Origin: Candidatus Hydrogenedentota bacterium
Lineage (GTDB): Bacteria > Hydrogenedentota > Hydrogenedentia > Hydrogenedentales > SLHB01
Length of the DNA: 64,000 nt
NCBI GenBank assembly: GCA_020849535.1
Contig: JADLGB010000127.1
Coordinates: 1-64,000, forward strand
Direction: 5' to 3'
Positions 1-64,000 of the stretch are shown here, one piece after another. The position numbers were made by a program, and so were the translations under genes. The stretch's first letter is position 1, and each line of letters opens with the position of its first letter. A model generated the notes under the pieces. It was not told the origin of the DNA and did not search any database. It worked only from the letters and a program-made list of their open reading frames with translations.

Positions 1-93
1 CAAGTTCAGTCAGTTCCCCACAGACCTTGATCCCGTCGGGTAGCCGCAATCGCGACCTTCGCGACTCCGCGGTTACTATGCGTGAGGATCAAG

Positions 94-272
94 AACATCC
101 CCCGGCGCTCCGCGCCACCCCCTTCAAAGGGGGAATGAGATGCGTACGCTTCGCTGCGCCTATTCTCGCAACCAAAGGTCCCTTTGTCGCTCACAGTACA
201 ACCCGAAGCTTACAGACATGGTATTGCAGAATTCCCCCTTTGAAGGGGGTGGCCCGCAGGGCCGGGGGATGT
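94..272. repeat. Inverted-repeat element A, copy 1
   Basis: Two arms of about 40 bases lie in opposite orientation, at about 94-136 and 231-272. Each reads ACATCCCCCGG, then a small GC palindrome, then CCCCCTTCAAAGGGGG. The core between them shows no gene. A second element with the same arms lies at 6091-6221, so this is a dispersed repeat, not a local hairpin. Short ORFs in it are products of the repeat. The rest of 1-297 holds nothing else I recognise. Confidence 0.8.
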
Positions 273-297
273 GAGGCCCGCACCCCCACCCCCATTC

Positions 298-2094
298 TCA
301 CGGCGTCGGGGGTTCGCCCCAGTCGTGGCCGGGTTTCCAGGCGGGTTGGCCATATTCGTAGGCGCCGATGTCGGGGGCCGCGCCGGTATGAGTCCCGGTA
401 ATGCCTTCGATCGGTTGGCCTGCATCGATGCAGGGAGAGCCTTCCTTCAACTGGAAGTCCTGCGCGTCCTTCGACACGATGCCCGGCTCCTTGCCCTGAT
501 AATTGTTCGCCAACTCGATGCCGTCTCCCGGCTCCACCTCGTCTGTGAAGATGTTGTTGATCGCGCGGCAGCCCGGCTGTCGCTTCTCGCCGTTGGGACC
601 CCAGTAGCTGAGGCTGTTGCCGTTGTCGATCGCGGTGTTGTTGTACACGAGGTTGTTGTTCGAAGGCGTGTTGAGGCGGATGCCGCTGTCGGGATTGTTC
701 CAGGACACGTTGTGGTGGATGGTGAAGTTGCTGGATCCGTTGTCGATATAGATGCCCACGCCCACGTGTTTCGCCATGTTGTCGTGGACCCAGTTGTAGG
801 CGATGATCGTGCCTTCGCCATCAGTGCTGTAACAGTAAGTGCTGCCGAGGTCGGTCGTCAGCAAGCCTGCATGATAGATGTTGTTGTACTCGATGCGGCC
901 GGCCTTCAGCGTGCGGTGCAGCAGAATGCTGCGCCCGGCCTCGCACAGCGTGTTGCGCTCGATGATGTTGTGGCGTCCGCTGGCAAACACGGCCCCGCAG
1001 TCCGTGGCCATGTAGTCGACGTAGCGCACGAGGCAGTTGGACAGCGTGTTGTTCTCGCCGCCCAAGGTCACGCCATTGCCCGCGCTGTACTGGATGGAAC
1101 ACTCGCGCACGGTGTTGCTGAGTCCGCCCACGATGAGGCCGCTATCAGGCACGCCCCAGCCGTCGGGATTGGTGAAGTGCGAGGGATAGCGGATGTGGCA
1201 GCGGGTCACGGTGCACTCTTGCGCATCACCTAGGTGAATCGTCGCCGCGACAATGTTCACACCCTCAATGGTGATATGGGAGCGCCCGCGCAGGTCGAAG
1301 GCAAGCTCTCTACGCTTGGCTTCCACGCGGTGGCCGTCGAGTTTGCCGTCTGGTGGTATGAGGCTGACCGTATGTGTGCTGCGGTCGAGGTGCCATTCAC
1401 CCGGCGCATCCAGCAGCGAAGCGGAGCGAAAGAGGTAATACTGCGTGCCCTTGCGAATCTCGTAGGCCTTGTCCTGGCTCCATGAGCCTTCGAAGAGCGC
1501 TTTGCGCTTCCCTTCCGCAGTATCCAGCCCAGTGACCGGGCGCATCCACGACACCCATAGATGGCCGGGCAGGACATGAATGAGGGTTCCCTGAGGATCG
1601 AAGTCAGGCAGGTCCGGATCAACGATGCCGCGGATGCCGCTGCCGCTTTCCGCCTCCGCCCACACAGGCCAGACCTTGCCGGGCTCCGCATTCGGCCAGC
1701 GGGCCTCGTGCATCATCGCGCCATCGAGGAAAAGTTGCTCGAATTCCCAATCCACGGACGAGGTGAACTTCCCCTCGCCGGCGGGTTGCCACCCTTCAAT
1801 CGGATCGGCGCCGCTCACGACGACCGTGTCATTCTCGAACGCGCGGAAGACGATAGGCTTCCCGGTTTCGCCTGAGTTCGCGGGGAGCACCGTTTCGCGG
1901 TACGTGCCCGCGTGAATGAAACACGTGTCACCCGCATTCATGAGATCCGCAGCATGTTGAATGGTGCGAAAAGGGGTATCCGCGGTGCCCACGTTGCTGT
2001 CGGCGCCTTCGGGAGCGACATGGAAATCCGCGGCCCCTGCGAGCAGCGCACTGCACATCGATGCAAGAAGGAATGTCAGAACGTACAAACGCAT
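298..2094 (-). CDS. Exported right-handed parallel beta-helix protein
   Basis: This is a 598-aa protein with a Sec signal (MRLYVLTFLLASMCSALLAGA). The mature N-terminus has the usual opening of DUF1565/NosD-like beta-helix proteins: FHVAPEGADSNVGTADTPF followed by AGTYRETV. Residues ~270-500 are rich in short N/G-turn strands such as ECTVTRCHI, NTLSNCLVRY, NFTIHHNV and NNLVYNN, the pattern of a parallel beta-helix. The C-terminus ends with PDIGAYEYG, common in exported proteins of this type. The start at 2094 was chosen because AAAGGA lies upstream and the signal peptide begins there; the open frame further upstream runs into the neighbouring gene. It lies 29 nt after the GH20-like gene, so the two are probably one operon for polysaccharide or glycan processing. 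Whether it is a lyase or only binds glycan is not evident. Confidence 0.82.
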   Translation of the reverse strand: MRLYVLTFLLASMCSALLAGAADFHVAPEGADSNVGTADTPFRTIQHAADLMNAGDTCFIHAGTYRETVLPANSGETGKPIVFRAFENDTVVVSGADPIEGWQPAGEGKFTSSVDWEFEQLFLDGAMMHEARWPNAEPGKVWPVWAEAESGSGIRGIVDPDLPDFDPQGTLIHVLPGHLWVSWMRPVTGLDTAEGKRKALFEGSWSQDKAYEIRKGTQYYLFRSASLLDAPGEWHLDRSTHTVSLIPPDGKLDGHRVEAKRRELAFDLRGRSHITIEGVNIVAATIHLGDAQECTVTRCHIRYPSHFTNPDGWGVPDSGLIVGGLSNTVRECSIQYSAGNGVTLGGENNTLSNCLVRYVDYMATDCGAVFASGRHNIIERNTLCEAGRSILLHRTLKAGRIEYNNIYHAGLLTTDLGSTYCYSTDGEGTIIAYNWVHDNMAKHVGVGIYIDNGSSNFTIHHNVSWNNPDSGIRLNTPSNNNLVYNNTAIDNGNSLSYWGPNGEKRQPGCRAINNIFTDEVEPGDGIELANNYQGKEPGIVSKDAQDFQLKEGSPCIDAGQPIEGITGTHTGAAPDIGAYEYGQPAWKPGHDWGEPPTP

Positions 2095-2123
2095 GATCAA
2101 GCGTCCTTTCACCTGTCGCCGGT

Positions 2124-4085
2124 CTACCGTTTCAGAAGCGTTACCAGATTCTCGAATCGCCCGGCGCTGTCCTTGAGTCCGCCCGAGCGGTTGCGGGCCA
2201 GCCACAACTGGCGGTACTCGGGGATGAGCGGCTCCAGTTCGGCCGCGAATTGCAGGCGCTGGTCGCGCGGCAATGCGGAGGTGGCGACACCGCCCGCGCG
2301 GATCCGCGCCGCACCCAGGCGGCAGGCAAACTTTGCGAGGGCTGCGTTCATGCGGAATTCGGCCTTGATCAATTCGGCATCTGGGCATTTCATGTCCGCT
2401 CCATCGAGACGCGCGAGCGCACCGTCGATGAAGGCGATGGTCCTGTCGAGGTCTTCGGCTTTGAGTTTTTCGAATCCGTCCTTGTTCAACGGCTCTTCCA
2501 CGCGCCGCTGAAGCATCACATAGAATAACGTGCTATTGCCGAATTCCATGCCGGTCTGCTGTTGCGCGTTGCCAAGGTCGCAGGCCACTTTGCCCATGAC
2601 GCCCGCCGAGTCGTAGAAGGCATAGCGGTCCGCCATCGCGGCAACATCGATATCTTTGTTCGCTGCAAAACACCAACTCGTGGCGGCGCCATACAGGAAG
2701 GGTACGTACGATACCGGCTGAAACTGCCAGTGGCCACCGTCGCCCCAGTCGGTGATCAGGAAGCCTTCTCCCCCATTCGCGATCCCGTTCTCCGCGGCGT
2801 TCCGGATGTTGCCGAGCGCATTGGCCGTGCGGCCCAGGAAGGTGTTCCAGGAAGAGGTGCCCGGCACGACGTAGAAACGCACGCCATTGTCATGGAAGCG
2901 TTTCGTATGTTCGGCATAGGGATGATTAGCCTCGTAGCCCCATTCCATCGCCGTCAGGTCCTTCGGCAGTTCCGGGATCAGTTCTGGGTGATTGTTGATG
3001 ATGTCCGCCCAGAACTGCATGTCCTTGCCGTTTTCTTTGACCGCATCACGGATTTTCAGCAGGAACTCCAGGTAGACACGCCCGACTCCGCGCTGTTCGA
3101 CGGCCTCCTTGCTGCGGCCCTTGCCCAGGCTCCACGTCTCGTCGCAGCCCACGTTGAAGTAGGGGCTGGAGAAGTTGGGAAGCATGAACGAGTACATCGA
3201 GCGCAGTAACTCGATGGAGCCTGGATCCACGGGGCAGAGATCGGACCCGTTCGGAGTCTCCGCGAGGCCGGCATACTCCGGATGCGAAAGCCAGCGGTTC
3301 ATGTGGCCGAAGGAATTCTGGTTGGGGATGAGTTGGATGTAGCGTTCGCGGCAGTACCGGTCGAGGTCGCGAATCTGCGCCGGCGTCATCGGGGAAGCGT
3401 CTTCCCAAACCGTATGGTGGCCCTTGTATGCGAACGTGTGCTCCGTGTACATCTGAAGCTGGTTGTACTTCCACGATGCGAACAGGTCGACCAACTCATA
3501 GAGCGTCTTCATCTCCGGAACCTTGTCCCGCGCGACGTCAATCATCACACCGCGATTCGGGAAATCGGGATAGTCCGCGATGTGGCACACGGGGATCACG
3601 CCGCGCTCGTGCGAGAGGGCGGCCAGTTGCCGCAGCGTCTGGGCGGCGTAGAAGAGCCCGGCTTCGTCATGCGCCGTCACGGTCAACACCGCGCCCGCCT
3701 TGCCCGCGGCGATGACGATCTCATAGCCTTGCGCTGTAGGCACGTGCGTTGGGTCAAGCGCAATTGTGTGCCGGTGCGACGCGGTTGCGTCGCCTGCAGC
3801 GCGCGGGAAGGTCAGGACGGCATCCACGAAGGCCTTGCGCAGAACTTGGGGGTGATTCTCCAGGGCCAAGTTCAGAGCGGGGTCGATGCCGGCAATGGAG
3901 CCCGTCACCTCGAATGTGCGTGGCGCCGGCAGCAATGGCCAGTCGGCAATGGGCGCAGTAACCGGCATCGCAGTCTCCTGTTGCGTGACAGGTTCGGACG
4001 CTGGAGCGGTGGCTTTGTGCGTCGTTGCGCATCCGGCTGCCAGAATCAGCAACCCTGCGGTCAACCCATAGCGTATCGACAACAT
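2124..4085 (-). CDS. Glycoside hydrolase family 20-type lipoprotein (beta-N-acetylhexosaminidase-like)
   Basis: This 653-aa protein has a lipoprotein signal with lipobox LAAGC (Cys19). Residues ~50-165 match the N-terminal alpha/beta domain of GH20 enzymes (LLPAPRTFEVTG ... DEAGLFYAAQTLRQL). The TIM barrel follows (PNRGVMIDVARDKVPEMKTL, WKYNQLQMYTEHTF). The motif NVGCDETW supplies the Asp315-Glu316 pair expected for substrate-assisted catalysis in GH20. By family it would release terminal GlcNAc or GalNAc. The start has AGGAGACTCGT just upstream. The C-terminal ~150 residues are helical and less familiar. The beta-helix gene follows in the same direction, and the DJ-1 gene is divergent across ~200 bases. 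The exact glycan substrate is unknown. Confidence 0.8.
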   Translation of the reverse strand: MLSIRYGLTAGLLILAAGCATTHKATAPASEPVTQQETAMPVTAPIADWPLLPAPRTFEVTGSIAGIDPALNLALENHPQVLRKAFVDAVLTFPRAAGDATASHRHTIALDPTHVPTAQGYEIVIAAGKAGAVLTVTAHDEAGLFYAAQTLRQLAALSHERGVIPVCHIADYPDFPNRGVMIDVARDKVPEMKTLYELVDLFASWKYNQLQMYTEHTFAYKGHHTVWEDASPMTPAQIRDLDRYCRERYIQLIPNQNSFGHMNRWLSHPEYAGLAETPNGSDLCPVDPGSIELLRSMYSFMLPNFSSPYFNVGCDETWSLGKGRSKEAVEQRGVGRVYLEFLLKIRDAVKENGKDMQFWADIINNHPELIPELPKDLTAMEWGYEANHPYAEHTKRFHDNGVRFYVVPGTSSWNTFLGRTANALGNIRNAAENGIANGGEGFLITDWGDGGHWQFQPVSYVPFLYGAATSWCFAANKDIDVAAMADRYAFYDSAGVMGKVACDLGNAQQQTGMEFGNSTLFYVMLQRRVEEPLNKDGFEKLKAEDLDRTIAFIDGALARLDGADMKCPDAELIKAEFRMNAALAKFACRLGAARIRAGGVATSALPRDQRLQFAAELEPLIPEYRQLWLARNRSGGLKDSAGRFENLVTLLKR

Positions 4086-4150
4086 ACGAGTCTCCTTCCC
4101 TGTGTAGCGGTACCGCGCCCTATGCCCCCGGACACCGGTACCACATTCTA

Positions 4151-4162
4151 GCGCACGTGCGC
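4151..4162. promoter_or_regulatory. 12-bp perfect palindrome in divergent promoter region
   Basis: GCGCACGTGCGC reads the same on both strands. It lies between the GH20-like and DJ-1 genes, just upstream of the DJ-1 -35 box. It could be an operator, but there is only one copy and no regulator gene beside it. Confidence 0.25.
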
Positions 4163-4168
4163 CGGAGT

Positions 4169-4197
4169 TTGACAGGTCGGGCGGGGGCGTTTAGACT
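4169..4197 (+). promoter_or_regulatory. Sigma-70-type promoter of the DJ-1/PfpI gene
   Basis: A perfect -35 box TTGACA (4169-4174), a 17-nt spacer and a -10 box TAGACT (4192-4197, 4 of 6 consensus) precede the gene. Transcription would begin near 4204, giving a leader of about 80 nt to the ATG at 4283. Confidence 0.6.
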
Positions 4198-4282
4198 TGA
4201 GGTTCAGACCCACCCAAGACGGACCGCCGCAGCGCGGGACGATGCTGTGCACGCCCCTAGAGGCGATGAGGAGGAACAAGCC

Positions 4283-4834
4283 ATGAGCAAGGTACTCGTG
4301 CCGTTAGCACAAGGTTGCGAGGAATTAGAAGCCATTACGATCATCGACCTGCTGCGCAGGGCCGATGTGAAGGTCGTCACGGCTGGGCTGACCAAAGAAC
4401 CGGTAACGTCAAGCCACGGCGTGACCATCGTTCCCGATATGACGCTGGACGAGGCGCTCAAGGGCGATTACGACATGGTCGTGCTGCCGGGAGGGTTGCC
4501 GGGAGCGGACAACCTGAAGAACGATGACCGCATCGTTGGGCTTGTGAAAAAGATGGCGGACGGCGGCAAGTTCGCGTGTGCCATCTGCGCGGCGCCGATC
4601 GTGCTCGCGAAAGCAGGCGTGATCGACGGAAAGAAGGCCACAAGTTATCCCGGGTTTCTTGACAAGATGAATGTCCCCGGCATGACGTACACGGGCAGCG
4701 CCGTGGAATGCGACGGCAAGATCGTCACCTCGCGCGGACCAGGTACGGCGATGGATTTCGCGCTGACCCTCGTGGAGAAGCTCAAAGGCGCTACGGTCCG
4801 GCAGACGGTGGAGAAGGCACTGGTCAGGAATTGA
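4283..4834 (+). CDS. DJ-1/PfpI family protein (YajL-like)
   Basis: This 183-aa protein has full length for the DJ-1/ThiJ/PfpI superfamily. It opens with the typical first strand and loop MSKVLVPLAQGCEELEA, which carries the conserved Glu, and has the nucleophile-elbow motif AICAAP with Cys102, the position of the reactive cysteine in DJ-1 and YajL. Later motifs also fit (MVVLPGGLPGADNL, TSRGPGTAMDFAL). Family members act as deglycase/glyoxalase-like or chaperone-like stress proteins; the exact activity cannot be read from sequence. The start at 4283 follows a strong AGGAGGAAC ribosome-binding site and replaces a longer open frame. A sigma-70-like promoter lies upstream and no partner gene follows closely, so it is probably monocistronic. 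Confidence 0.9.
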   Translation: MSKVLVPLAQGCEELEAITIIDLLRRADVKVVTAGLTKEPVTSSHGVTIVPDMTLDEALKGDYDMVVLPGGLPGADNLKNDDRIVGLVKKMADGGKFACAICAAPIVLAKAGVIDGKKATSYPGFLDKMNVPGMTYTGSAVECDGKIVTSRGPGTAMDFALTLVEKLKGATVRQTVEKALVRN

Positions 4835-4868
4835 CACGAGCCGCAGACGAAGTTTAGATGCATTTGTC

Positions 4869-4896
4869 CGCAGATTACGCAGATTTGCACAGATTT
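4869..4896. repeat. Short tandem array, 9-bp period (CGCAGATTW)
   Basis: The units CGCAGATTA and CGCAGATTT and a 10-base unit GCACAGATTT run head to tail in the 356-base gene-free stretch 4835-5190. It belongs to the class of small nonamer arrays seen at several intergenic sites in this window. Confidence 0.55.
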
Positions 4897-4985
4897 CAAG
4901 ACTGAAGAGAGATCATTACAAACACGGGGCCGCGGGTGGCGCAGATTGGGTTGCAGGCGGTGAGATTCGGAAAGCCAAGCATTAA

Positions 4986-5038
4986 GGCCTCAAAGGCCGA
5001 ACCATATCAGTCCAGGGCAGAGCGAAGCGACGCCCTGG
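4986..5038. repeat. Tandem hairpins in gene-free stretch 4835-5190
   Basis: There are two palindromes: GGCCT-CAA-AGGCC (4986-4998), and CCAGGGC (5012-5018) with GCCCTGG (5032-5038) around a purine-rich loop. They look like a dispersed extragenic palindrome, but only this copy occurs here. Nothing else was seen in 4835-5190 except the nonamer array and the ribosome-binding site of the next gene. Confidence 0.4.
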
Positions 5039-5190
5039 GTAAACACAGCCCCTCCCGATCTTGAGCGCTGAAGGTGCGACACCACACACGTTCCAGTGGA
5101 AGTCGCGGAAGACGACAGAGCCAGTGGATTTCATGGGCAAGCCCAGGCGGTGCTCGCCCATCACATCGCAGTAGTGTGAAGGAGCAAGAC

Positions 5191-6036
5191 ATGTTTTTTT
5201 CAGGCATTTCGGATGAAGCAGGCCAGGCTATCGACACCCAGATTAAGGCGCACCAGGAACTGGGGTGGACTCATCTCGAGCTGCGTCTCGTGGACGGCCA
5301 GAACATCACGGCGCTGTCCGATGAGAAGTTCGACGAGGTCTATCGCAAGGTATCCGAGGCGGGCATGTCGGTATCGTGCTTTGGAAGCGCTATCGCCAAC
5401 TGGGCGCGCCCAATTACGTGTGACGCCTCTATCGACATCGAGGACCTGAAACGCGCGATTCCGCGCATGAAGCGCTTCGGCACGTGCTTCATCCGAGTCA
5501 TGAGCTATCCCAACGATCCCAAGAGTCCCATCGCGGAGCCCGAATGGCGTAAGGAAGCGATCGCGCGCACGAAAGTGCTCGCGAAGATGGCCGAAGACGG
5601 GGGCATCATTCTTGCCCACGAAAACTGCAGCGGTTGGGGTGGCCTGTCTGCCGAGAACAGCAACATCCTGCTCGGCGAAGTGAACAGTCCCGCGCTGAAG
5701 GTGGTGTTCGACACGGGCAATCCCGTGACCTACGGGCAGAATGCCTGGGAGTATTACCAGAAGGTCTACGACAGCATCGTCTACGTGCACATCAAGGACG
5801 CGCGCAAGGTCGATGGCGTGGATGTCTACACGTATTGCGGCGAAGGCGACGGGTACGTAAAGGAGATCGTCGGCGATCTGCTGGCAAAGGGGTACGATGG
5901 CGGATTCAGCATCGAGCCGCACCTGGCCGCCGTGATCCACACGGGTCAGAAATCGGACAGCGACGCGAAGCTTTACGAGTCGTATACAGAGTACGGGCGC
6001 CGCCTGATGAAGATCGTGGAAGAAGTGAAGCGGTAG
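5191..6036 (+). CDS. Sugar phosphate isomerase/epimerase family TIM-barrel protein
   Basis: This is a 281-aa protein of the AP endonuclease 2/xylose isomerase-like superfamily. Seen in order are an N-terminal strand with DEAG, LGWTHLELRLVDGQNI, ILAHENCSG (~145-155), VVFDTGNPV (~170), VYVHIKDAR (~195) and FSIEPH near the C-terminus. The conserved E, D, H and E fit the metal site of this fold. Members isomerise or epimerise sugars, inositols or keto acids; nothing nearby fixes the substrate. The ATG at 5191 has GAAGGAG nine bases upstream, and the open frame before it lies in repeat-like DNA. The gene appears to stand alone, with repeat element A downstream. Confidence 0.82.
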   Translation: MFFSGISDEAGQAIDTQIKAHQELGWTHLELRLVDGQNITALSDEKFDEVYRKVSEAGMSVSCFGSAIANWARPITCDASIDIEDLKRAIPRMKRFGTCFIRVMSYPNDPKSPIAEPEWRKEAIARTKVLAKMAEDGGIILAHENCSGWGGLSAENSNILLGEVNSPALKVVFDTGNPVTYGQNAWEYYQKVYDSIVYVHIKDARKVDGVDVYTYCGEGDGYVKEIVGDLLAKGYDGGFSIEPHLAAVIHTGQKSDSDAKLYESYTEYGRRLMKIVEEVKR

Positions 6037-6090
6037 TAAGGCTCGCCGTGACAGTGGCGACGCGCGAACGAAGAGAAGGCAAAGAGGAAG

Positions 6091-6221
6091 AACATCCCCC
6101 TTCACCCCCTTCAAAGGGGGACATGCGCAACACTAGTGTTGCGAAATAACTATTTGATCGGCCCGCAGGCCGTTCTTGGGTCCCCCTTTGAAGGGGGTGG
6201 CCCGCAGGGCCGGGGGATGTT
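6091..6221. repeat. Inverted-repeat element A, copy 2, with central perfect palindrome
   Basis: The left arm (about 6091-6123) and right arm (6179-6221) are inverted copies of each other and match the arms at 94-272: CCCCCTTTGAAGGGGG followed by a small GC palindrome and GGGGGATGT. The spacer holds an 18-bp perfect palindrome, CGCAACACTAGTGTTGCG (6126-6143), absent from copy 1. No coding sequence is visible inside. Confidence 0.8.
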
Positions 6222-6286
6222 TAGCCGATGATCATCTGAAACGCACGTTATCTGCATGCTTCATACAACGCAGGAGAACGGTTGAC

Positions 6287-6427
6287 ATGCGCAAGACGCA
6301 GATCAGGGCTTTTATTGGGACGATCTTTGCCATCGCAATCCTGCTGATCGGCGCGGCGTTCGCCGCGTCCGCCATGGGCAAGGACGTTCCGATACTGCGC
6401 AACATCAGCGCCGCACTCGGGTTTTAG
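6287..6427 (+). CDS. 46-aa single-pass membrane peptide upstream of YeeE/YedE pair
   Basis: The reading frame codes for a 46-residue peptide with a basic N-terminus (MRKTQIR), one hydrophobic segment of about 22 residues (FIGTIFAIAILLIGAAFAASA) and a short tail MGKDVPILRNISAALGF. A CAGGAG ribosome-binding site lies about nine bases before the ATG. It precedes two YeeE/YedE-type genes in the same direction, with a 135-base gap. I do not recognise a family. It could be a small subunit or leader of the transporter. The peptide could instead be a cleaved signal sequence with little mature product, because FAASA-M resembles a signal peptidase site. Confidence 0.6.
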   Translation: MRKTQIRAFIGTIFAIAILLIGAAFAASAMGKDVPILRNISAALGF

Positions 6428-6562
6428 AATCGTCAGCGCACCGGCGTTGTGGCCGAAGGGACAGTCGCTACTCCTGACGCCGCGTCCGAGACAACTCATT
6501 TCCCCGAGCAAGAGGCGCAGTCACAGGCCCTCGTGAGGAGAACCGTAGTAAGGAGTGATAGG

Positions 6563-7108
6563 ATGAAGTGGAAACTGGAAGATGGGGCATGGAGCCCTTA
6601 CGTTGCGGGGGCTTTGGTCGGTGTGTTAGCCATTGCCTCCGTCGTTGCAACGACCGCGCTGACGGACAGAACTAAATTCCTTGGCGCATCGACGACATTC
6701 GTGCGGGCGGCGGGCTTCGCCGAGCAAACCGTGGCGCCAGATCATGTGGCAGACAATGCCTACTTCACCAAGGAAAAGGTGAAGGTCGATTGGCAGTTCC
6801 TGTTCGTCATCGGCATCTTCCTGGGGGCGGCCCTATCCTCCCTGACGGACGGTAGTTTCAAGTTGGAGAAAGTGCCCCCAACCTGGAAGGCGCGTTTCGG
6901 TGGTTCGGTTGGAAAACGTGCGCTGGGCGCGATAGCCGGCGGCGCAGTGGCCATGTTCGGCGCGCGCCTCGCCGATGGTTGTCCGAGTGGGCACGGACTC
7001 AGCGGCATCATGCAGCTCTCGGTGAGCGGCCTCGTGGCCTTGGCCATGTTCTTCGGCGCGGGCGTCTTTGTTGCGCATTTCGTTTACAAGGGGGCAAGCC
7101 ATGAGTGA
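6563..7108 (+). CDS. YeeE/YedE (Sulf_transp) family membrane protein, first half
   Basis: This 181-aa protein has about four hydrophobic segments and the family motif GARLADGCPSGHGLSG (~residues 140-155), with the conserved cysteine of YeeE/YedE proteins. YeeE-type proteins import thiosulfate or related sulfur species; in many bacteria the family exists as two half-size genes, as here. The ATG at 6563 was chosen for its AGGAG (in AAGGAGTGATAGG) and because membrane segments begin soon after; the upstream frame has no such signal. Its stop overlaps the start of the second half by 8 bases, so translation is probably coupled. The long loop between the first two membrane segments (DRTKFLGASTTF ... 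YFTKEKVKVD) faces the periplasm in such proteins. Confidence 0.85.
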   Translation: MKWKLEDGAWSPYVAGALVGVLAIASVVATTALTDRTKFLGASTTFVRAAGFAEQTVAPDHVADNAYFTKEKVKVDWQFLFVIGIFLGAALSSLTDGSFKLEKVPPTWKARFGGSVGKRALGAIAGGAVAMFGARLADGCPSGHGLSGIMQLSVSGLVALAMFFGAGVFVAHFVYKGASHE

Positions 7109-7628
7109 ACTTCTCCTCGGTTTGTTGACCGGCGTCCTCTTCGGATTCCTGCTGCAAAAAGGCCGCGTGCTCCGCTTTGACAAGCAGGTGGGTGCCATGC
7201 GGCTGATGGACATGACCATCATCAAGTTCATGATGTCCGCCATTCTGGTGGGCATGGTTGGGCTGTACACGCTCAGGGCAATCGGCTACATCGAATTGAG
7301 CCACAAACCCATGAACCTGGGCGGCGTCATCATTGGCGGCCTTCTCTTCGGTGTGGGCTGGTCAATCATGGGCTACTGCCCCGGCACGTCGGTCGGAGCC
7401 ATCGCGGAAGGCCGCTGGCACGCCGGTTTCGCCATCTTGGGCATGCTCCTTGGGGCCGCCATCTACGCCGAGTGCTATCCCTTCATGTTAAAGACCGTCC
7501 TCGCGTGGAAGGACTTCGGCAAGGTCGGTCTCCCCGAGGCCATCGGCGTGTCCCCGTGGATCGTCATTGCCCTGTTCTGGGCCGGCACGATAGCCCTCTT
7601 CCGGTGGTTCGAGCGGATGAAGATCTAG
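7101..7628 (+). CDS. YeeE/YedE (Sulf_transp) family membrane protein, second half
   Basis: This 175-aa integral membrane protein has four to five hydrophobic segments and the second family motif VGWSIMGYCPGTSVGAIAEGR (~residues 82-102), again with a conserved cysteine. With the preceding gene it makes up the two pseudo-symmetric halves of a sulfur-compound channel. It begins inside the upstream gene (ATG at 7101) behind AAGGGGGCAAGCC, typical of coupled subunits. It converges on the unrecognised gene at 7767-9233, with a short hairpin between them. No rhodanese, TusA or sulfur regulator gene lies nearby, so the sulfur role rests on the family alone. Confidence 0.85.
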   Translation: MSELLLGLLTGVLFGFLLQKGRVLRFDKQVGAMRLMDMTIIKFMMSAILVGMVGLYTLRAIGYIELSHKPMNLGGVIIGGLLFGVGWSIMGYCPGTSVGAIAEGRWHAGFAILGMLLGAAIYAECYPFMLKTVLAWKDFGKVGLPEAIGVSPWIVIALFWAGTIALFRWFERMKI

Positions 7629-7704
7629 TCGTGTGATGACGGTCAAAGGCAGCCCCTCGCTGCCGACTGCTGCTATCCCGTCCATGCGGGTAGCGCGGAC
7701 GCTT

Positions 7705-7723
7705 CCTGAATCGTTGATTCAGG
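7705..7723. terminator. Hairpin between convergent genes
   Basis: CCTGAATC-GTT-GATTCAGG forms a perfect 8-bp stem with a 3-base loop between the convergent YeeE-type gene and the gene ending at 7767. No T-run follows on either strand, so termination is only inferred from position. A second small stem, GGCAGC/GCTGCC, lies at 7648-7664. Confidence 0.4.
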
Positions 7724-7766
7724 TCAGATATCTCGCGAACTGAGGCTTTGGGATCGTGCACCGCAG

Positions 7767-9233
7767 TCAAGGCTTCGGCGCATCTATGATTTCAAAGTCT
7801 ACCTTGTTCTGGCTACCCGGCCACCATGTGCACTTAATGACCGTGTCCTTCGCCTTCACTTTGAATGGGAACATTGGCAGCGGACACGAGAGCCGGAATA
7901 TCCCGTTCTGTCCTGGTTCAGGCTTCCACGTGTAGGGCGGCGGGACCGCGTCCGTATCCGGCCGACGGTAGACAAGCCGCGCGACGTTCTTACCGCGCTG
8001 ATCTCTCACGACTATATCCGGTCGTCCCAGATTCCCCAGCCAACAGCCAAACGGCAGCCCGGCGCGATCACGGATCGTCACGTCGGGCATCGCTCCATAA
8101 TCCGCGAATACTCTGGGGACTTGAACTGAAGTCACGAAGGGCGGGCCATATGGAAACTTGACCGTTTCTTTGCTCGGGATCTGCAGCGTGGCACGCCTTC
8201 TCACTGATTCTTCCCAATGCAGGAACTCGAGTGATGCGCTCTTGTCCGGGAGCCTGTATGCACAGTTTGTCACGTGGTACGTGCCTGCAGGCACCTCTAC
8301 TTCCAGAGTTCCGCAAATGGTGATAAGGCCTTTCTCATTGTAGATTCTCAGTTCGCTCGGGGGATCCCTAAACTTTATGCACCCCATTGGCACGTGAGGA
8401 TCTACTACTACCACTTGTTTGCCGCCGTTCTGAATGCGCAACTCCAACCATTTCCCTCCGAAATAGACACGCTCGCCATCGCACGCGATTTCTGGTTCAG
8501 AAGGTTCAATCGCGGCAGGCTCTTGTGTCAGCCATATCTTGTCTCCAAGCTGAAAGGATGTGGTTCGCAAATGCATGCCCCCCGTTTCGCCGAAGGCACC
8601 ATTCATGTGAGTGTCAGTAAGTGTAATCCAGCAACGATGACCGGAAAGTGTGAACTGACCTTCGTAAACCCCGGCAGGAGCAGCATTCGCAAGGAGATAG
8701 GTGGATTCTCTCGTGCTGGCGTACAACCAGAATCTGAAGTGATAGGAATCGGATGCAGTACCGGATGAGGAGATTTCAATGACGCCGAAATCAATCGTCA
8801 TGAGTCGTTCAAAGGGGCCACCCGTCGACTCTTCGGGCTTCACCTGGCTCTGCACGTCGATGACCGGATCATCCAGCAGATCAGCGTTGTTGTTGGCATC
8901 CACGTAGAGCTTGTCGTAACCAGTTCCCGTTCCCTTCGACTCATCGAGGGCGAGGAGCGGTGCAGCGATCGGGTCTTCAAATGGCAAGACTGCAAACTGA
9001 GGATGGTCGGAAACGAAGTCCGGCAATCTTGTCTGAGGGCGGGGAGGTTTGTCGCTTAGATCCAATTGACGTGCGGGCATGGACTTCTGCTCATTGGGGT
9101 CCGCTTGCCGATACACAAGGTCGCACTGCGCCAGAATGTCTTCCTGTGCATAGGCGTTCGGTATGCACCCGGGAATGCAGGAGATGACCGTGAAGAGCAT
9201 CGTCCACCAATTCAAACGAGGGAAGTCGCGCAT
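7767..9233 (-). CDS. Exported protein of unknown function
   Basis: This 488-aa protein has an N-terminal signal (WWTMLFTVISCIPGCIPNAYA-Q); the CIPGC part could also act as a lipobox. I do not recognise the family. Residues ~40-60 are polar and proline-rich (SMPARQLDL ... PRPQTRLPDF). A segment LYVDANNNADLLDDPVID resembles the 'DxNxDGxLxDDP' strings found in exported Planctomycetes-type proteins. The rest is predicted beta-rich, with paired cysteines at several points (GHRCWI, IACDGE, PMGCIKF, ITICGT, VTNCAYRL). The start at 9233 follows GGGAGGGCACCAG. It stands alone, convergent with the YeeE-type pair. It is probably periplasmic or extracellular. Confidence 0.6.
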   Translation of the reverse strand: MRDFPRLNWWTMLFTVISCIPGCIPNAYAQEDILAQCDLVYRQADPNEQKSMPARQLDLSDKPPRPQTRLPDFVSDHPQFAVLPFEDPIAAPLLALDESKGTGTGYDKLYVDANNNADLLDDPVIDVQSQVKPEESTGGPFERLMTIDFGVIEISSSGTASDSYHFRFWLYASTRESTYLLANAAPAGVYEGQFTLSGHRCWITLTDTHMNGAFGETGGMHLRTTSFQLGDKIWLTQEPAAIEPSEPEIACDGERVYFGGKWLELRIQNGGKQVVVVDPHVPMGCIKFRDPPSELRIYNEKGLITICGTLEVEVPAGTYHVTNCAYRLPDKSASLEFLHWEESVRRRATLQIPSKETVKFPYGPPFVTSVQVPRVFADYGAMPDVTIRDRAGLPFGCWLGNLGRPDIVVRDQRGKNVARLVYRRPDTDAVPPPYTWKPEPGQNGIFRLSCPLPMFPFKVKAKDTVIKCTWWPGSQNKVDFEIIDAPKP

Positions 9234-9440
9234 CTGGTGCCCTCCCAACCGCATCAGGGGCCACGTGCAGACTGAAATACATATCGAGACTCGCAACATA
9301 TCTATGCCGCCAAGGTCGTCAGAGTTCCATGAGCGGGTTTGGAGTTGCGATGGCAGTGGCAGTCACCGGGCGCGACAGACCTCCTGGAACGCTCACTGCC
9401 AATAAATGTCTCGCCTATTGGCCTTTACTGCCAGTGACCC

Positions 9441-9896
9441 TCACACGCCGAATTGCCTGAAATGGTGAATAAGGTGCAGGGCGTGGACGCGCCGCCAGTA
9501 CTGGAGTGTGAGGGGGCCGAGCAGGGGGCTGATGGTCTTGCGCGCGGGGTCCGCGTCCGCGGCATCGATGAAACGCTGCAGGGTGCCGAGAGCTTTCGCA
9601 CGTTCGGCTTCGAGAGTTTCCGTGGGTTCCGGGGTCCATTCGTCCGGCGCTTTGAGCTTGCCGCCGGGCCAGCGCGTGATGACGTGAAAGGCGAGGAATT
9701 TGCCCACGGTGCGCATGATCACGTTGCTGGTGTCGGTGACCGGAACTTCACCCAGTGAGACGGCGACGGCAAAATCCAGGTGGGCCATGAGTCCCGCGGG
9801 GGTCAACTTGCCCCACTTCGGGCGCGCGTCCGCGGGAATGGATTCGAGGCGTTGCTTGAAGTGATCGAATGTGGCGCGATCCAATTGGTGCGGCAT
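9441..9896 (-). CDS. DUF1569 (DinB-like four-helix) protein
   Basis: This is a 151-aa protein with the helical pattern of the DUF1569/DinB-like superfamily: FDHFKQRLESIPADARPKWGKLTPAGLMAHLDFAVAVSLGE at the start, GPLTLQYWRRVHALHLIHHFRQFGV at the end. The histidines in MAHLDF and in LHLIHHFRQFG are at the positions of the DinB-type metal site. The biochemical role of the family is not settled; thiol-transferase-like functions have been suggested for relatives. The ATG at 9896 was chosen because the DinB-like helix starts there and GGAGAGGGAAGCTCC lies before it. It is divergent from carA and has no partner gene. Confidence 0.8.
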   Translation of the reverse strand: MPHQLDRATFDHFKQRLESIPADARPKWGKLTPAGLMAHLDFAVAVSLGEVPVTDTSNVIMRTVGKFLAFHVITRWPGGKLKAPDEWTPEPTETLEAERAKALGTLQRFIDAADADPARKTISPLLGPLTLQYWRRVHALHLIHHFRQFGV

Positions 9897-10044
9897 GGAG
9901 CTTCCCTCTCCTCTTCGAAACTGGCGCATACACGAAGCGCGCCTTGCAGATACGAGGATCATAGATCATAGGATGGGGATCCTCTCAAGCCTGCTGAGAA
10001 AACGACTGATGTGCGGGACCTACCGCTTGCGAAAGTGTCTTTCA

Positions 10045-10080
10045 GTCCGATCCGACGGATCCGTCCGATCGGTCCGATTC
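10045..10080. repeat. Short tandem array, four 9-bp units (GTCCGATNN)
   Basis: Four contiguous nonamers, GTCCGATCC, GACGGATCC, GTCCGATCG and GTCCGATTC, lie between the DUF1569 gene and carA. The second unit is a diverged or partly inverted copy. It may affect the carA leader, which has no other clear promoter. Confidence 0.6.
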
Positions 10081-10159
10081 TTTGCAGGATTCTCCGGCTC
10101 ATTTGAAGAATGGCGCGTGGTTCTGGTATCTTTCTGCCAATTTGCCGCGCAAGAGGATT

Positions 10160-11260
10160 ATGTCCGTGAAAGCAATTCTCGCACTCGAAAACGGTGCTGT
10201 GTTTGAGGGCCGGGCCGTGGGCGCCGAAGGGGAATCCTTCGGCGAACTGGTATTCAATACGAGCATGATGGGCTACCAGGAGATCCTGACGGACCCGTCG
10301 TACGCGGGCCAGATCGTCACGATGACCTATCCCCTGATCGGCAACTACGGGGTGAATCCCGAGGATGTCGAATCCCGCAAGCCGTTCGTCGAAGGTTTCG
10401 TGATGCGGGAATGCTGCTTCGAGCCCAGCAACTGGCGCGCTAAGCAGACCCTTCCGGAGTACTTGCGCGAGCACGGCATCGTTGCCATCGACGGCGTGGA
10501 CACGCGCAAGATCACGAAGATCCTCCGCACGGAGGGCGCGAAGAAGTCCGTCATCAGCACCGTCGATTCCAATCACGATAGCCTCGTCCAGAAGGCCATC
10601 GACTCGCAGGACATGGCCGGCAGCGATTACGTGAAGGCGGTCAGCGTCAAAGAGCCCTATGAGTGGAATCCAAACTTCAAAGGCAAGTACCGCGTGGTCG
10701 CTTTCGACTACGGGATCAAATACAACATCTTGCGCCTGCTGGAAGTGGCCGGGTGCAAGGTAATCGTCATGCCCGCGACGGCCACCGCGGAAGAGGCCCT
10801 CGCGCAAAGACCCGACGGCATCTTCTTGTCAAACGGCCCCGGCGATCCCGCCGCATTGCCGTATATCTATCCGACCGTGCAAGGGCTCTTCGGAAAGAAA
10901 CCTATCTTCGGTATCTGCCTTGGACACCAGATTCTCGGGCATGCCTTTGGGGGGACGACGTTCAAACTAAAATTCGGTCACCGCGGCGGGAACCAGCCCG
11001 TGATGAACCACATTACGGGGCAGGTCGAGATCAGCGCGCAGAATCACGGGTTCGCCGTCGACCCGGACTCCGTGGACAAATCAAAGGTGACCATCACGCA
11101 CACGAACCTTAATGACGGTTCGGTGGAAGGCATGGAACACAAGGAACTGCCCGTGTTCAGCGTGCAATACCATCCCGAGTCGTCGCCCGGCCCCCACGAC
11201 AGCCGCTACCTCTTCGAGCGCTTCATCCGCATGATGGACGAGGCCAGATCCGGCAATTGA
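10160..11260 (+). CDS. carA: Carbamoyl-phosphate synthase small subunit
   Basis: This 366-aa protein has full length for CarA. It is the glutaminase of carbamoyl phosphate synthase; it releases ammonia from glutamine and passes it to CarB for carbamoyl phosphate, the precursor of arginine and pyrimidines. The N-terminal CPSase domain is typical ([35 protein letters not shown]). The C-terminal class I amidotransferase has the nucleophile loop FGICLGHQ (Cys253) and the partners VQYHPE (His338, Glu340). The start at 10160 follows AAGAGGATT and matches known CarA N-termini; an upstream ATG in frame would add 26 unlike residues. carB is not adjacent: the next gene is convergent, so the pair is split in this genome. 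Confidence 0.96.
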
Positions 11261-11289
11261 CGCGCACCAGCATGACCGCGTCTGGAGTT

Positions 11290-11307
11290 GCAGGCGAGGA
11301 CGCCTGC
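11290..11307. repeat. Repeat C-like hairpin between convergent carA and photolyase genes
   Basis: GCAGGCG-AGGA-CGCCTGC is a perfect 7-bp stem with a 4-base loop. It is a variant of the GGCGAGGGCGCC repeat found at 48507, 48626, 49941 and 58001-58282. Its place between two gene ends suits a terminator, but no T-run follows. Confidence 0.5.
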
Positions 11308-11329
11308 GCTACACGGACCCACTCAATCT

Positions 11330-12769
11330 CTACTGGGAGTTCTTGATCGTTTTGTAGGCTTCGAGTGCGCGCGCGCGGGCTTCGCTGTGGTCCACGATGG
11401 GATGGGGATAATTCCTCCCGAGCGCGACTTCCGCCTCCTTCAGCACAGCGGAAGGCGCATCCCAGGGCTTGTGAATCCATTTCGCGGGAAGCTGCGCCAG
11501 TTCCGGCACCCATTGCCGCACATAGGCGCCGTCCGGGTCGAACTTCTCGCCCTGCGAGACCGGATTGAAGATGCGGAAGTACGGCGCGGCATCGGCCCCA
11601 CACCCTGCCGTCCACTGCCAACCCTGCGTGTTGTTCGCGAGGTCCGCATCCACGAGCGTGTCCCAGAACCAGCGGGCACCTTCGTCCCAGGGAATCAAGA
11701 GGTCCTTGGTGAGAAACGAAGCGGCCACCATGCGCACACGGTTGTGCATCCAACCGGTTGTCCACAGTTCCCTCATGCCCGCGTCCACGATAGGATACCC
11801 GGTCTGTCCGCGCTGCCACGCCTTCAAGGCGCGCGTATCTTCCGCCCACGGGAAGTTCCTGAACGCGGCCCGCAACGGTTCATCGCACACCTGAGGGAAA
11901 TGATAGAGCAGGTGATGTGAAAACTCGCGCCATCCGATTTCGGGCAAGAACTTCTCCGCGCCTTTAGTCGCGTTTGGAGCGAGTGCATGCTTCATTGCGT
12001 GCCAGATTTGTCGCGGACCGATCTCCCCAAAATGGAGATGTGGCGACAGCCGTGAGGTTCCCGGAATGGCAGGACAATCGCGGTCGTCCGTGTAGTTCGC
12101 TATCGCATCATCAAGAAATGCCTCCAGGCGATTCGCCGCTCCAACTTCACCAGGCGTCCACGCCGCGCGAATGCCGCCGGCCCAATTGAATGCCGGTTCC
12201 AGCCCCAGTGCGGCTATGGGTTCGGTCGCGGGCCAGGACTCCGGCGCGGCAAGCTTCGCCGGTGTGGGCAAAGGGTCCGATGGCTCCTCCGCGGCCAGGC
12301 ACGCGCGCCAGAACGGCGTGAACACCTGGTAAGGTCCGCCTTGCTTGGTCAGCACGTCCCACGGTTCAAACAACAGCGCGCCGTTGAGACTCTCCGCGCA
12401 CAGCCCATCTGTGCGCAACGCGGTCTTGATGGCCTCGTCGCGTCTCCGCACGGCGGGCTCGTAGCGGCGGTTCCAGTAGATGGCGTCGGCGCCAGTTTCC
12501 CGGAACAGCATTTGCAGTGTTTCCAAGGAGGGCCCGTGCCGTACGATCAGCCGCGAGCGTTTGTGTTTGAGCGACAATGACAGCGCGCACAACGATTGAT
12601 GCAGCCAGAAATCGCTCGCCGCGCCTGGGGCCCAAGGGTATTCTTCCCCAGGCGCGTAGATATACACGGGAATTACCGGACCACCGCGTTGCACGGCGGC
12701 CGCGAGGGCGGGATTGTCCTCGAGACGAAGGTCCAACCGAAACCAGACCAATGATGGAGCGTTGCTCAT
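11330..12769 (-). CDS. phr: Deoxyribodipyrimidine photolyase (cryptochrome/photolyase family)
   Basis: This is a 479-aa protein, the full length of a class I photolyase. It repairs cyclobutane pyrimidine dimers with blue light, using FADH- and an antenna cofactor. The N-terminal Rossmann domain begins with SLVWFRLDLRLEDNPAL. The FAD-binding helical domain carries the family signature: YHFPQVCDEPLRAAF, GQTGYPIVDAGMRELW, GWMHNRVRMVAASFLTKDL and ADLANNTQGWQWTAGCG, followed by RIFNPVSQGEKFDPDG. The Asn in NNTQGWQW and the Trp residues used for electron transfer are present. A DASH-type cryptochrome is less likely, because the CPD-photolyase C-terminal motif is kept. It is followed 24 nt upstream on the same strand by the alpha/beta hydrolase gene, possibly one transcript. 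Confidence 0.95.
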   Translation of the reverse strand: MSNAPSLVWFRLDLRLEDNPALAAAVQRGGPVIPVYIYAPGEEYPWAPGAASDFWLHQSLCALSLSLKHKRSRLIVRHGPSLETLQMLFRETGADAIYWNRRYEPAVRRRDEAIKTALRTDGLCAESLNGALLFEPWDVLTKQGGPYQVFTPFWRACLAAEEPSDPLPTPAKLAAPESWPATEPIAALGLEPAFNWAGGIRAAWTPGEVGAANRLEAFLDDAIANYTDDRDCPAIPGTSRLSPHLHFGEIGPRQIWHAMKHALAPNATKGAEKFLPEIGWREFSHHLLYHFPQVCDEPLRAAFRNFPWAEDTRALKAWQRGQTGYPIVDAGMRELWTTGWMHNRVRMVAASFLTKDLLIPWDEGARWFWDTLVDADLANNTQGWQWTAGCGADAAPYFRIFNPVSQGEKFDPDGAYVRQWVPELAQLPAKWIHKPWDAPSAVLKEAEVALGRNYPHPIVDHSEARARALEAYKTIKNSQ

Positions 12770-12793
12770 CGCAGTCCCCTATTCCGGATCTTC

Positions 12794-13852
12794 CTATTTG
12801 TAGTCCAACTTCACGGTATGCCGGCTATAGTGCTCCAGCACCGCGGAGCGGAGATACATTCTCGCACACGGGGAGTCCTTCAAGTAAGCGTCCCAGAAGG
12901 CCACGCTCACGATACGCGTGTAGTCGAATATGCCCACTTGGTCCAGCGGAGGCGCGAACGACGCGAGATACCGCGCGAGGCGGCGCAGCACCCGCGCACA
13001 CGTGCCGCGCCGCGCGGGATCGCGCAAAGGGATGTCAAAGAGCGGCCCGATATACGACATGTGATTCGCACCTCGCAGATAGGCGAGATACTTGTCACCG
13101 TCCGGCGCAAAGGCATAGGGCTCCGTCCTCCACATGGGATCGAGTGACCAATCCGGAGGCGGGTCGTGCGACCCAGCGAGCACCATCATCGGGCGTGACA
13201 AATCGCGGAACGAATCGCTGGTCAGGCCCTTCGTGTCGCGTCCCGGCCCCGAGATCACAAGAAAGGCGCGCGGCCGCGGATCGGCGAAGCGATACGTTGC
13301 GCCTTCCTTGTCCACAAGCGTTGCCCCCGCCAGCAGTAGCGCGGTGTATGCTCCGAATGAATGGCCTGCGATGCCAATGCGGTCCGTGTCCACACGTCCT
13401 GCACAACCGGGCACATGCTCATGAAGGCGCGGCAACGTATCCAGCACGAGCCGCATGTCGTCGGTGCGTTCGTTCCAGGCGCTCGGCCCTTGGGTGATTG
13501 GGCGCAGGAGCTCCTTGCCGAGACGATGCAGACTCCGTTCGATGAGCGGCCGTTCGCCAAAGTAGTGCGTTGGGAGCAGTACCACGTAGCCGTGGCTGGC
13601 CCACTGTCTCATAAGGTGCGGCGAACTGTCGTTCGAGTCTCCCGCGCCGTGCGAGAACAGAATCGCTGGAAAGGCTCCCCCTCCGTCGGGCATGTAGATT
13701 TTGAGGGGCACGTCTTTGCCGCGCCTCTCATCGTGGATTTCCACCTCGGGAACGACATGAACGGGGAATGGCCCGAGGCCCAGGAAACGGCGCGTCAATG
13801 CGTCCGGCCGTTCGTCGAAGGATGGACCGGTGACCGGTTCCGTCGGGTTCAT
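12794..13852 (-). CDS. Alpha/beta hydrolase, platelet-activating-factor acetylhydrolase-like
   Basis: This 352-aa protein has the nucleophile elbow GIAGHSFGAYTALLL (Ser of GHSFG), an oxyanion-side motif PAILFSHGAGDSNDSSPHLMRQWASHGYVVLLPTHYF, and later aspartate and histidine candidates (LAGSHD, GANHMSY). The pattern resembles predicted dienelactone hydrolases and PAF-acetylhydrolase II-like proteins of bacteria. The substrate is unknown; an ester or lipid is likely. There is no clear signal peptide from the chosen start. That start (13852) has GGAG at the right distance. A longer frame would run into the divergent patatin gene. It ends 24 nt before the photolyase start on the same strand. Confidence 0.8.
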   Translation of the reverse strand: MNPTEPVTGPSFDERPDALTRRFLGLGPFPVHVVPEVEIHDERRGKDVPLKIYMPDGGGAFPAILFSHGAGDSNDSSPHLMRQWASHGYVVLLPTHYFGERPLIERSLHRLGKELLRPITQGPSAWNERTDDMRLVLDTLPRLHEHVPGCAGRVDTDRIGIAGHSFGAYTALLLAGATLVDKEGATYRFADPRPRAFLVISGPGRDTKGLTSDSFRDLSRPMMVLAGSHDPPPDWSLDPMWRTEPYAFAPDGDKYLAYLRGANHMSYIGPLFDIPLRDPARRGTCARVLRRLARYLASFAPPLDQVGIFDYTRIVSVAFWDAYLKDSPCARMYLRSAVLEHYSRHTVKLDYK

Positions 13853-14012
13853 GCCAATCTCCAGAGTCTCGACGCCAATCGGAAGCCTGATGAGAATCCC
13901 AGACTTGACAGCTCCGGTCAACTCTCCCCACACTGCAACGCGAAGTGACAACGGAACGCCGGGAGTACCTGCACTGAGATCCTTAACAGAAAAGCACTCG
14001 GCCGGCTTTGGG

Positions 14013-15617
14013 ATGTCGCGCGTCGTCTTGATTGCGGCGTTGGCCGCCTGCATGCTGCCGGGGTGCGGCGCCTTGCGCTATGCGGACTACAAGCTGCCCG
14101 CCGTGCGCTTTGACCGCGCCATGAACGGCCCGCTCCCAAGCGCGGACAGTGAAGCCGCGCGGAACGCCGTGGCACGATGGCAACAGATGGACGAGGCGCA
14201 GCGCGCACAGTATCCGACACCCTACCACGCTTACGTGAACACCCCCGCACCCGGGACATTCGAGGGCGGCTACACCGTCGCGGCGGCCTTCTCGGGAGGC
14301 GGCACGCGCGGCGTCGTGTTCGGAGCCGAGTGCGTGCGCCTGCTGCGGGAACTGGGTCCCATCCACATCGAACGCGCCGAAAGAAGCGAGGCCATCGACC
14401 TCTTCAGCGAACTCGACTATATATCCGGCGTGTCCACGGGCGCGGTGCCTGCCGCGCTGCTCGCACTTTCCTACGGCGAGCATTGTCCCGAGGCGATGCG
14501 TCTCGAGCATTGGCCTGATTGTCTCAACGCGAACGTCTCCGGTGTGGGCTGGCGGCATCTGGCCGCCCGCCCCGACAAGCTGGTGCGCAATCTCGCATTT
14601 GATATCAACACCCGGAGCGCCCTGGCGGGCGCGATCGCTGCCACGTTCTTTGAAGGAAAAGCGGGCTATCCGGCGAGCGGACTCACCTTCGGAGACCTGC
14701 CCCAACGTCCCGTACTCATCATCGGCGCAACCATCATCAACGACCCCGGCGTGCCCCTCATGGAGACGCGGCTGCCCTACCGCTACGCCTTGGATGAGCG
14801 GCCGCAGTACCCTTGGCAAACGCGTCTGCAGAGCTTCGAGACATTTCACACGGATCCCATGTCATATCCACTGGGTATGGCGTCGTGTGACAGTTCCTCC
14901 TTCCCCGGGAATGTGCGTTCCGGCCTGCTGGCCGTCCATCCTGAACAGGATTGGGTCTATGAGGGTCTCGATACGGCCGCGATGGAGCGCATGCGCGCGG
15001 CCCGGGCGCAGCTTGGATATGAGGGCGTATACAGCATCAAGGACGGCGGTCTGGTCGACAATCGCGGTGCGTACTGCATTCACCGTTTGTATGAACGAAT
15101 CAGCAAGGACCGAACGGACGGCGCACGGCCGCTGCTGATCGGGCTCGACGCGGGATTCCTCGAAGTGCGCTCACCCAAGCCGGGTGACCGGCTCTTGAAG
15201 AAGAGCTGGATGGACGAACTTCAGGCCTCGATGCGCACGTCCTGGCAGACCGGCCAGGACGGGTATAACCAGCTCGTCGAGGCCGCTGCGGCACAGCGGA
15301 CCTATGATTACGTGCGATTCCGCCTCACGTCCTGGGTGCGGTTCATGGCCTCCGAGGCCAGCGTGGACAACTCGCCGGAGGGGGCGCACCTGCTGACGCT
15401 GTGCCATGAGGAACCACTTGTCGGAACCCCCGAAACCCTGCTCCACGTCGTGCGGAACATCGGCACCAAGTTCTCGCGCCTGACGCCGCAAGAATTGGCG
15501 GCGACCAAACTTTGCGCCCGCTTCGCCGTGTGGCTCGAACGCGACGCTCTACTGACCTGGGTCCGCGATAATAACGGCGGCGCAAAAGCCAGTTGGACCC
15601 AAACGCCGAAGAACTGA
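14013..15617 (+). CDS. Patatin-like phospholipase lipoprotein
   Basis: This 534-aa protein has a lipoprotein signal with lipobox LPGC (Cys18). The patatin domain shows the oxyanion hole GGGTRG (95-100), the nucleophile GVSTG (Ser141) and the dyad Asp in DGGLVDN (Asp344). The family cleaves acyl esters of phospholipids. The lipid anchor places it at the cell envelope. The start at 14013 was chosen because the signal peptide begins there; the frame upstream overlaps the divergent hydrolase and reads poorly as protein. A ribosome-binding site is weak (GGCTTTGGG). About 160 bases separate it from the divergent alpha/beta hydrolase, so the two lipolytic-type genes may share a control region. Repeat B follows downstream. 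Confidence 0.88.
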   Translation: MSRVVLIAALAACMLPGCGALRYADYKLPAVRFDRAMNGPLPSADSEAARNAVARWQQMDEAQRAQYPTPYHAYVNTPAPGTFEGGYTVAAAFSGGGTRGVVFGAECVRLLRELGPIHIERAERSEAIDLFSELDYISGVSTGAVPAALLALSYGEHCPEAMRLEHWPDCLNANVSGVGWRHLAARPDKLVRNLAFDINTRSALAGAIAATFFEGKAGYPASGLTFGDLPQRPVLIIGATIINDPGVPLMETRLPYRYALDERPQYPWQTRLQSFETFHTDPMSYPLGMASCDSSSFPGNVRSGLLAVHPEQDWVYEGLDTAAMERMRAARAQLGYEGVYSIKDGGLVDNRGAYCIHRLYERISKDRTDGARPLLIGLDAGFLEVRSPKPGDRLLKKSWMDELQASMRTSWQTGQDGYNQLVEAAAAQRTYDYVRFRLTSWVRFMASEASVDNSPEGAHLLTLCHEEPLVGTPETLLHVVRNIGTKFSRLTPQELAATKLCARFAVWLERDALLTWVRDNNGGAKASWTQTPKN

Positions 15618-15650
15618 CCCACAGACTACCACTATACGCCAAGGAGCGCC

Positions 15651-15854
15651 TCTTCCGTACTGCCTCGCTCTCCGAGCGCGGCAGCAAAGCGCCACGTTCA
15701 ACAGAGGACCTCTACGCCGGCCAGACTTCTTGGCGTCTCTGCGCCTTGGCGAGAGCGTAGTGTTGCAGAAGGTGAATGGATTGGAACTGCTGCGGTCTCG
15801 GGAGCACCCAACGTCTTGTGCTGCCGCGATCGGAGAGCGAGGCAGTACGGAAGA
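15651..15854. repeat. Repeat B, inverted pair, with a nonamer-like string between
   Basis: One copy (15651-15686, reading CCGTACTGCCTCGCTCTCCG) and an inverted copy (15817-15854) flank about 130 bases without a gene. The unit is itself a hairpin: CTGCC, then GCTC-GGA-GAGC, then GGCAG. Other copies lie at 48392-48430 and 50007-50066. Between the arms, TTGGCGTCT-CTGCGCCTT-GGCGAGAGC (15730-15756) has a 9-base rhythm. These elements make up most of the gene-free stretch 15618-16096. Confidence 0.7.
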
Positions 15855-15881
15855 CGGGCAGCGCGGCATGATTGGGCGAAG

Positions 15882-15911
15882 TTGACACACTGTCAGCCAC
15901 AATGGCAGAGT
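15882..15911 (+). promoter_or_regulatory. Possible sigma-70 promoter of the glycine cleavage operon
   Basis: A perfect -35 box TTGACA (15882-15887) is followed by a poor -10 box (CAGAGT, 18-nt spacing). It is the best candidate upstream of gcvT, with a leader of about 180 nt. No glycine riboswitch pattern is visible in that leader. Confidence 0.35.
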
Positions 15912-16096
15912 ATGCCCTTGAACGGCCCGCCGTGACTGGCGACTCGACGTGGAACTGACCACGGGGAAGCGGCGCGGCCGATGGATCATGCCGATCGCCT
16001 GGGCACGACAGCGCTGCGGAAATGCAAGGTTCCCGGTTGTCGCGATCACTGACTGGATGCGCTCGCGCTACGGCCACGCGCATCTGGAGGCGTAGC

Positions 16097-17161
16097 ATGC
16101 GGCAGACCCCCCTTTACGACGAACACGTCTCCTTGGGCGGAAAGGTCGTTGACTTTCACGGATGGGCGCTCCCTGTCCAGTTCAGCGGCATCGTGCAGGA
16201 GCACCTCCATACCCGCACCAAGGCCGCCCTCTTCGACTGTTCCCACATGGGAGAGTTCCGCATCCACGGGAAAGACGCGGTGCGCGCATATGCGCGGCTG
16301 GTGTGTTCCGATCCCGAAGGCCTGCCCCTTGGCCGGGGCCGCTATGGGGCCGTGCTCAATGAGAACGGCGGCATCATCGATGATATTATCACGATCCGGC
16401 TCGCCGAGGATGAGTGGTTTGTGGTGACCAACGCCGGCCCGCTCGAAAAGGTCTCGCAAATGTTCTGCGGCGCGCACACCGGCATCGAAGACGTTTCGGA
16501 CGCCACGGCCAAGATCGATATCCAGGGTCCATCCGCACGTGATGTGCTCGTACGGGAGATTCCCGAAGCCGCTGGTTTGAAGTATTTCAATGCGCGCCCG
16601 GCGCGATGGAAGAACGTCGATCTTGTCCTCTCGCGGACGGGGTACACAGGCGAGCTGGGATTTGAGCTGTTTGTTCCCGAAGCGGCCGCGGTAGACCTGT
16701 GGCGCGCCTTGCTGTCGCACGACGGGGTAATACCCGCCGGCCTGGGCGCGCGCGACACATTGCGCACCGAACTCGGATACTTGTTGTCCGGCCAGGATTT
16801 TGATGAATCCCGGACGCCGCTTGAAGCGAAGATGGACTCCTTCATTGCGTGGGATACCGAATTCACCGGCAAGGAGGCCCTGTTGGAGCAGCGGTCCCAG
16901 GGCGGTTATGCTGTAATCGCCGCGATTAAGACCGGGGATCGGCGTGCGCCGCGACACGAGTTTGACGTCAAACAGGAGAGCGCCGTGGTGGGTCGCGTGA
17001 CGAGCGGGACCTTTGGTCCCAGTGTGGGACACGGCGTCGGCTTGGCCTACGTTACCCAGGAACTCGCCACACCTGGACGCGCACTGACGGCCGGACCCAA
17101 GGATTTGCCGATTGTGACAACATCACTCCCGTTTTACACGGCGGGTACGTGCAGGAAGTAA
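16097..17161 (+). CDS. gcvT: Glycine cleavage system T protein (aminomethyltransferase)
   Basis: This 354-aa protein has the normal length of GcvT. It moves the aminomethyl carbon from lipoylated GcvH to tetrahydrofolate, giving 5,10-methylene-THF and ammonia. Diagnostic stretches are TPLYDEHVSLGGKVVDFHGWALPVQF, AALFDCSHMGEFRIHGKDA, GGIIDDIITIRL, SRTGYTGELGFELF and LGARDTLRTELGYLLSGQD; the last contains the conserved Asp-Arg region near the folate pocket. The ATG at 16097 has GGAGG nine bases upstream. It is first in an operon with gcvH, gcvPA, gcvPB and a lipoate ligase. Confidence 0.97.
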   Translation: MRQTPLYDEHVSLGGKVVDFHGWALPVQFSGIVQEHLHTRTKAALFDCSHMGEFRIHGKDAVRAYARLVCSDPEGLPLGRGRYGAVLNENGGIIDDIITIRLAEDEWFVVTNAGPLEKVSQMFCGAHTGIEDVSDATAKIDIQGPSARDVLVREIPEAAGLKYFNARPARWKNVDLVLSRTGYTGELGFELFVPEAAAVDLWRALLSHDGVIPAGLGARDTLRTELGYLLSGQDFDESRTPLEAKMDSFIAWDTEFTGKEALLEQRSQGGYAVIAAIKTGDRRAPRHEFDVKQESAVVGRVTSGTFGPSVGHGVGLAYVTQELATPGRALTAGPKDLPIVTTSLPFYTAGTCRK

Positions 17162-17173
17162 GGAGCGAACGAC

Positions 17174-17560
17174 ATGTTTCCGAAAGAGATGAAATACACC
17201 AAGGATCACGAATGGGTACGTGAAGACGACGGCGTGTACACCGTCGGCATCACTTCCTTCGCGGCCGAGCAGCTTGGCGACGTCACCTACGTGGAACTGC
17301 CCGAAATTGGCGCCGAGGTGGAGCAGGGCGATTCGGCGGCGGCAGTCGAGTCCGTCAAAGCTGCCAGCGATGTTTACGCGCCGGTTGGGGGCCGGGTCTG
17401 CGAGACCAATCACGAATTGGAGGCCGCCCCGGAACTCGTCAATCAGGACCCGTACGAGCAGGGATGGTTCTTCAAGCTGGAAGGGGTGAGCCCCGCCCAG
17501 CTCAAGTCCCTCCTTGACGCGGATGCATATGAAAAGTATGTGGGCGAACAGGCCCACTGA
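17174..17560 (+). CDS. gcvH: Glycine cleavage system H protein (lipoyl carrier)
   Basis: This 128-aa protein is full-length GcvH. Its lipoyl-lysine shuttles the aminomethyl group from the P protein to the T protein. The start KYTKDHEWVR and the lipoylation motif ESVKAASDVYAP, with Lys62, are canonical, as is the C-terminal NQDPYEQGWFFKLE. AAGGAG lies just upstream. It is 12 nt after gcvT and 68 nt before gcvPA. The lipoate ligase at the end of the operon is the likely source of its cofactor. Confidence 0.98.
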   Translation: MFPKEMKYTKDHEWVREDDGVYTVGITSFAAEQLGDVTYVELPEIGAEVEQGDSAAAVESVKAASDVYAPVGGRVCETNHELEAAPELVNQDPYEQGWFFKLEGVSPAQLKSLLDADAYEKYVGEQAH

Positions 17561-17628
17561 TAACCGGTCACCGCTGCATCCCGGCCAGCCAAGCGCAGCC
17601 GCGCAGCCATCAAGAAAGTGCAAAAACG

Positions 17629-18912
17629 ATGACGTGGGTCCCCTCTACCGCAGCCGAACGCGACGCGATGTTGTCCGTCATCGGCGCGAAAACCATTGAC
17701 GATCTCTTCGCGTCGGTCCCGGCCAGCCTGCGCGCGAAGTCATGGGCGTTGCCGGCGGGCATCTCGGAGATGGCGGTTCGCGCCCGCCTCGAGAAGTGGG
17801 CGGCCCGCAATGCGGGTGGCGTCACGAGTTTTCTGGGCGGCGGTGCGTATGATCATTTCATCCCGGCGGCCGTGGATGCGCTCACGTCGCGCAGCGAATT
17901 CTACACCGCGTACACGCCGTACCAGCCCGAGTGCTCGCAAGGAACGTTGCAGAGCATCTACGAATACCAGTCGGCCATATGCCGTCTGACCGGTCTCGAC
18001 TATGCCAACGCGTCGCTCTATGATGGCGGCACGGCGGTGTTTGAGGCAACGACCATGGCCGTACGCCTGACGCGCCGAAATCGCGTGGTTTGCCACGGTT
18101 CGCTGAATCCCGTCTACCGCGCCATGCTCGAGACCCACATCGCCAACCTCGATCTCGAACTTGAGGACGGCGAATCGCCCGAAGGCGCGGCGTGCGTCAT
18201 CGTCCAGAATCCCGGCTTTCGCGGGGATGTCGAGGACTTCACGGCCCTCGCTGAGCGCTGCCACGAAGAGGGCGCGTTGCTGGTCATGTCGTTCTACCCC
18301 ATCTCACTGGGTATCCTGAAGTCCCCAGGAGAAATGGGAGTGGACATCGCCGTGGCGGAGGGACAGTGCCTGGGGGTGCCGCTAAATTTCGGAGGCCCTT
18401 GGCTGGGCGTCATGGCTACGCGCAAAGAACACGTGCGCAAAATGCCGGGGCGAATCGCCGCGGCCACCGAAGACGCCCAAGGTCGGCGCGGATTCGTACT
18501 GACCCTGCAAGCGCGCGAGCAACACATCCGGCGCGAGAAGGCCATGTCCAACATTTGCTCGAATGAAGCGTTGTGCGCCCTTCGCGCCCTCGTGTACCTG
18601 ACGCTTCTCGGTAAGGAGGGCCTTCGCGAAGTAGCGCGTCACTGCCACTCCAAGGCCGAGTATCTGAAGAAACGCCTCTCTTTCGCGCAAATCCTGAACG
18701 ATGGACCCACATTCAACGAATTCGCCGTGCGGCTGCCCCGGAACGCCGAGGAAGTGGCCGCCGAACTCATCACCCGCGGTTTCCTCGCGGGCCTGCCGTT
18801 GGCCTCTCTTGGCGCGGGAGAGCCAAACGACCTCTTGATCGCAGTAACCGAGCGCCGGACCCGCGAAGAGCTGGATGCCTTCGCCCACGCATTGGAGGAA
18901 GTATGCAGTTAA
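17629..18912 (+). CDS. gcvPA: Glycine dehydrogenase (decarboxylating) subunit 1
   Basis: This 427-aa protein is the N-terminal subunit of the two-gene form of the P protein, which decarboxylates glycine with PLP and loads the aminomethyl group on GcvH. Family stretches are FLGGGAYDHFIPAAVDALTSRSEF, TAYTPYQPECSQGTLQSIYEYQSAICRLTG, ANASLYDGGTA and LNFGGPWLGVMATRKEHVRKMPGRIA. The split into PA and PB is the form of many Gram-positive, thermophilic and deep-branching bacteria, in contrast to the fused GcvP of E. coli. Its stop overlaps the start of gcvPB by 10 bases. Confidence 0.97.
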   Translation: MTWVPSTAAERDAMLSVIGAKTIDDLFASVPASLRAKSWALPAGISEMAVRARLEKWAARNAGGVTSFLGGGAYDHFIPAAVDALTSRSEFYTAYTPYQPECSQGTLQSIYEYQSAICRLTGLDYANASLYDGGTAVFEATTMAVRLTRRNRVVCHGSLNPVYRAMLETHIANLDLELEDGESPEGAACVIVQNPGFRGDVEDFTALAERCHEEGALLVMSFYPISLGILKSPGEMGVDIAVAEGQCLGVPLNFGGPWLGVMATRKEHVRKMPGRIAAATEDAQGRRGFVLTLQAREQHIRREKAMSNICSNEALCALRALVYLTLLGKEGLREVARHCHSKAEYLKKRLSFAQILNDGPTFNEFAVRLPRNAEEVAAELITRGFLAGLPLASLGAGEPNDLLIAVTERRTREELDAFAHALEEVCS

Positions 18913-20336
18913 GTTACGAGAAGTCCGTTCCCGGCCGGCGCGCAATCGTGCTGGACCCGTTGGATGTCCCGGAGGCGGCTTTGCCCGCGGCGCTATGCCG
19001 CAAGGAAGCCGCCGCGCTGCCTGAACTGGGCGAACTGGATGTGGTTCGGCACTTCACCCGTCTGTCCAAGCTGAACTTCGGCATCGACTCCCATTTCTAT
19101 CCGCTTGGGTCGTGCACCATGAAGTACAACCCGAAGTTGGCCGAGGCGGTGGCGGCGCTTGCCGGGTTCGCGCACCTGCACCCGCACCTGTCGACAAGCC
19201 CGGCCTTCTGGGCGCACTGCCAGGGCGCGTTCGAACTGCTTTACGAGACCGAACAATGGCTCGCCGAAATCGCGGGCATGAAAGAGGTGACGCTGCAGCC
19301 CATTGCCGGCGCGCACGGTGAACTCACGGGCACGCTGCTCATGGCGGCGTACCATCGGGATCGTGGCAGTAAGAAAGACACGATCCTGATTCCTGATTCC
19401 GCGCACGGGACGAATCCCGCCAGCGCGGCTATCGCGGGGTTCAAGGTGATTGAAATCCCCTCGCACGAAGACGGCACGCTCCGTCTCGACTCGGTCAAGG
19501 CGGCCATGAGCGATACCGTCGCCGGAATCATGATGACGTGTCCGAATACGCACGGGCTGTTCGAACCCGCCGTGGCGGAAATCGCGGACCTCATGCACGC
19601 GCACGACGCGCTCGTCTACTACGACGGGGCGAATCTCAACGCGATCATGGGCATTGCGCGCCCCGGCGATCTGGGCTTCGATGTGATGCATTACAACCTG
19701 CACAAGACCTTCGCTACCCCTCATGGCATGGGAGGCCCGGGTTCCGGGCCTGTCGGCGTGGGTGAACGCTTGGCGCCGTACCTGCCGGGACCGCGTGTGG
19801 TGAAGGGCGGGGATGGCTACGAACTGCGCGCCCCGGAAAAGTCCATCGGTCGCGTGGCGGCGTTTTTCGGGAACTTCATGATGGCGCTCCGCGCGTACGC
19901 CTATATGTGCCACTTAGGGAAGGAAGGGCTGCGCCAGGCCTCCGAGAATGCGGTCCTGAACGCCAACTACATCTTCGCCCGGCTCAAGCATGCGTACGAG
20001 CCCGCCTTCGATCTGCCGTTCATGCACGAGTGCGTGTTTACGGCCGCGCCGCAGGCCAAGAAGGGCGTACGGGCGCTGGACATTGCCAAGGCGCTCCTCG
20101 ATCGCGGCTTCCACGCGCCGACCGTGTACTTCCCGCTGACCGTGAAAGAGAGTCTGATGATCGAGCCCACGGAGACGGAGTCGCGAGAGACCTTGGACGA
20201 GTTCTGCGATGCCATGCTCGATATCGCCGAGGCCGTGGACTCCGACCCTGAGTCGCTGCACGAGGCGCCCAAGACCACACCGGTGGGACGGTTGGACGAG
20301 GTACGGGCGGCCCGGCAATTGAACTGCGCTTGCTAA
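18903..20336 (+). CDS. gcvPB: Glycine dehydrogenase (decarboxylating) subunit 2, PLP-binding
   Basis: This 477-aa protein is the C-terminal, PLP-carrying subunit of the P protein. Landmarks are GIDSHFYPLGSCTMKYNPK, HGTNPASAAIAGF, MTCPNTHGLFEP and the cofactor motif HYNLHKTFATPHGMGGPG, with Lys268 as the Schiff-base lysine. The end region PTETESRETLDEFCDAM is also typical. It starts within gcvPA behind GGAGGAAG, so the two chains are probably made in equal amounts by coupled translation. The lipoate ligase gene follows after 36 nt. Confidence 0.97.
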   Translation: MQLSYEKSVPGRRAIVLDPLDVPEAALPAALCRKEAAALPELGELDVVRHFTRLSKLNFGIDSHFYPLGSCTMKYNPKLAEAVAALAGFAHLHPHLSTSPAFWAHCQGAFELLYETEQWLAEIAGMKEVTLQPIAGAHGELTGTLLMAAYHRDRGSKKDTILIPDSAHGTNPASAAIAGFKVIEIPSHEDGTLRLDSVKAAMSDTVAGIMMTCPNTHGLFEPAVAEIADLMHAHDALVYYDGANLNAIMGIARPGDLGFDVMHYNLHKTFATPHGMGGPGSGPVGVGERLAPYLPGPRVVKGGDGYELRAPEKSIGRVAAFFGNFMMALRAYAYMCHLGKEGLRQASENAVLNANYIFARLKHAYEPAFDLPFMHECVFTAAPQAKKGVRALDIAKALLDRGFHAPTVYFPLTVKESLMIEPTETESRETLDEFCDAMLDIAEAVDSDPESLHEAPKTTPVGRLDEVRAARQLNCAC

Positions 20337-20372
20337 GCGGGGCGCGCCGCCAGGCGCGGTAAAGGGCTGGGT

Positions 20373-21095
20373 ATGCGCCTTCTCGATGTCACGCTGCGGA
20401 CGCCGGAAGAGAATCTCGCTTGCGACGAGGTCCTGCTGGACCGCGTCGAACAGGGAGATGTTGAGGTCCTGCGTTTCTGGGAGAGCCCCATACCGTTTGT
20501 CGTGCTGGGCGTGTCTCAAGTCCTGAGGGAGCATGTCGCGGAACGCGTCTGCGAGGCCGATGGGATTCCGGTGCTCCGCAGGTGCTCGGCCGGGGGCTGC
20601 GTGCTCCAAGGCCCTGGATGCCTCAATTACACCCTTGTTCTTACCCACGAGCGGCATCCGGAGGTGGCCACCATCCGGGGATCGTACTGTCACATTCTTG
20701 GCCGCGTATGCGAGGTCCTGCGCAAGCGTGGACTGTCCGCATCTCACAAAGGCACCTCGGACATCGCGATAGGGGGACGTAAAGTCTCGGGAAACGCCCA
20801 GAAACGCAGAAGGCGCGCTATCCTCCACCACGGAACGCTTCTGTATGACATGGACCCCGAGTTAATGGAGCGTTATCTTCGCGAACCGATCGACCGGCCC
20901 CAGTATCGAGGCGAAAGGACCCACCGCGGCTTCGTTCGCTGCCTTCCGCTATCTGCGGACGAGTTGCGCGCGGGCATCGCGGAGGCCTTCGGCGCCACTG
21001 CAGAGCGTCACATGTTGTCTCGTGCGGAAAAGGCCACGCTGAAAGCACTTGCACGAGACAAATACGCAACGGCTGAGTGGACGCACCGCCGCTGA
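20373..21095 (+). CDS. Lipoate-protein ligase family protein (BPL/LPL fold)
   Basis: This 240-aa protein has the biotin/lipoate ligase catalytic fold. Typical parts are ACDEVLLDRVEQGDVEVLRFWESP, the substrate-loop region LRRCSAGGCVLQGPGCLNYT (~66-85), KGTSDIAIGGRKVSGNAQKRRR with the lysine expected to contact lipoyl-AMP, and LHHGTLLYDMD. The family attaches free lipoate, or transfers lipoyl or octanoyl groups, to carrier proteins. As last gene of the gcv operon, its likely target is GcvH. The usual R-R-x-S/T-G-G-G sequence here reads RRCSAGG and is Cys-rich. It lacks the extra C-terminal adenylation domain of E. coli LplA, so it may need a partner or act as a transferase. Confidence 0.85.
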   Translation: MRLLDVTLRTPEENLACDEVLLDRVEQGDVEVLRFWESPIPFVVLGVSQVLREHVAERVCEADGIPVLRRCSAGGCVLQGPGCLNYTLVLTHERHPEVATIRGSYCHILGRVCEVLRKRGLSASHKGTSDIAIGGRKVSGNAQKRRRRAILHHGTLLYDMDPELMERYLREPIDRPQYRGERTHRGFVRCLPLSADELRAGIAEAFGATAERHMLSRAEKATLKALARDKYATAEWTHRR

Positions 21096-21133
21096 GCAAA
21101 CGCGGATTTTGTCGGCAATTTTGCCGGCGTCAA

Positions 21134-21162
21134 TTGACAGTCCAGAGGGTGTATGTTACGCT
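21134..21162 (+). promoter_or_regulatory. Sigma-70-type promoter before the 21178-27562 gene run
   Basis: TTGACA (21134-21139, perfect), a 17-nt spacer and TACGCT (21157-21162, 3 of 6 consensus). Transcription would begin about 10 nt before the ATG at 21178, so the message would be nearly leaderless. It may start the long co-directional run toward tsaD. Confidence 0.45.
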
Positions 21163-21177
21163 ACTGAAGTGAAAAAA

Positions 21178-21840
21178 ATGAGAAACGGTAGCCTGCTTTT
21201 CGTCGCTGTCGTGGCGACGGGCGTGGGGGCGGGACTTCTGTTCGGATGGAGCCGGCTTTCTGAACCGGCGGTAAGCGCCGAGAGGGCTGGCGGTGTTCCC
21301 GAGGAAGCGGTAGCCTCCGAGGATCCCGATGTAGTGGTGGCTCTGCGGTATGCCCGGGCGCTCCAGGACGGTTTCTGCGAGGAGATCGTTCGTCGGACTG
21401 CCTGGATGGATGACCGTATGCAGCGCGTTGCCCTCGAGTCTTCGGGGGAAGATGCCATGGAGACGGCATGGGACAGTCTTTGCATGAAGGCCCTGGACCG
21501 CTCCGTGGAAGGAAATATCTTACAGCCCGAAGGGATAGAGGATTGGTATCTCTTCGCCCCAGGCGCAACCTTTGAGGTCGTGGGTGTCGACCCTGGCCGG
21601 GACGATCTGGATCGTGCGGTGGCAAAGCGCGTGTGGATTCGTGTAACGTTTTCGCGCCAACAGACCGCGCCTCTTGCCCGCGCGGAAGAGGGTGGGGAGA
21701 TGATGGCGGTCCGTGCGGTGACTGTGGGAATCAACCTGTCCAGGGAGGGCCGGCTGGTCGTCAAAGCCGGTGTCTTGGGCAACTTGGACATTGACATGAG
21801 TTCGCTCTCGTTCGACTGGACATCCGAGATGGGAGGGTAA
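21178..21840 (+). CDS. Membrane-anchored protein of unknown function
   Basis: This is a 220-aa protein with an N-terminal membrane anchor or signal (LLFVAVVATGVGAGLLFGW). The rest would be periplasmic. It includes helical ALRYARALQDGFCEEIVRRTAWMDDRMQRV (~65-93) and a beta-rich second half ending GVLGNLDIDMSSLSFDW. No family was recognised. The ATG at 21178 was chosen; a GTG nine bases upstream is possible. The ribosome-binding site is weak. It is followed five bases later by the zinc-ribbon gene, so it heads a probable operon. Confidence 0.6.
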   Translation: MRNGSLLFVAVVATGVGAGLLFGWSRLSEPAVSAERAGGVPEEAVASEDPDVVVALRYARALQDGFCEEIVRRTAWMDDRMQRVALESSGEDAMETAWDSLCMKALDRSVEGNILQPEGIEDWYLFAPGATFEVVGVDPGRDDLDRAVAKRVWIRVTFSRQQTAPLARAEEGGEMMAVRAVTVGINLSREGRLVVKAGVLGNLDIDMSSLSFDWTSEMGG

Positions 21841-21845
21841 GGGCA

Positions 21846-22286
21846 ATGGGACTTTCAAGTTGTCAGCGATGCAAGAAGCTGTTCGAGAAAATTCGGAGTC
21901 CCATCTGTCCGGCCTGCGACCAAGCCGAGGAAGACGACTACGAGACGATTCGCAAAGCTCTTGTCGAGCATCCCAATCAGACGGCGGAACAGCTTGCGGA
22001 AGCTACGGGCGTTTCGATTGATTGCGTGCTTCGTCTGCTGGCGCAGGGACGCATCGAAACCACCGCGGCGAACAAGGGCGTCAAGTGCGGGCGCTGCGGC
22101 GCGCCCGCGATTAGTGTGAGCAAGAAGCTTTGTGAGGCCTGCCTGCAAAAGCTCAATGCGGAACTGGCTCAACAGCAGGGCAAGCTGAAGCTCCCCAAAA
22201 AGAAGTCCGTGGAGATTGGGACCGCGCTGAACACGTTTGACTTCGGCAAAGATGAGGGCAGCGGCGGAACCAAGTACAAGCGTTGA
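21846..22286 (+). CDS. Two-zinc-ribbon HTH protein, YvyF (TIGR03826)-like
   Basis: This 146-aa protein has two CxxC pairs at the N-terminus (Cys6, Cys9, Cys21, Cys24), a small helix-turn-helix-like segment (~33-70: YETIRKALVEHPNQTAEQLAEATGVSIDCVLRLLAQGRI), and a second four-cysteine knuckle (Cys81, Cys84, Cys96, Cys99). The order matches the YvyF/TIGR03826 proteins found in flagellar operons of Firmicutes. Here no flagellar genes are near; it precedes envelope genes instead. The C-terminal 45 residues are basic and disordered. A regulator or RNA/DNA-binding adaptor is plausible, but no function is proven. Confidence 0.7.
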   Translation: MGLSSCQRCKKLFEKIRSPICPACDQAEEDDYETIRKALVEHPNQTAEQLAEATGVSIDCVLRLLAQGRIETTAANKGVKCGRCGAPAISVSKKLCEACLQKLNAELAQQQGKLKLPKKKSVEIGTALNTFDFGKDEGSGGTKYKR

Positions 22287-22353
22287 AGGATCGGTCAAGA
22301 GATTCCCCGTTTCGTGGATTCTGCGCCGGTTCGTACCAGGCAAAAGGTCACAA

Positions 22354-22530
22354 ATGACAAGGCGCGACATGATCGGAACCATTGTGCTCATCGCGCTCTT
22401 CGTGGTGCTCACTGTCATTGTTATCTTCACGACGAAGCCCAAAGGGGATCCCACAAAAGACTCCGTTAAACCGGAAGACAGTTTCTTTGTGCAACAGCGA
22501 ATCAGGAACCTTCAGAAGAGTAAGCAGTAG
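22354..22530 (+). CDS. 58-aa membrane protein
   Basis: The frame codes for a short protein with one membrane span (MIGTIVLIALFVVLTVIVIFTT) and a polar tail, KPKGDPTKDSVKPEDSFFVQQRIRNLQKSKQ. An AAAAGG sequence precedes the ATG at 22354. It sits between the zinc-ribbon gene and the amidase in the same direction. No family recognised; it could be a small accessory subunit of the envelope machinery. Confidence 0.55.
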   Translation: MTRRDMIGTIVLIALFVVLTVIVIFTTKPKGDPTKDSVKPEDSFFVQQRIRNLQKSKQ

Positions 22531-22552
22531 CGTTTTCCGGTACCATTCACAC

Positions 22553-23470
22553 ATGAAGAGGGTGCGCGTGACTTGTTCCATGCCTACGCGCCGTTTCCCG
22601 CATGCGGAGCGGCCCATTCGATGCTCTATGCTTGGGCATATGGCGCCGTTGGTCCTCGTGTTGTTGTGCGCCTGTACCGCCCTTGCATCATTGCCGAAAT
22701 CGCCTGAGGCAGGCCGCGTTGTGACGCAGGCCGCCCCCCATGCGCTCGCAGCGGCCTCCGAGGGCCTCGCCGTCCCCAATCCCGTCGAAGTGACTGAGCT
22801 GGGCACGGCTCCTGCCAACACCGACGCTCCAACGACAGATCCCGCCGCACCGTCTTCCCCAGCCGAACGCAGGTCGCGCTGGGTGGTCGTGCTCGATGCC
22901 GGCCATGGGGGCGATGACGCGGGAGAGTCCGGTCCCGCTGGGACTCTCGAAAAGAACGTGACGTTGAGTGTGGCCGCGAAGGCCGTCGCGCTGTTGGAGG
23001 GAAGCTGCCAAGTGGCAATGACTCGCACCGAGGACAAGACGCTGGGCGCGGCAGCGCGGGCTACCGCGGCCAATAACGCGCGAGGAAGCGTCTTTGTCAG
23101 CATTCATTTGGGGGCAAGCGCATCGCCGACAGCCAACGGCATTGAGGTATTCGTACCTTCCGACACGATCACGGCGCCCAGCGGGCGGAGCGTCCCAGCG
23201 GCCTCCGCGCGCGAGGGAGCCGACGCCAGCAAGGGGCTCGCCCGGCAATTGGCCAAGGCCCTCGTTCAGTCCACTTCGGCCACATCTCGCGGGGTACATA
23301 CGGTGGCGTGCCGCGTCTTTCAGGGGCTCAACATGCCAGGCGTACTTGTGGAAGTAGGCTTTATCAGCAATGCCACCGAGGAAGCGCTTTTGGCGGACGA
23401 GGCCTATCAAGGTAAAATAGCCACGGGTATCGCTTCCGGTATCCTGGCTTTCCTTGCCACCGGCGATTGA
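22553..23470 (+). CDS. N-acetylmuramoyl-L-alanine amidase (Amidase_3)
   Basis: This 305-aa protein has a basic N-terminus and signal segment (LVLVLLCACTALA), a Pro/Ala-rich linker to residue ~105 and an Amidase_3 domain. Zinc ligands are visible: His118 in DAGHGG, Glu133 in TLEKN and His185 in SIHLG. The catalytic Glu267 lies in LVEVGFISN. The enzyme cuts the bond between MurNAc and the stem peptide during cell separation or remodelling. A lipobox-like LLCAC makes membrane anchoring possible. The start is uncertain: 22553 is used, but internal ATGs at codons 10, 26 and 30 could serve. It is followed 16 nt later by the GerM-like gene. Confidence 0.88.
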   Translation: MKRVRVTCSMPTRRFPHAERPIRCSMLGHMAPLVLVLLCACTALASLPKSPEAGRVVTQAAPHALAAASEGLAVPNPVEVTELGTAPANTDAPTTDPAAPSSPAERRSRWVVVLDAGHGGDDAGESGPAGTLEKNVTLSVAAKAVALLEGSCQVAMTRTEDKTLGAAARATAANNARGSVFVSIHLGASASPTANGIEVFVPSDTITAPSGRSVPAASAREGADASKGLARQLAKALVQSTSATSRGVHTVACRVFQGLNMPGVLVEVGFISNATEEALLADEAYQGKIATGIASGILAFLATGD

Positions 23471-23486
23471 GGATACGCGCGCTCCG

Positions 23487-24146
23487 ATGAGTGATCTCAG
23501 AAAAACACCCTTTCTCAAGAAAGTCTTCTTTGCGATGTGGGCCATGTTTACGTTGGTCCTGTTGTTCAGCGTTGTCCTGCTGGCGAGTGAATTGGTGCGA
23601 CTGGGGCGAAATCCCCTGGCCCTCCCTGAAGCACTGCCGGAACTGCCCAAAACCTCGGATGCGGCTCCCGCCGAGACTCGGGAGATCCCGCTGTACTTCG
23701 CTTCTCCCGACGGGCGGCTGCTGGTCGGTGAGACCCGCCAGATTGCGTACACCGGCCGCACGGTGGAAAACTGCCGGAACGCGCTGGCCGCCTTGATCGG
23801 GGGACCCATTACGGCGCTCCAGCGGGTCATTCCCCAGGCGACGGGTATTCGCGGGGTGTATCTTCTCGACAACGGCGAACTCATTGTGGATTTCACCGCG
23901 GCGCTTCAAACGGATGCCAAGAAGAGCGCGTCGGAGGAGTCGCTCGTCGTGTACGGCGTAGTGAATACGCTCGCTCAGCCGGCACTGAAAGGCGAGAAAG
24001 ACATCCCAGTGCGGAGCGTCCGGTTCCTGGTTGGTGGCCTACCTCCTGACGAAACCTACCCGGCTCATCTTGACCTGACAAGCCCCGTGACTCCCGATCC
24101 ACAATGGCTGCTCGCAACGGAAGGCGGGCAGTCCAATCATGCCTGA
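23487..24146 (+). CDS. GerMN (sporulation/spore-germination) domain membrane protein
   Basis: This 219-aa protein has one N-terminal membrane span (VFFAMWAMFTLVLLFSVVLLASEL) and a GerMN-like domain (~60-190). That domain shows EIPLYFASPDGRLLVGETRQI, ENCRNALAALIGGP, GVYLLDNGELIVDFTAALQT and VYGVVNTLAQ. GerMN domains occur in exported proteins that act on or bind the cell wall, also in non-sporulating bacteria. No sporulation genes are seen here. It lies between an amidase and murI and overlaps murI by 8 bases, which supports a peptidoglycan role. Confidence 0.8.
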   Translation: MSDLRKTPFLKKVFFAMWAMFTLVLLFSVVLLASELVRLGRNPLALPEALPELPKTSDAAPAETREIPLYFASPDGRLLVGETRQIAYTGRTVENCRNALAALIGGPITALQRVIPQATGIRGVYLLDNGELIVDFTAALQTDAKKSASEESLVVYGVVNTLAQPALKGEKDIPVRSVRFLVGGLPPDETYPAHLDLTSPVTPDPQWLLATEGGQSNHA

Positions 24147-24945
24147 TCCAGGTGCGCCTCTCGGAATCTTCGACTCCGGCGTGGGAGGGCTTACCGTGTT
24201 CCGGCGCGTTGCGGAACGCTTGCCCGCCGAATCGATTGTATATCTGGGCGACACGGCGCGTGTTCCCTATGGCACCAAGTCGGCCGAGACCGTGGTCCGT
24301 TACGCCCGGGCCTGTGCCCAGATTCTGCTGGAGCGCGAGATCAAGGTGTTGGTCGTGGCGTGCAATACGGCCACCGCATATGCCTTGGATGTGCTGCGCG
24401 ATGAACTCGCCATCCCCGTGCTGGGCGTGATAGAGCCCGGCGCCCGGCGGGCCGTGACCGCCACACGCAATGGGAGAATTGGCGTAGTCGGCACGGCAGG
24501 CACGATCGCAAGCGGAGCCTATCAGTCCGTTCTCTCCTCGCTCGCTCCGAACGTGCAGGTTTCCTGCAAACCCTGTCCCCTGTTTGTGCCCCTGGCGGAG
24601 GAAGGCTGGGTGAGCGGTCCGGTTCCCCGCCAGATTGCGGAAGCGTATCTGGCGGAGCTTCTCGCGCAAGGCATTGACACCCTTCTGCTCGGGTGCACCC
24701 ACTATCCGCTCCTGCGCGAGGTGATTCAGGAGGTCGCAGGTCCCAGCGTCGCTATTGTGGACAGTGCGGAGGCGACGTCGGTAGTGGTTGCCGATATTCT
24801 CGAAGGTATGGGGGTGTGTGATGCAGCGCAGGATTCGCCTCAATACCGATACCTTGTGACGGACTCGCCCACGTCCTTCGCCCGGGTTGGCCAGCATTTC
24901 CTGGGCCGGGACGTAGGTACTGTCGAGTGGGTTGACTTTCCGTGA
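24139..24945 (+). CDS. murI: Glutamate racemase
   Basis: This 268-aa protein has full length for MurI, which makes D-glutamate for the peptidoglycan stem peptide. The N-terminus GIFDSGVGGLTVFRRV is diagnostic. The two catalytic cysteines are Cys75 in VVACNTATA and Cys186 in LLLGCTHYP, and the pocket motif YLGDTARVPYGTKS is present. It starts inside the GerM-like gene and its stop overlaps the GTG start of the next gene, so the three are translated as a unit. Confidence 0.97.
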   Translation: MPDPGAPLGIFDSGVGGLTVFRRVAERLPAESIVYLGDTARVPYGTKSAETVVRYARACAQILLEREIKVLVVACNTATAYALDVLRDELAIPVLGVIEPGARRAVTATRNGRIGVVGTAGTIASGAYQSVLSSLAPNVQVSCKPCPLFVPLAEEGWVSGPVPRQIAEAYLAELLAQGIDTLLLGCTHYPLLREVIQEVAGPSVAIVDSAEATSVVVADILEGMGVCDAAQDSPQYRYLVTDSPTSFARVGQHFLGRDVGTVEWVDFP

Positions 24946-26591
24946 CGCCCCCGGATGAACCGGTCAAGGGGCCAGCCCCCCAAACTGGCGAGCTGCCCGC
25001 GCCAGTCCCCGCCAATGCGCCTTCATGGATCTCCATTCTCATCGGTGTATGGGCAGTGGTCGTAGCTGCGGGCCTGTGCGTGATCCTTACGGCGCTCTTC
25101 TTGCGCTCCCGTCCTGTCGACCTTTCGGAGGTGATGCGCAACCATATGCACGAAGTGGAATCCGTGCTGCTTTCCAACCACGTCCCCCGGGACAATATCG
25201 CGGTAGGCACTGGGGAGGCGCGCTCTGACGAATCTTCCGAGTGGGTCTATCTCGAGTGCCGTGTGGTCGTGCCCCCCGAACTGAGCCTTGGCGGGATCGA
25301 GCGTGTCGTGCGGAAGAGTATGGCACAACGAGATGTCACGGTCCTGGACGAAACGGGATTGCCTCTCGGGACCGCCGTCCTGACACTCGAGGATGGGGGC
25401 CGCGAGTTTGCACGCGTGACCCTGACGGGGCGGCCCGACAAAAAGAACCTTCACGAAGCGACGCGCCGCATCGCGGAAGAATCGGGCACGCTTCTCGCGC
25501 AAGTAGTCCAGGCGCCGTCCACGCTGACCGTGAGCCCACCCGAGGCGCGCGAGAATGACACGACGGAGTGGACATTCACAGCGATGGAGATACAGGTCGT
25601 GCCACCCTTGAGTGCCGAGACTATCGAGACGACGCTCGCGTCCATCATGCTGCATAAGGATACCGCGCTTTCCCGAATCACCGACCCCACACAGCCCTTG
25701 GCACTGGCCTATTCAGTCGCGTACGGTGAAGTGGAATGCGTCCTCGTGACAGTGCGTCAGCCCGAGCCGGAACCCGCACCATCGGAAGATGACATGATTC
25801 CTATGCCTGGTGCCCCCACGGCCGAGGGCGCAGACGAGGAGTCCGGCTCCGAGGCGTTGCCCTTGGACTCCGAACACTTGAACGGCGATGCCCGAAAACC
25901 GGCGCCCCCGCTTCACAAACGGCCTACCGACGGTTCGATGCAGATGGCGATCATCGTGGACGATGGCGGATACGGCGGGAGCATCACCGAAGAGCTGCTC
26001 TCGCTGGACCCCGCCTTGACACTATCCATCCTCCCCCACGCTCCGCACAGTACGGAAACCGCGCGTCGCGCGCAGGAACTCGGATTCGAAGTCATGCTGC
26101 ACATGCCCATGGAGAATTCCTCCGAGCAGAATGCTTATCCTGGGCAGCTCGTCACGGGCATGACTCCAGAGGAGATTCAGCGGCTGACATCGGAGGCACT
26201 CGTGGATGTGCCCGGCGCCGTGGGCATCAACAACCACACGGGATCGAAGTTCACGTCGGACGCCTCGTCCATGCGCACATTTCTGGAGAACATCAAGCCG
26301 CTCAACCTCTTCTTCGTTGACAGCCGGACGATTTCGACATCCACGGCCTACACCGTTGCGCAGGAAATGGAGATTCAATCGGCGGCTCGCGATCTCTTTC
26401 TGGACCACGAATCCGACAAAGCCTATATTCGAGAGCGGTTTCAACAACTGATCGAACTTTGCAAGACGCAGGGCAGCGCGATAGGCATCTGCCATTTCCG
26501 CAGAAACAGCGTGGCCGTGCTGCAAGAAATGCTGCCTCGAATCAAGGAAGAGGGAATTACTTTGGTCCATGTTTCGGAGCTAGTCGAATGA
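24942..26591 (+). CDS. Divergent polysaccharide deacetylase family protein (YibQ/DUF610-like) with duplicated N-terminal module
   Basis: This 549-aa protein begins with GTG overlapping the murI stop. It has one membrane span (~29-53), then two similar modules (~96-164 and ~205-272) that share EW, VVPP, LS and IE positions. A linker leads to the deacetylase-like domain (~335-549): MAIIVDDGGYGGS, HMPMENSSEQNAYPGQL, GINNHTGSKFTSD, FFVDSRTIS and a final FRRNSV...LVHVSELVE. YibQ-type proteins are predicted periplasmic deacetylases of unknown substrate, often beside amidase or EnvC-type genes, as here. It overlaps tsaD by 4 bases. The duplicated module is not one I can name. Confidence 0.85.
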   Translation: MTPPDEPVKGPAPQTGELPAPVPANAPSWISILIGVWAVVVAAGLCVILTALFLRSRPVDLSEVMRNHMHEVESVLLSNHVPRDNIAVGTGEARSDESSEWVYLECRVVVPPELSLGGIERVVRKSMAQRDVTVLDETGLPLGTAVLTLEDGGREFARVTLTGRPDKKNLHEATRRIAEESGTLLAQVVQAPSTLTVSPPEARENDTTEWTFTAMEIQVVPPLSAETIETTLASIMLHKDTALSRITDPTQPLALAYSVAYGEVECVLVTVRQPEPEPAPSEDDMIPMPGAPTAEGADEESGSEALPLDSEHLNGDARKPAPPLHKRPTDGSMQMAIIVDDGGYGGSITEELLSLDPALTLSILPHAPHSTETARRAQELGFEVMLHMPMENSSEQNAYPGQLVTGMTPEEIQRLTSEALVDVPGAVGINNHTGSKFTSDASSMRTFLENIKPLNLFFVDSRTISTSTAYTVAQEMEIQSAARDLFLDHESDKAYIRERFQQLIELCKTQGSAIGICHFRRNSVAVLQEMLPRIKEEGITLVHVSELVE

Positions 26592-27562
26592 CGCGCGTAC
26601 TCGGAATAGAGACTTCCTGCGACGAGACCGGCGTGGCCGTGGTCGAAAACGGCCACAATGTGCTCGTGAATGAAGTGGCGTCGCAGGTGGCGATTCACGC
26701 ACCCTTTGGCGGGGTCGTGCCGGAAATCGCGTCGCGGCACCACACCGAGTGTATTTCGCAGTTGACGCGGCTCGCGCTCGACGCGGCCGGCGGAACGATC
26801 GATGCTATCGCGGCAACGTGCGGACCCGGTTTGACGGGCTCGCTCCTCGTGGGCATGAACTTCGGAAAGGCCCTGTCGTACGCGTGGGGCGTGCCCTTCG
26901 TGCCGGTCCACCACATTGAGGGGCACATCTACTCAGCGTTCCTGGGACCGGATCCGCCTGAGTTCCCGCTGCTCGCCCTCATCGTCAGCGGCGGCCACAC
27001 CTGCCTCATCTGGTGTCCCGAACCGCACGTGTACGAGATCATCGGCACGACCCGCGATGACGCGGTCGGAGAGTGTTTTGACAAGGTCGCGCGGCTGCTG
27101 GGCCTGCCCTATCCAGGCGGGCCGTCCATCCAGAAGGCCGCGGAGGGCGGGAATCCTCGCGCCCTGGATTTCCCGCGTGCGATGGCAAAAGGGGACTCGC
27201 TCGAATTCAGCTATAGCGGGTTGAAGACCGCGGTGCTGTACGCCTTGAAGAAAGATCCGCCACCCGTTCCCGATGTGGCCGCGTCATTTCAGTATGCGGC
27301 AATGGACATTCTCCTGATCAAGACCAAACTGGCCATCCAGAAGACGGGAGCGGCAAGGCTGCTCCTCGCGGGAGGAGTGGCGGCCAACAAGCACCTGCGG
27401 GAACGTCTCGCCTCGGAACTGGATGTGCCGGTCAGCATGCCCCCCTTCAGCCTGTGCATCGATAATGGCGCGATGATCGCCGCCGCAGGCGCTTCGCGTC
27501 TGGCCCGCGGTATGGTGGGCGACCTGCGCGCAGGAGTGTTTGCTAGTCTGCCGCTGAGCTGA
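26588..27562 (+). CDS. tsaD: tRNA N6-adenosine threonylcarbamoyltransferase
   Basis: This 324-aa protein is TsaD (Kae1/Gcp family), which transfers threonylcarbamoyl to A37 of ANN-decoding tRNAs. Landmarks are VLGIETSCDETGVAVVE, the metal ligands in EIASRHHTE and VHHIEGHIYS, GPGLTGSLLVGM, and GGVAANKHLRERL followed by CIDNGAMIAAAG. The ATG at 26588 overlaps the previous stop (ATGA). Coupling a tRNA modification gene to envelope genes is probably only a matter of expression. No TsaB, TsaC or TsaE gene is in the window. Confidence 0.97.
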   Translation: MTRVLGIETSCDETGVAVVENGHNVLVNEVASQVAIHAPFGGVVPEIASRHHTECISQLTRLALDAAGGTIDAIAATCGPGLTGSLLVGMNFGKALSYAWGVPFVPVHHIEGHIYSAFLGPDPPEFPLLALIVSGGHTCLIWCPEPHVYEIIGTTRDDAVGECFDKVARLLGLPYPGGPSIQKAAEGGNPRALDFPRAMAKGDSLEFSYSGLKTAVLYALKKDPPPVPDVAASFQYAAMDILLIKTKLAIQKTGAARLLLAGGVAANKHLRERLASELDVPVSMPPFSLCIDNGAMIAAAGASRLARGMVGDLRAGVFASLPLS

Positions 27563-27645
27563 CACTTGCTTGCACGTAAGTCCAACGCCGGGCCCCTTCG
27601 TGCTATGATGCGTCAGGACCGTAACGCAATGGGAGGTTGTTTCGC

Positions 27646-28719
27646 ATGACCTTGCAGGAACTCATGCACCAAGCCATCGCCAACCGCGCCTCGGATATTC
27701 ACCTTAAGACCGGCAACCCGCCCATCTTCCGGATCGATGGATTCCTGGTGCGTCAGCCCGGCGACACACTCACGGATGATGACGTGATGACCATGCTGGC
27801 CTCCATCGCCAAACCGCCCGATATCGAGAAGTTCAAAAAGGTGATGGAGCTGGACATCTCCTACATGCTGGAGGATATCGCGCGCTTCCGTGTCAACGTG
27901 TGCCGTGATGACGGCGACGCCCGCATCGTCTTGCGCATCATTCCCATGGAAATCAAGACGATTGATGAATTGAACCTGCCCCCGGTCCTGCGCAAGGTCA
28001 GCATGAACGTCAATGGACTGGTGCTTGTCACAGGGGTGACTGGCAGCGGGAAGTCCACATCCCTGGCCGCCATGATCAATGAGATCAACGAGAAGCGCCC
28101 CGTACACATTGTCAGCATCGAAGACCCGCTCGAATTCCTGCACCGGGACAAGACCGCGATCATCACGCAGCGCGAGATCGGCCACGACACGTTGTCGTTC
28201 GCCAATGCGCTGCGCGCCGCCTTGCGCCAAGACCCGGACGTCATCCTGGTGGGCGAAATGCGCGACGCCGAAACGGTGCGCACCGCCATCGCGTCCGCCG
28301 AGACCGGGCACCTGGTGCTATCGACATTGCACACGGTGGATGCGGTGGAAACGCTGAACCGCGTGCTCGATTTCTTCGAGCCGCACCAGCAACTCCAGAT
28401 CCGCAAACAATTGGCCAGCGTGCTGCGGGCGGTCATTTCACAACGCCTGCTTCCTCTGAAGGAAGGGGTCGGGCGCTGCGTGGCCGCCGAAATCCTCATC
28501 GGCAACCGGACGGTCCGCGACCACATCGAGCAGGGCAAGAGTTTCAAGGAAATCACGAAGCTCATCGAAGAGGGTATCGAGCAATACGGCATGCAGACCT
28601 TCGACCAGGCCTTGTTCGACCTGCACAAGGCGGGCCTGATTACCACGGAAGTCGCGCTGACGAATGCCACCAGCCCGCGCGACCTCAAGCTTCGTATGCA
28701 AGGAATGCGTTCCGGGTGA
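27646..28719 (+). CDS. pilT: Type IV pilus retraction ATPase PilT
   Basis: This 357-aa hexameric secretion ATPase has the family start (LQELMHQAIANRASDIHLKTGNPP), the Walker A motif GVTGSGKST (130-138), the Asp box IVSIEDPLEF, the Walker B motif DVILVGEMRD and the His box TGHLVLSTLHT. The C-terminal ASVLRAVISQRLLP and region after it are PilT-like. It powers pilus retraction for twitching or DNA uptake. GGGAGG precedes the ATG at 27646; a TATGAT hexamer at 27604 may be its -10 box. No pilB, pilC or pilin gene is adjacent; other pseudopilin-like proteins lie at 48.9 and 56 kb. Confidence 0.95.
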   Translation: MTLQELMHQAIANRASDIHLKTGNPPIFRIDGFLVRQPGDTLTDDDVMTMLASIAKPPDIEKFKKVMELDISYMLEDIARFRVNVCRDDGDARIVLRIIPMEIKTIDELNLPPVLRKVSMNVNGLVLVTGVTGSGKSTSLAAMINEINEKRPVHIVSIEDPLEFLHRDKTAIITQREIGHDTLSFANALRAALRQDPDVILVGEMRDAETVRTAIASAETGHLVLSTLHTVDAVETLNRVLDFFEPHQQLQIRKQLASVLRAVISQRLLPLKEGVGRCVAAEILIGNRTVRDHIEQGKSFKEITKLIEEGIEQYGMQTFDQALFDLHKAGLITTEVALTNATSPRDLKLRMQGMRSG

Positions 28720-28744
28720 CCGGATCGCGCCGGAGAGTGCGGTG

Positions 28745-29668
28745 GTGCGCCCAAGGATAGTGCGGTGCCTTTTGACACAGTGCCTGGGGTGTTTCATGCT
28801 CGCCCACACGCACGCGGCCGCGCAGAACCTCATCCAGAATCCCAGCTTCGAGGAACAAACGGCGGATGCTCCCCGTGGGTGGAATCTCTATGTTGAACCG
28901 CAGGCGGGCTCGGAAGGCGCCAGCGTTGACGCAACGGCGCACGAAGGACGATGGAGCGCAATGCTGCGCAACGCGACCGCCTATGCGGTGGAACCCGCGA
29001 ACAACTGGAGCCAGAACCTGCTGCAGCCCCTCGCCCGCAAAACCGTGCACGTGTCCGGATCCATTAAGTCCGAGGAGGCGACCTACGCGGCGATCTGGGT
29101 TCAGTGTTTCCGCAAGCAACCTTGGACCGTTCTTCTGCAGCGCTCGACCATCGACACGAAACCCATCTCCGGCACGCGGGACTGGACTCCGGTCGAGATG
29201 GATGTGGCCGTACCTGGTGAGACTGACTTCGTGGTCGTTCGTTGTGTACTCAAGGGCGTGGGCACGGCGTGGTTTGACAGTATTCAAATGAGCGTAAAGG
29301 AAGCGCCGGCAGCTAAGGACACCCCCGTGGCCGAGAAGCCGGTCAAGCTGCCCGAAGCACCGGTCATGCCGCTATCGCCGGTCCAACCGGCCGTACCCGG
29401 TTCATCATCTCTCGGCAACAATCCCTCGCGTGATGAAATCATCGCCACTCAATCGGCGTTGCGAGAGGCAAACGAAGCGCTGCGCCAATCTAACCAAGCG
29501 CTCGCGGATCAACTCAACGCCATGCGGCAGCAGCTTCAGCACTTGCGCGAGGAGATCCGCGGCGTCGAGGCTGCCGAGAAAGCGAAGAATGAGGAGGGTC
29601 TGAAGAAGACGACGCCCGTGCCGCCGCTCGTACCGCGACTCCCTGAAAAGCGACCGGAGACTCCCTGA
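28745..29668 (+). CDS. Exported carbohydrate-binding-like, coiled-coil protein
   Basis: This protein is 307 aa if it starts at the second of two GTG codons, which has GGAGAG seven bases upstream and gives a normal signal peptide ending AHTHAAA-Q. The mature start NLIQNPSFEEQ...PRGWNLY matches the CBM_4_9/galactose-binding-like fold (~30-180, ending GTAWFDSIQMS). A proline-rich linker follows, then a coiled coil (~225-285: ATQSALREANEALRQSNQAL...LREEIRGVEAAE). It follows pilT by 25 nt and overlaps the next small gene (TGATG). It probably binds glycan or cell wall; a role with the pilus is only suggested by position. Confidence 0.7.
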   Translation: MRPRIVRCLLTQCLGCFMLAHTHAAAQNLIQNPSFEEQTADAPRGWNLYVEPQAGSEGASVDATAHEGRWSAMLRNATAYAVEPANNWSQNLLQPLARKTVHVSGSIKSEEATYAAIWVQCFRKQPWTVLLQRSTIDTKPISGTRDWTPVEMDVAVPGETDFVVVRCVLKGVGTAWFDSIQMSVKEAPAAKDTPVAEKPVKLPEAPVMPLSPVQPAVPGSSSLGNNPSRDEIIATQSALREANEALRQSNQALADQLNAMRQQLQHLREEIRGVEAAEKAKNEEGLKKTTPVPPLVPRLPEKRPETP

Positions 29669-29841
29669 TGCAATTCATGACGATGCTGACGATCTCTCTG
29701 CTCGCGGGCTTCGCGTGCGGCGGATTGGTCTGGGTGATCTGGAGCATCGTGGAGGTAGTCTCCGCGAAGAAGAGGGCTGCGGCCGCTCCCGCGCCTGCCC
29801 CGGAGAAGGAAAAGAAGGCGGTGAAGGATGAAAAGCCCTGA
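29668..29841 (+). CDS. 57-aa membrane protein with charged tail
   Basis: The ATG overlaps the stop of the preceding gene (TGATG). The product has one membrane segment (LTISLLAGFACGGLVWVIWSIVEVV) and an Ala/Pro/Lys tail (AAAAPAPAPEKEKKAVKDEKP). It overlaps the start of the next small gene by 14 bases. It is short, but tight overlaps on both sides support a real, co-translated gene. No family recognised. Confidence 0.55.
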   Translation: MQFMTMLTISLLAGFACGGLVWVIWSIVEVVSAKKRAAAAPAPAPEKEKKAVKDEKP

Positions 29842-30016
29842 GCGCCCAGTTCGCCCCTTCATCGGCATCCATTTCACGTGTTGCGGGGTCTACGCGCGCA
29901 TCTACTTGAACCGGCAGGGCACAGCCTACGCCGGACACTGCCCCAAGTGCGCTGCTCCGCTGACCGTGAAGGCAGGCCCGCACGGCAGCAAGAAACGCTT
30001 CTGGACAGCCGGGTAA
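29828..30016 (+). CDS. 62-aa probable zinc-binding protein (TCCGVYARIY type)
   Basis: A 62-residue protein with FIGIHFTCCGVYARIYLNRQGTAYAGHCPKC, then APLTVKAGPHGSKKRFWTAG. The cysteines of TCCG and HCPKC can form one zinc knuckle. I recall very similar short proteins in Planctomycetes-like genomes, without known function. The high fraction of motif residues argues for a conserved gene rather than chance. It starts within the preceding gene. Confidence 0.65.
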   Translation: MKSPERPVRPFIGIHFTCCGVYARIYLNRQGTAYAGHCPKCAAPLTVKAGPHGSKKRFWTAG

Positions 30017-30064
30017 CGCGAGCGCTTCCCCCGTGATAGATAGGGCCAGTGGGAATCCCTGCCC

Positions 30065-30100
30065 CTTCCCATGCTTCCCATTCTTCCCATACTTCCCATT
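30065..30100. repeat. Short tandem array, four 9-bp units (CTTCCCATN)
   Basis: CTTCCCATG, CTTCCCATT, CTTCCCATA and CTTCCCATT are contiguous, with a fifth partial unit (CTTTC). The array lies between the 62-aa gene and the deacylase gene. Related CCCAT arrays lie at 30818-30853 and, inverted, at 52966-52992. Confidence 0.8.
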
Positions 30101-30228
30101 CTTTCTGCCATCGTCATGCCTTGACGGATCCGTGCTCCGGGTCTACTATGGAAACAAAGAAGTATCGGACATCGGGCCGCCCGCCGGGCGGTCCCCAGCG
30201 CGAACCCGCGAGAAGGGAGGGTCTTCTC

Positions 30229-30690
30229 ATGGCAACCCGTCTCATCACCGAATACCTCGACCGCCGAAGCGTACCCCACAGCATGATCCAGCACCCCCAG
30301 ACCTTCACGGCGCAACGAACAGCACAGGTGGCCCACATCAAAGGCAAGGAACTCGCCAAGACGGTCGTGGTCAAGGTGGACGGCCGGATGTGCATGGCCG
30401 TGCTGCCCGCTCATTACCACTTGGACAAGGAACGGCTCAAAGCCGCCATCGGGGGACGCAGTCTCGACTTAGCGAAGGAAGAGGATCTGAATGTGCTCTT
30501 CCCGGATTGCGAGACGGGCGCGATGCCGCCGTTCGGCAATCTCTACGGCATGGATGTGTGGGTTCAAGAGGAATTGACCAGGGACAAGCAGATCGCGTTC
30601 AACGCAGGCTCGCACACGGAACTTATCCGCATGAGTTACCGCGATTTCGACGCGCTGGTTCACCCGTCTGTCGCGAATTTCGCGGACTGA
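30229..30690 (+). CDS. YbaK/aminoacyl-tRNA deacylase domain protein
   Basis: This 153-aa protein belongs to the YbaK/ProX/INS superfamily of trans-editing deacylases, which hydrolyse mischarged tRNAs. Typical parts are LDRRSVPHSMIQHPQTFTAQRTAQVAHIKGKELAKTVVVKVDGRMCMAVLPAHYHLD, DLNVLFPDCETGAMPPFGNLYGMDVWVQEEL and FNAGSHTELIRMSY. The conserved lysine of the family is in AKTVVVK. The ATG at 30229 follows AAGGGAGG. Which aminoacyl-tRNA it edits is not clear; the GAMPPFG form also occurs in short proteins tied to general stress. It precedes the heat-shock genes by about 380 bases and has no partner. Confidence 0.87.
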   Translation: MATRLITEYLDRRSVPHSMIQHPQTFTAQRTAQVAHIKGKELAKTVVVKVDGRMCMAVLPAHYHLDKERLKAAIGGRSLDLAKEEDLNVLFPDCETGAMPPFGNLYGMDVWVQEELTRDKQIAFNAGSHTELIRMSYRDFDALVHPSVANFAD

Positions 30691-30817
30691 ACAACGCCAC
30701 GAACGAATTCGCGTGCCTGGCCCCGGAGCTTCAGTCTTGGCACCGGGGCAGGCGCGCCGGCATGCGTATCCCCAGCATCGCGACAATTCACCAGCCGTGC
30801 ACGCCACTCCCTTGTCT

Positions 30818-30853
30818 ACCATTCATCCCATGATTCCCATAGATCCCATTCCA
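30818..30853. repeat. Short tandem array, four 9-bp units (CCCATNNNN)
   Basis: ACCATTCAT, CCCATGATT, CCCATAGAT and CCCATTCCA are contiguous in the 381-base stretch 30691-31071. The rest of that stretch holds only the sigma-54 promoter and leader of the heat-shock genes. Confidence 0.7.
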
Positions 30854-30985
30854 CTTTCTATGGATGCTTCAATCTGCAACACCTTACCTTTCAAAACGCG
30901 ACGCACATGCGGGCACTGAAATCTCCCGCCCGATTCGAAAACCCCTAAAGCATTTCCTATCAGCACCTTAGAATTGCGTTCGTTT

Positions 30986-31002
30986 CTGGCACGGCCATTG
31001 CT
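30986..31002 (+). promoter_or_regulatory. Sigma-54 (RpoN) promoter of the hsp20 pair
   Basis: CTGGCACGGCCATTGCT fits the full -24/-12 consensus YTGGCACGRNNNTTGCW at every defined position. Transcription would start near 31014, some 58 bases before the ATG of the first hsp20. No enhancer-binding regulator or clear upstream palindrome was found nearby. Confidence 0.8.
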
Positions 31003-31071
31003 CTCTGCTAAGACGACAGTCAATTTGAAGGCAACCGCGCGGTGAACCGCGCATGAAAGGAGATGGCAGCT

Positions 31072-31524
31072 ATGGCACTGGTACGTTGGAAAGACCGTGG
31101 TGAGATGAGTCCTTGGAGCGCTCTGCGCGATCTGGAAGGACAATTCAACCGGCTCTTTGGTGAACTGGGCCGCGACTACGATGTCTTCGAGCGTGTCTGG
31201 TCGCCTGCCGTTGACCTCAAGGAGACGGACCAGGCGTACACCCTCGAGGCCGACCTGCCCGGTCTGAAAAAGGAAGATATCGAGCTGATGGTCGTCGACA
31301 ACACGATCACCATCAAGGGCGAACGGAAGCAGGAAGAGAAGGTCGAGGAGAAGGGCTACCACCGGTTCGAACGGCGGTACGGAGCCTTCCAGCGCTCCTT
31401 CGAGATCCCGGGCGGATTCGACTCTGAAAAGGTGACCGCCAAGTTCGAGGATGGCGTACTCCGTGTGACCCTTCCGAAGCGTGAAGAAGCAAAGCCGAAG
31501 CACATTGAAGTCCGGGTCAACTAG
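31072..31524 (+). CDS. Small heat-shock protein, Hsp20/alpha-crystallin family
   Basis: This 150-aa ATP-independent holdase has the usual layout. The N-terminal arm includes PWSALRDLEGQFNRLFGEL. The alpha-crystallin domain (~40-140) runs from WSPAVDLKETDQAYTLEADLPGLKKEDIEL to FEDGVLRVTLPKREEAKPKHIEVRVN, with the conserved GVLRVTLPK strand. The ATG at 31072 has AAAGGAG nine bases before it; the ATG at 31063 is too close to it. It is the first gene after the sigma-54 promoter and lies 63 nt before a second hsp20. Confidence 0.95.
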   Translation: MALVRWKDRGEMSPWSALRDLEGQFNRLFGELGRDYDVFERVWSPAVDLKETDQAYTLEADLPGLKKEDIELMVVDNTITIKGERKQEEKVEEKGYHRFERRYGAFQRSFEIPGGFDSEKVTAKFEDGVLRVTLPKREEAKPKHIEVRVN

Positions 31525-31545
31525 CCCGGGTTGAAACGAAACATC

Positions 31546-31566
31546 GGGGGGCGGCTCCCGCCCCCC
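31546..31566 (+). terminator. GC-rich hairpin between the two hsp20 genes
   Basis: GGGGGGCGG-CTC-CCGCCCCCC gives a perfect 9-bp stem with a 3-base loop, then only TTAC. It sits seven bases before the AAGGAG of the second hsp20. With no U-run it may partly terminate, stabilise the upstream message, or mask the second start. Confidence 0.5.
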
Positions 31567-31587
31567 TTACGCAAGGAGAGCATGACG

Positions 31588-31938
31588 ATGACCACGACAA
31601 CACCTGAAAGAGCCCAGTGCTTCCTCGCTCCACGAGTGAACATCATCGAGCGGGAAGACACCGTGAACCTCGAAGCGGAACTGCCGGGTGTTTCCAAGGA
31701 AGGCATCAATCTGGAAGTGAAGGACGGCGAGTTGATCCTGACGGGCAAGCGGACGGTGAAACCGGCCGAAGGCCGCGTGCACATGCAGGAGCGCCCGGTG
31801 GCGGACTACCGCCGCGTGTTCTCGCTGAGCCGCGCCATCGACCGCGGCCGCATCGAAGCGGCCATGAAGGATGGCGTGCTCACGGTCACGTTGCACAAAG
31901 TGGACGAAGTGAAGCCGCGACGGATTACGGTCAATTAG
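31588..31938 (+). CDS. Small heat-shock protein, Hsp20/alpha-crystallin family (second)
   Basis: This 116-aa protein is mostly the alpha-crystallin domain, with a very short N-terminal arm (MTTTTPERAQCFLAPRVNI). The domain shows LEAELPGVSKEGINLEVKDGELILTGKRT, EYRRVFSLSRAI in the form DYRRVFSLSRAI, and KDGVLTVTLHKVDEVKPRRITVN. It is probably a partner of the preceding hsp20 in mixed oligomers. The start at 31588 has AAGGAG nine bases upstream; an ATG at 31582 is only three bases from it. A strong terminator follows 37 nt after the stop, which ends the unit. Confidence 0.93.
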   Translation: MTTTTPERAQCFLAPRVNIIEREDTVNLEAELPGVSKEGINLEVKDGELILTGKRTVKPAEGRVHMQERPVADYRRVFSLSRAIDRGRIEAAMKDGVLTVTLHKVDEVKPRRITVN

Positions 31939-31974
31939 CGTTCCCCTCGTACCCACCCCGGTATCGAGTCCCAT

Positions 31975-32016
31975 AGCCCCCATGCTGCCCCCTCCAGCGT
32001 GGGGGCTCCTCCTTTT
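31975..32016 (+). terminator. Strong intrinsic terminator after the hsp20 pair
   Basis: AGCCCCCATGCTG (31975-31987) pairs with CAGCGTGGGGGCT (31995-32007) through 13 base pairs including one G-T, with a 7-base loop. CCTCC and TTTT (32013-32016) follow. Confidence 0.85.
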
Positions 32017-32152
32017 CCGCAGCGAGAGCGCGTGTGCGCGGTGTACTTTTCCTTCGCGTCTTCTTCCTGCTATGCTGCGGAAACATGCTCAGGCGCTCCC
32101 CAGAATGGCAGTGACAGCCCAAGGGTGGTGCGCGCCTACCTGGTAGCATGGC

Positions 32153-34291
32153 TTGAAGTTGCCCCTTCCTCCGGAAGGGTACAAACGGCTGGAGACGCTG
32201 GCCACGCGACACGGATACCTCATCGGAGCCCTGGCCGCCTTCGCCCTTCTAGGCATGGGCGATACGCCGCGTGAGAACGCTACTTCATCCGGCACTGGCC
32301 CTTCGTCAAATCCGCTGATCGTCGGCATCAACTTCGATTATCCTCCCTACGAGTTTGTCGACGGCGACGGGGTGCCTACCGGGTATGACGTGGATCTCAT
32401 CAAGGCGGTAGCCGCCAAGATGGGACGACCACTGGTCATCAAAGTTGGACAGTGGAGTGACATGCGAGCCGCGCTCGCGCGCGGTGAGATTGACGCCCTG
32501 CCGGGCATGCTCTACTCGCCCGAACGCGATTCCGATGCGGATTTCACGGCGTCCCACCTGAATGTCGACTATTCCATCTTCGTGCGCAAAGAGAAGACCG
32601 GCATCACCACCGAAAGCGATCTCCGCGGAAAGGAAGTCATCGTCGAATCGGGCAGCCTCATGCACGATCGCATGGTGGCACTGGGCATCGTGGGAGAGAT
32701 CGTTGAAGTGCCCAGCGAACCCGACGCGTTGCGCCTGCTTGCAACAGGCGCGCACGACTGCGCGTTGGTTCCCTACCAGTCGGGGCTCGCCATCATCCGG
32801 CAATACGGCCTGGAGGACCTCGAACCCAGTGGGGCCCCGGTATTCTCAGGCCGCCTTTGCATCGCCGTCGCAACGGGCAATCTCGCCCTGCGCCGCGAGT
32901 TGGACGCCGCCTTGGACCAGGTTAAAGGCACCGACGAGTATCGCCGCATTTACAACCGCTGGTTTGGCGTAGCGCAAACCGATCACCTGGTGTTGCGCGA
33001 GGTGCTGCGCGCCGGCGCGGTCATCCTGCTTGCCGCCGCGCTGCTGGGGGTGGCGGTCGTGCTTTGGATGTTGTCGCTGCGCAGACAGGTCGCCCAGCGG
33101 ACCCTGGCCCTCGAAAAGGAGAACCGCGTTCGGCGGCAACTCGAGGAACAACTCTACCAATCCCAAAAGATGGAGGCCGTCGGACAGCTCGCGGGCGGAA
33201 TCGCCCATGATTTCAACAACCTCCTGGCTTCGATCATCGGCTATGCGGACCTCATGCTGACCGATCTCGACCAAGATAGTCCCCTGCGCCGGGATCTCAA
33301 CGAAATCCGCCGGGCCGGCGAGCGCGCCGCGTCGCTGACACGCCAGTTGCTTACATTCAGCAGGAAGGAGCTGCCGCATCCCGACGCGGTGAACCTCAAC
33401 ACCGTGGTCGAAGGCATGCTCCCGATGCTTCGGCGCTCTGTGGGCGAGCACATTGAGTTCGCGCTGAAGCTTGACGCGGATTTAAGCTCCACTCGCGCGG
33501 ATACCTCGCAGATCGAGCAGATCCTCCTGAACCTCGTTCTCAATGCAAGAGACGCCATGCCGAAGGGAGGCACGATCACCCTGACCACGGCGCCCGGCGT
33601 TCCGAAAACACTGGGCCAGCCCAATGGCGTCCCCGTGGACCAACGCCAGTGGATCATGCTCGAGGTCGCCGACACCGGCTGCGGCATGGACGAACAGACC
33701 CGCTTGCGCGCGTTCGAACCCTTCTTCACCACGAAGCGAGAGGGCGAGGGGACGGGACTAGGCCTGGCCATGGTCTATGGGATTGTCCAGCAGCATGGCG
33801 CCGAAATCGAACTCGAAAGCACACCCGGCTTGGGCACACGGTTCCGGCTTTTCTTCCCACGCAGCGATGCGCCTGTCGAGACAACCCGCCACGAGGTGGC
33901 CCGCGAACCGGTGCGGCGGGGTACGGAGACCGTTCTCGTGGTAGAGGACGAGGCATCGGTGCGCGAACTCACTTCGCGGATGCTCGCACGCCACGGCTAT
34001 ACTGTCCTTCAAGCATCTCGCGGAGACGAAGCCCTGGAAGTCTTCAATCGTCAAGAAGGCCCCTTGCATCTGCTGCTGACGGACGTGGTACTGCCGCGCA
34101 TGAATGGCCCCGAGATCGCCGAAATGCTGAGGAAGAGGCGCCCGGACCTCAAAGTCATCTTCATGTCTGGCTACGCGAACACGGTCATGTCGCACTACAA
34201 GGGCATGGAGGAAGGACTCAACTTCATTCAGAAACCCTTCCTGGCCGACGCGCTGCTGCGCCTGGTGCGCAACGTGCTCGACGAACAGTGA
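32153..34291 (+). CDS. Hybrid sensor histidine kinase with periplasmic solute-binding (SBP_bac_3) sensor and receiver
   Basis: This 712-aa protein starts at TTG, the only fitting start in this frame. It has an N-terminal hydrophobic segment (~21-35), then a periplasmic amino-acid-binding-type domain (~54-272: PLIVGINFDYPPYEFVDGDGVPTGYDVDLIKAVAAKMG). A membrane span follows (~287-308), then a coiled coil. The HisKA domain has His352 in GGIAHDFNN. The HATPase domain has DTGCGMDEQT and GTGLGLAMVYGIV, and a C-terminal receiver (~594-710) has Asp644 in LLTDVVLPRMNG. It probably senses an amino acid or similar small molecule. No output regulator is adjacent, so the signal may pass through a phosphorelay encoded elsewhere. 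It follows the hsp20 terminator. Confidence 0.9.
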   Translation: MKLPLPPEGYKRLETLATRHGYLIGALAAFALLGMGDTPRENATSSGTGPSSNPLIVGINFDYPPYEFVDGDGVPTGYDVDLIKAVAAKMGRPLVIKVGQWSDMRAALARGEIDALPGMLYSPERDSDADFTASHLNVDYSIFVRKEKTGITTESDLRGKEVIVESGSLMHDRMVALGIVGEIVEVPSEPDALRLLATGAHDCALVPYQSGLAIIRQYGLEDLEPSGAPVFSGRLCIAVATGNLALRRELDAALDQVKGTDEYRRIYNRWFGVAQTDHLVLREVLRAGAVILLAAALLGVAVVLWMLSLRRQVAQRTLALEKENRVRRQLEEQLYQSQKMEAVGQLAGGIAHDFNNLLASIIGYADLMLTDLDQDSPLRRDLNEIRRAGERAASLTRQLLTFSRKELPHPDAVNLNTVVEGMLPMLRRSVGEHIEFALKLDADLSSTRADTSQIEQILLNLVLNARDAMPKGGTITLTTAPGVPKTLGQPNGVPVDQRQWIMLEVADTGCGMDEQTRLRAFEPFFTTKREGEGTGLGLAMVYGIVQQHGAEIELESTPGLGTRFRLFFPRSDAPVETTRHEVAREPVRRGTETVLVVEDEASVRELTSRMLARHGYTVLQASRGDEALEVFNRQEGPLHLLLTDVVLPRMNGPEIAEMLRKRRPDLKVIFMSGYANTVMSHYKGMEEGLNFIQKPFLADALLRLVRNVLDEQ

Positions 34292-34321
34292 CGACGCGCC
34301 TGACTCCAAGCCGCCACAGGA

Positions 34322-34594
34322 TCATTGGGCCGGAGAGGAGTCCGCATCCGAGGGGTCGATCGTCACGACGTCCCCTTCTCCGCTGAAAACGCGCACCATA
34401 CCGGATTCTGTGTCGAGTACCGCATAGGAACCTTTGCCGTTCTCCATGTGAGACTGAAAACAGAAACGTCCTGCCGCGCCGGGCCCTCCGGTTGAAGTGA
34501 CGTTGATCGTGGGCCCGGCAAATACCGCCGCGGAGATGGTCAGAGCCACCCCAAGCAACAATCCCACGACCAAACCCTTAATCTGCCCATTCAT
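34322..34594 (-). CDS. 90-aa exported or membrane-anchored protein
   Basis: A 90-residue protein with a signal or anchor (IKGLVVGLLLGVALTISAAVFA-GP) and a small beta-like mature part (INVTSTGGPGAAGRFCFQSHMENGKGSYAVLDTESGMVRVFSGEGDVVTIDPS). GGGGAGG precedes the ATG at 34594. The GSYAVLDTESGMVRVF pattern resembles short exported proteins of unknown function in related bacteria. It is convergent with the hybrid kinase; 34595-34790 holds no other gene. Confidence 0.65.
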   Translation of the reverse strand: MNGQIKGLVVGLLLGVALTISAAVFAGPTINVTSTGGPGAAGRFCFQSHMENGKGSYAVLDTESGMVRVFSGEGDVVTIDPSDADSSPAQ

Positions 34595-34790
34595 GAGCGT
34601 TACCTCCCCCGTCTGTGGTCAGTTATCAACCATTGAGGGAAGAGGCAAGATGGATGCCAAAGGCCTAAATCGCCGTAAGGCACTGCCCGGTAATCGCTTA
34701 GACAGCTTAGAACCCAAAGCCCATCAGGAAGCTGCGGCGTAATGGGCCAAAACTTGGCCCTATGCCGGAATAGTTGGCGCCTGTAGCGCG

Positions 34791-35675
34791 CTATACCAGG
34801 GAAACTTCCCGGCGGAAGACCGAATCGTCGTTGCGCCCAAGCACGGTCACCTGGTCGATTCCGTGCTCCAATAAGTAGCGGCGAGCATCGTCAATGCCCG
34901 CGCCTACCAAGGTGGGACCGTGGCTGTCGTCGCCGAAGCAGAAGGGCACACCCATTGTATGGGCCATCTGCAGCAACCACGGCTCAGGATAGGCGTGGTC
35001 CAGCCCCTTGCGCCAACCCGCGGTATTCAGGTCCAGGATGCCGCCGCACTCGTGTACAGCCTCAAGCGTGGCGCGAGCCGCCTCGCGGATCGCGGAGGTA
35101 TCCACGGCGCCGTACAGGTAACCATTCTTGCGGATGAGATCGAGGTGTCCGACGACTTCCGGTTTCAGCGCGCGCACCATCTCCGCAACGCTTTCATAGT
35201 AGCGAATCGCGAGAGGCTCGAGGCCGCCGTGCAGTTCCAGGGCCCGTTCAAACTCCTTGGGAAGTCCGTCGATGCTGATGTCGTCGATGTAGTGAACGGA
35301 ACCGACCATGTAGTCGAACTTGAAGCGTTTCCGGTATCCCGACATGACTTCGACATAGCTACCGTGGGGAACGACCTCAATCTCGAAACCCCGCAGCACG
35401 GTGAGGCGTTCGGCGTACTCTTCCGCCAATGCGAAGATCGCCGCGCCGTACCGCTCGAAGTCGGCGACGATCTTCTCGACGGTCCAGCCCAGGGCGATTT
35501 CGTTTTCGTAAAGATACTGCTCGCCGATCCGGGGGACGTGTTCGCTGACGCCGTACGTGGTGAAGCCCGCGGCAATCGCGGCGTCGAGAACTTCGCGCAG
35601 CGTACCGGTGGCGTGATCGCAGAACTCGCCGGAGTGTCCTCCGTGCAGGGAAACCTTCCATGGGGTCTCGTTCAT
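34791..35675 (-). CDS. PHP-domain phosphatase, HisJ (histidinol-phosphatase)-like
   Basis: This 294-aa protein has the PHP metal-site pattern: LHGGHSGEFCDHATGTL at the start, YGVSEHVPR (~45), LRGFEIEVVPHG (~100), YMVGSVHYIDD (~130), VVGHLDLIRKNG (~180) and CFGDDSHGPTLVG near the end. Each supplies His, Asp or Glu metal ligands of the HisJ/HisK type. The family includes histidinol phosphatases and other phosphoesterases, and with no his genes here the substrate is open. The ATG at 35675 was chosen for GAAGGATGCACC. It lies 56 nt after the MFS gene on the same strand. Confidence 0.88.
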   Translation of the reverse strand: MNETPWKVSLHGGHSGEFCDHATGTLREVLDAAIAAGFTTYGVSEHVPRIGEQYLYENEIALGWTVEKIVADFERYGAAIFALAEEYAERLTVLRGFEIEVVPHGSYVEVMSGYRKRFKFDYMVGSVHYIDDISIDGLPKEFERALELHGGLEPLAIRYYESVAEMVRALKPEVVGHLDLIRKNGYLYGAVDTSAIREAARATLEAVHECGGILDLNTAGWRKGLDHAYPEPWLLQMAHTMGVPFCFGDDSHGPTLVGAGIDDARRYLLEHGIDQVTVLGRNDDSVFRREVSLV

Positions 35676-35731
35676 GGTGCATCCTTCGTTGATGTGGCTG
35701 GACACAAGGTGGCGCGCATAGGAAGGGCGTA

Positions 35732-36973
35732 TTATGACGCAGCGGCCTTCTCCGCATCCACTTTGAGCAGGAGCAATCCGCCAAGCAGAAAGAGCAGGAT
35801 CAGGCTAAACACGCCGACGCGAACGTTGCCGAACAGCAACCCGAAGCCGCCGACCATCACGGGTCCGAGAATGGCGGCAAACTTGCCGAAGATATCGTAG
35901 AACCCGAAGAACTGGGCCGATTTCTCGGGCGGGACCAGCTTGCCATAGAACGAGCGGCTCAACGACTGAATGCCGCCCTGCGCGGTGCCGACCAGGATCG
36001 CCAGCAGCCAGAAGTGCCATGCGCTGGCGATGAAGAAGGCGAGAATCGTGACCCCGAAGTACGTGCCAATTCCGAAGAGGATCATGCGTCTAGCGGTGAA
36101 ACGCCCGGCAAGCTTTCCATAGAGGATGGCGAATGGAAACGCGACGAGCTGCGTGACCAGCAAGATCAGCATTAGTTGGGTACTGTCAATCCCGACATCG
36201 AGTCCGAAACTCGTTGCCATCTTATAGATCGTGTGCACGCCGTCGATGTAGAGAAAATAGGCAAGCAGAAACAGGAAGAGATGTTTGTAGCGCGCGATGT
36301 CACGCAAGGTTGCCGCAAGACGCGCAAGGCTCTCACGCACTGGGTTCGCCGTGGCGGGCACAAAGTGCCGCTGCTTTACGTGGCGCAGCATGGGTATCGA
36401 GAGCACACACCACCATACCGCGGTGATGATGAATGCGAAACGCGTAGCCGACGCCTTTGACGCAAAGCCCAAGGACTCCGCTTGGGCAATCAGGAGCATG
36501 CACACGATGTAAGGAATTGTGCTCGCCAGATACCCCCAGGCGAAACCGTTGGACGACACCCAGTCCATACGGTCCTTCTGCGTCACATCGACCAGGAAGG
36601 AGTCGTAGAAGACCGTCGATCCGTAAAAGCCAATTGTGGAGAGTCCGTAGATGAAGAGGCAGAGAACCCAATCGCCCTGCCCCACTGCGGCAAGACTGGC
36701 CGTCGAAACCAGGCCGATGACCAGAAAGAGCGCGAACAGCCGCTTCTTGACGCCCTCCCGATCGGCCATGCTCCCAAGGATGGGCGCCATGATCGCCACG
36801 ATGATCGCCGCCACCGTGTTGCCCAGGCCCCAATAGAAAGTCGATTGCTCGGCGGATAGATCCGCGGCCGCGTAGCTTTTGAAAAATATCGGGAGAATCG
36901 CCGTCGTGACGACCAGGGTCTGAGCGCTGTTGGCGCAGTCATAGAGTATCCAGCTTCTTTCCTGCTTCGTCAT
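35732..36973 (-). CDS. MFS transporter, UMF1 (Atg22-like) family
   Basis: This 413-aa protein has about 12 membrane spans. It begins with the UMF1 signature KQERSWILYDCANSAQTLVVTTAILPIFFK and has PILGSMADREGVKKR in loop 2-3 and STVFYDSFLVDV. The second half has GTAQGGIQSLSRSFYGKLVPPEKSAQFFGFYDIFGKFAAILGP. UMF1 proteins resemble yeast Atg22, an amino-acid effluxer of the vacuole; bacterial substrates are not known. It may be co-transcribed with the PHP gene (56 nt apart), and the SDR gene ends 106 nt upstream on the same strand. Confidence 0.92.
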   Translation of the reverse strand: MTKQERSWILYDCANSAQTLVVTTAILPIFFKSYAAADLSAEQSTFYWGLGNTVAAIIVAIMAPILGSMADREGVKKRLFALFLVIGLVSTASLAAVGQGDWVLCLFIYGLSTIGFYGSTVFYDSFLVDVTQKDRMDWVSSNGFAWGYLASTIPYIVCMLLIAQAESLGFASKASATRFAFIITAVWWCVLSIPMLRHVKQRHFVPATANPVRESLARLAATLRDIARYKHLFLFLLAYFLYIDGVHTIYKMATSFGLDVGIDSTQLMLILLVTQLVAFPFAILYGKLAGRFTARRMILFGIGTYFGVTILAFFIASAWHFWLLAILVGTAQGGIQSLSRSFYGKLVPPEKSAQFFGFYDIFGKFAAILGPVMVGGFGLLFGNVRVGVFSLILLFLLGGLLLLKVDAEKAAAS

Positions 36974-37079
36974 CCGGCCATCTCCTCGCGCTTGCTCAGG
37001 CGATTGTGTCCTTGCGCGCGCGTGGAATCAAGGACAGACACGGATGTGTGGCGCAACGCATGTGGATTCAAGGTAAGGC

Positions 37080-37922
37080 TCAGTTCCCTTGCGGGTCTTC
37101 CTTCGCGAGGTCGCGCTGGTGGGCGCGGCCAGTCTTTTGGAGCGAGGTGAGCAGGCCGTGGCTGGCCCAGGGGATGAGGTTGCCGAGGCGGGCGAGCAGG
37201 CCGCGGCCGCGCGGGATGGTCACTTCGAGTTCCCGGCGGACGAGCACGCGGTCGAGGATGATGCGGCCGACTTCTTCGAGGGTGAGCAGGCGGGAACCGG
37301 AAAAAACGACTGCGCCTGCTTCGTGTCGGGCGGATTGTTCCAGCAGAGGCGTCTTGATGGCGTCCGGGCACACTGTGGTGACGGCGATACCGTACTTCTT
37401 CAGCTCGAATGCGGCCGCCAGCGAGAACCCGCGCACGGCATGTTTGGACGCCGTGTAGACGGCGATTCCCGGGATTGAGCCAATCCCCGCCATCGAAGAG
37501 ATGTTGACGATGTGGCCGCCTCCCTTTTCGATCATGTGCCTTGCGACGACCTGGGTGCCCCAGATGACGCCCTTGGTGTTGACGTCGATCTGGAGGTCCA
37601 CTTCGTGGGCGGGCTGCTCGTGCGCCCATCCGGAAAGCATGACGCCCGCGATATTCATGCACACGTCGATGCGTCCGAAGGCGTCCACTGCCCGCGCGAA
37701 CACCGTCTCCCAGTCCTTGCGGCTGCGGACGTCCAATTGGTCGCAGCACGAACGGTCCTCAGGCCAACGGTCGTCGATCGCGTGCTTCTTCAACGCGTCG
37801 AGATTCACATCCGTTGCGTACACCCGATCGCCCCGCCCCAGCAACAGGCCAGCCACGTGGCGCCCAATGCCACTGGCGCAGCCGGTCAAGAAATACGTGC
37901 CTGGACTGAGGGTGCCGGTCAT
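37080..37922 (-). CDS. SDR family oxidoreductase
   Basis: This is a 280-aa short-chain dehydrogenase. The nucleotide site TGCASGIGRHVAGLLLGRGDRVYATDVN starts at ~12, with an acidic end of beta-2 that prefers NAD. NIAGVML is the NAG-type motif, and catalytic Ser, Tyr and Lys are in VNISSMAG and YTASKHA. The C-terminus (DRVLVRRELEVTIPRGRGLLARLGNLIPWASHGLL) may touch the membrane, as in some SDRs that act on lipid or sterol-like substrates. The ATG at 37922 follows GGGAG; the long open frame upstream is not protein-like. Substrate unknown. Confidence 0.9.
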   Translation of the reverse strand: MTGTLSPGTYFLTGCASGIGRHVAGLLLGRGDRVYATDVNLDALKKHAIDDRWPEDRSCCDQLDVRSRKDWETVFARAVDAFGRIDVCMNIAGVMLSGWAHEQPAHEVDLQIDVNTKGVIWGTQVVARHMIEKGGGHIVNISSMAGIGSIPGIAVYTASKHAVRGFSLAAAFELKKYGIAVTTVCPDAIKTPLLEQSARHEAGAVVFSGSRLLTLEEVGRIILDRVLVRRELEVTIPRGRGLLARLGNLIPWASHGLLTSLQKTGRAHQRDLAKEDPQGN

Positions 37923-38075
37923 GGATTTACTCCCTGGGGTGTGCCGGAACTCAAGGCGCCGAAATGGACTGCGGCGAAAAAGCCGTTTCGGCACCCCATT
38001 ATACAGGGAGCCGCTGGATTCACCAATGCACCGGAGGATTGGCCGGCGCACGCGAAAATATGTCGCGTGAAAATA

Positions 38076-38104
38076 TTGTGCAACCCGCGTCTCTGTAGTA
38101 GAAT
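38076..38104 (+). promoter_or_regulatory. Sigma-70-type promoter of the 94-aa lipoprotein
   Basis: TTGTGC (38076-38081), a 17-nt spacer and TAGAAT (38099-38104, 5 of 6 consensus) lie upstream of the lipoprotein gene. The leader would be about 120 nt. The stretch 37923-38231 holds nothing else I recognise. Confidence 0.55.
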
Positions 38105-38231
38105 CAGTATTTAGTAAGGACCCGCTAGAAAATTCGAACGCGGCGCGTGAAACCGGCGAACCAACACAAGCGGGCCAGCGGAAGAGTAAAGACGCAAGCC
38201 GGTTTTTGAAGCGCCGCATAGGAGGTCGACC

Positions 38232-38516
38232 ATGTATCGACTGCTCGTAGGTGTCCTTGTTTTGGGGTTCTTGGCTATCGGCACGTTCGGATGTGCGCCT
38301 GCTTCGAATGAACCGCCAGCGGGCGAACCGACGGTAACGGAACCGGCGGCTGAGCCTCCGGCGGCTGCCGACGTCACGCCGGCGGAACCTCCGGCGGAAG
38401 AAGCGGCGCCCGCTCCGGCTGAGCCAGCTCCAGCTGCACCGGTCGAACCGGCCCCGGCCGCTCCGGCTGATGCCGCCCCGGCGGACGCTGCAGCTCCTGC
38501 TGCTCCTGCCCAATAA
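38232..38516 (+). CDS. Pro/Ala/Glu-rich 94-aa lipoprotein
   Basis: The product has a lipoprotein signal ending FGC (Cys21), then about 70 residues made almost only of P, A, E, T, V and D, with repeats of the type PAEPAPAAP. AGGAGG precedes the ATG. It is probably a surface or periplasmic spacer, anchored by its lipid, with no fold of its own. It has its own promoter and a strong terminator, so it is a single-gene unit that may be strongly expressed, like small lipoproteins of other bacteria. The low-complexity tail likely varies among strains. Confidence 0.75.
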   Translation: MYRLLVGVLVLGFLAIGTFGCAPASNEPPAGEPTVTEPAAEPPAAADVTPAEPPAEEAAPAPAEPAPAAPVEPAPAAPADAAPADAAAPAAPAQ

Positions 38517-38562
38517 GCACCCAGAGCATTTGGCTCCGGTGTAGTGGGGTAGAAATCCTTGC

Positions 38563-38617
38563 GCCGGCAAGCACACGCGCATGATGATACGCGCATGTGT
38601 TTGCCGGCTCTCATTTT
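38563..38617 (+). terminator. Strong terminator after the 94-aa lipoprotein
   Basis: GCCGGCAAGCACACGCGCAT (38563-38582) pairs with ACGCGCATGTGTTTGCCGGC (38589-38608) with two mismatches and one wobble, with a 6-base loop. TCTCATTTT follows. It lies between convergent genes. Confidence 0.8.
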
Positions 38618-38641
38618 CAGATCGTGTCAGGATGGACGCCT

Positions 38642-39718
38642 TCAGCCAGGCGGCGTGTCGAAGAGAGACATCTGACCACCCCTCTCCGGGCGCCGGAACG
38701 ATTCTGTCGAAAGATCCAGATCCTGCTCGTTGAACCCGAACTTGCGGCACGAGACGCGGAACAGGCTGGCGATCTGATCCGCGTGAAACCCTTCTCCCCT
38801 CATGCGCGATCCGAACTGCCCATCGTTCAGGCGCCCATCGCGCACGGATCGGACGCGATTGAGGATGCGATCCTTGCGGTCCGGATAGTGTGCCTCGAGC
38901 CACGCCTCGAAGAGTGGAGCCACCGCGTGGGGCAGCCGCAGCATCGTGAAACTGGCGTGGCGTGCGCCCGCCGCCGCCGCTTCCCGGAGGATGGCGGGGA
39001 TCTCCTCGTCGTTCAAACCCGGAATCACGGGTGCCACCATGACCCCGACCGGAATGCCCGCGTCAGCCAGACGCGCGATAGCCTCCAGCCGTTGACGCGG
39101 CAGCGACGTCCGGGGTTCGAGCACACGATTCAGGGGGACGTCCAGCGTGGTGACCGAGAGCATCACCATGGCCGCGTTGTGCGCGGCCAGATCGCTCAGG
39201 ATGTCTATGTCGCGCATGACCAGCGCGTTCTTGGTGACGATTCCCACAGGATTGCGAAACTCCGCAAGGACTTCCAGGCACTGTCGCGTCAGTCGGAGGC
39301 GGCGCTCAACGGGTTGGTACGCATCGGTCACACCACACATGCTGAGGACCTTTGGGGTCCAGCGGGGCGAGGCGAGTGCCTCCCGAAGCAGCGCGGGCGC
39401 CTCATGCTTCACCATGATCCGCGTTTCAAAGTCCAGACCGGAAGAGAAGCCCAGATATTCGTGGGTGGGCCGGGCATAGCAGTACACGCACCCATGTTCG
39501 CATCCGCGATAGGGGTTGAGACTTGCCTCAAAGGGGATGTCCGGGCTGTCGTTGGTGCTGATGATCGATTTCGAGGCGTCGGGAAGATACTGCGTGTCTG
39601 GACGGGGATCCTCGCCGTAATCCGCGTCGAGGTCGCGCACGTATGCGATCTGATCGAAGCGGTTGGCGGGTCGCCCCGTGGCGCCACGCCCCTTGATGGG
39701 AGAACGCGGGTCGAGCAT
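38642..39718 (-). CDS. PA0069/Rv2578c-type radical SAM protein
   Basis: This protein is 358 aa from the ATG at 39718; a GTG two codons earlier is also possible. The start LDPRSPIKGRGATGRPANRFDQI, the cluster motif CEHGCVYC (Cys73, Cys77, Cys80) followed by YARPTHEYLG, and the radical SAM barrel (LSMCGVTDAYQPVERRLRLTRQCLEVL, IVTKNALVMRDIDIL) identify the PA0069 family. Members resemble spore photoproduct lyase-like and DNA-repair radical enzymes, but their reaction is not established. The C-terminus GGQMSLFDTPPG is a short tail seen in the family. It overlaps no neighbour; the CocE-like gene ends 18 nt upstream on the same strand. Confidence 0.9.
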   Translation of the reverse strand: MLDPRSPIKGRGATGRPANRFDQIAYVRDLDADYGEDPRPDTQYLPDASKSIISTNDSPDIPFEASLNPYRGCEHGCVYCYARPTHEYLGFSSGLDFETRIMVKHEAPALLREALASPRWTPKVLSMCGVTDAYQPVERRLRLTRQCLEVLAEFRNPVGIVTKNALVMRDIDILSDLAAHNAAMVMLSVTTLDVPLNRVLEPRTSLPRQRLEAIARLADAGIPVGVMVAPVIPGLNDEEIPAILREAAAAGARHASFTMLRLPHAVAPLFEAWLEAHYPDRKDRILNRVRSVRDGRLNDGQFGSRMRGEGFHADQIASLFRVSCRKFGFNEQDLDLSTESFRRPERGGQMSLFDTPPG

Positions 39719-39736
39719 GTGCACCTGAATGAAGTT

Positions 39737-41743
39737 TCAGCCTTCTCTCAGTAAAGCACATCGCCGGCGATTTGGCAACCCCCACGCAATCCATGCCGCG
39801 CCGGCAAGCCCCAGCATCAGGAACAGAACCATCCCGGAACTCGAGCTGGTTGCGGGCAAAGGTGGAGACGGCGTGACCGGGTCGGTGCCATACAGAAACT
39901 CCTGGTAGTTTGAACTGCCATCCCCATCGTAGTCGTCACCGGCCAACACATCCGCCAAGATCCCGATACCGTCGATCGGGTCGTCGCCGATAATGAGTTG
40001 CTCGAAGTTGTCGCCGAGGCCGTCGCCGTCCGCATCCTCCCATTCGTCCGATCGCATGGGAAACGCGTCCACGCTGTCCGGATGGCCATCGCCATCGGAG
40101 TCGGGTCCCGCGGGCACAACGGGTAAAGTCAGTGCTGATGGATGGGCTTGGCTGAAGCGGAGCGTCACGTGCGCGGTGACCGCAGTGGCGCCGGATTCAT
40201 CGGACAGGTCCGATCCATCCTGCATGTTCTTGTCGAAGCGATCGTAGTTGGAGGGACCCACGAGCAGCCGCAGGCGGTGGCCTGCGGGAATCGTCACCGA
40301 TACGGGCGGAATGTCCACGACGACCTCATAGACCGTCCCCGCGCTGAGCGGCTCGCGCGTTCCAAAGCTGTTGCGCAATGACGCGCGGCGAATGCCGTCG
40401 ACGAGCAACATCGAGCGGTTGTCGGGATATACATGCGTGAGGCGCACGGCGAAGTCTGTGTCCACCGCGTCGCACTCGAAGAAGAGCCGCACGGAGGGCG
40501 TGCCCTCGAAAGTCAACGGGGCGGTGAGGACGGGCGTCGTAAAGGTGAGGACATCTGCGCGCGCTTCCACGGCGCTGAGGTCACCGGGACCTTGCTCGCC
40601 CAGAGTCGAGTTAATTGTCGCGCCGTAGACCGTCAGCACGGGGTCGGCAGGATTGGCGTCGTACGAGAACGTCTGCGTGGTTGCGGGCGCGGTATCAGCG
40701 AGAGTGCCGTCCGCACGGAGGAAGAACTGCCGCGGCTCCGTGCCCGTGGGTGGCCACGCGGACGCCTGAACCCAGAGGTCATCGTTCATGCGGAAGTACT
40801 CAATCGCGGGCCTGCCTTCCCATCCGTTGCCGATGCCGCGCACATAGCGATCGAAAAACGCAAGTGCGGCGGACGAAGAATAGTGCTCTGCCGACGGATA
40901 CTCGAGTTCGCCTTGGGCAAGTGCGCCAATGGCGTTGTGGGTCCACGGCCCGATGATGAGCTTCTGCTTGCCGAAGGCATGCGTCGCGCCATTGCTCTGG
41001 ATGGACTGCATCTCGCGAATGGTGATGGCGGTTTCGTGATCGTACCACCCAGTGACATGCAGCATGGGCAAGTCGATGAGGGCCGGATCGCCAGTGGTGC
41101 TTTCGAGGATTTGCCAGAGCAGGTTGTATTGCGGATTGTCGCGCACGAGCGTGCCCCCGCCGAAGGCGCCCGCCACGAAATCATTCCGGCTCCTGTAATA
41201 CACGCCGCCCGGGTAGTACTGGTCGTACGTTTCGCCGTAGTGGTACACGATAGGCACGCAGCCTTTGAGCGCCGGAGGTTGCTCCGCCGCCGTCTTCATT
41301 TGGACGTTACCAAGGGCCGACGCACCCCAGGTGCCCACGCTGCCCGTGCACCACGGCTGATCGGCAATCCATTCCACCGCATCGTACCCGTCCTCACCGT
41401 GCGTCGGGCTGCCCGCGTAGGCCGCGCCAGCCGAAGCGAAGTACCCGCGCCAGTCAAGCACGACAAACGCATAGTCGGGGCTCTCGAGAAGCGGATCGTC
41501 TGTCAGTTCGAGGGTGAACACCGGGGCGAAGAGATTCTTGTTGTAAGGCGTCTGTATCAGAACCACCGGCCACGAGCCGCTCGCCGCGGGAAGGTAGGCG
41601 TCCGCGGCCAGTGTATGAGGCGCGTCGCGCATGGGAATGCTGATGGATTGGCGAATATGCTGGTGCGCGAAGCACGGCGCCGCAAGGCCCGCCCCCGCGA
41701 GCAGCATCGCCACCGCACGCCGAATGAGACATCGAAAGACCAC
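39737..41743 (-). CDS. Exported CocE/NonD-type hydrolase with thrombospondin-3-like calcium repeats and C-terminal membrane tail
   Basis: This 668-aa protein starts at GTG (AAGGAGG upstream) with a signal ending AAPCFA-HQ. The catalytic domain belongs to the X-Pro dipeptidyl-peptidase S15/CocE family: LIQTPYNKNLFAP, WRGYFASAG, the nucleophile GTWGASALG, Asp in TGWYDHE and His in GPWTHNA. The family's jelly-roll domain follows (~420-580). Next come acidic repeats, DSDGDGHPDSVDAFP and DADGDGLGDNFE, typical of calcium-binding TSP3 units. The end is PLPATSSSSG, one membrane span and an NRRR cluster, which looks like a surface-sorting or anchoring signal. Substrates of the family are esters and amides. 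The upstream open frame beyond the signal was not used. Confidence 0.85.
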   Translation of the reverse strand: MVFRCLIRRAVAMLLAGAGLAAPCFAHQHIRQSISIPMRDAPHTLAADAYLPAASGSWPVVLIQTPYNKNLFAPVFTLELTDDPLLESPDYAFVVLDWRGYFASAGAAYAGSPTHGEDGYDAVEWIADQPWCTGSVGTWGASALGNVQMKTAAEQPPALKGCVPIVYHYGETYDQYYPGGVYYRSRNDFVAGAFGGGTLVRDNPQYNLLWQILESTTGDPALIDLPMLHVTGWYDHETAITIREMQSIQSNGATHAFGKQKLIIGPWTHNAIGALAQGELEYPSAEHYSSSAALAFFDRYVRGIGNGWEGRPAIEYFRMNDDLWVQASAWPPTGTEPRQFFLRADGTLADTAPATTQTFSYDANPADPVLTVYGATINSTLGEQGPGDLSAVEARADVLTFTTPVLTAPLTFEGTPSVRLFFECDAVDTDFAVRLTHVYPDNRSMLLVDGIRRASLRNSFGTREPLSAGTVYEVVVDIPPVSVTIPAGHRLRLLVGPSNYDRFDKNMQDGSDLSDESGATAVTAHVTLRFSQAHPSALTLPVVPAGPDSDGDGHPDSVDAFPMRSDEWEDADGDGLGDNFEQLIIGDDPIDGIGILADVLAGDDYDGDGSSNYQEFLYGTDPVTPSPPLPATSSSSGMVLFLMLGLAGAAWIAWGLPNRRRCALLREG

Positions 41744-41924
41744 GCGTTCCTCCTTGCTGCGGCAACTTCCCCCTCTATAACACCGGTTGCGGGCCGCAGG
41801 TTTCACCGCGTGCCCATCTTGGAGTGCCTCCCTTAACTCCTGATTGGGCTGGATACAAATGGCTCGCCAAAGAGTGGTATACTGAGCGCGGTCGTACACT
41901 CTGGTGGGGTACTTGGTGACGGAC

Positions 41925-43343
41925 ATGATCGAATTTGAGTGTCCACACTGTGGAAATGTGCTTCGGGTGGAGCCGGCGCATGCGGGGCGGCACGCGTGGT
42001 GCCGCCGCTGCAAGCGCGTCGCAATTGTCCCTTCGCTCAAGGAGGGCGTTGAATCCGCGAGCGAAACGCACGATCGGGAGACGGTTCTCGCCGTTTTCCC
42101 TCCCATGTCCTCCCTCGCGGGAGAACAGGAAGGTCCCGCGTCAGGCGCTGTAACCACCCTTTCACCTCCCCTGCCATCGCTACAGGAAGTGGATGAGCTG
42201 CATTCCCAGTTGGACCTGCAAACCAGTAAGCTCAGCGATCTCGCAACTGAACTGGAGGCCGTTCGTAGCCAACGGGAGGCCTTGCGCGACGAGTTGAAGC
42301 GCGCGCGCGAGGAGTTGGAACTAGCCGCACGCCAGGCCGCCGAGGCCCTCGACGAGCGGCAGCGATCGGAGGCCGCAATCCAATCGACTCTGGCTCTCGA
42401 GCAAAACGGCCAACTCGCGGCGCTGGCCGAGGCCCAGGAAGAGGCGCGGCAGGCGAGACAAGAAACGGACAGGCACCGGCAGGTGCTTGAAGACAGCCGG
42501 GAACGCGTGCGGGCGTTGGAAGAGCACGTTCGCCTTCTGGAGCGCGAGCGGGAATCCGCTCAGCAAGTGCGCTCGGAACGGGACTCTCTCCAGGAACGGC
42601 TTGCGGAGGTGGAGCGCTTGCTCTCAGCGCGGGATGCGTCCTTGGCAGATTTGCAGACGCGTTGCGACCGATCCGCGGAGGACGCGGCACGCGCCGAGGC
42701 CGCCTTGGAGGCGTTGCGTCAGCGCGAGGCCTCTCACATGAGCGAAATGGAGCAGATTCAGCGCAGGTTGATCGAAACGGAAAACGCGGTCGAGGCCTCA
42801 AGGAATGCGGCCGAAACCGCCAGCACCTTGGCCACCACACGGGAATCGGAGCTTCTTGACCTTGGCCGGGAGTTGGAGACGCTTCGCGCGGCACACGCAG
42901 CTCTCGAGTCGTCAGCCGCGGAGTCCGGGCCGGAGTTGGCCAATCTCAGAGCCCGGATTGCCCAGACTGATGAAGAGATCCGGGGTCTCGAGCGCGACGC
43001 GGAAGAGGCGCTCGTGCTGGCCCGCGACCGGGAACAGGAGACTGCCCAACTCCGCGCGGATCTATCGGCGGCGAGAACCGCGGCGGAGGAAGCATCCCAG
43101 GAGGCTGCGCGCCTGCGCGAAGCACTGGAGGAAGCCAACGCCACATTGGAGAATCTGCGGGCTGAAAGCATGGAGCGCGAAGTGGAGCGGCAGCGAGCCG
43201 CGCTTCAGGAAGGAGATGAAGACGCATCCCTGCCCGACATCGAGTCGTCGGACACGCTGCCCGCGGAAGTCGTGGCGCACAAGGTCGATGAGGATCAAAC
43301 GATGCTCGTGGACGCCTTGCTGCGATTCCTGGGCAGGAAGTAG
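41925..43343 (+). CDS. Zinc-ribbon plus long coiled-coil protein
   Basis: This 472-aa protein opens with a zinc ribbon, IEFECPHCGNVLRVEPAHAGRHAWCRRCK (Cys6, Cys9, Cys26, Cys29). A low-complexity hinge follows, then a coiled coil of about 350 residues (~90-440) rich in E, R, A, L and Q. The ribbon type is common in Planctomycetes-like genomes, fused to many domains. There is no signal or membrane span, so it is cytoplasmic. It precedes another zinc-ribbon protein by 57 nt and a glycosyltransferase after that. Structural or cytoskeleton-like roles are possible, but no function is known. Confidence 0.7.
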   Translation: MIEFECPHCGNVLRVEPAHAGRHAWCRRCKRVAIVPSLKEGVESASETHDRETVLAVFPPMSSLAGEQEGPASGAVTTLSPPLPSLQEVDELHSQLDLQTSKLSDLATELEAVRSQREALRDELKRAREELELAARQAAEALDERQRSEAAIQSTLALEQNGQLAALAEAQEEARQARQETDRHRQVLEDSRERVRALEEHVRLLERERESAQQVRSERDSLQERLAEVERLLSARDASLADLQTRCDRSAEDAARAEAALEALRQREASHMSEMEQIQRRLIETENAVEASRNAAETASTLATTRESELLDLGRELETLRAAHAALESSAAESGPELANLRARIAQTDEEIRGLERDAEEALVLARDREQETAQLRADLSAARTAAEEASQEAARLREALEEANATLENLRAESMEREVERQRAALQEGDEDASLPDIESSDTLPAEVVAHKVDEDQTMLVDALLRFLGRK

Positions 43344-43400
43344 AATGCTTCGCTGGGTCAAGCGAGGTGCACGAGTCACATGTGAAGGAACAACCGCACT

Positions 43401-44150
43401 GTGCGACGGCTAATGGTCTTATGTGTGTGCGGGGAGAGAATCCAGGTTCCCCGTTCCGCGCTCGGCAAAACGGGCCTATGTCCGGCTTGCGGGCGCGTGA
43501 TCTCCATCACGGCTGATGCCGCGACACCCGTGCGGAGTCAGTCCGTGGTGGCGCCCATGCCGGCACAAGGCGCCCGCCCCATCCCAGAGGGTTGGGGATT
43601 CGGCGCGCACGCCGCGCCCAGTCCAGCAGCCGAGGCCAAACGCCGCTTCGCGGAAGCGGTGGATCTCTATTTCTCCCGGCGCTACGCCCAGGCCCTCAGC
43701 ATCTTTCAAGTTCTTGCGGAGGAATACCCCGATAACGACGATATCCGCACGGGCCGCGACATGTGTATGACCGCGTTGCACAGCCACCCTCAGGCTGGAC
43801 TCGAGTCGAGCACGGAGGGCGTGTTTTCCTCGGATAATGGACGTGCCAGCGGGCGTCTGCGCGACCAACTGGCACTGCCCGCACCCGGCGAACCGCTTTC
43901 CGAGTCGCTCGTTGAGGACACCCTCAAGCGGGTCCTGTTCGAGAAAATGGTCAGCGGTTCCAGCGATGAAGTCCAACTCAAAGCGGCGGAACTGGCTGTC
44001 CAGGTGTTTGGGTTCGGAAAGAACTCCGCCGCCGCTTCTTCCACCGACGGGACTGCGAATCGGGAAGTGGGCAGCGACTTAGAGGCCGCTCCGGAGCAAC
44101 CGGCCGTCTCGCCTTTCGCGCCGGAAGCCCCCAGCGACGCACCCCTGTGA
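43401..44150 (+). CDS. Zinc-ribbon and TPR-like protein
   Basis: This 249-aa protein has a zinc ribbon (Cys8, Cys10, Cys27, Cys30 in VLCVCGERIQVPRSALGKTGLCPACGRVI). After a proline-rich linker comes a helical pair resembling a single tetratricopeptide unit (~75-110: AKRRFAEAVDLYFSRRYAQALSIFQVLAEEYP). The rest is acidic and Ser/Ala-rich. The start is the GTG at 43401, with AAGGA eleven bases upstream; an ATG at 43413 is the alternative. The ribbon resembles that of the previous gene, so the two may have arisen by sharing a module. Function unknown. Confidence 0.65.
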   Translation: MRRLMVLCVCGERIQVPRSALGKTGLCPACGRVISITADAATPVRSQSVVAPMPAQGARPIPEGWGFGAHAAPSPAAEAKRRFAEAVDLYFSRRYAQALSIFQVLAEEYPDNDDIRTGRDMCMTALHSHPQAGLESSTEGVFSSDNGRASGRLRDQLALPAPGEPLSESLVEDTLKRVLFEKMVSGSSDEVQLKAAELAVQVFGFGKNSAAASSTDGTANREVGSDLEAAPEQPAVSPFAPEAPSDAPL

Positions 44151-44196
44151 GTCGAAGACCCGCCACGCAATGCGTGGTTCGCACGGGCGCCCACGC

Positions 44197-45357
44197 ATGA
44201 TACCTGGAAAGCCGCGTATCGCCCTTGACCTGAGTTGCGCCGCCGAGTTTCCCGTCACGGGGATCGGGTATGCCGCGATCAATCAAGTGAAGGCGCTCCT
44301 CGCCAGAGACAGTGCGTTTACGTACGCAAGTTTCGCGACCGGGGACCGGCAGGGCGGCACAATCCTCCGGCAGGAACTGGGAATGCTCGAGCACCGGGTG
44401 ATTCCATTCGCGCGTCTCGCCAAGTATCACGCGTGGACCCGCTGGAGCTGGCCCCCTATCGAGTGGTTCACGGGCGACGTGCGGATCGCCCACAACCTCT
44501 GCCACCAAACCCCTGCGACCCGCAAGGCGCTCAAGCTCGTCACGATTCACGACCTATCCTTCATACGTGTTCCCGAGACACACACGGCGACGACGGTACA
44601 TGTGCAATCACGCCTGTTGAAGCAGTGCGCCGCGGAGGCGGACGCGCTGATCGCGGTGTCGAACCACTGCAAATCGGAACTCATCGAGTTGTTCGGAGTC
44701 GATCCGGCGCGGATCCATGTCGTGCCCAACGGCGTCCGCGTGGAGGAATTCGAGGCGCCTTGGGACGCGGAAGCGCACATGCGCCTTGCGCGGCGTATTG
44801 GTCTGACGCGAGACTATTTCATTCAACTTGGAACCTTGGAGCCCCGAAAGAATATACTACGTCTGCTTGAGGCGTATGACGTGGCGCGGTCGCGGCGTCC
44901 ACAAATCCCCCAGTTGCTGCTTGTGGGAAAAATGGGATGGAAGAGCGGTCCCATTGCGGATGCCATCGCTTCGCGCGGTTCTGGTGCTGACGTCATCCAT
45001 GCCGGTTACCTGACCCGGGTGGAGGCCGTATTGCTCTTGCGCGGGGCGCGGGCCTGCTTGTATCCGTCGCTCTATGAAGGATTCGGCCTTCCGGTTCTCG
45101 AAGCCATGGCTGCGGGTATCCCCGTGGTCACCAGTGCGGTGTCGGCCCTTCCCGAAGTGGCAGGCGGCACCTGCACACTCGTGGACCCCTACGACGCGGA
45201 ATCGATAGCGTCCGCAATTTGTTTCGTGATGGATAATGGGGAAGCGGCCTTGCAGCTTGCGGCCGCAGCTCGCGAGCGGTCGCGTACGCTGACCTGGGAA
45301 ATGAGCGCCGCGGCATTGGAGCAGGTATACCGCCGGATGACGGGCCTGCCGGCGTAG
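44197..45357 (+). CDS. Glycosyltransferase, GT4 family
   Basis: This protein is 386 aa from the ATG at 44197; an upstream ATG at 44170 is possible. It has the GT-B fold: N-terminal IALDLSCAAEFPVTGIGYAA with a glycine-rich loop, TIHDLSFIRVPET, and VSNHCKSELIELFGVDPARIHVVPNGV. The C-terminal nucleotide-sugar domain has LGTLEPRKNILRLLEAY and the E-x7-E motif in YPSLYEGFGLPVLEAMAAGIPVV. It probably adds a sugar to a cell-surface glycan or lipid. It follows the zinc-ribbon gene by 46 nt. Donor and acceptor are unknown. 45358-45548 holds no gene. Confidence 0.92.
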   Translation: MIPGKPRIALDLSCAAEFPVTGIGYAAINQVKALLARDSAFTYASFATGDRQGGTILRQELGMLEHRVIPFARLAKYHAWTRWSWPPIEWFTGDVRIAHNLCHQTPATRKALKLVTIHDLSFIRVPETHTATTVHVQSRLLKQCAAEADALIAVSNHCKSELIELFGVDPARIHVVPNGVRVEEFEAPWDAEAHMRLARRIGLTRDYFIQLGTLEPRKNILRLLEAYDVARSRRPQIPQLLLVGKMGWKSGPIADAIASRGSGADVIHAGYLTRVEAVLLLRGARACLYPSLYEGFGLPVLEAMAAGIPVVTSAVSALPEVAGGTCTLVDPYDAESIASAICFVMDNGEAALQLAAAARERSRTLTWEMSAAALEQVYRRMTGLPA

Positions 45358-45548
45358 GATCCGTTTCCGGTGCGCATAGTAGCGGTCCGGATAACGAGCG
45401 ATTCGTTGCCCTCGCCTCAAGGCGATACGGTCAATAGCCCGCTCCCTTGATAACGTTTCCGCCTTGACCGCCAGGATAAGAATCGATTCCCCGGCAAACA
45501 AGAGGCTCACGCCCATCCCGAACGTGAACGGAAAGGTACGGTAGCACG

Positions 45549-47450
45549 ATGTGGAAGAAGATGAATCCTCCCTCAGAAGCGGTGGCACTCCTTTCGGCGT
45601 GTCCCAAAGTCACCGTGGTGAGCCGGTCCAGTGAACTGATCGACCTCGCCTGCGGCGGAGCCGACAGCGATTCATTCGAGGTCAGCTATGACGTGCCGGG
45701 ACGCGGAAAGGTGGTCGAGGCTCGCGTCGTCCGCGTGCGCAATGGCGTGTCCGCGAATTACGAGGAACCCTATATGCGCCGGCGCGATCCGGAGAGCATG
45801 GTCATGGGTGATGACCTTCCAACCGACAAGATCACGTTTAAGGAAAAGTACGGGAAAGACTTCAACGGACTTCGGCAAGAGACCTTTGCGTGGCTGAAGA
45901 GTCAGGAACTGGTCACCTTCGCGTTTCGCGCGGGCAAAAAAGGTATGGGGATCGATGCCATGGTCGTGGCCCCGGCCAACGCGGGATTCTTCGCGCTCGG
46001 CCTGGCGCTCCTCCAGGAGATTCTGGCAATCGATGAATTGCCCCAGCCGTACAAGCCGCAATTGATCATCTATGTGGCGCCGCCATTCCGGCACACGCAC
46101 TTCAATGGCCAGCAGATCGTTGTCCACCGTCGGAGCAAGGAGCTGCACGAGATCTTCTCTTACAACCTCTATCCCGGTCCCAGTGCGAAGAAAGGCGTGT
46201 ATGGCAGCCTCTTGAATCTTGGCGAGAAGGAAGGGTGGGTCACCGCTCACTGCTCGACCGCCCAAGTGATCACGCCCTACGACAATTTGGTCACCATCAT
46301 GCACGAAGGCGCGAGCGGCGGCGGCAAGAGCGAAATGCTGGAGCAGGCGCACCGCGAAACGGACGGCCGCCTCCTGCTGGGCAGGAATCTTCTCACGGGA
46401 GAACAGCGGCACGTGACGATGCCGCGCGGGTGCGAAATCCGGCCCGTGACAGACGACATGGCGCTGTGCCATCCATCCCTGCAGAAGAACGACGGCAAAC
46501 TGCGCGTGGTGGATGCGGAGAACGCGTGGTTTGTCCGGGTAAACCACATCACGGAATACGCGACCGACCCGAGCCTCGAACGCCTCACCGCGCAGCCACC
46601 CGAACCGCTGCTGTTCCTCAACATCGACGCGGTTCCCAGAGGCCGCGCGCTTATTTGGGAGCACATAGAAGACGAGCCCGGCAAGCCATGCCCGAATCCT
46701 CGTGTCATTCTGCCGCGCCGCTCCATCCCGGAAGTGGTTGACGGTCCTGTAACTGTGGACATCCGAAGTCTTGGCGTGCGCACGCCTCCGTGCACGCGAG
46801 AGAAGCCGTCGTACGGCATCATCGGCCTCTTCCACATTCTGCCGCCGGCATTGGCGTGGTTGTGGCGGCTGGTGGCGCCGCGCGGTCATGCGAACCCGAG
46901 CATCGTGGACACCGGCGAGATGACCAGCGAGGGCGTGGGGTCGTACTGGCCGTTTGCGACGGGCCGCCAGGTTCAGCACGCCAACCTCTTGTTGAAGCAG
47001 GTCGAGTCGACCCCCGCCACCCTGTACATTCTGTGTCCCAACCAGCATATCGGGTGCTGGTACACGAGCTTCATGCCCCAGTGGATTGCCCGCGAATACC
47101 TGGCGCGCCGCGGCATGGCGCGCTTTCGGGCGAACCAGATTCGCCCCGCGCGTTCGCCGCTGCTGGGTTACGCGCTGCACGACGTGACCGTGGAAGGCGC
47201 GAACATCCCGAGGTGGTTCTTGCAGGTGGACACGCAGCCGGAAGTGGGTGAAGAGGCCTACGACCAGGGCGCGGCGATCCTCGACAACTTCTTCAAGAAG
47301 CACCTGGAGTCCTACATGACGCCTGAATTGCTGCCGTTGGGCCGCTGGATCATCGAGTGCTACTTGTCCAGGGGCAAGGTCGAGGACTACCGCAAGCTCA
47401 TCGCATCCGAGTGGATGCCCCAACAGGAGGCAGCAAAGCCGGCCGTCTGA
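45549..47450 (+). CDS. DUF4914-like protein with PEPCK/HprK-type P-loop
   Basis: This 633-aa cytoplasmic protein is of a length and pattern I associate with DUF4914, an uncharacterised family. Residues 251-262 read MHEGASGGGKSE, close to the P-loop of HPr kinase/phosphorylase (GxSGxGKSE) and of ATP-type PEP carboxykinase (GxSGTGKTT). VTDDMALCHPSL at ~300-311 may be the second metal/phosphate site. A further conserved-looking region runs GEMTSEGVGSYWPFATGRQV (~457-476), and PNQHIGCWYTSFMPQWI. The C-terminal third is helical. It could bind ATP and phosphorylate a small molecule or protein. It lies alone, 71 nt before a TPR lipoprotein. The start has weak support; ATG at 45561 is possible. Confidence 0.7.
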   Translation: MWKKMNPPSEAVALLSACPKVTVVSRSSELIDLACGGADSDSFEVSYDVPGRGKVVEARVVRVRNGVSANYEEPYMRRRDPESMVMGDDLPTDKITFKEKYGKDFNGLRQETFAWLKSQELVTFAFRAGKKGMGIDAMVVAPANAGFFALGLALLQEILAIDELPQPYKPQLIIYVAPPFRHTHFNGQQIVVHRRSKELHEIFSYNLYPGPSAKKGVYGSLLNLGEKEGWVTAHCSTAQVITPYDNLVTIMHEGASGGGKSEMLEQAHRETDGRLLLGRNLLTGEQRHVTMPRGCEIRPVTDDMALCHPSLQKNDGKLRVVDAENAWFVRVNHITEYATDPSLERLTAQPPEPLLFLNIDAVPRGRALIWEHIEDEPGKPCPNPRVILPRRSIPEVVDGPVTVDIRSLGVRTPPCTREKPSYGIIGLFHILPPALAWLWRLVAPRGHANPSIVDTGEMTSEGVGSYWPFATGRQVQHANLLLKQVESTPATLYILCPNQHIGCWYTSFMPQWIAREYLARRGMARFRANQIRPARSPLLGYALHDVTVEGANIPRWFLQVDTQPEVGEEAYDQGAAILDNFFKKHLESYMTPELLPLGRWIIECYLSRGKVEDYRKLIASEWMPQQEAAKPAV

Positions 47451-47521
47451 GCTGAGGACTGAGCGGCAGGCGAGAGCGTCCCGTTGCTTTTGTTTTGGAC
47501 GGGGGCTACGATTCTTCGGAG

Positions 47522-48370
47522 ATGAAAGCCTCAAGGTCCAACGCGGTGATGCCCGGCCATTTCAGTGCGGCGGTTCTTCTGCTATGCGTGTCGCTGGCAG
47601 GGCTGTCCTGTGCGCCCGCGCGCGAGAAAACAGCAGCCGCCCCCCCCGCCGCCGCGGATGAAGCCACGCGCTTAGCGGAAGAGACCAAGGCCAAACCAAG
47701 CGATGCGGAACTCCAGTATCGCCTGGGCAACGCCCTCTTCGACAAGGGCCTCTACCGTGACGCCGCGGCGGCCTACGAACAGGCCGTCGCGTTGCGTCCG
47801 GAATATGCCGCCGCACACTGCAATCTCGGCCTCTCCTTGCGCAGGCTGGGCAGACTTCAAGAGGCTGTGCAGTCGTATCACCGCGCCCTCCAGTACGAGC
47901 CCGACGACCCCGTAACACTCCGCAATCTCGTGGCCGCCACGCTCGAAGCCGGAGACGCGTCCGGCGCCGTCAAGCATCTGCGTCACCTGACCGAACTGGC
48001 GCCCGATGATGTGCTGGTCCGCTCGGAGCTGGCAAACCTGCTGTTTCGGATGAAGCAATACCCGGAGGCCGCCGAGTCCTTCAAAGAGGTGATCCGCCTG
48101 GATCCGGGCATGTCGAGCGACTACTACAACCTCGGCCTCTGCTATCTGGAGATGGACAACCTCGATTCCGCGCTGACCACGTGGCTGACCGCGCTGGCCT
48201 ACGACCCCAACAACGCGTCCGCGCGCAAAGGGCTGGCGGTCGCCTATTGGCGCAGGGGCGACTACGATCAAGCATGGCAGGCGGTGGTCGAATGCCAGAC
48301 CCGTGGCATCCCCCTCGACCCGGAGTTCATGGACAAGCTCCGGACCGATTCCGGCCGCGTCGGGCCGTGA
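47522..48370 (+). CDS. TPR-repeat lipoprotein
   Basis: This 282-aa protein has a lipoprotein signal (AAVLLLCVSLAGLSC, lipobox LSC) and at least five tetratricopeptide repeats over ~60-270, such as AELQYRLGNALFDKGLYRDAAAAYEQAVALRP and AAHCNLGLSLRRLGRLQEAVQSYHRALQYEP. It is membrane-attached in the periplasm and probably a protein-interaction scaffold. The ATG at 47522 was chosen because the signal begins there, with CGGAG just upstream. The gene after it is separated by 510 bases of repeats. Confidence 0.85.
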   Translation: MKASRSNAVMPGHFSAAVLLLCVSLAGLSCAPAREKTAAAPPAAADEATRLAEETKAKPSDAELQYRLGNALFDKGLYRDAAAAYEQAVALRPEYAAAHCNLGLSLRRLGRLQEAVQSYHRALQYEPDDPVTLRNLVAATLEAGDASGAVKHLRHLTELAPDDVLVRSELANLLFRMKQYPEAAESFKEVIRLDPGMSSDYYNLGLCYLEMDNLDSALTTWLTALAYDPNNASARKGLAVAYWRRGDYDQAWQAVVECQTRGIPLDPEFMDKLRTDSGRVGP

Positions 48371-48391
48371 ACCCCTCTTTCGTACCGCCTC

Positions 48392-48685
48392 CTCTTCCGT
48401 ACCGCCTCGCTCTCCGAGCGCGGCGGCACAGCGCTATGCTGCGCAATGGGACATGACGGCACAGAGAAACACTTCCCCCCGGGATTTCCTTGTATCGAAT
48501 GGGACACCCGCGAGGGCGCCTATGCCACACGCGCTTGCCACGACTTGGTGGGTTCATCCAGTCTTTCAAACTTCGTTTTGCCAGGAGATATCGGGAATTC
48601 AAGACAAATAAGGAAAGCGAGACAGACGTGTGGCATAGGCGCCCTCGCCTGTGCTCTTCTAGGAGGGCGGGTCTTCCGACCCGCC
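48392..48685. repeat. Cluster of repeats B and C and a hairpin
   Basis: The gene-free stretch 48371-48880 holds repeat B at 48392-48430 and repeat C at 48507-48533 (CGCGAGGGCGCCTATGCCAC). An inverted C lies at 48626-48660, and GGCGGGTC-TTCC-GACCCGCC at 48666-48685 is a perfect 8-bp stem. No gene is seen. A promoter for the next gene begins at 48799. Confidence 0.75.
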
Positions 48686-48798
48686 ATTGTTTCGCGAGAA
48701 CACCCCAGGGTAGCCCCAAGGCGGCAAGGCCCCCCCGCACGCGACGCTGACCTGTCAGTTCAGCGCCCCTCGCCGCGTTGAAACCGTGAACCGCCCTA

Positions 48799-48827
48799 TT
48801 GTCTGTTTTAGGCAGTAGTGCTATTAT
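48799..48827 (+). promoter_or_regulatory. Sigma-70-type promoter of the DUF4190 gene
   Basis: TTGTCT (48799-48804, 4 of 6), a 17-nt spacer and TATTAT (48822-48827, 5 of 6). Transcription would begin near 48834, about 47 bases before the ATG at 48881. Confidence 0.7.
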
Positions 48828-48880
48828 AGGATAAACACCAAGGGCCACAACACAAGAAAACTGGAAGTGCGGGGAGGAAC

Positions 48881-49810
48881 ATGGGGAACTTCACGAGTGA
48901 GCACGACCAACGGCCCCAACAGCGCGCGCAGCCGGCCAGCAGCTTGGCCATCGCCAGCCTGGTCCTGGGCATCGGCTCGTATCTCTGCCTGGGGCCTCTG
49001 TTATCGATCCCAGGCATCATTACCGGCCATATGGCGATGCCGCGGACAAGAATTGGCCGAAGCACACATGGAGGAGGTGGTTTAGCCATAGCCGGACTGG
49101 TTTTGAGCTACGTCAACATCTGCTTGACCTTGCTTGTGCTACTCGCAATGCTGCCCCCCACGCTATCACGAGTGAGGGAGGCCGCAATGCGCGCAACGTG
49201 TCAGATGCACCTCAAACAGTTGGGCCTCGCACTCAGAACGTTCGCGAGCGCGAGTGATGGCGAGATCTACCCCCAACTGTCATCCGAACCGGGCAGATTA
49301 ATGTTCGACAATGATGCGTTAGCCCGCCCGGTGTACCCGGATTTCCTCCCGGATCTTTCTGTTATGGTGTGTCCGGCCGACGACGTTCCTGTCTTTGGCC
49401 CGGAAGATGTGGATGCCGCGCTAAATGATCATAGCTATTTCTATCTGGGCTATCTTGTCAGTGACGACAAGACGGTGGAAGCCTTCGCCGAGGTCTATCG
49501 GTCGTACCTCTCCCAAGGGCTTCCTTTTGAAGATAGTCTGAAGGTGCCCGCGGGGGCCGGAATTGCCGGTGGAGATACCATCCCTCGGCTTCGCAAAGGG
49601 GTTGAACGCTATCTCATCACGGACCTCCCAGCCAGTGTAGAATTTGCGCGGAGCCGCGTCCCAGTACTGATCGAGCGACCGGAGCACCATTCCCCGCCCG
49701 GCGGAAATGTTCTCTACATGGATGGACACGTCAAGTTCATACCGTATCCCGGCGAGTGGCCCATGACCGAACGAACCATCGGCATCCTGGAATCGTTGGA
49801 CCAGATGTAA
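48881..49810 (+). CDS. DUF4190 membrane protein with pseudopilin-like C-terminal domain
   Basis: This is a 309-aa protein. Its N-terminal part (~20-90) is a DUF4190 pair of membrane spans (SSLAIASLVLGIGSYLCLGPLLSIPGIITGHMA, GGGLAIAGLVLSYVNI). After a third hydrophobic stretch comes SRVREAAMRATCQMHLKQLGLALRTFASASDGEIYPQL, the arrangement that follows the pilin helix in the H-X9-DG (DUF1559) prepilin-like proteins. The end has HHSPPGGNVLYMDGHVKFI, a close variant of the H-X9-DG motif. So it looks like a pilin-type periplasmic domain on a different anchor. GGGGAGGAAC precedes the ATG. Confidence 0.75.
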   Translation: MGNFTSEHDQRPQQRAQPASSLAIASLVLGIGSYLCLGPLLSIPGIITGHMAMPRTRIGRSTHGGGGLAIAGLVLSYVNICLTLLVLLAMLPPTLSRVREAAMRATCQMHLKQLGLALRTFASASDGEIYPQLSSEPGRLMFDNDALARPVYPDFLPDLSVMVCPADDVPVFGPEDVDAALNDHSYFYLGYLVSDDKTVEAFAEVYRSYLSQGLPFEDSLKVPAGAGIAGGDTIPRLRKGVERYLITDLPASVEFARSRVPVLIERPEHHSPPGGNVLYMDGHVKFIPYPGEWPMTERTIGILESLDQM

Positions 49811-49940
49811 CTGAGGGCAATAAGCCACCCAGTTGTCGCTCCCGCCTGCATACTCGGACAAGAAACCAAAGAACGCAAACGGAAGCAGAAGAAACTTGTA
49901 GTCCCTTGGTTTCGAGAGGCTGCTTCAAACCACAAAAAGC

Positions 49941-50066
49941 ACAGGCGAGGGCGCCTATGCTCTTCTTGATGAGGGGGAAACGCCACGATGTCGGAAAGCT
50001 AGAGGCCCCGGAGCACCCGCAGTCCTGTGCTGCCGCGCTCGGAGAGCGAGGCAGTACTGAAGAGGG
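49941..50066. repeat. Repeat C and inverted repeat B
   Basis: The gene-free stretch 49811-50214 holds repeat C (49941-49970, ACAGGCGAGGGCGCCTATGC) and a long copy of B in inverted orientation (50007-50066). The latter starts GAGCACCC and includes TGCTGCCGCGCTCGGAGAGC and GAGGCAGTAC. The same order GAGCACCC...TGCTGCCGCG is seen at 15802-15854. Confidence 0.75.
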
Positions 50067-50214
50067 CGCAAATCCGCGTAACGGGTAGCCGGAAGCGTGG
50101 TAAGATTAGGTGAAGGGGTATGCGTGGTCCGGCCTGCGGCGTTGGACCATTCATTAGTGCAGTTCAGCGGTGGAGCCGTCGGTCCAGTTTCAAACAGTGC
50201 AAGCGGGGTGAGTC

Positions 50215-52950
50215 ATGCGTAACGTACTGCGGTCAGGGCTGTTAATCATTGTGGTCGCGGCTCTTGCGGGATGCCCGCGGCCTGTCAACAGATCCTACGA
50301 TTTCACGAGCGCGGACCTGCAAGGCAGCAGAAACTTCCTCGACTTCCTCGGGGGCCTTCCAGCGTCAATGAATGATGAGTCCGGCGGGGAGCAAACCGTC
50401 ACCCGTGAAGTGGTCGAGCCGGACGTAATCCGTCGAGACGATAACCTTCTATACGTCCTGAACCAGTACCGGGGTCTCACTCTGGTTGACCTGGACACCG
50501 AGAGCATCCTGGCCCAGGTGCCCACCTACGGTTATCCGCGCGATCTCTACCTTGTTGGGGACCGAGCGTACGTGCTGGTGGCCTATGCGGCAGACTTCAC
50601 CGCAAACGGCAACACCATCGAGTACGACATCAAGTCGCGTCTGTACATTGTGGACGTATCGACGCCAACAGAGGCATCCGTCATCGGTTCGTTCGATCTC
50701 GAAGGCGATCTCGTGGACAGCCGCCTGGTCGGCGATGTCCTGTACGCGGTCAGTGCCGAATACAATTGGATTTGGGCTGAAGGTGTGGCCGTCATGAAAG
50801 CGCAGACGTCCGGCTCGTGGGTAACCAGCGTCAACATCGCCGATCCCGGCAACATCTACGATGCCGATGAAGTCTCATTTGAAAGTATCGGCAGCGTCAT
50901 CCATGCGTCGTCATCCGCCATCTTCGTGGCGGCCAGCAATTGGCAGAACGACACGACGCGCATTACCTATGTGGACATCAGCGATCCGGCTGGCGCGATC
51001 ACCGTTCGCGACTCCGTGAAGGTTGCGGGGCAGGTTGCGGATAAGTTCAAGATGGACGCGTGGAACGGCGTACTGCGCGTGATTTCCAGCGCCTGGGATG
51101 AGGAACGCAAGGTGTACGTGACCACCGTGGACCTGGCCAATCCCGACGCACTCACGGTGCTCGCCGAAACGGAATTTGAACGCGCGCGCGGCGATTCGCT
51201 GTTCGCGACGCGTTTCGACGGCGCACGCGCCTACATCGTGACCTACTTCGTGGTCGACCCCCTATTCGTGGTCGATCTTTCCGACCCGCAGAATCCCGAA
51301 GTCGCAGGCGAACTGGAAGTCCCCGGTTGGTCCACCTACATCGAACCCATGGGGGACCGTCTGTTGGCATTGGGCGTGGATGACACCGAGGGCCGCCGGG
51401 TCAGCATGAGTCTCTTCAGCGTGGCCGATCCGGCGAATCCTTCGCTGGTGGACCGCGTGTCGTTCGGGCAAAGCTGGAGCTGGTCCAGTGCCTACAACGA
51501 TGTGAAGGCCCTGACCGTGTTGGATGATGTCATCATCGTGCCCTTCTCCGGGTGGGAGGATGATTTCGGCGGATATGAGCGGCTTCAGTTTGTTTCGTAT
51601 ACACCCGATGACCTGACGAAGCGGGGCAATGTGGATGTACAGGGGACCGTCCTGCGCTCCTTCGAGTACGACACCAGCTACTACGGCGTCACGTCCGAGC
51701 AACTGGCCCGCATCGACGCGTCCGATCTGGACGCGCCTCAGGTGGTCAGCACGCTGGCGCTCGCTGAGAACGTGAGTGATTTCGTGGAACTCTCCCCCAC
51801 TCTCGGCGTTGAGATCATCACCCGCTACGACGATGGCACCACCCTGCTGCGCCGAAAGGGGCTTCCACTCAAAGCGGTGTCCGGTGAAGCCGAGGTATCC
51901 ATCGGCGAACTGGTGGATGCCTATCCTTACGGATCCTCGGTAGTACTGGTGGGCGCGGATTGGTCGGGAACGAGCAAGTACAAGGTGGCGATCGTGGACT
52001 TCAGCGACCCGGACAATCCCGAAGTGGACGCATCGCTGGATGTCAACGTGTCGCCGTACTACGGGTACTGGTGGTACTTGCCGTACATGCCGATGGTCGA
52101 CATGGCAACATCGGATGCCGCTGTGGGCCTTTGGTATCCGATCCGGCAGCAAGGGTCTAGCCTGCTCGTGGGCGACCAACTCGTATTGCGTTGCACGGCG
52201 GACGCCTACGATTCCGTGATCGGGACGGAATCACCCGATGAAGGATTGGCCATCGTCGATCTGACGCAGCCGGCATGGACGCAGACCGTAGGTCTCGGCT
52301 TCGAGCGGGTCGTGTCCGTGAACGGCGGCGAGGACAGCGTGTACATCGCGAGCAAGGTGGCCTTGAATAGCCTGAATCCCTTCGGCGATCCCTTGTGCGC
52401 GTATTTCGTAACGCCTTTTGACCCCGTCACCGGAACGGGAGGCCCGACAGCAAACGTGCCGGGGGCGTTTGTTCAATACGACCCGGCCACGCAGGTACTC
52501 GTCGTGCGCGACGACCAGTGGACCGCGGGTTACGATTACATCAGCACCTTACGTACGGCCTCCTGGGACGGTGACACGACGGTCACGGAACTGGATGATC
52601 AGAAGTTGCCGGAAGGCAGCTCGAACGTCCTGGGGCGCGGTGCCAAGGTGTTTATCGACGCCTATGATGAGGGCAGCATGCTTTATGCCGCGTCCGTGTC
52701 GTCCGCCGGCAATATCACGATGGGCAACGGCGTGCTGGTGACCGAAGGCTGGGCAAATCTCGTCGACGCCAACGCGGCGAGCGCCTACTTCTCGGTGGGC
52801 GGCGGCGCGCTGGCGCGTTACGATTGCTCGGGTACGCCCACGCTCGAGGAGCTGGTCGAGGTCATGGGAACCCCCGCACGGATGCGCTTCGGATCAAGTG
52901 CGGCGTATGCGCCCCTGGGCTATTTCGGGGTCGTGTCGCTGGGTCTGTGA
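50215..52950 (+). CDS. Beta-propeller domain lipoprotein
   Basis: This 911-aa protein has a lipoprotein signal (LLIIVVAALAGC, Cys20). Most of it matches the 'beta propeller domain' family of secreted proteins, with repeated VDxSDPxxP blades: RLYIVDVSTPTEASVIGSF, VTTVDLANPDALTVLAE, LFVVDLSDPQNPEVAGELEVPGWSTYIEPMGDRLLALG and VAIVDFSDPDNPEVDASLDV. The family is not enzymatic as far as known; it may bind other envelope proteins. GGGGTGAG precedes the ATG. It stands alone, with repeats upstream and a nonamer array downstream. Confidence 0.85.
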   Translation: MRNVLRSGLLIIVVAALAGCPRPVNRSYDFTSADLQGSRNFLDFLGGLPASMNDESGGEQTVTREVVEPDVIRRDDNLLYVLNQYRGLTLVDLDTESILAQVPTYGYPRDLYLVGDRAYVLVAYAADFTANGNTIEYDIKSRLYIVDVSTPTEASVIGSFDLEGDLVDSRLVGDVLYAVSAEYNWIWAEGVAVMKAQTSGSWVTSVNIADPGNIYDADEVSFESIGSVIHASSSAIFVAASNWQNDTTRITYVDISDPAGAITVRDSVKVAGQVADKFKMDAWNGVLRVISSAWDEERKVYVTTVDLANPDALTVLAETEFERARGDSLFATRFDGARAYIVTYFVVDPLFVVDLSDPQNPEVAGELEVPGWSTYIEPMGDRLLALGVDDTEGRRVSMSLFSVADPANPSLVDRVSFGQSWSWSSAYNDVKALTVLDDVIIVPFSGWEDDFGGYERLQFVSYTPDDLTKRGNVDVQGTVLRSFEYDTSYYGVTSEQLARIDASDLDAPQVVSTLALAENVSDFVELSPTLGVEIITRYDDGTTLLRRKGLPLKAVSGEAEVSIGELVDAYPYGSSVVLVGADWSGTSKYKVAIVDFSDPDNPEVDASLDVNVSPYYGYWWYLPYMPMVDMATSDAAVGLWYPIRQQGSSLLVGDQLVLRCTADAYDSVIGTESPDEGLAIVDLTQPAWTQTVGLGFERVVSVNGGEDSVYIASKVALNSLNPFGDPLCAYFVTPFDPVTGTGGPTANVPGAFVQYDPATQVLVVRDDQWTAGYDYISTLRTASWDGDTTVTELDDQKLPEGSSNVLGRGAKVFIDAYDEGSMLYAASVSSAGNITMGNGVLVTEGWANLVDANAASAYFSVGGGALARYDCSGTPTLEELVEVMGTPARMRFGSSAAYAPLGYFGVVSLGL

Positions 52951-52965
52951 GCGCGGATGAGAGTT

Positions 52966-52992
52966 ATGGGAAGCATGGGAGTTATGGGAACG
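52966..52992. repeat. Short tandem array, three 9-bp units (ATGGGANNN)
   Basis: ATGGGAAGC, ATGGGAGTT and ATGGGAACG are contiguous. On the other strand they read NNNTCCCAT, the same core as the arrays at 30065 and 30818. It lies between convergent genes. Confidence 0.7.
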
Positions 52993-53012
52993 CGTTGAGG
53001 CTGCCGCTTGAT

Positions 53013-54566
53013 TCAGCGGGCTACGCGCTCGTAGATGGCGAGAGGGTAACCCGCGAATTCGAGTGGCAGACGCGTGGGTAGAAAGCGCTCGACCAGGCGG
53101 TACTCCGAGTCCGGCGAGGCCAGTTCCCGGTAGAGAACTTCCCAGTCGGCGGGCGGCGGCTCGAGCCCGTATCGCTGGTACCACTTGCCCAGCTCTTCCG
53201 AGGAGCCAGTGGACAGAAGCAGCTCGTGGGGCGGCGCTGTGGCCACGATCAGGTCTGGAGATCGCTGGAGCCGCACCTGGGAATAGCGCTCCTTATCCAG
53301 TTTCGGCTCCCGCCAATTCTGGCGCTTCCTCTCCGATCCGATGACCGCCATCCCCACGGTTGCGCCTGCGGGATAGCGCGATTGTATGAGGCGCGTGGCT
53401 TCGCTGCGGGTGTCCCAGGCATAGCGGGCATAGAGGCAGAAGACTAACAACAGCGAACACGCCGCCAGCGACGCGGCAAATGCCACGCGAATAGCTCGTC
53501 CCTGCGCACATGCGCAGGCCAAGCCCACCGCGACTGCCAGGAGTGGGGCGATGGTTATGACGTAACGCGCTTGCAGGCCCTTCACCGTTAGGAGCAGGAA
53601 GCAGAGAACAAAGAGCGCAAGCACCCCCGCGTGCGGGCTTGGTCTTCGCAACAGAACGGCCACCGCAATCAGCGTTACCAAGGCGCCCGGGATACCCAAC
53701 GCCTGCCAAAAACTCTGGGCGTACGCGCCCGCACTCCAGCTCAGCGCATCCACACGCTCCAACTCCCGAGCGATCCCGTTCAGAACGAACTGCGGGGACA
53801 TCACACTCTGAGGCGTCGCTATCGCGAAAGCCAGGATGCCGCCCGTCGCCATCGCGGCAATCCCACGCAGCCAGTCCGGCCAGGGCCGCCTCTCCCGGGC
53901 GTAACGCCACAGGAAAAGTACACCCAAGGCAACCAGCAGATACGCGCCCGTGTACTTGATGCCTACGGCCGCGCCGGCCAGCACCCCCAGGAAACCCCAC
54001 GCCAGAGCGCCGGCGCGGGGACGGGCGTCGATTCTCATATAGGCGTACACAACGGCGATGGATGCCAGAGAGAGTGGCACGTCCGTGGTGACGAAAGCGG
54101 AGTTCTGCACCGGATACGGCAGAAGGCTGAGGAACAGCGCGGCGGCATAGGCCGGAACCTTCTCGCGCGTGGATAGAAGCACGGCCCGGTACACGAGGTA
54201 GACACTCAGCGTGCCAAGCATGATCGCGAACAAGCGGCACACAAGAAATGTCCACTGAAATGGCTTCACGGAATCAGGCGCCCAGAACTCCACGCCCGGG
54301 AAACTGGCCAACGCCTTGAGCGGAAAGTACGCGAGTGCCAGTGCGTGGTGGAGTCCGAGGGGATAGCGAAAATCGGTCTGCTCGTGGAACGAGTCTGGCA
54401 GATTGTGGACGTAGCGGACGATTTTCGATTCGTCCGGGTGGTACAGGTCTCGGTCAAACGAGAACAGTCCGATACCCCAGAACAGACCCGAGGCGCGCAC
54501 AAGGAACCCGAACGCCAGTACCGCGGGCAAGATCCATCGCCGACCGGATCGCGCCGCGTCGTTCAT
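53013..54566 (-). CDS. GT39/ArnT-like membrane glycosyltransferase
   Basis: This 517-aa integral membrane protein has about 11 hydrophobic segments. The first periplasmic loop reads FSFDRDLYHPDESKIVRYVHNLPDSF, the acidic HPDE site typical of polyprenyl-phosphate-sugar-dependent PMT/ArnT-like enzymes. It is followed by FRYPLGLHHALALAYFPLKAL. The C-terminal ~110 residues are soluble and periplasmic (LIVATAPPHELLLSTGSSEEL ... YPLAIYERVAR). It probably transfers a sugar from a lipid carrier to protein or lipid. The start at 54566 was chosen; it follows the DUF1080 stop by 10 nt on the same strand, so the two may be co-transcribed. Confidence 0.82.
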   Translation of the reverse strand: MNDAARSGRRWILPAVLAFGFLVRASGLFWGIGLFSFDRDLYHPDESKIVRYVHNLPDSFHEQTDFRYPLGLHHALALAYFPLKALASFPGVEFWAPDSVKPFQWTFLVCRLFAIMLGTLSVYLVYRAVLLSTREKVPAYAAALFLSLLPYPVQNSAFVTTDVPLSLASIAVVYAYMRIDARPRAGALAWGFLGVLAGAAVGIKYTGAYLLVALGVLFLWRYARERRPWPDWLRGIAAMATGGILAFAIATPQSVMSPQFVLNGIARELERVDALSWSAGAYAQSFWQALGIPGALVTLIAVAVLLRRPSPHAGVLALFVLCFLLLTVKGLQARYVITIAPLLAVAVGLACACAQGRAIRVAFAASLAACSLLLVFCLYARYAWDTRSEATRLIQSRYPAGATVGMAVIGSERKRQNWREPKLDKERYSQVRLQRSPDLIVATAPPHELLLSTGSSEELGKWYQRYGLEPPPADWEVLYRELASPDSEYRLVERFLPTRLPLEFAGYPLAIYERVAR

Positions 54567-54576
54567 GTCCGGCTCA

Positions 54577-55320
54577 TCACGGTTTGGCCGGCCCTGCATT
54601 CAGCTTCTTCAGACGGATGTCCTTGAACTGGACGGTCATCGGCGGGCCGCTGTGCAATTGCAGGGCCAGGATGCCCGAGAAGTCCTGCTGCTTGGGATCG
54701 TTATCGACCACTTCCGCGACATGACGCCCGTCGACTTTCAAGGTCAGCTCCGCGCCGCGGCAGATGAGATGATACTCGTGCCATTCTTCGAGTTTGAACC
54801 AAGGATCGCCAACAGCCTCCGCGAGGGGTGCGGTGTTCTTGCTGCCATCGGGGCCGAACACAGTCTTCTCGCCGCGTAGGGCGAGGTCGTGACGCCCGAA
54901 CTCATCATACAGGCGCACCAGCCAAGGCGTCTTGGTGTTATTGTCCACCTGATATCCGCGGCAATCATTCGGAATCTCACCGTCGAAGATCTCGCTCCGG
55001 AACTGGAAACCGCCGTTGACGGAATCCTTGCTCACAATCCGGTGGCGCAACTTCAACTCGAAGTCCCCGAGCTTACCGCCCTGGAACACGAGGTAGTGGT
55101 TTCGATCCGTCGGGTGTTCGGGCGTAATCTTCGCGGTGATGGCGCCGTCTTCAACGGTCCAGAAACTGGGATCGGCCGCTAGCCACCCTGCAAGCGTCTT
55201 CCCGTCGAAGATGGACTCGTAGCCTTCCTCCACGGGCGCGGCATCCTGCGAATTTGCACACACCGCCACGATGAAGACCGCGATGGCGCCCGTTAGCGCC
55301 CCGAACCTTGCCCTACTCAT
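54577..55320 (-). CDS. Exported DUF1080 (3-keto-disaccharide hydrolase-like) protein
   Basis: This 247-aa protein has a signal peptide (FGALTGAIAVFIVAVCANS-Q). The domain is concanavalin-like DUF1080: EEGYESIFDGKTLAGWLAADPSFWTVEDGAITAKIT, GGFQFRSEIFDGEIPNDCRGYQVD, EWHEYHLICRGAELTLKVDGRHVAEVVD, and GILALQLHSGPPMTVQFKDIRLKKL. Several members hydrolyse 3-keto-sugars, others may only bind sugar. The family is greatly expanded in Planctomycetes-like bacteria, which supports the origin of this window. It is separated from the divergent sigma factor by 188 bases. Confidence 0.9.
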   Translation of the reverse strand: MSRARFGALTGAIAVFIVAVCANSQDAAPVEEGYESIFDGKTLAGWLAADPSFWTVEDGAITAKITPEHPTDRNHYLVFQGGKLGDFELKLRHRIVSKDSVNGGFQFRSEIFDGEIPNDCRGYQVDNNTKTPWLVRLYDEFGRHDLALRGEKTVFGPDGSKNTAPLAEAVGDPWFKLEEWHEYHLICRGAELTLKVDGRHVAEVVDNDPKQQDFSGILALQLHSGPPMTVQFKDIRLKKLNAGPAKP

Positions 55321-55508
55321 TACCCTACCCTCTCTTGCCCGTGTTGATGATGCTGAATATCGCAGAACGCACATCTGGCCCGCAAGCACCCACTTACTGT
55401 AGAGCGCCCGCATGGGTTTGGCAACTCAACTCCGGTGTCAACAGAAGCCGGTCCGGCGCCGTTAGCTCGATGTGACCATAACGACGCGGAAACGTGTAGA
55501 GTAGTGCC

Positions 55509-56036
55509 ATGGAACCTCGTGTCGATAGCGGACGCAACCTCGAGGCCTTCCTCCGGCAGGTGGAGGCCCCGCTCTATACGTTTCTGCTGCGCCTCACACG
55601 CGACGTGGAAGATGCGCACGGCACGGCCCGTGAGACGATGGCGCGCATCCTGCGCCTGGAACATCTTGGACGCGTTCCCGAGGACGCGGCAAACCGGCGC
55701 GCACTCGTGTTTTCGACGGCCTATCATCTGGCAATGGGGCACGTGCGCACGAGGCGCTGGGCAAGCGCGCCCGCGCCCCGGGAGGAGCCGCCGCCAGATA
55801 GGCCCTTGGACGAGTTGATGGCGCTGCGTCAGATAGAGCGCGCGTTGGACGATCTGCCAGCCCCCCAACGCGACGCCCTGCTCCTGCGCGTGTTCGGCGA
55901 ACTCCGCTATGCCGATATCGCTCATACACTGCGCTGCACGGCGGAGCTAGTCCGTACGTGGGTGTGCCACGCGCGCCGGAGTTTGGGCGAGCACCTTCAC
56001 GGCGACGTAAGCGACGTGAGAACCGCGGATGAATGA
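55509..56036 (+). CDS. ECF sigma factor
   Basis: This 175-aa sigma-70 family protein has region 2 (~10-75: LEAFLRQVEAPLYTFLLRLTRDVEDAHGTARETMARILR ... RRALVFSTAYHLAMGHVR) and region 4 (~110-165: RALDDLPAPQRDALLLRVFGELRYADIAHTLRCTAELVRTWVCHARRSLGEHL). There is no extra C-terminal domain. It overlaps the following gene by 8 bases, and that product has an anti-sigma-like N-terminus, so the two form a sigma/regulator pair. Its target promoters are unknown; ECF pairs usually also regulate their own gene. Confidence 0.9.
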   Translation: MEPRVDSGRNLEAFLRQVEAPLYTFLLRLTRDVEDAHGTARETMARILRLEHLGRVPEDAANRRALVFSTAYHLAMGHVRTRRWASAPAPREEPPPDRPLDELMALRQIERALDDLPAPQRDALLLRVFGELRYADIAHTLRCTAELVRTWVCHARRSLGEHLHGDVSDVRTADE

Positions 56037-57951
56037 CCACGACTTCGAGCGCTTGTCCGCCTATCTCGATGGCGAACTCTCGCCTGACGACGCGGCATCC
56101 GTTGAAGAGGCCCTGGCGCAATCACCCGAATGGTCGGATGCCCGTAACGCTTTGGTGCAGGCGGACGCTTGGCTGCGGCAGGGTGAAGAAAGCCCCATCC
56201 TGAGCATCGTTCCACACTTGGACGCAGCCCAGGAAACACGGCGAACGCTACGGAGAAATGGGACGAATCGCGACCGGCGAGGCCTCTATCTGTCCGCGCT
56301 GGTCGTGGGACTGGTCCTGGCCGGCCTCGCATTGTTGAGCGGGCGCGAACCGAATACTCCTCCGGATTCCGCTGGACCGGGTGCGCAAGCGCCGATAGTC
56401 TCAAGCGGCCCACCGGCCTCTGAAGAAACTGCCACGACGAATGACCTGAGCGCGGATGCGCAGGCCGGCTCGATAGGGGACGCGCGGGAAGCACAAGAGC
56501 CCGCGTTGCCGGTCGATCCCGTGTCATACCTTTCGTTGGAGGGCACCGCGCTGGGCTCCAACCCCGCCGCGGTGATCCGCAATGCGGCCACGGGCACTGA
56601 GAAGGTCTATCGCGTGGGGCAGACTGTTATCGAAGGCATCACACTGAAGGAAGTCACCAGCAAGGCCGCCGTGTTGGAGCGGAGCGGCGAAGAGATTCCG
56701 CTTCGGGCTGGCGCGTTGGAGTTGGAGCCTCCCATGCTCAAGACGATCGATGGCTTGTGGCGCATGATTCTACACGTGGCCGGCCAAGAAGAGGAATATC
56801 ACGACCTGCTGCGTTTCCAGATGGACGGGTCGAAACTCAACGTCGTGAACGGTAAAGATGATTCGCCGTTTGCGAGCGGCTCGATTGACGAACGCGACGT
56901 GATGCTTCAGTTCAACGACAACGGGGTAGTCTACGTGATGCGCGGAACGTTGGACATCGCGCTGGACTCTCTCGCGCTGCATTTCGAGGGCGCCACTCCC
57001 TACGCATCGGTAGACCCGCAGGATGTCGAGCTGCGCCTCACGCGGGTTGAAGACAAAGACCTCGCCGATATCACCGAGCTGAGCAGCCTGCGCGAAGAGG
57101 TTGAAAGGGTCCGAGGGGCCCTGATCCAGTACGCGCAAGAGCACGAGGCCCGGTTCCCTCTAAAACTCGATGCCCTGGTCCCAGACTATTTGGAAACACT
57201 CGACACACTGAATGGCACGCAAAACATTACGCTGGACTACCACGGAGGCCTGCCCCTGGCCCGCATCGACGTCCCGCCGATCCTCCGGTTTGATGACTTT
57301 CAGGTTGGGTATGCGTGGGACTATCGGTTGAAGGAGTGGGATAACCTGCTGATGCGAAGTTGGGGGGGTGCGGAATGGCTGCACCCGGAGAACGTGTTAA
57401 TCCTGACCTGCAAGAAGCCGGCGGTTGTCTTCACACTATCGGCTCGCGGGGACCTCCACGAAAGAGTGGAGCGGCCGGAGTACCGCGGCCCGGAGGACAT
57501 CTCCGAAATGGCGGAGCGCAACGCGTGGATCTCCCGGGACCGCGCAAACCTCGAGGAACTCGGCATCGCGATACGCATGTTCCAGAACGAGCACGAGGGA
57601 TACACGCCCGGCGGATGGGCTTCGGCGTATCCGGCCTATCTGAAGGATCCAAGCCTCCTGAGCAGCCCCAAAGATGAGCCGGGCGCTGACTCGTACCTCT
57701 ACTTGTACCCTGCCACAAATCTGGACCGGCTCATCGCGGAACGGGCCAAAGACCCTGACATCTGGGACACCGATCCGGATGCGGCCCGGCAGTTGCAGGC
57801 GCAGATCCCCATACTTCTCAACCGCACGGACTACCCTGGCGAGCAGCCGGGGCGGAACGTGCTCTTCATGAATTGGGAAGTGGAGTTCCTGTTCACGAAT
57901 TCGCCCGAGTGGCGGGAATGGGTTCTACCGCACCTGACGCAGGCACGGTGA
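56029..57951 (+). CDS. Membrane sigma regulator with GspC-like and pseudopilin-like extracytoplasmic domains
   Basis: This 640-aa protein has an N-terminal ~70 residues of the anti-sigma kind (HDFERLSAYLDGELSPDDAASVEEALAQSPEW), without the zinc-binding His/Cys motif. One membrane span follows (~86-104). Outside, residues ~167-226 (LEGTALGSNPAAVIRN ... EKVYRVGQTVIEGITLKEVTSKAAVLERSGEEIPL) look like the HR domain of type II secretion GspC. A beta-rich region follows (~236-345), then two stretches like pseudopilin C-terminal domains, at ~362-385 (ALIQYAQEHEARFPLKLDALVPDYL) and ~525-555 (IAIRMFQNEHEGYTPGGW). It is far larger than typical anti-sigma factors. It starts inside the sigma gene. Confidence 0.72.
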   Translation: MNDHDFERLSAYLDGELSPDDAASVEEALAQSPEWSDARNALVQADAWLRQGEESPILSIVPHLDAAQETRRTLRRNGTNRDRRGLYLSALVVGLVLAGLALLSGREPNTPPDSAGPGAQAPIVSSGPPASEETATTNDLSADAQAGSIGDAREAQEPALPVDPVSYLSLEGTALGSNPAAVIRNAATGTEKVYRVGQTVIEGITLKEVTSKAAVLERSGEEIPLRAGALELEPPMLKTIDGLWRMILHVAGQEEEYHDLLRFQMDGSKLNVVNGKDDSPFASGSIDERDVMLQFNDNGVVYVMRGTLDIALDSLALHFEGATPYASVDPQDVELRLTRVEDKDLADITELSSLREEVERVRGALIQYAQEHEARFPLKLDALVPDYLETLDTLNGTQNITLDYHGGLPLARIDVPPILRFDDFQVGYAWDYRLKEWDNLLMRSWGGAEWLHPENVLILTCKKPAVVFTLSARGDLHERVERPEYRGPEDISEMAERNAWISRDRANLEELGIAIRMFQNEHEGYTPGGWASAYPAYLKDPSLLSSPKDEPGADSYLYLYPATNLDRLIAERAKDPDIWDTDPDAARQLQAQIPILLNRTDYPGEQPGRNVLFMNWEVEFLFTNSPEWREWVLPHLTQAR

Positions 57952-58000
57952 CGGAGAGGGGGGTGACGCTTTCATCCCTCCGGAACAAACGAAAGTCAAG

Positions 58001-58282
58001 ACACAGGCGAGGGCGCCTGTGCGCACGTCTGTCTCTAACCAGAGAGTACGAACACCTTCTTGATGTTCTTGGCGGGAACGACGAATTGAAGAGATAAGGA
58101 GCGCCCGCGGCATGGCAAACGCGTGTGCCACAGGCGCCCTCGCATGTGTCTTCAATTGCCTTGCCTGTGGGGGTTCCACCTTATGTGCCGTGCTTGGTTT
58201 GCCAAAAGGCTTAACGAGTTTCAAAAAGACGAGGAATAGGAGATAGCCGTGTGGCACAGGCGCCCTCGCCTGTGTCTTCGTT
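58001..58282. repeat. Three copies of repeat C
   Basis: The gene-free stretch 57952-58288 holds one forward copy (58001-58030, ACACAGGCGAGGGCGCCTGT) and two inverted copies (58121-58153 and 58248-58282). The unit is a small hairpin AGGCG-AGGG-CGCCT with TGTGCCACACG attached. Nothing else was seen there. Confidence 0.75.
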
Positions 58283-58288
58283 GGTACT

Positions 58289-59287
58289 TCACCCTTGGGC
58301 CGAAGCGGTGGGGTCGCCGGGTGGCGCCGCATTCGGGGTAGGAGCATTTGTGCCGGATGCCTGCACTGCGTAGGCATCGTGCAGCCCGGGGTGCCCTTGG
58401 GGATGGGCCGCGTCGTGCTGTTCGGGCTCTACGTGGCTGGTGACGTTTACGATGAAGCCCGGAAAGAGTCCTTCGATCGCGTCTTCAATGCTCGTTGCGA
58501 TCCCGTGCGCCGTGTCGGTACTGGTTTCACCCGGCACCTGCAAATGCACTTCCACCCAGATCACGTCGTTGCTCTGCCGGTGCCGCAGTTGGTGATAGTC
58601 GGTGACACGGCCTTGGGCGACTGCTTCGTCCAGGACTTTGAGAATGAGCGGCGTCTTACTGGGGTCCGCCTGATCGAGAAGGCCCTTGGATGCGCCGTGG
58701 ATCAACCCGATACCTTCTTTCAGGATGTTCGTGGCGACGAGTATTGCGACGATGGGGTCGAGCCAAACGTAATTCGTAACCTGCACGATCACGACGCCTA
58801 TCACCACGCCGGCGCTGGTCCACATGTCGGTGAGCACATGCTTGCCGTTGGCAACCAGGATCAGAGAATTGCGCGATCGCCCGACGCGCACCAGGAAAAG
58901 ACCGAGGGCCAGATTCACCAGACACAGCGCTCCCGTGATGATAATGCCCAGTCCGAGGTGCTTCAGGTCGGGCCCTTCTATGAGTTCCAGGATGCTGGAG
59001 TAATAAATGAACGCGGCGGCCGAGAGGATCATGGCGCCCTCAAACCCCGCCGAAAAGTACGCGATCTTGCCATGGCCGTACGGGTGTGCGCGATCCGGGC
59101 TCTGGCGCGCATACCAGAGGCTGAATCCTGCGACACCGGTGGCGGCAATGTGCACGACGGATTCGGCGGCGTCGGACAGAATCGCGGCGCTGCCGGTCAT
59201 GACGTAGGCAAACATCTTGCCCGCCAACATGAGAATAGCCGTCGCCAGGCTGGCGGTCATGGCGGTCTGTCGCAGGTCCGATGGCAT
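58289..59287 (-). CDS. Cation diffusion facilitator (CDF) transporter
   Basis: This is a 332-aa protein with six membrane spans in the first ~210 residues. Typical motifs are GSAAILSDAAESVVHI in span 2, RAHPYGHGKIAYFSAGFEG, and GKHVLTDMWTSAGVVIG in span 5, which supply the metal-site Asp and His. A cytoplasmic C-terminal ferredoxin-like domain follows (DYHQLRHRQSNDVIWVEVHLQVPGETSTDTAHGIATSIEDAI). CDF proteins export Zn, Fe, Co or Mn by proton exchange; which metal is not evident. The last ~40 residues are a Pro/Ala/His tail (HDAAHPQGHPGLH) that may bind metal. Confidence 0.93.
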   Translation of the reverse strand: MPSDLRQTAMTASLATAILMLAGKMFAYVMTGSAAILSDAAESVVHIAATGVAGFSLWYARQSPDRAHPYGHGKIAYFSAGFEGAMILSAAAFIYYSSILELIEGPDLKHLGLGIIITGALCLVNLALGLFLVRVGRSRNSLILVANGKHVLTDMWTSAGVVIGVVIVQVTNYVWLDPIVAILVATNILKEGIGLIHGASKGLLDQADPSKTPLILKVLDEAVAQGRVTDYHQLRHRQSNDVIWVEVHLQVPGETSTDTAHGIATSIEDAIEGLFPGFIVNVTSHVEPEQHDAAHPQGHPGLHDAYAVQASGTNAPTPNAAPPGDPTASAQG

Positions 59288-59353
59288 GCCAATACCCTCA
59301 CATCCCGAATTCAGCTTACCACAGGTGATTGTGGCAGGAAAGCACGCCCTGCG

Positions 59354-59863
59354 TTACGCGAGTTCCGCGCGATTTACGGTCACACGGTGGCGGACATCAC
59401 CGGACAACTCGTGAACGCTGACGGTGACGGCGGCATCCGAAGCCTCGATGATCGCATAGGACGGCCGCTGACCGCGATCGAACTTCGATTTGAGATGCCC
59501 TGGGTTGACATGGAGAGAGGGGCCTATGCGTTCGATGGTGGCCACGTGGGTGTGCCCGGTCAGCACGATGGACGCGGCCAACTCGGCCGCACGGAGATCC
59601 TTGGCGGCATGCGCCGCGGCAATGGTGATTCCGCCCAAGGTCTCCACGATGCGCTTGGGGACTCTTCCGCTTCCGTACTCGGGACACCAGAGGCCGGGAA
59701 CCATGCGCACCGCGTGCCCCGCCATGGCCAACTCTGCGGCATCGGCATAATCGTCGCCGACGTGAATGATAAGTTCCGCACGGTGCCGTGTCTTGAGGTA
59801 ATCGGCTACCTCGTGCATCATCCGGCGGTTGCCGTGGGTGTCACTCATAACGCCGATGATCAT
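59354..59863 (-). CDS. YfcE/MJ0936-type metallophosphoesterase
   Basis: This 169-aa calcineurin-like phosphodiesterase shows the metal-site motifs in order: MSDTHGNRRM at the N-terminus, HVGDDYAD (~34), AAHA at ~84 in place of the usual GH(G/S) motif, and LTGHTHVATIERIG with NPGHLKSKFD (~105-130). The family cuts phosphodiester bonds in small substrates. The ATG at 59863 was chosen because the phosphoesterase domain begins right there; the longer open frame adds no domain. It shares a 172-base region with the divergent GNAT gene. Confidence 0.87.
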   Translation of the reverse strand: MIIGVMSDTHGNRRMMHEVADYLKTRHRAELIIHVGDDYADAAELAMAGHAVRMVPGLWCPEYGSGRVPKRIVETLGGITIAAAHAAKDLRAAELAASIVLTGHTHVATIERIGPSLHVNPGHLKSKFDRGQRPSYAIIEASDAAVTVSVHELSGDVRHRVTVNRAELA

Positions 59864-60035
59864 GCACTGCCCCAGGCACACCTGCGACGCGGATAGCCGC
59901 ACAGCATGCGCACGTGTGCCCTGCAAACGCGAGTGCATGACTTCCCCATGCGAGGCCTCCAAACGTGATTGGGAACTGGATTATAGCCTAGATACGAGTT
60001 GATTTCCCCAAGAACGCGGAATACAGTGCTTCTCC

Positions 60036-60656
60036 ATGCCGCAACTGAAGATGGAAAAACACGGGCTTGACGGCCTTCCCGTAGTCCCCCTGCCGGAGGG
60101 CTATACGCTCCGGCATTTTCAGCCCGGCGACGAGGAGGCGCTGGCTCGTATTTACGGTGAGTCAGAATTGGGCAGTTCCACGGTCGAGGCGGTGCGCAGG
60201 AATGTCCTGACCCACCCCTGTTTCAAACCGGAGCGCATCCAGGTGATCGAGTTCCAGGGGCAGCCCGTGGGAACGGCCGCGGCCTGGATCGAACATACCG
60301 AGCCCGACGTCGGCTACCTTCACATGGTCGGGGTGCTCTCGGAGCACAGGGGAAAGCGCCTCGGCAGAATCCTCACGCTGGCTGCGCTTCAATACACCCG
60401 AGAAGAGGGCTTCGATGTCCAACGTCTGGTCACGGATGATTGGCGTGACTCCGCCCTGCGTCTATATCTGGACCTCGGGTACGACCCAATTCTGGTGAAT
60501 CCGACCTTTCGCGTCCGCTGGGAAGCGATCGCGCGGCGGTTGAACCGTCCCGACATCATGGAACGCATGCGGGTGCTGCCCGTTCCGCCGGCACGGCCTG
60601 GGCTTCTCACCCGCTTGCTCCGTTTGCTGGGTTTTGCTAGGGTTGCATCCTCATAG
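60036..60656 (+). CDS. GNAT family N-acetyltransferase
   Basis: This 206-aa protein has the GNAT fold: TLRHFQPGDEEALARIYGES at the start, VIEFQGQPVGTAAAWI, VGYLHMVGVLSEHRGKRLGRILTLAALQYTREEG carrying the acetyl-CoA loop (R-G-x-x-L-G), and TDDWRDSALRLYLDLGYDPIL near the end. The last ~40 residues (IMERMRVLPVPPARPGLLTRLLRLLGF) form an amphipathic helix that could touch the membrane. The acceptor is unknown. It lies 60 nt before mnmG on the same strand. Confidence 0.87.
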   Translation: MPQLKMEKHGLDGLPVVPLPEGYTLRHFQPGDEEALARIYGESELGSSTVEAVRRNVLTHPCFKPERIQVIEFQGQPVGTAAAWIEHTEPDVGYLHMVGVLSEHRGKRLGRILTLAALQYTREEGFDVQRLVTDDWRDSALRLYLDLGYDPILVNPTFRVRWEAIARRLNRPDIMERMRVLPVPPARPGLLTRLLRLLGFARVASS

Positions 60657-60716
60657 ACCGGCGGTCCCCGTGAGGCCGCCCCGACAGAACTTCCAATCGA
60701 GGCACGTATTCCTCCC

Positions 60717-62594
60717 ATGAATCGCGATTTCGACGTTATCGTAGTGGGCGCCGGCCATGCCGGTATCGAGGCGGCGCTGGCGTGCGCGCGCAGCGGCCTG
60801 CGCACCGCCTTGACCACGATGGACGTCAACACCATCGGCAAGATGAGCTGCAACCCGGCCATCGGAGGCATCGCGAAAGGGCAGGTCGTGCGCGAGGTCG
60901 ATGCGCTCGGCGGCGAGATGGGCCGTTGCATCGATCGCACCGGCATCCAGTACAAGATGCTCAACCAGTCCAAGGGCCCGGCGGTGCACTCACCGCGCGC
61001 GCAAGCGGACCGCGAAGCCTATCAAAAAGACATGCAACGGGTCTGCGAGCAGCAGGACAATCTCACGCTGTACTCGGTGATGGTGGACGACTTCGTGATT
61101 CGTGAGGGCGCAATTGCAGGTATCGTGACCTCCGACGGCCGCGAGATTTCCGCCCGCGCCGTGATCGTGTGCACGGGCACATTTCTCGGGGGCAAGCTGC
61201 ACTACGGCATGCGCGATGTGCCTGGCGGCCGCTCCGGGGAACTCCCGGCGCTTGCACTCTCGCAGGCATATCGCAGGTTGGGATTTCAGATCAACCGGCA
61301 GAAGACCGGCACGTGCCCGAGGCTCCACTGCGACACGATCGATTACGGCGCGCTGCGCGAGCAGCCCGGCGACGAGCGGCCGCGCCCTTTTTCCTTCTCG
61401 ACGCCGATCGAAGGGTTCGCGCCGAACAAGATCATGTGCTGGATGACCTCGACCAACGAGCGCACGCACGATATCATCCGCGCCAACCTCGACCGGGCGC
61501 CCATGTTCACCGGCAAGATCGACGCCACGGGAACGCGCTACTGCCCAAGCATCGAGGACAAGGTGTTTCGCTTCGCGGACAAGAGCGAGCACCGCATCTT
61601 TCTCGAACCGGAGGGGCTCAACACGCCCGAGGTCTACGTCAACGGGTTGTCGACCAGCCTGCCGGAAGATGTGCAGCGGGCGATGCTGAAAACCATGCCC
61701 GGCCTGGAGGAGGCGCAAGTGGTCCGCCCAGGATACGCGGTCGAGTACGACTTCGTTCAGCCCACGGAACTGAAACTCACACTGGAAACCAAGAAGGTAC
61801 ACGGCCTCTTTCACGCCGGCCAGATCAATGGGACATCCGGGTACGAAGAAGCGGCCGCGCAAGGAATGTTTGCCGCGCTCAACGCGATTCGTTATGTACA
61901 GGGCCAGCCCCCCTTGCACATCGCACGCAGTGAAGCATATCTCGGCGTCCTCGTGGACGACCTGGTGACGCGCGGCGTGCTTGAACCCTATCGTTTGTTC
62001 ACTTCCAGGGCCGAGTATCGGCTGTTGCTACGGCACGACAATGCGGACCTGCGTCTGGCGAAATACGGGATCGCAGGCGACGCATTCGTGGAGGCGACGC
62101 GGCGCAAACAGGACCGCATCCACCGCGAGATCATGCGCCTGAAGTCAACCGTGCTGACACCAACGCGCGAGGTGGCCGAGTTCCTGGCCTCCCGCAATTC
62201 CTGCCCGATGAGCGAACCGCAGCCCGCGGCGCGCCTGGTGAGCCGGCCGGACTTGACGATCCAGGACGCATGGGCGCTCGCCCCTCCGGTGGAGGCCCTC
62301 ACGTTTGAGGAGGCGGAGCAGGTCGAGATCGAGATTAAGTATCAGGGCTACATCGAGCGGCAGGAACGCGATGTTGCGCGGTTTCGGGCCGCCGAGTCGT
62401 GGGCCATACCCGAAGACCTCGACTACTTCGCGATTCACGGCATGCCCCGCGAGAGCAAGGAACGGCTTGCCCAAGTCCGGCCTGACAACTTCGGGCAGGC
62501 GGCGCGCGTACCCGGGGTGCGCCCGTCGGATGTCGCGGCGCTGCACATCCACGTGGAGAAACTGGCCCGCTCCAACGCCACCTGGACGGCGTGA
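60717..62594 (+). CDS. mnmG: tRNA uridine 5-carboxymethylaminomethyl modification enzyme
   Basis: This 625-aa protein is full-length MnmG (GidA), which with MnmE makes the cmnm5 modification of U34 in several tRNAs. Landmarks are [23 protein letters not shown] for [45 protein letters not shown] in the form [19 protein letters not shown], and [16 protein letters not shown]. The C-terminal helical domain ends [24 protein letters not shown]. rsmG and mnmE are not adjacent, in contrast to many bacteria. It overlaps the threonine aldolase start by 4 bases. Confidence 0.97.
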
Positions 62595-63634
62595 GCATGG
62601 CGGAAATGCAGCCCGTAGATCTGCGTAGCGATACGGTGACGAAGCCGGCCTCCGGTATGCGCGCGGCCATGGCCAAGGCGGAAGTCGGGGATGATGTGTT
62701 CGGCGAAGACCCCACCGTCAACGTGCTGCAACGCCGCGCGGCTGGTCTACTGGGAAAGGAAGCAGCCCTGTTCGTTCCGTCCGGGACGATGGCGAATCTG
62801 CTCGCCTTCCTCTGCCAGAGCCGTCCTGGGGACACGGTCATCCTTCATGCGGACTCCCACCCCTTCAACTATGAGTCCGGCGGACTGGGCATGGTCGCGG
62901 GCGTGCTCACCAAGACGATCCTCGGCGACTTGGGCATTCTGGAACCTGAGTTGGTGCGGACCGCGGTGGTGCGCAATGACGACCATCACTACTCCCACAC
63001 GACCGTAATCGGCATTGAGAACACGACGAACCGGGGCGGGGGGGCGGTTTATCCGCTGCCTACCGTCGAGGCCATTGCCGCGATCGCGAAAGAGAACGGC
63101 ATGCGTCTGCACTGCGACGGCGCGCGCCTGTTCAATGCCGTGGTTGCATCGGGCACCGGGGCTGCGGAGTACGCGCGCCACTGCGACACGGTCAGCTTTT
63201 GTTTCTCCAAAGGACTGGGCGCGCCGGCGGGTTCAGTGTTGGTTGGCGATCGCGCGACGATAGACCGGGCACATCGCTACCGCAAAATGCTGGGGGGCGG
63301 CATGCGCCAAGCGGGTGTGCTCGCAGCGGCCGCGTTGTACGCGCTCGACCATCACATCGAGCGGCTTGCCGAAGACCATCTCCGTGCGAGCCGGTTCCGC
63401 GAATCGTTGAAAGACATTCCTCAGGTCGAATTCCCGCTGCCCTCTCCCACGAACATCGTGTTTCTGGACGTGCCGGACGCGCTGGCATACGTGGGTCACT
63501 GCGCGGAACGCGGCGTGTTCATGCTTCCAGTGAGTCCGACGCGCGTGCGCGCGGTCTTTCATCTTGACGTGGACGACACCGGACTCGAACGCGCCGTGGC
63601 CGCCCTGCGCGATGCGGCCGCCACACTCCGATAG
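62591..63634 (+). CDS. ltaE: Low-specificity L-threonine aldolase
   Basis: This 347-aa PLP enzyme of the beta-eliminating lyase family splits threonine or allo-threonine to glycine and acetaldehyde. Diagnostic stretches are [76 protein letters not shown] and the cofactor lysine (Lys207) in [15 protein letters not shown]. The GTG at 62591 overlaps the mnmG stop; an ATG at 62597 is an equal alternative. Together with the gcv operon in this window it points to active glycine metabolism, although the two loci are 40 kb apart. Confidence 0.94.
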
Positions 63635-63639
63635 CGTGC

Positions 63640-64000
63640 TTATTCGTTAAGCAGTTCGCGTATCCGCACGATAAGGTCCGAAGGCCGGTACGGCTTCTGG
63701 ATGAAGCCGGACAGCCCCTTGCCGTTGAACTGCCCTGTCGCGTCCTGCTCGTTGTAGCCGCTGGAAAGAACCACGGGAATGGTCCGGCTCAGTTGGCGAA
63801 TCCTCCGATAGGCCTCTTCGCCTCCCATGCGCGGCATCGTCACATCGAGCAACACCAATCGAATCTCGCTGAGGTGCGCTTCGAGCAGTTGCAGCGCTTC
63901 TTCCCCGTCGCAGGCTTCGAGCACGCTGAATCCGGCCCGTTGAAGGGCCGCGCGGGTCACGGTGCGCACTGTAGTCTCATCGTCCACGACGAGGATTGTG
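63640..64000 (-). CDS. Response-regulator receiver domain, 5' end cut by window edge
   Basis: The visible ~120 residues are a full receiver domain that continues past the right edge (TILVVDDETTVRTVTRAAL). The phosphoacceptor Asp lies in LVLLDVTMPRMGGEEAYRRI, with the Thr/Ser switch in VVLSSGYNEQD and the conserved Lys in FIQKPYRPSDLI. Nothing follows the receiver, and FIQKPYR is typical of C-terminal receivers of hybrid kinases like that at 32153-34291. So it is most likely the end of a larger hybrid kinase, or a lone CheY-like protein. It converges with the threonine aldolase gene, five bases apart. Confidence 0.85.
   Translation of the reverse strand, partial: TILVVDDETTVRTVTRAALQRAGFSVLEACDGEEALQLLEAHLSEIRLVLLDVTMPRMGGEEAYRRIRQLSRTIPVVLSSGYNEQDATGQFNGKGLSGFIQKPYRPSDLIVRIRELLNE

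Follow-up and report, generated by a model that had tools for sequence, protein, structure and literature searches.

A sigma/anti-sigma gene pair of a Hydrogenedentota bacterium with an outer region resembling parts of secretion and pilus machines

Results and Discussion

An ECF sigma gene overlaps the gene of a large one-span anti-sigma factor

The window, i.e. the whole 64,000 nt stretch of DNA analysed here (Candidatus Hydrogenedentota bacterium, contig JADLGB010000127.1), contains a gene for an ECF sigma factor followed by an open reading frame for an anti-sigma factor (Table 1). The 8-base overlap of the larger gene with the sigma gene, pointed out in a preliminary description of the sequence, is borne out by the ORF coordinates. 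The domain order given there holds in large part, and the domain architecture of the 640-aa protein is well supported. The preliminary description saw in it a chimera of an anti-sigma domain, a GspC homology region (HR) and two pseudopilin-like segments. According to our sequence comparisons the chimera is real and conserved, with one prepilin-type module only; the other pilin-like segment was not confirmed. The earlier account did not include the barrel, the relatives with a fused sigma, the conserved promoter or a paralog of this genome that has the zinc motif, all of which are described below.

Table 1. Features of the sigma/anti-sigma locus in the window.
Feature	Position	Strand	Basis
Candidate autoregulatory ECF promoter, TGTCAAC-N17-CGTTA	55436..55464	+	Boxes conserved in SJ204
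ECF sigma factor, 175 aa	55509..56036	+	Sigma70_r4_2 E 3.7e-11; NCBIfam sigma models
One-span anti-sigma factor, 640 aa, 8-base overlap with the sigma gene	56029..57951	+	ORF, Pfam
Cytoplasmic class I anti-sigma domain, residues ~1-80, zinc ligands replaced	56029..56268	+	zf-HC2 E 1.9e-7
Membrane helix, residues 86-104, after RRTLRR...RDRR (N-terminus inside)	56284..56340	+	Sequence
Pro/Ala-rich linker, residues 105-163	56341..56517	+	36% identity to SJ204; evolves faster than the rest of the protein
GspC homology-region (HR) domain, residues 166-232	56524..56724	+	Pfam, profile, AlphaFold, hhalign
Eight-stranded lipocalin/FABP-like barrel, residues 236-345	56734..57063	+	AlphaFold strands pLDDT ~90; Foldseek
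Helix and beta segment with no significant match to prepilins or Pfam, residues 346-492	57064..57504	+	Conserved in the family
H-X9-DG prepilin body without prepilin signal, residues 493-640	57505..57948	+	hhalign to prepilins of the same genome

The N-terminus had been called anti-sigma-like but lacking a zinc motif. Residues 1-80 indeed match zf-HC2 above the Pfam cut-off (31.5 bits versus 22.2), and the Hx3Cx2C ligands are missing both in the window copy and in its ortholog in SJ204, a Hydrogenedentota MAG harbouring the same pair (74% identity for the anti-sigma factor, 85% for the sigma factor). The zinc motif is intact in the paralogs L002, L015, L016 and L009. A single hydrophobic stretch at about residues 86-104, flanked on its N-terminal side by arginines, agrees with the one membrane span proposed earlier. 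In the sigma factor region 4 is clear, while Pfam detected region 2 in the paralog sigmas and neither in the window sigma nor in that of SJ204. The window clade, whose sigma factor has no detectable region 2, may be specialised.

Comparison with SJ204 by the Nei-Gojobori method gave dN/dS ratios that are rough, since several dS values exceed 1: about 0.15 over the full anti-sigma factor, 0.25 for its anti-sigma domain and about 0.10 for the sigma factor. In the outer part, the HR had a ratio of about 0.09, the barrel 0.15, residues 346-492 0.10 and the H-X9-DG module, which is 91% identical to that of SJ204, about 0.04; the linker, at 0.49, is far less constrained. By this measure the window genes are clearly kept by selection, and a pseudogene reading of the pair was rejected. 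The pair is diverged (sigma region 2 undetected, DGH motif of the C-terminal module lost), yet it is under purifying selection.

Such divergence could mean that the window sigma has lost its normal function as a sigma factor and that the large protein acts mainly in the periplasm, e.g. as a GspC-like assembly factor. The undetected region 2 in the window and SJ204, the loss of the zinc ligands and of the DGHV motif, the weaker constraint on the anti-sigma domain than on the HR and the H-X9-DG module, and the existence of a relative (L008) with neither anti-sigma domain nor sigma gene would all fit a repurposed copy. However, a dN/dS of about 0.1 places the sigma factor under strong purifying selection, the two genes still overlap, and upstream of them two promoter-like boxes have been conserved. 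Moreover, repurposing would cover the window clade only: the paralogs L002, L015 and L016 are intact for sigma region 2, the zinc ligands and the DGHV motif, and L002, on contig C312, has the zinc motif, the DGHV motif, a full sigma factor and the family promoter together. We consider repurposing unlikely.

The outer part contains a GspC homology region

The segment with the pattern YRVGQTV...LKEV...VLER, likened to GspC in the preliminary description, was recognized by the Pfam model T2SSC (E 2.2e-6, above cut-off). The same model is above cut-off in L002, L016, L009, L008 and L029, and in L002 and L016 the match extends over the membrane helix. When the family profile was compared with PDB sequences, the GspC structures 3oss (E 4e-4) and 7oio (E 3e-3) ranked first. 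With hhalign, the HR aligned to 18 GspCs of the phylum at 95% and a score of 47.6, the best of 20 shuffles reaching 8.5. The suggested structural comparison with GspC gave a concordant result: an AlphaFold model was obtained for residues 160-346 (mean pLDDT 84.5), and the modelled HR fits 3oss_C with an rmsd of 1.7 A across 63 columns (Foldseek probability 1.00, TM 0.80 on the target).

In the T2SS, GspC contacts the secretin through its HR, which binds the N0 domain; Ala133 and Val141 of GspC lie buried in the middle of the interface with GspD N0, and across GspCs the first of these positions is occupied by Ala, Leu, Val or Met and the second by Val or Ile (PMC3169554). All nine anti-sigma HRs stay within this permitted set, with A, V or L at the position equivalent to Ala133 and V or I at that equivalent to Val141. 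In the GspCs of the phylum, position 141 is more variable. A T2SS (gsp) operon with its own HR-bearing GspC is present on contig C186 of the same genome, and an N0 domain was recognized in the resident GspD (E 4.5e-11). The sigma/anti-sigma operon is not near T2SS genes.

Derivation of the HR from the resident GspC was considered and is not supported. In a tree of only about 65 columns the anti-sigma HRs group separately (support 0.83), and their loop is shorter than in the T2SS GspCs of the phylum and resembles the E. coli form; thus, an origin of the HR in the resident T2SS is not evident. GspC typically ends in a PDZ domain or a coiled coil; Pfam found no PDZ domain in the window protein, and weak PDZ matches in the resident GspC.

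A barrel and a prepilin-type module complete the outer part

Residues 236-345 are predicted, with moderate confidence, to form an eight-stranded barrel like those of lipocalin-like domains. Foldseek gave high-probability matches of the model to the PvdP barrel, C8gamma and FABPs, none of them with an E-value below 0.001.

The two segments that follow had both been described as pseudopilin-like. For residues 346-492 this assignment was rejected, their hhalign alignment to prepilins being no better than that of shuffled controls. The segment is conserved across the family, has no relevant Pfam match and weakly resembles the N-terminal half of the second segment (hhalign 55.7%). Residues 346-640 were modelled with middling confidence (mean pLDDT 74), and searches with them against PDB sequences and with Foldseek returned unrelated weak matches only and no structural match.

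In contrast, the second segment (residues 493-640) is homologous to H-X9-DG prepilins. Against 14 such prepilins from the same genome, its N-terminal half aligned directly after the prepilin helix (hhalign 99.4%, E 7e-21) and its C-terminal half on the H-X9-DG end (98.1%, E 9e-13), far above the shuffled controls. The prepilin signal GFTLIE, present in the prepilins of the genome, is missing from the window protein. The DGHV motif has degenerated to NWEV in the window clade (NWE for DGH) and is kept in the paralogs; TIGR04294 matches two of 12 family members.

It could be argued that the similarities of the HR and of the prepilin-type module arose by chance or by convergence of short beta-rich segments, given that the HR comprises only about 65 residues and that the Foldseek E-values are above 0.001. 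This we regard as very improbable, since several members independently exceed curated cut-offs, solved GspC structures are the top sequence matches, and hhalign results lie far above shuffled controls for the HR and for both halves of the H-X9-DG module.

The genome (G000) contains 63 matches to the C-terminal model of H-X9-DG prepilins, and most of those examined have a near-identical N-terminal start. With more than 60 such proteins, this is a large expansion of prepilin-like proteins. In the window, a protein with DUF4190 and a DUF1559/H-X9-DG segment is encoded at 48881-49810 (+), about 6 kb upstream of the sigma/anti-sigma pair; here the prepilin-like module recurs in a different context.

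Relatives link the outer module to ECF sigma factors in two ways

A search for homologues with the same domain order beside ECF genes, as proposed in the preliminary description, brought the loci with the window architecture to eight, the window included. A profile search covering 68 genomes of the phylum returned relatives from several families, all within one order, and a scan of 84,980 species genomes with two peptide patterns from the prepilin module detected them only in Hydrogenedentota. In the first architecture, a sigma gene overlaps a gene encoding anti-sigma domain, helix, HR, barrel, the 346-492 segment and H-X9-DG module (the window, L007, L002, L015, L016, L009, L010 and L029). 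In the second, the sigma gene overlaps that of a short protein with anti-sigma domain, helix and H-X9-DG module (L014, the shortest member), so that overlapping genes occur in nine family loci. In the third, a single polypeptide joins an ECF sigma directly to helix, barrel and H-X9-DG module (L013, L032, L035 and L037, which come from other genera within the phylum; for L013 and L032 Pfam confirmed the sigma domains). The fourth is the outer module by itself, lacking both sigma and anti-sigma parts: L008, without an adjoining sigma gene, keeps HR, barrel and H-X9-DG module, and L011, L012 and L006 have no HR.

The joining of the outer module to an ECF sigma factor in two ways is the best evidence from sequence that this module may govern the sigma factor. 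The H-X9-DG module is the outer part common to all sigma-linked members examined; the sigma-fused members and L014 lack the HR.

A conserved promoter suggests autoregulation

The sequence TGTAAC-N16/17-CGTATAC was found upstream of the sigma gene in L002, L015, L016, L009 and L010, and TGTAAC-N16-CGTCTAC in L029, which belongs to another family; six operons thereby share TGTAAC-N16/17-CGTMTAC. This strict pattern has nine matches in the 25 genomes of the window's family. Five of them belong to these sigma operons, one in each of the five genomes that have one; the remaining four overlap reading frames, and no T2SS or pilin gene is among the matches. This search established no target outside the sigma operons.

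In the window clade, the boxes TGTCAAC-N17-CGTTA are conserved with SJ204, and the spacer differs. The pattern occurs at two sites in the genome versus one in the reversed control. Its only other site (L119, G000:C268:37192-37220, minus strand) lies upstream of a gene for a probable exported protein and may be due to chance. The TGTAAC family promoter is better supported than the window type. Since a promoter is conserved upstream of sigma in the family and the window clade has related boxes, the sigma/anti-sigma pair is probably autoregulated.

Two other elements lie in the surroundings of the pair. The palindromic repeat CACAGGCGCCCTCGCCTGTG, with 265 copies in the genome when up to one mismatch is allowed and none for the reversed control, is found just downstream of the anti-sigma gene (58000-58022, 58128-58150, 58254-58276) and again in the window at 48503-48525, 48633-48655 and 49938-49960. 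Many of its copies form inverted pairs about 128-130 bases apart, resembling REP/REPIN elements. The region 50215-52950 (+) encodes a lipoprotein-like beta-propeller protein (PF09826, E 1.4e-71).

Proposed mechanism

Taken together, we lean slightly towards a two-gene ECF switch across the inner membrane, in which a sensor made of T2SS or pilus parts is bound to such a machine and the sigma factor is freed when this contact changes. The model builds on the domains, the sigma linkage, the conservation of the family promoter and the purifying selection seen in the sequences; binding of the sigma factor, contact with the machine, the sign of the signal and targets beyond the operon are what we infer. 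The N-terminal domain would hold the co-encoded ECF sigma factor in the cytoplasm, as suggested by its family and by gene order, and one helix would lead to the periplasmic sensor with GspC HR, lipocalin-like barrel and soluble H-X9-DG prepilin body. Most likely, the sensor would bind the machine from which its parts originate: the HR would dock on the N0 domain of the secretin, and the prepilin-like module would contact the (pseudo)pilin layer or other H-X9-DG proteins. A changed contact would alter the anti-sigma factor or expose it to proteolysis, and the freed sigma factor would first amplify its own operon.

That the sensor reports on a secretion or pilus machine, as the preliminary description had proposed, is plausible in the light of the domain identities, the T2SS operon with its own GspC and GspD N0 domain in the same genome, and the residues at the docking positions. 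An anti-sigma factor touching both the secretin and the pilin layer is favoured because HR-N0 binding is known, the residues match in nine of nine HRs, a parallel exists in FecR-type regulators (see below) and a T2SS is resident. At the same time, the lack of the HR in the sigma-fused members and in L014 means that HR docking cannot be the whole mechanism. With the HR absent from several sigma-linked relatives, sensing may fall primarily to the H-X9-DG module, with the HR as an additional docking unit. Further points speak against the model: a single one of the two pilin-like segments holds, L008 combines HR, barrel and H-X9-DG module with neither anti-sigma domain nor neighbouring sigma gene, the HR loop differs from that of the phylum's GspCs, the operon lies away from T2SS genes, the strict promoter pattern marks no T2SS or pilin gene, and residues 346-640 were modelled with middling confidence.

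Alternatively, the switch could exist as proposed while its outer domains are general-purpose modules, barrel and H-X9-DG module binding a small ligand or surface polymer and the HR being a beta-sandwich spacer or dimerisation unit, with no reporting on a machine. Such a use, which we rate as possible though doubtful, would be in line with the occurrence of barrel and H-X9-DG module without HR in sigma-fused and sigma-free relatives, with a barrel fold typical of ligand carriers, with the more than 60 H-X9-DG proteins of the genome, which may serve many ends, and with the lack of T2SS genes adjoining the operon. But the HR is among the most constrained parts of the protein (dN/dS about 0.09), and a spacer need not keep its docking residues in the GspC set, as all nine copies do.

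If machine sensing holds true, the state of a T2SS or pilus machine would have a direct route to transcription via the machine's own docking domain. It would also assign a function open to experiment to at least one prepilin-type domain of the H-X9-DG family, which has more than 60 members here and on which the literature searched contains little. Sensing aside, the family presents an ECF circuit whose outer sensor is assembled from parts of envelope machines and is linked to sigma in two ways.

Comparison with known systems

With H-X9-DG/DUF1559 proteins (TIGR04294, PF07596) the C-terminal module shares the whole soluble body, with N- and C-terminal halves in order. It differs by the missing GFTLIE signal and, in the window clade only, by the loss of DGHV, which the paralogs keep. 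GspC of the T2SS is likewise recognizable in the helix, Pro-rich linker and HR, helix and HR being covered jointly by the Pfam match in paralogs. Unlike GspC, however, the window protein has an anti-sigma domain in front, and barrel and prepilin module replace the PDZ domain; its gene lies outside the gsp operon and the HR loop is short, in contrast to the GspCs of the phylum.

The pair resembles class I one-span anti-sigma factors (RseA, RsiW and the ASDI groups of PMC7406223) in its anti-sigma domain, the overlap with an ECF sigma gene and the single membrane helix. The coexistence of zinc and non-zinc members in one family is also a feature of the ASDI groups, in which mixed groups have been described (PMC7406223). 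The difference is in the outer part, here composed of GspC HR, barrel and prepilin body; an anti-sigma factor of such make was not found in the open-licence literature searched. The sigma-fused relatives L013, L032, L035 and L037, with sigma and outer module in one protein, are similar to ECF sigmas with C-terminal extensions (PMC8999054, PMC5826349) and are set apart by an extension made up of a barrel and an H-X9-DG prepilin module.

Last, regulators of the FecR/PupR/FoxR type (PMC7186176, PMC11637429) also combine an anti-sigma domain, a helix and a beta-rich periplasmic sensor. They bind the signalling (STN) domain of TonB-dependent transducers, which is similar to a periplasmic domain of secretins (PMC11637429, PMC7186176). 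Neither an STN domain nor a TonB-dependent transducer was seen beside the window pair, the window protein has no STN or FecR match, and an STN search of its own genome pointed to four places, none of them at the window protein; the HR is the candidate docking unit instead. By analogy, we tentatively raise the possibility, less probable than the broader model above, of a secretin-coupled form of cell-surface signalling, in which the HR would sit on the secretin N0 domain and the prepilin module on the pseudopilus, so that assembly or occupancy of the machine would control the ECF sigma factor, as a machine-based counterpart of the FecA-FecR-FecI pathway.
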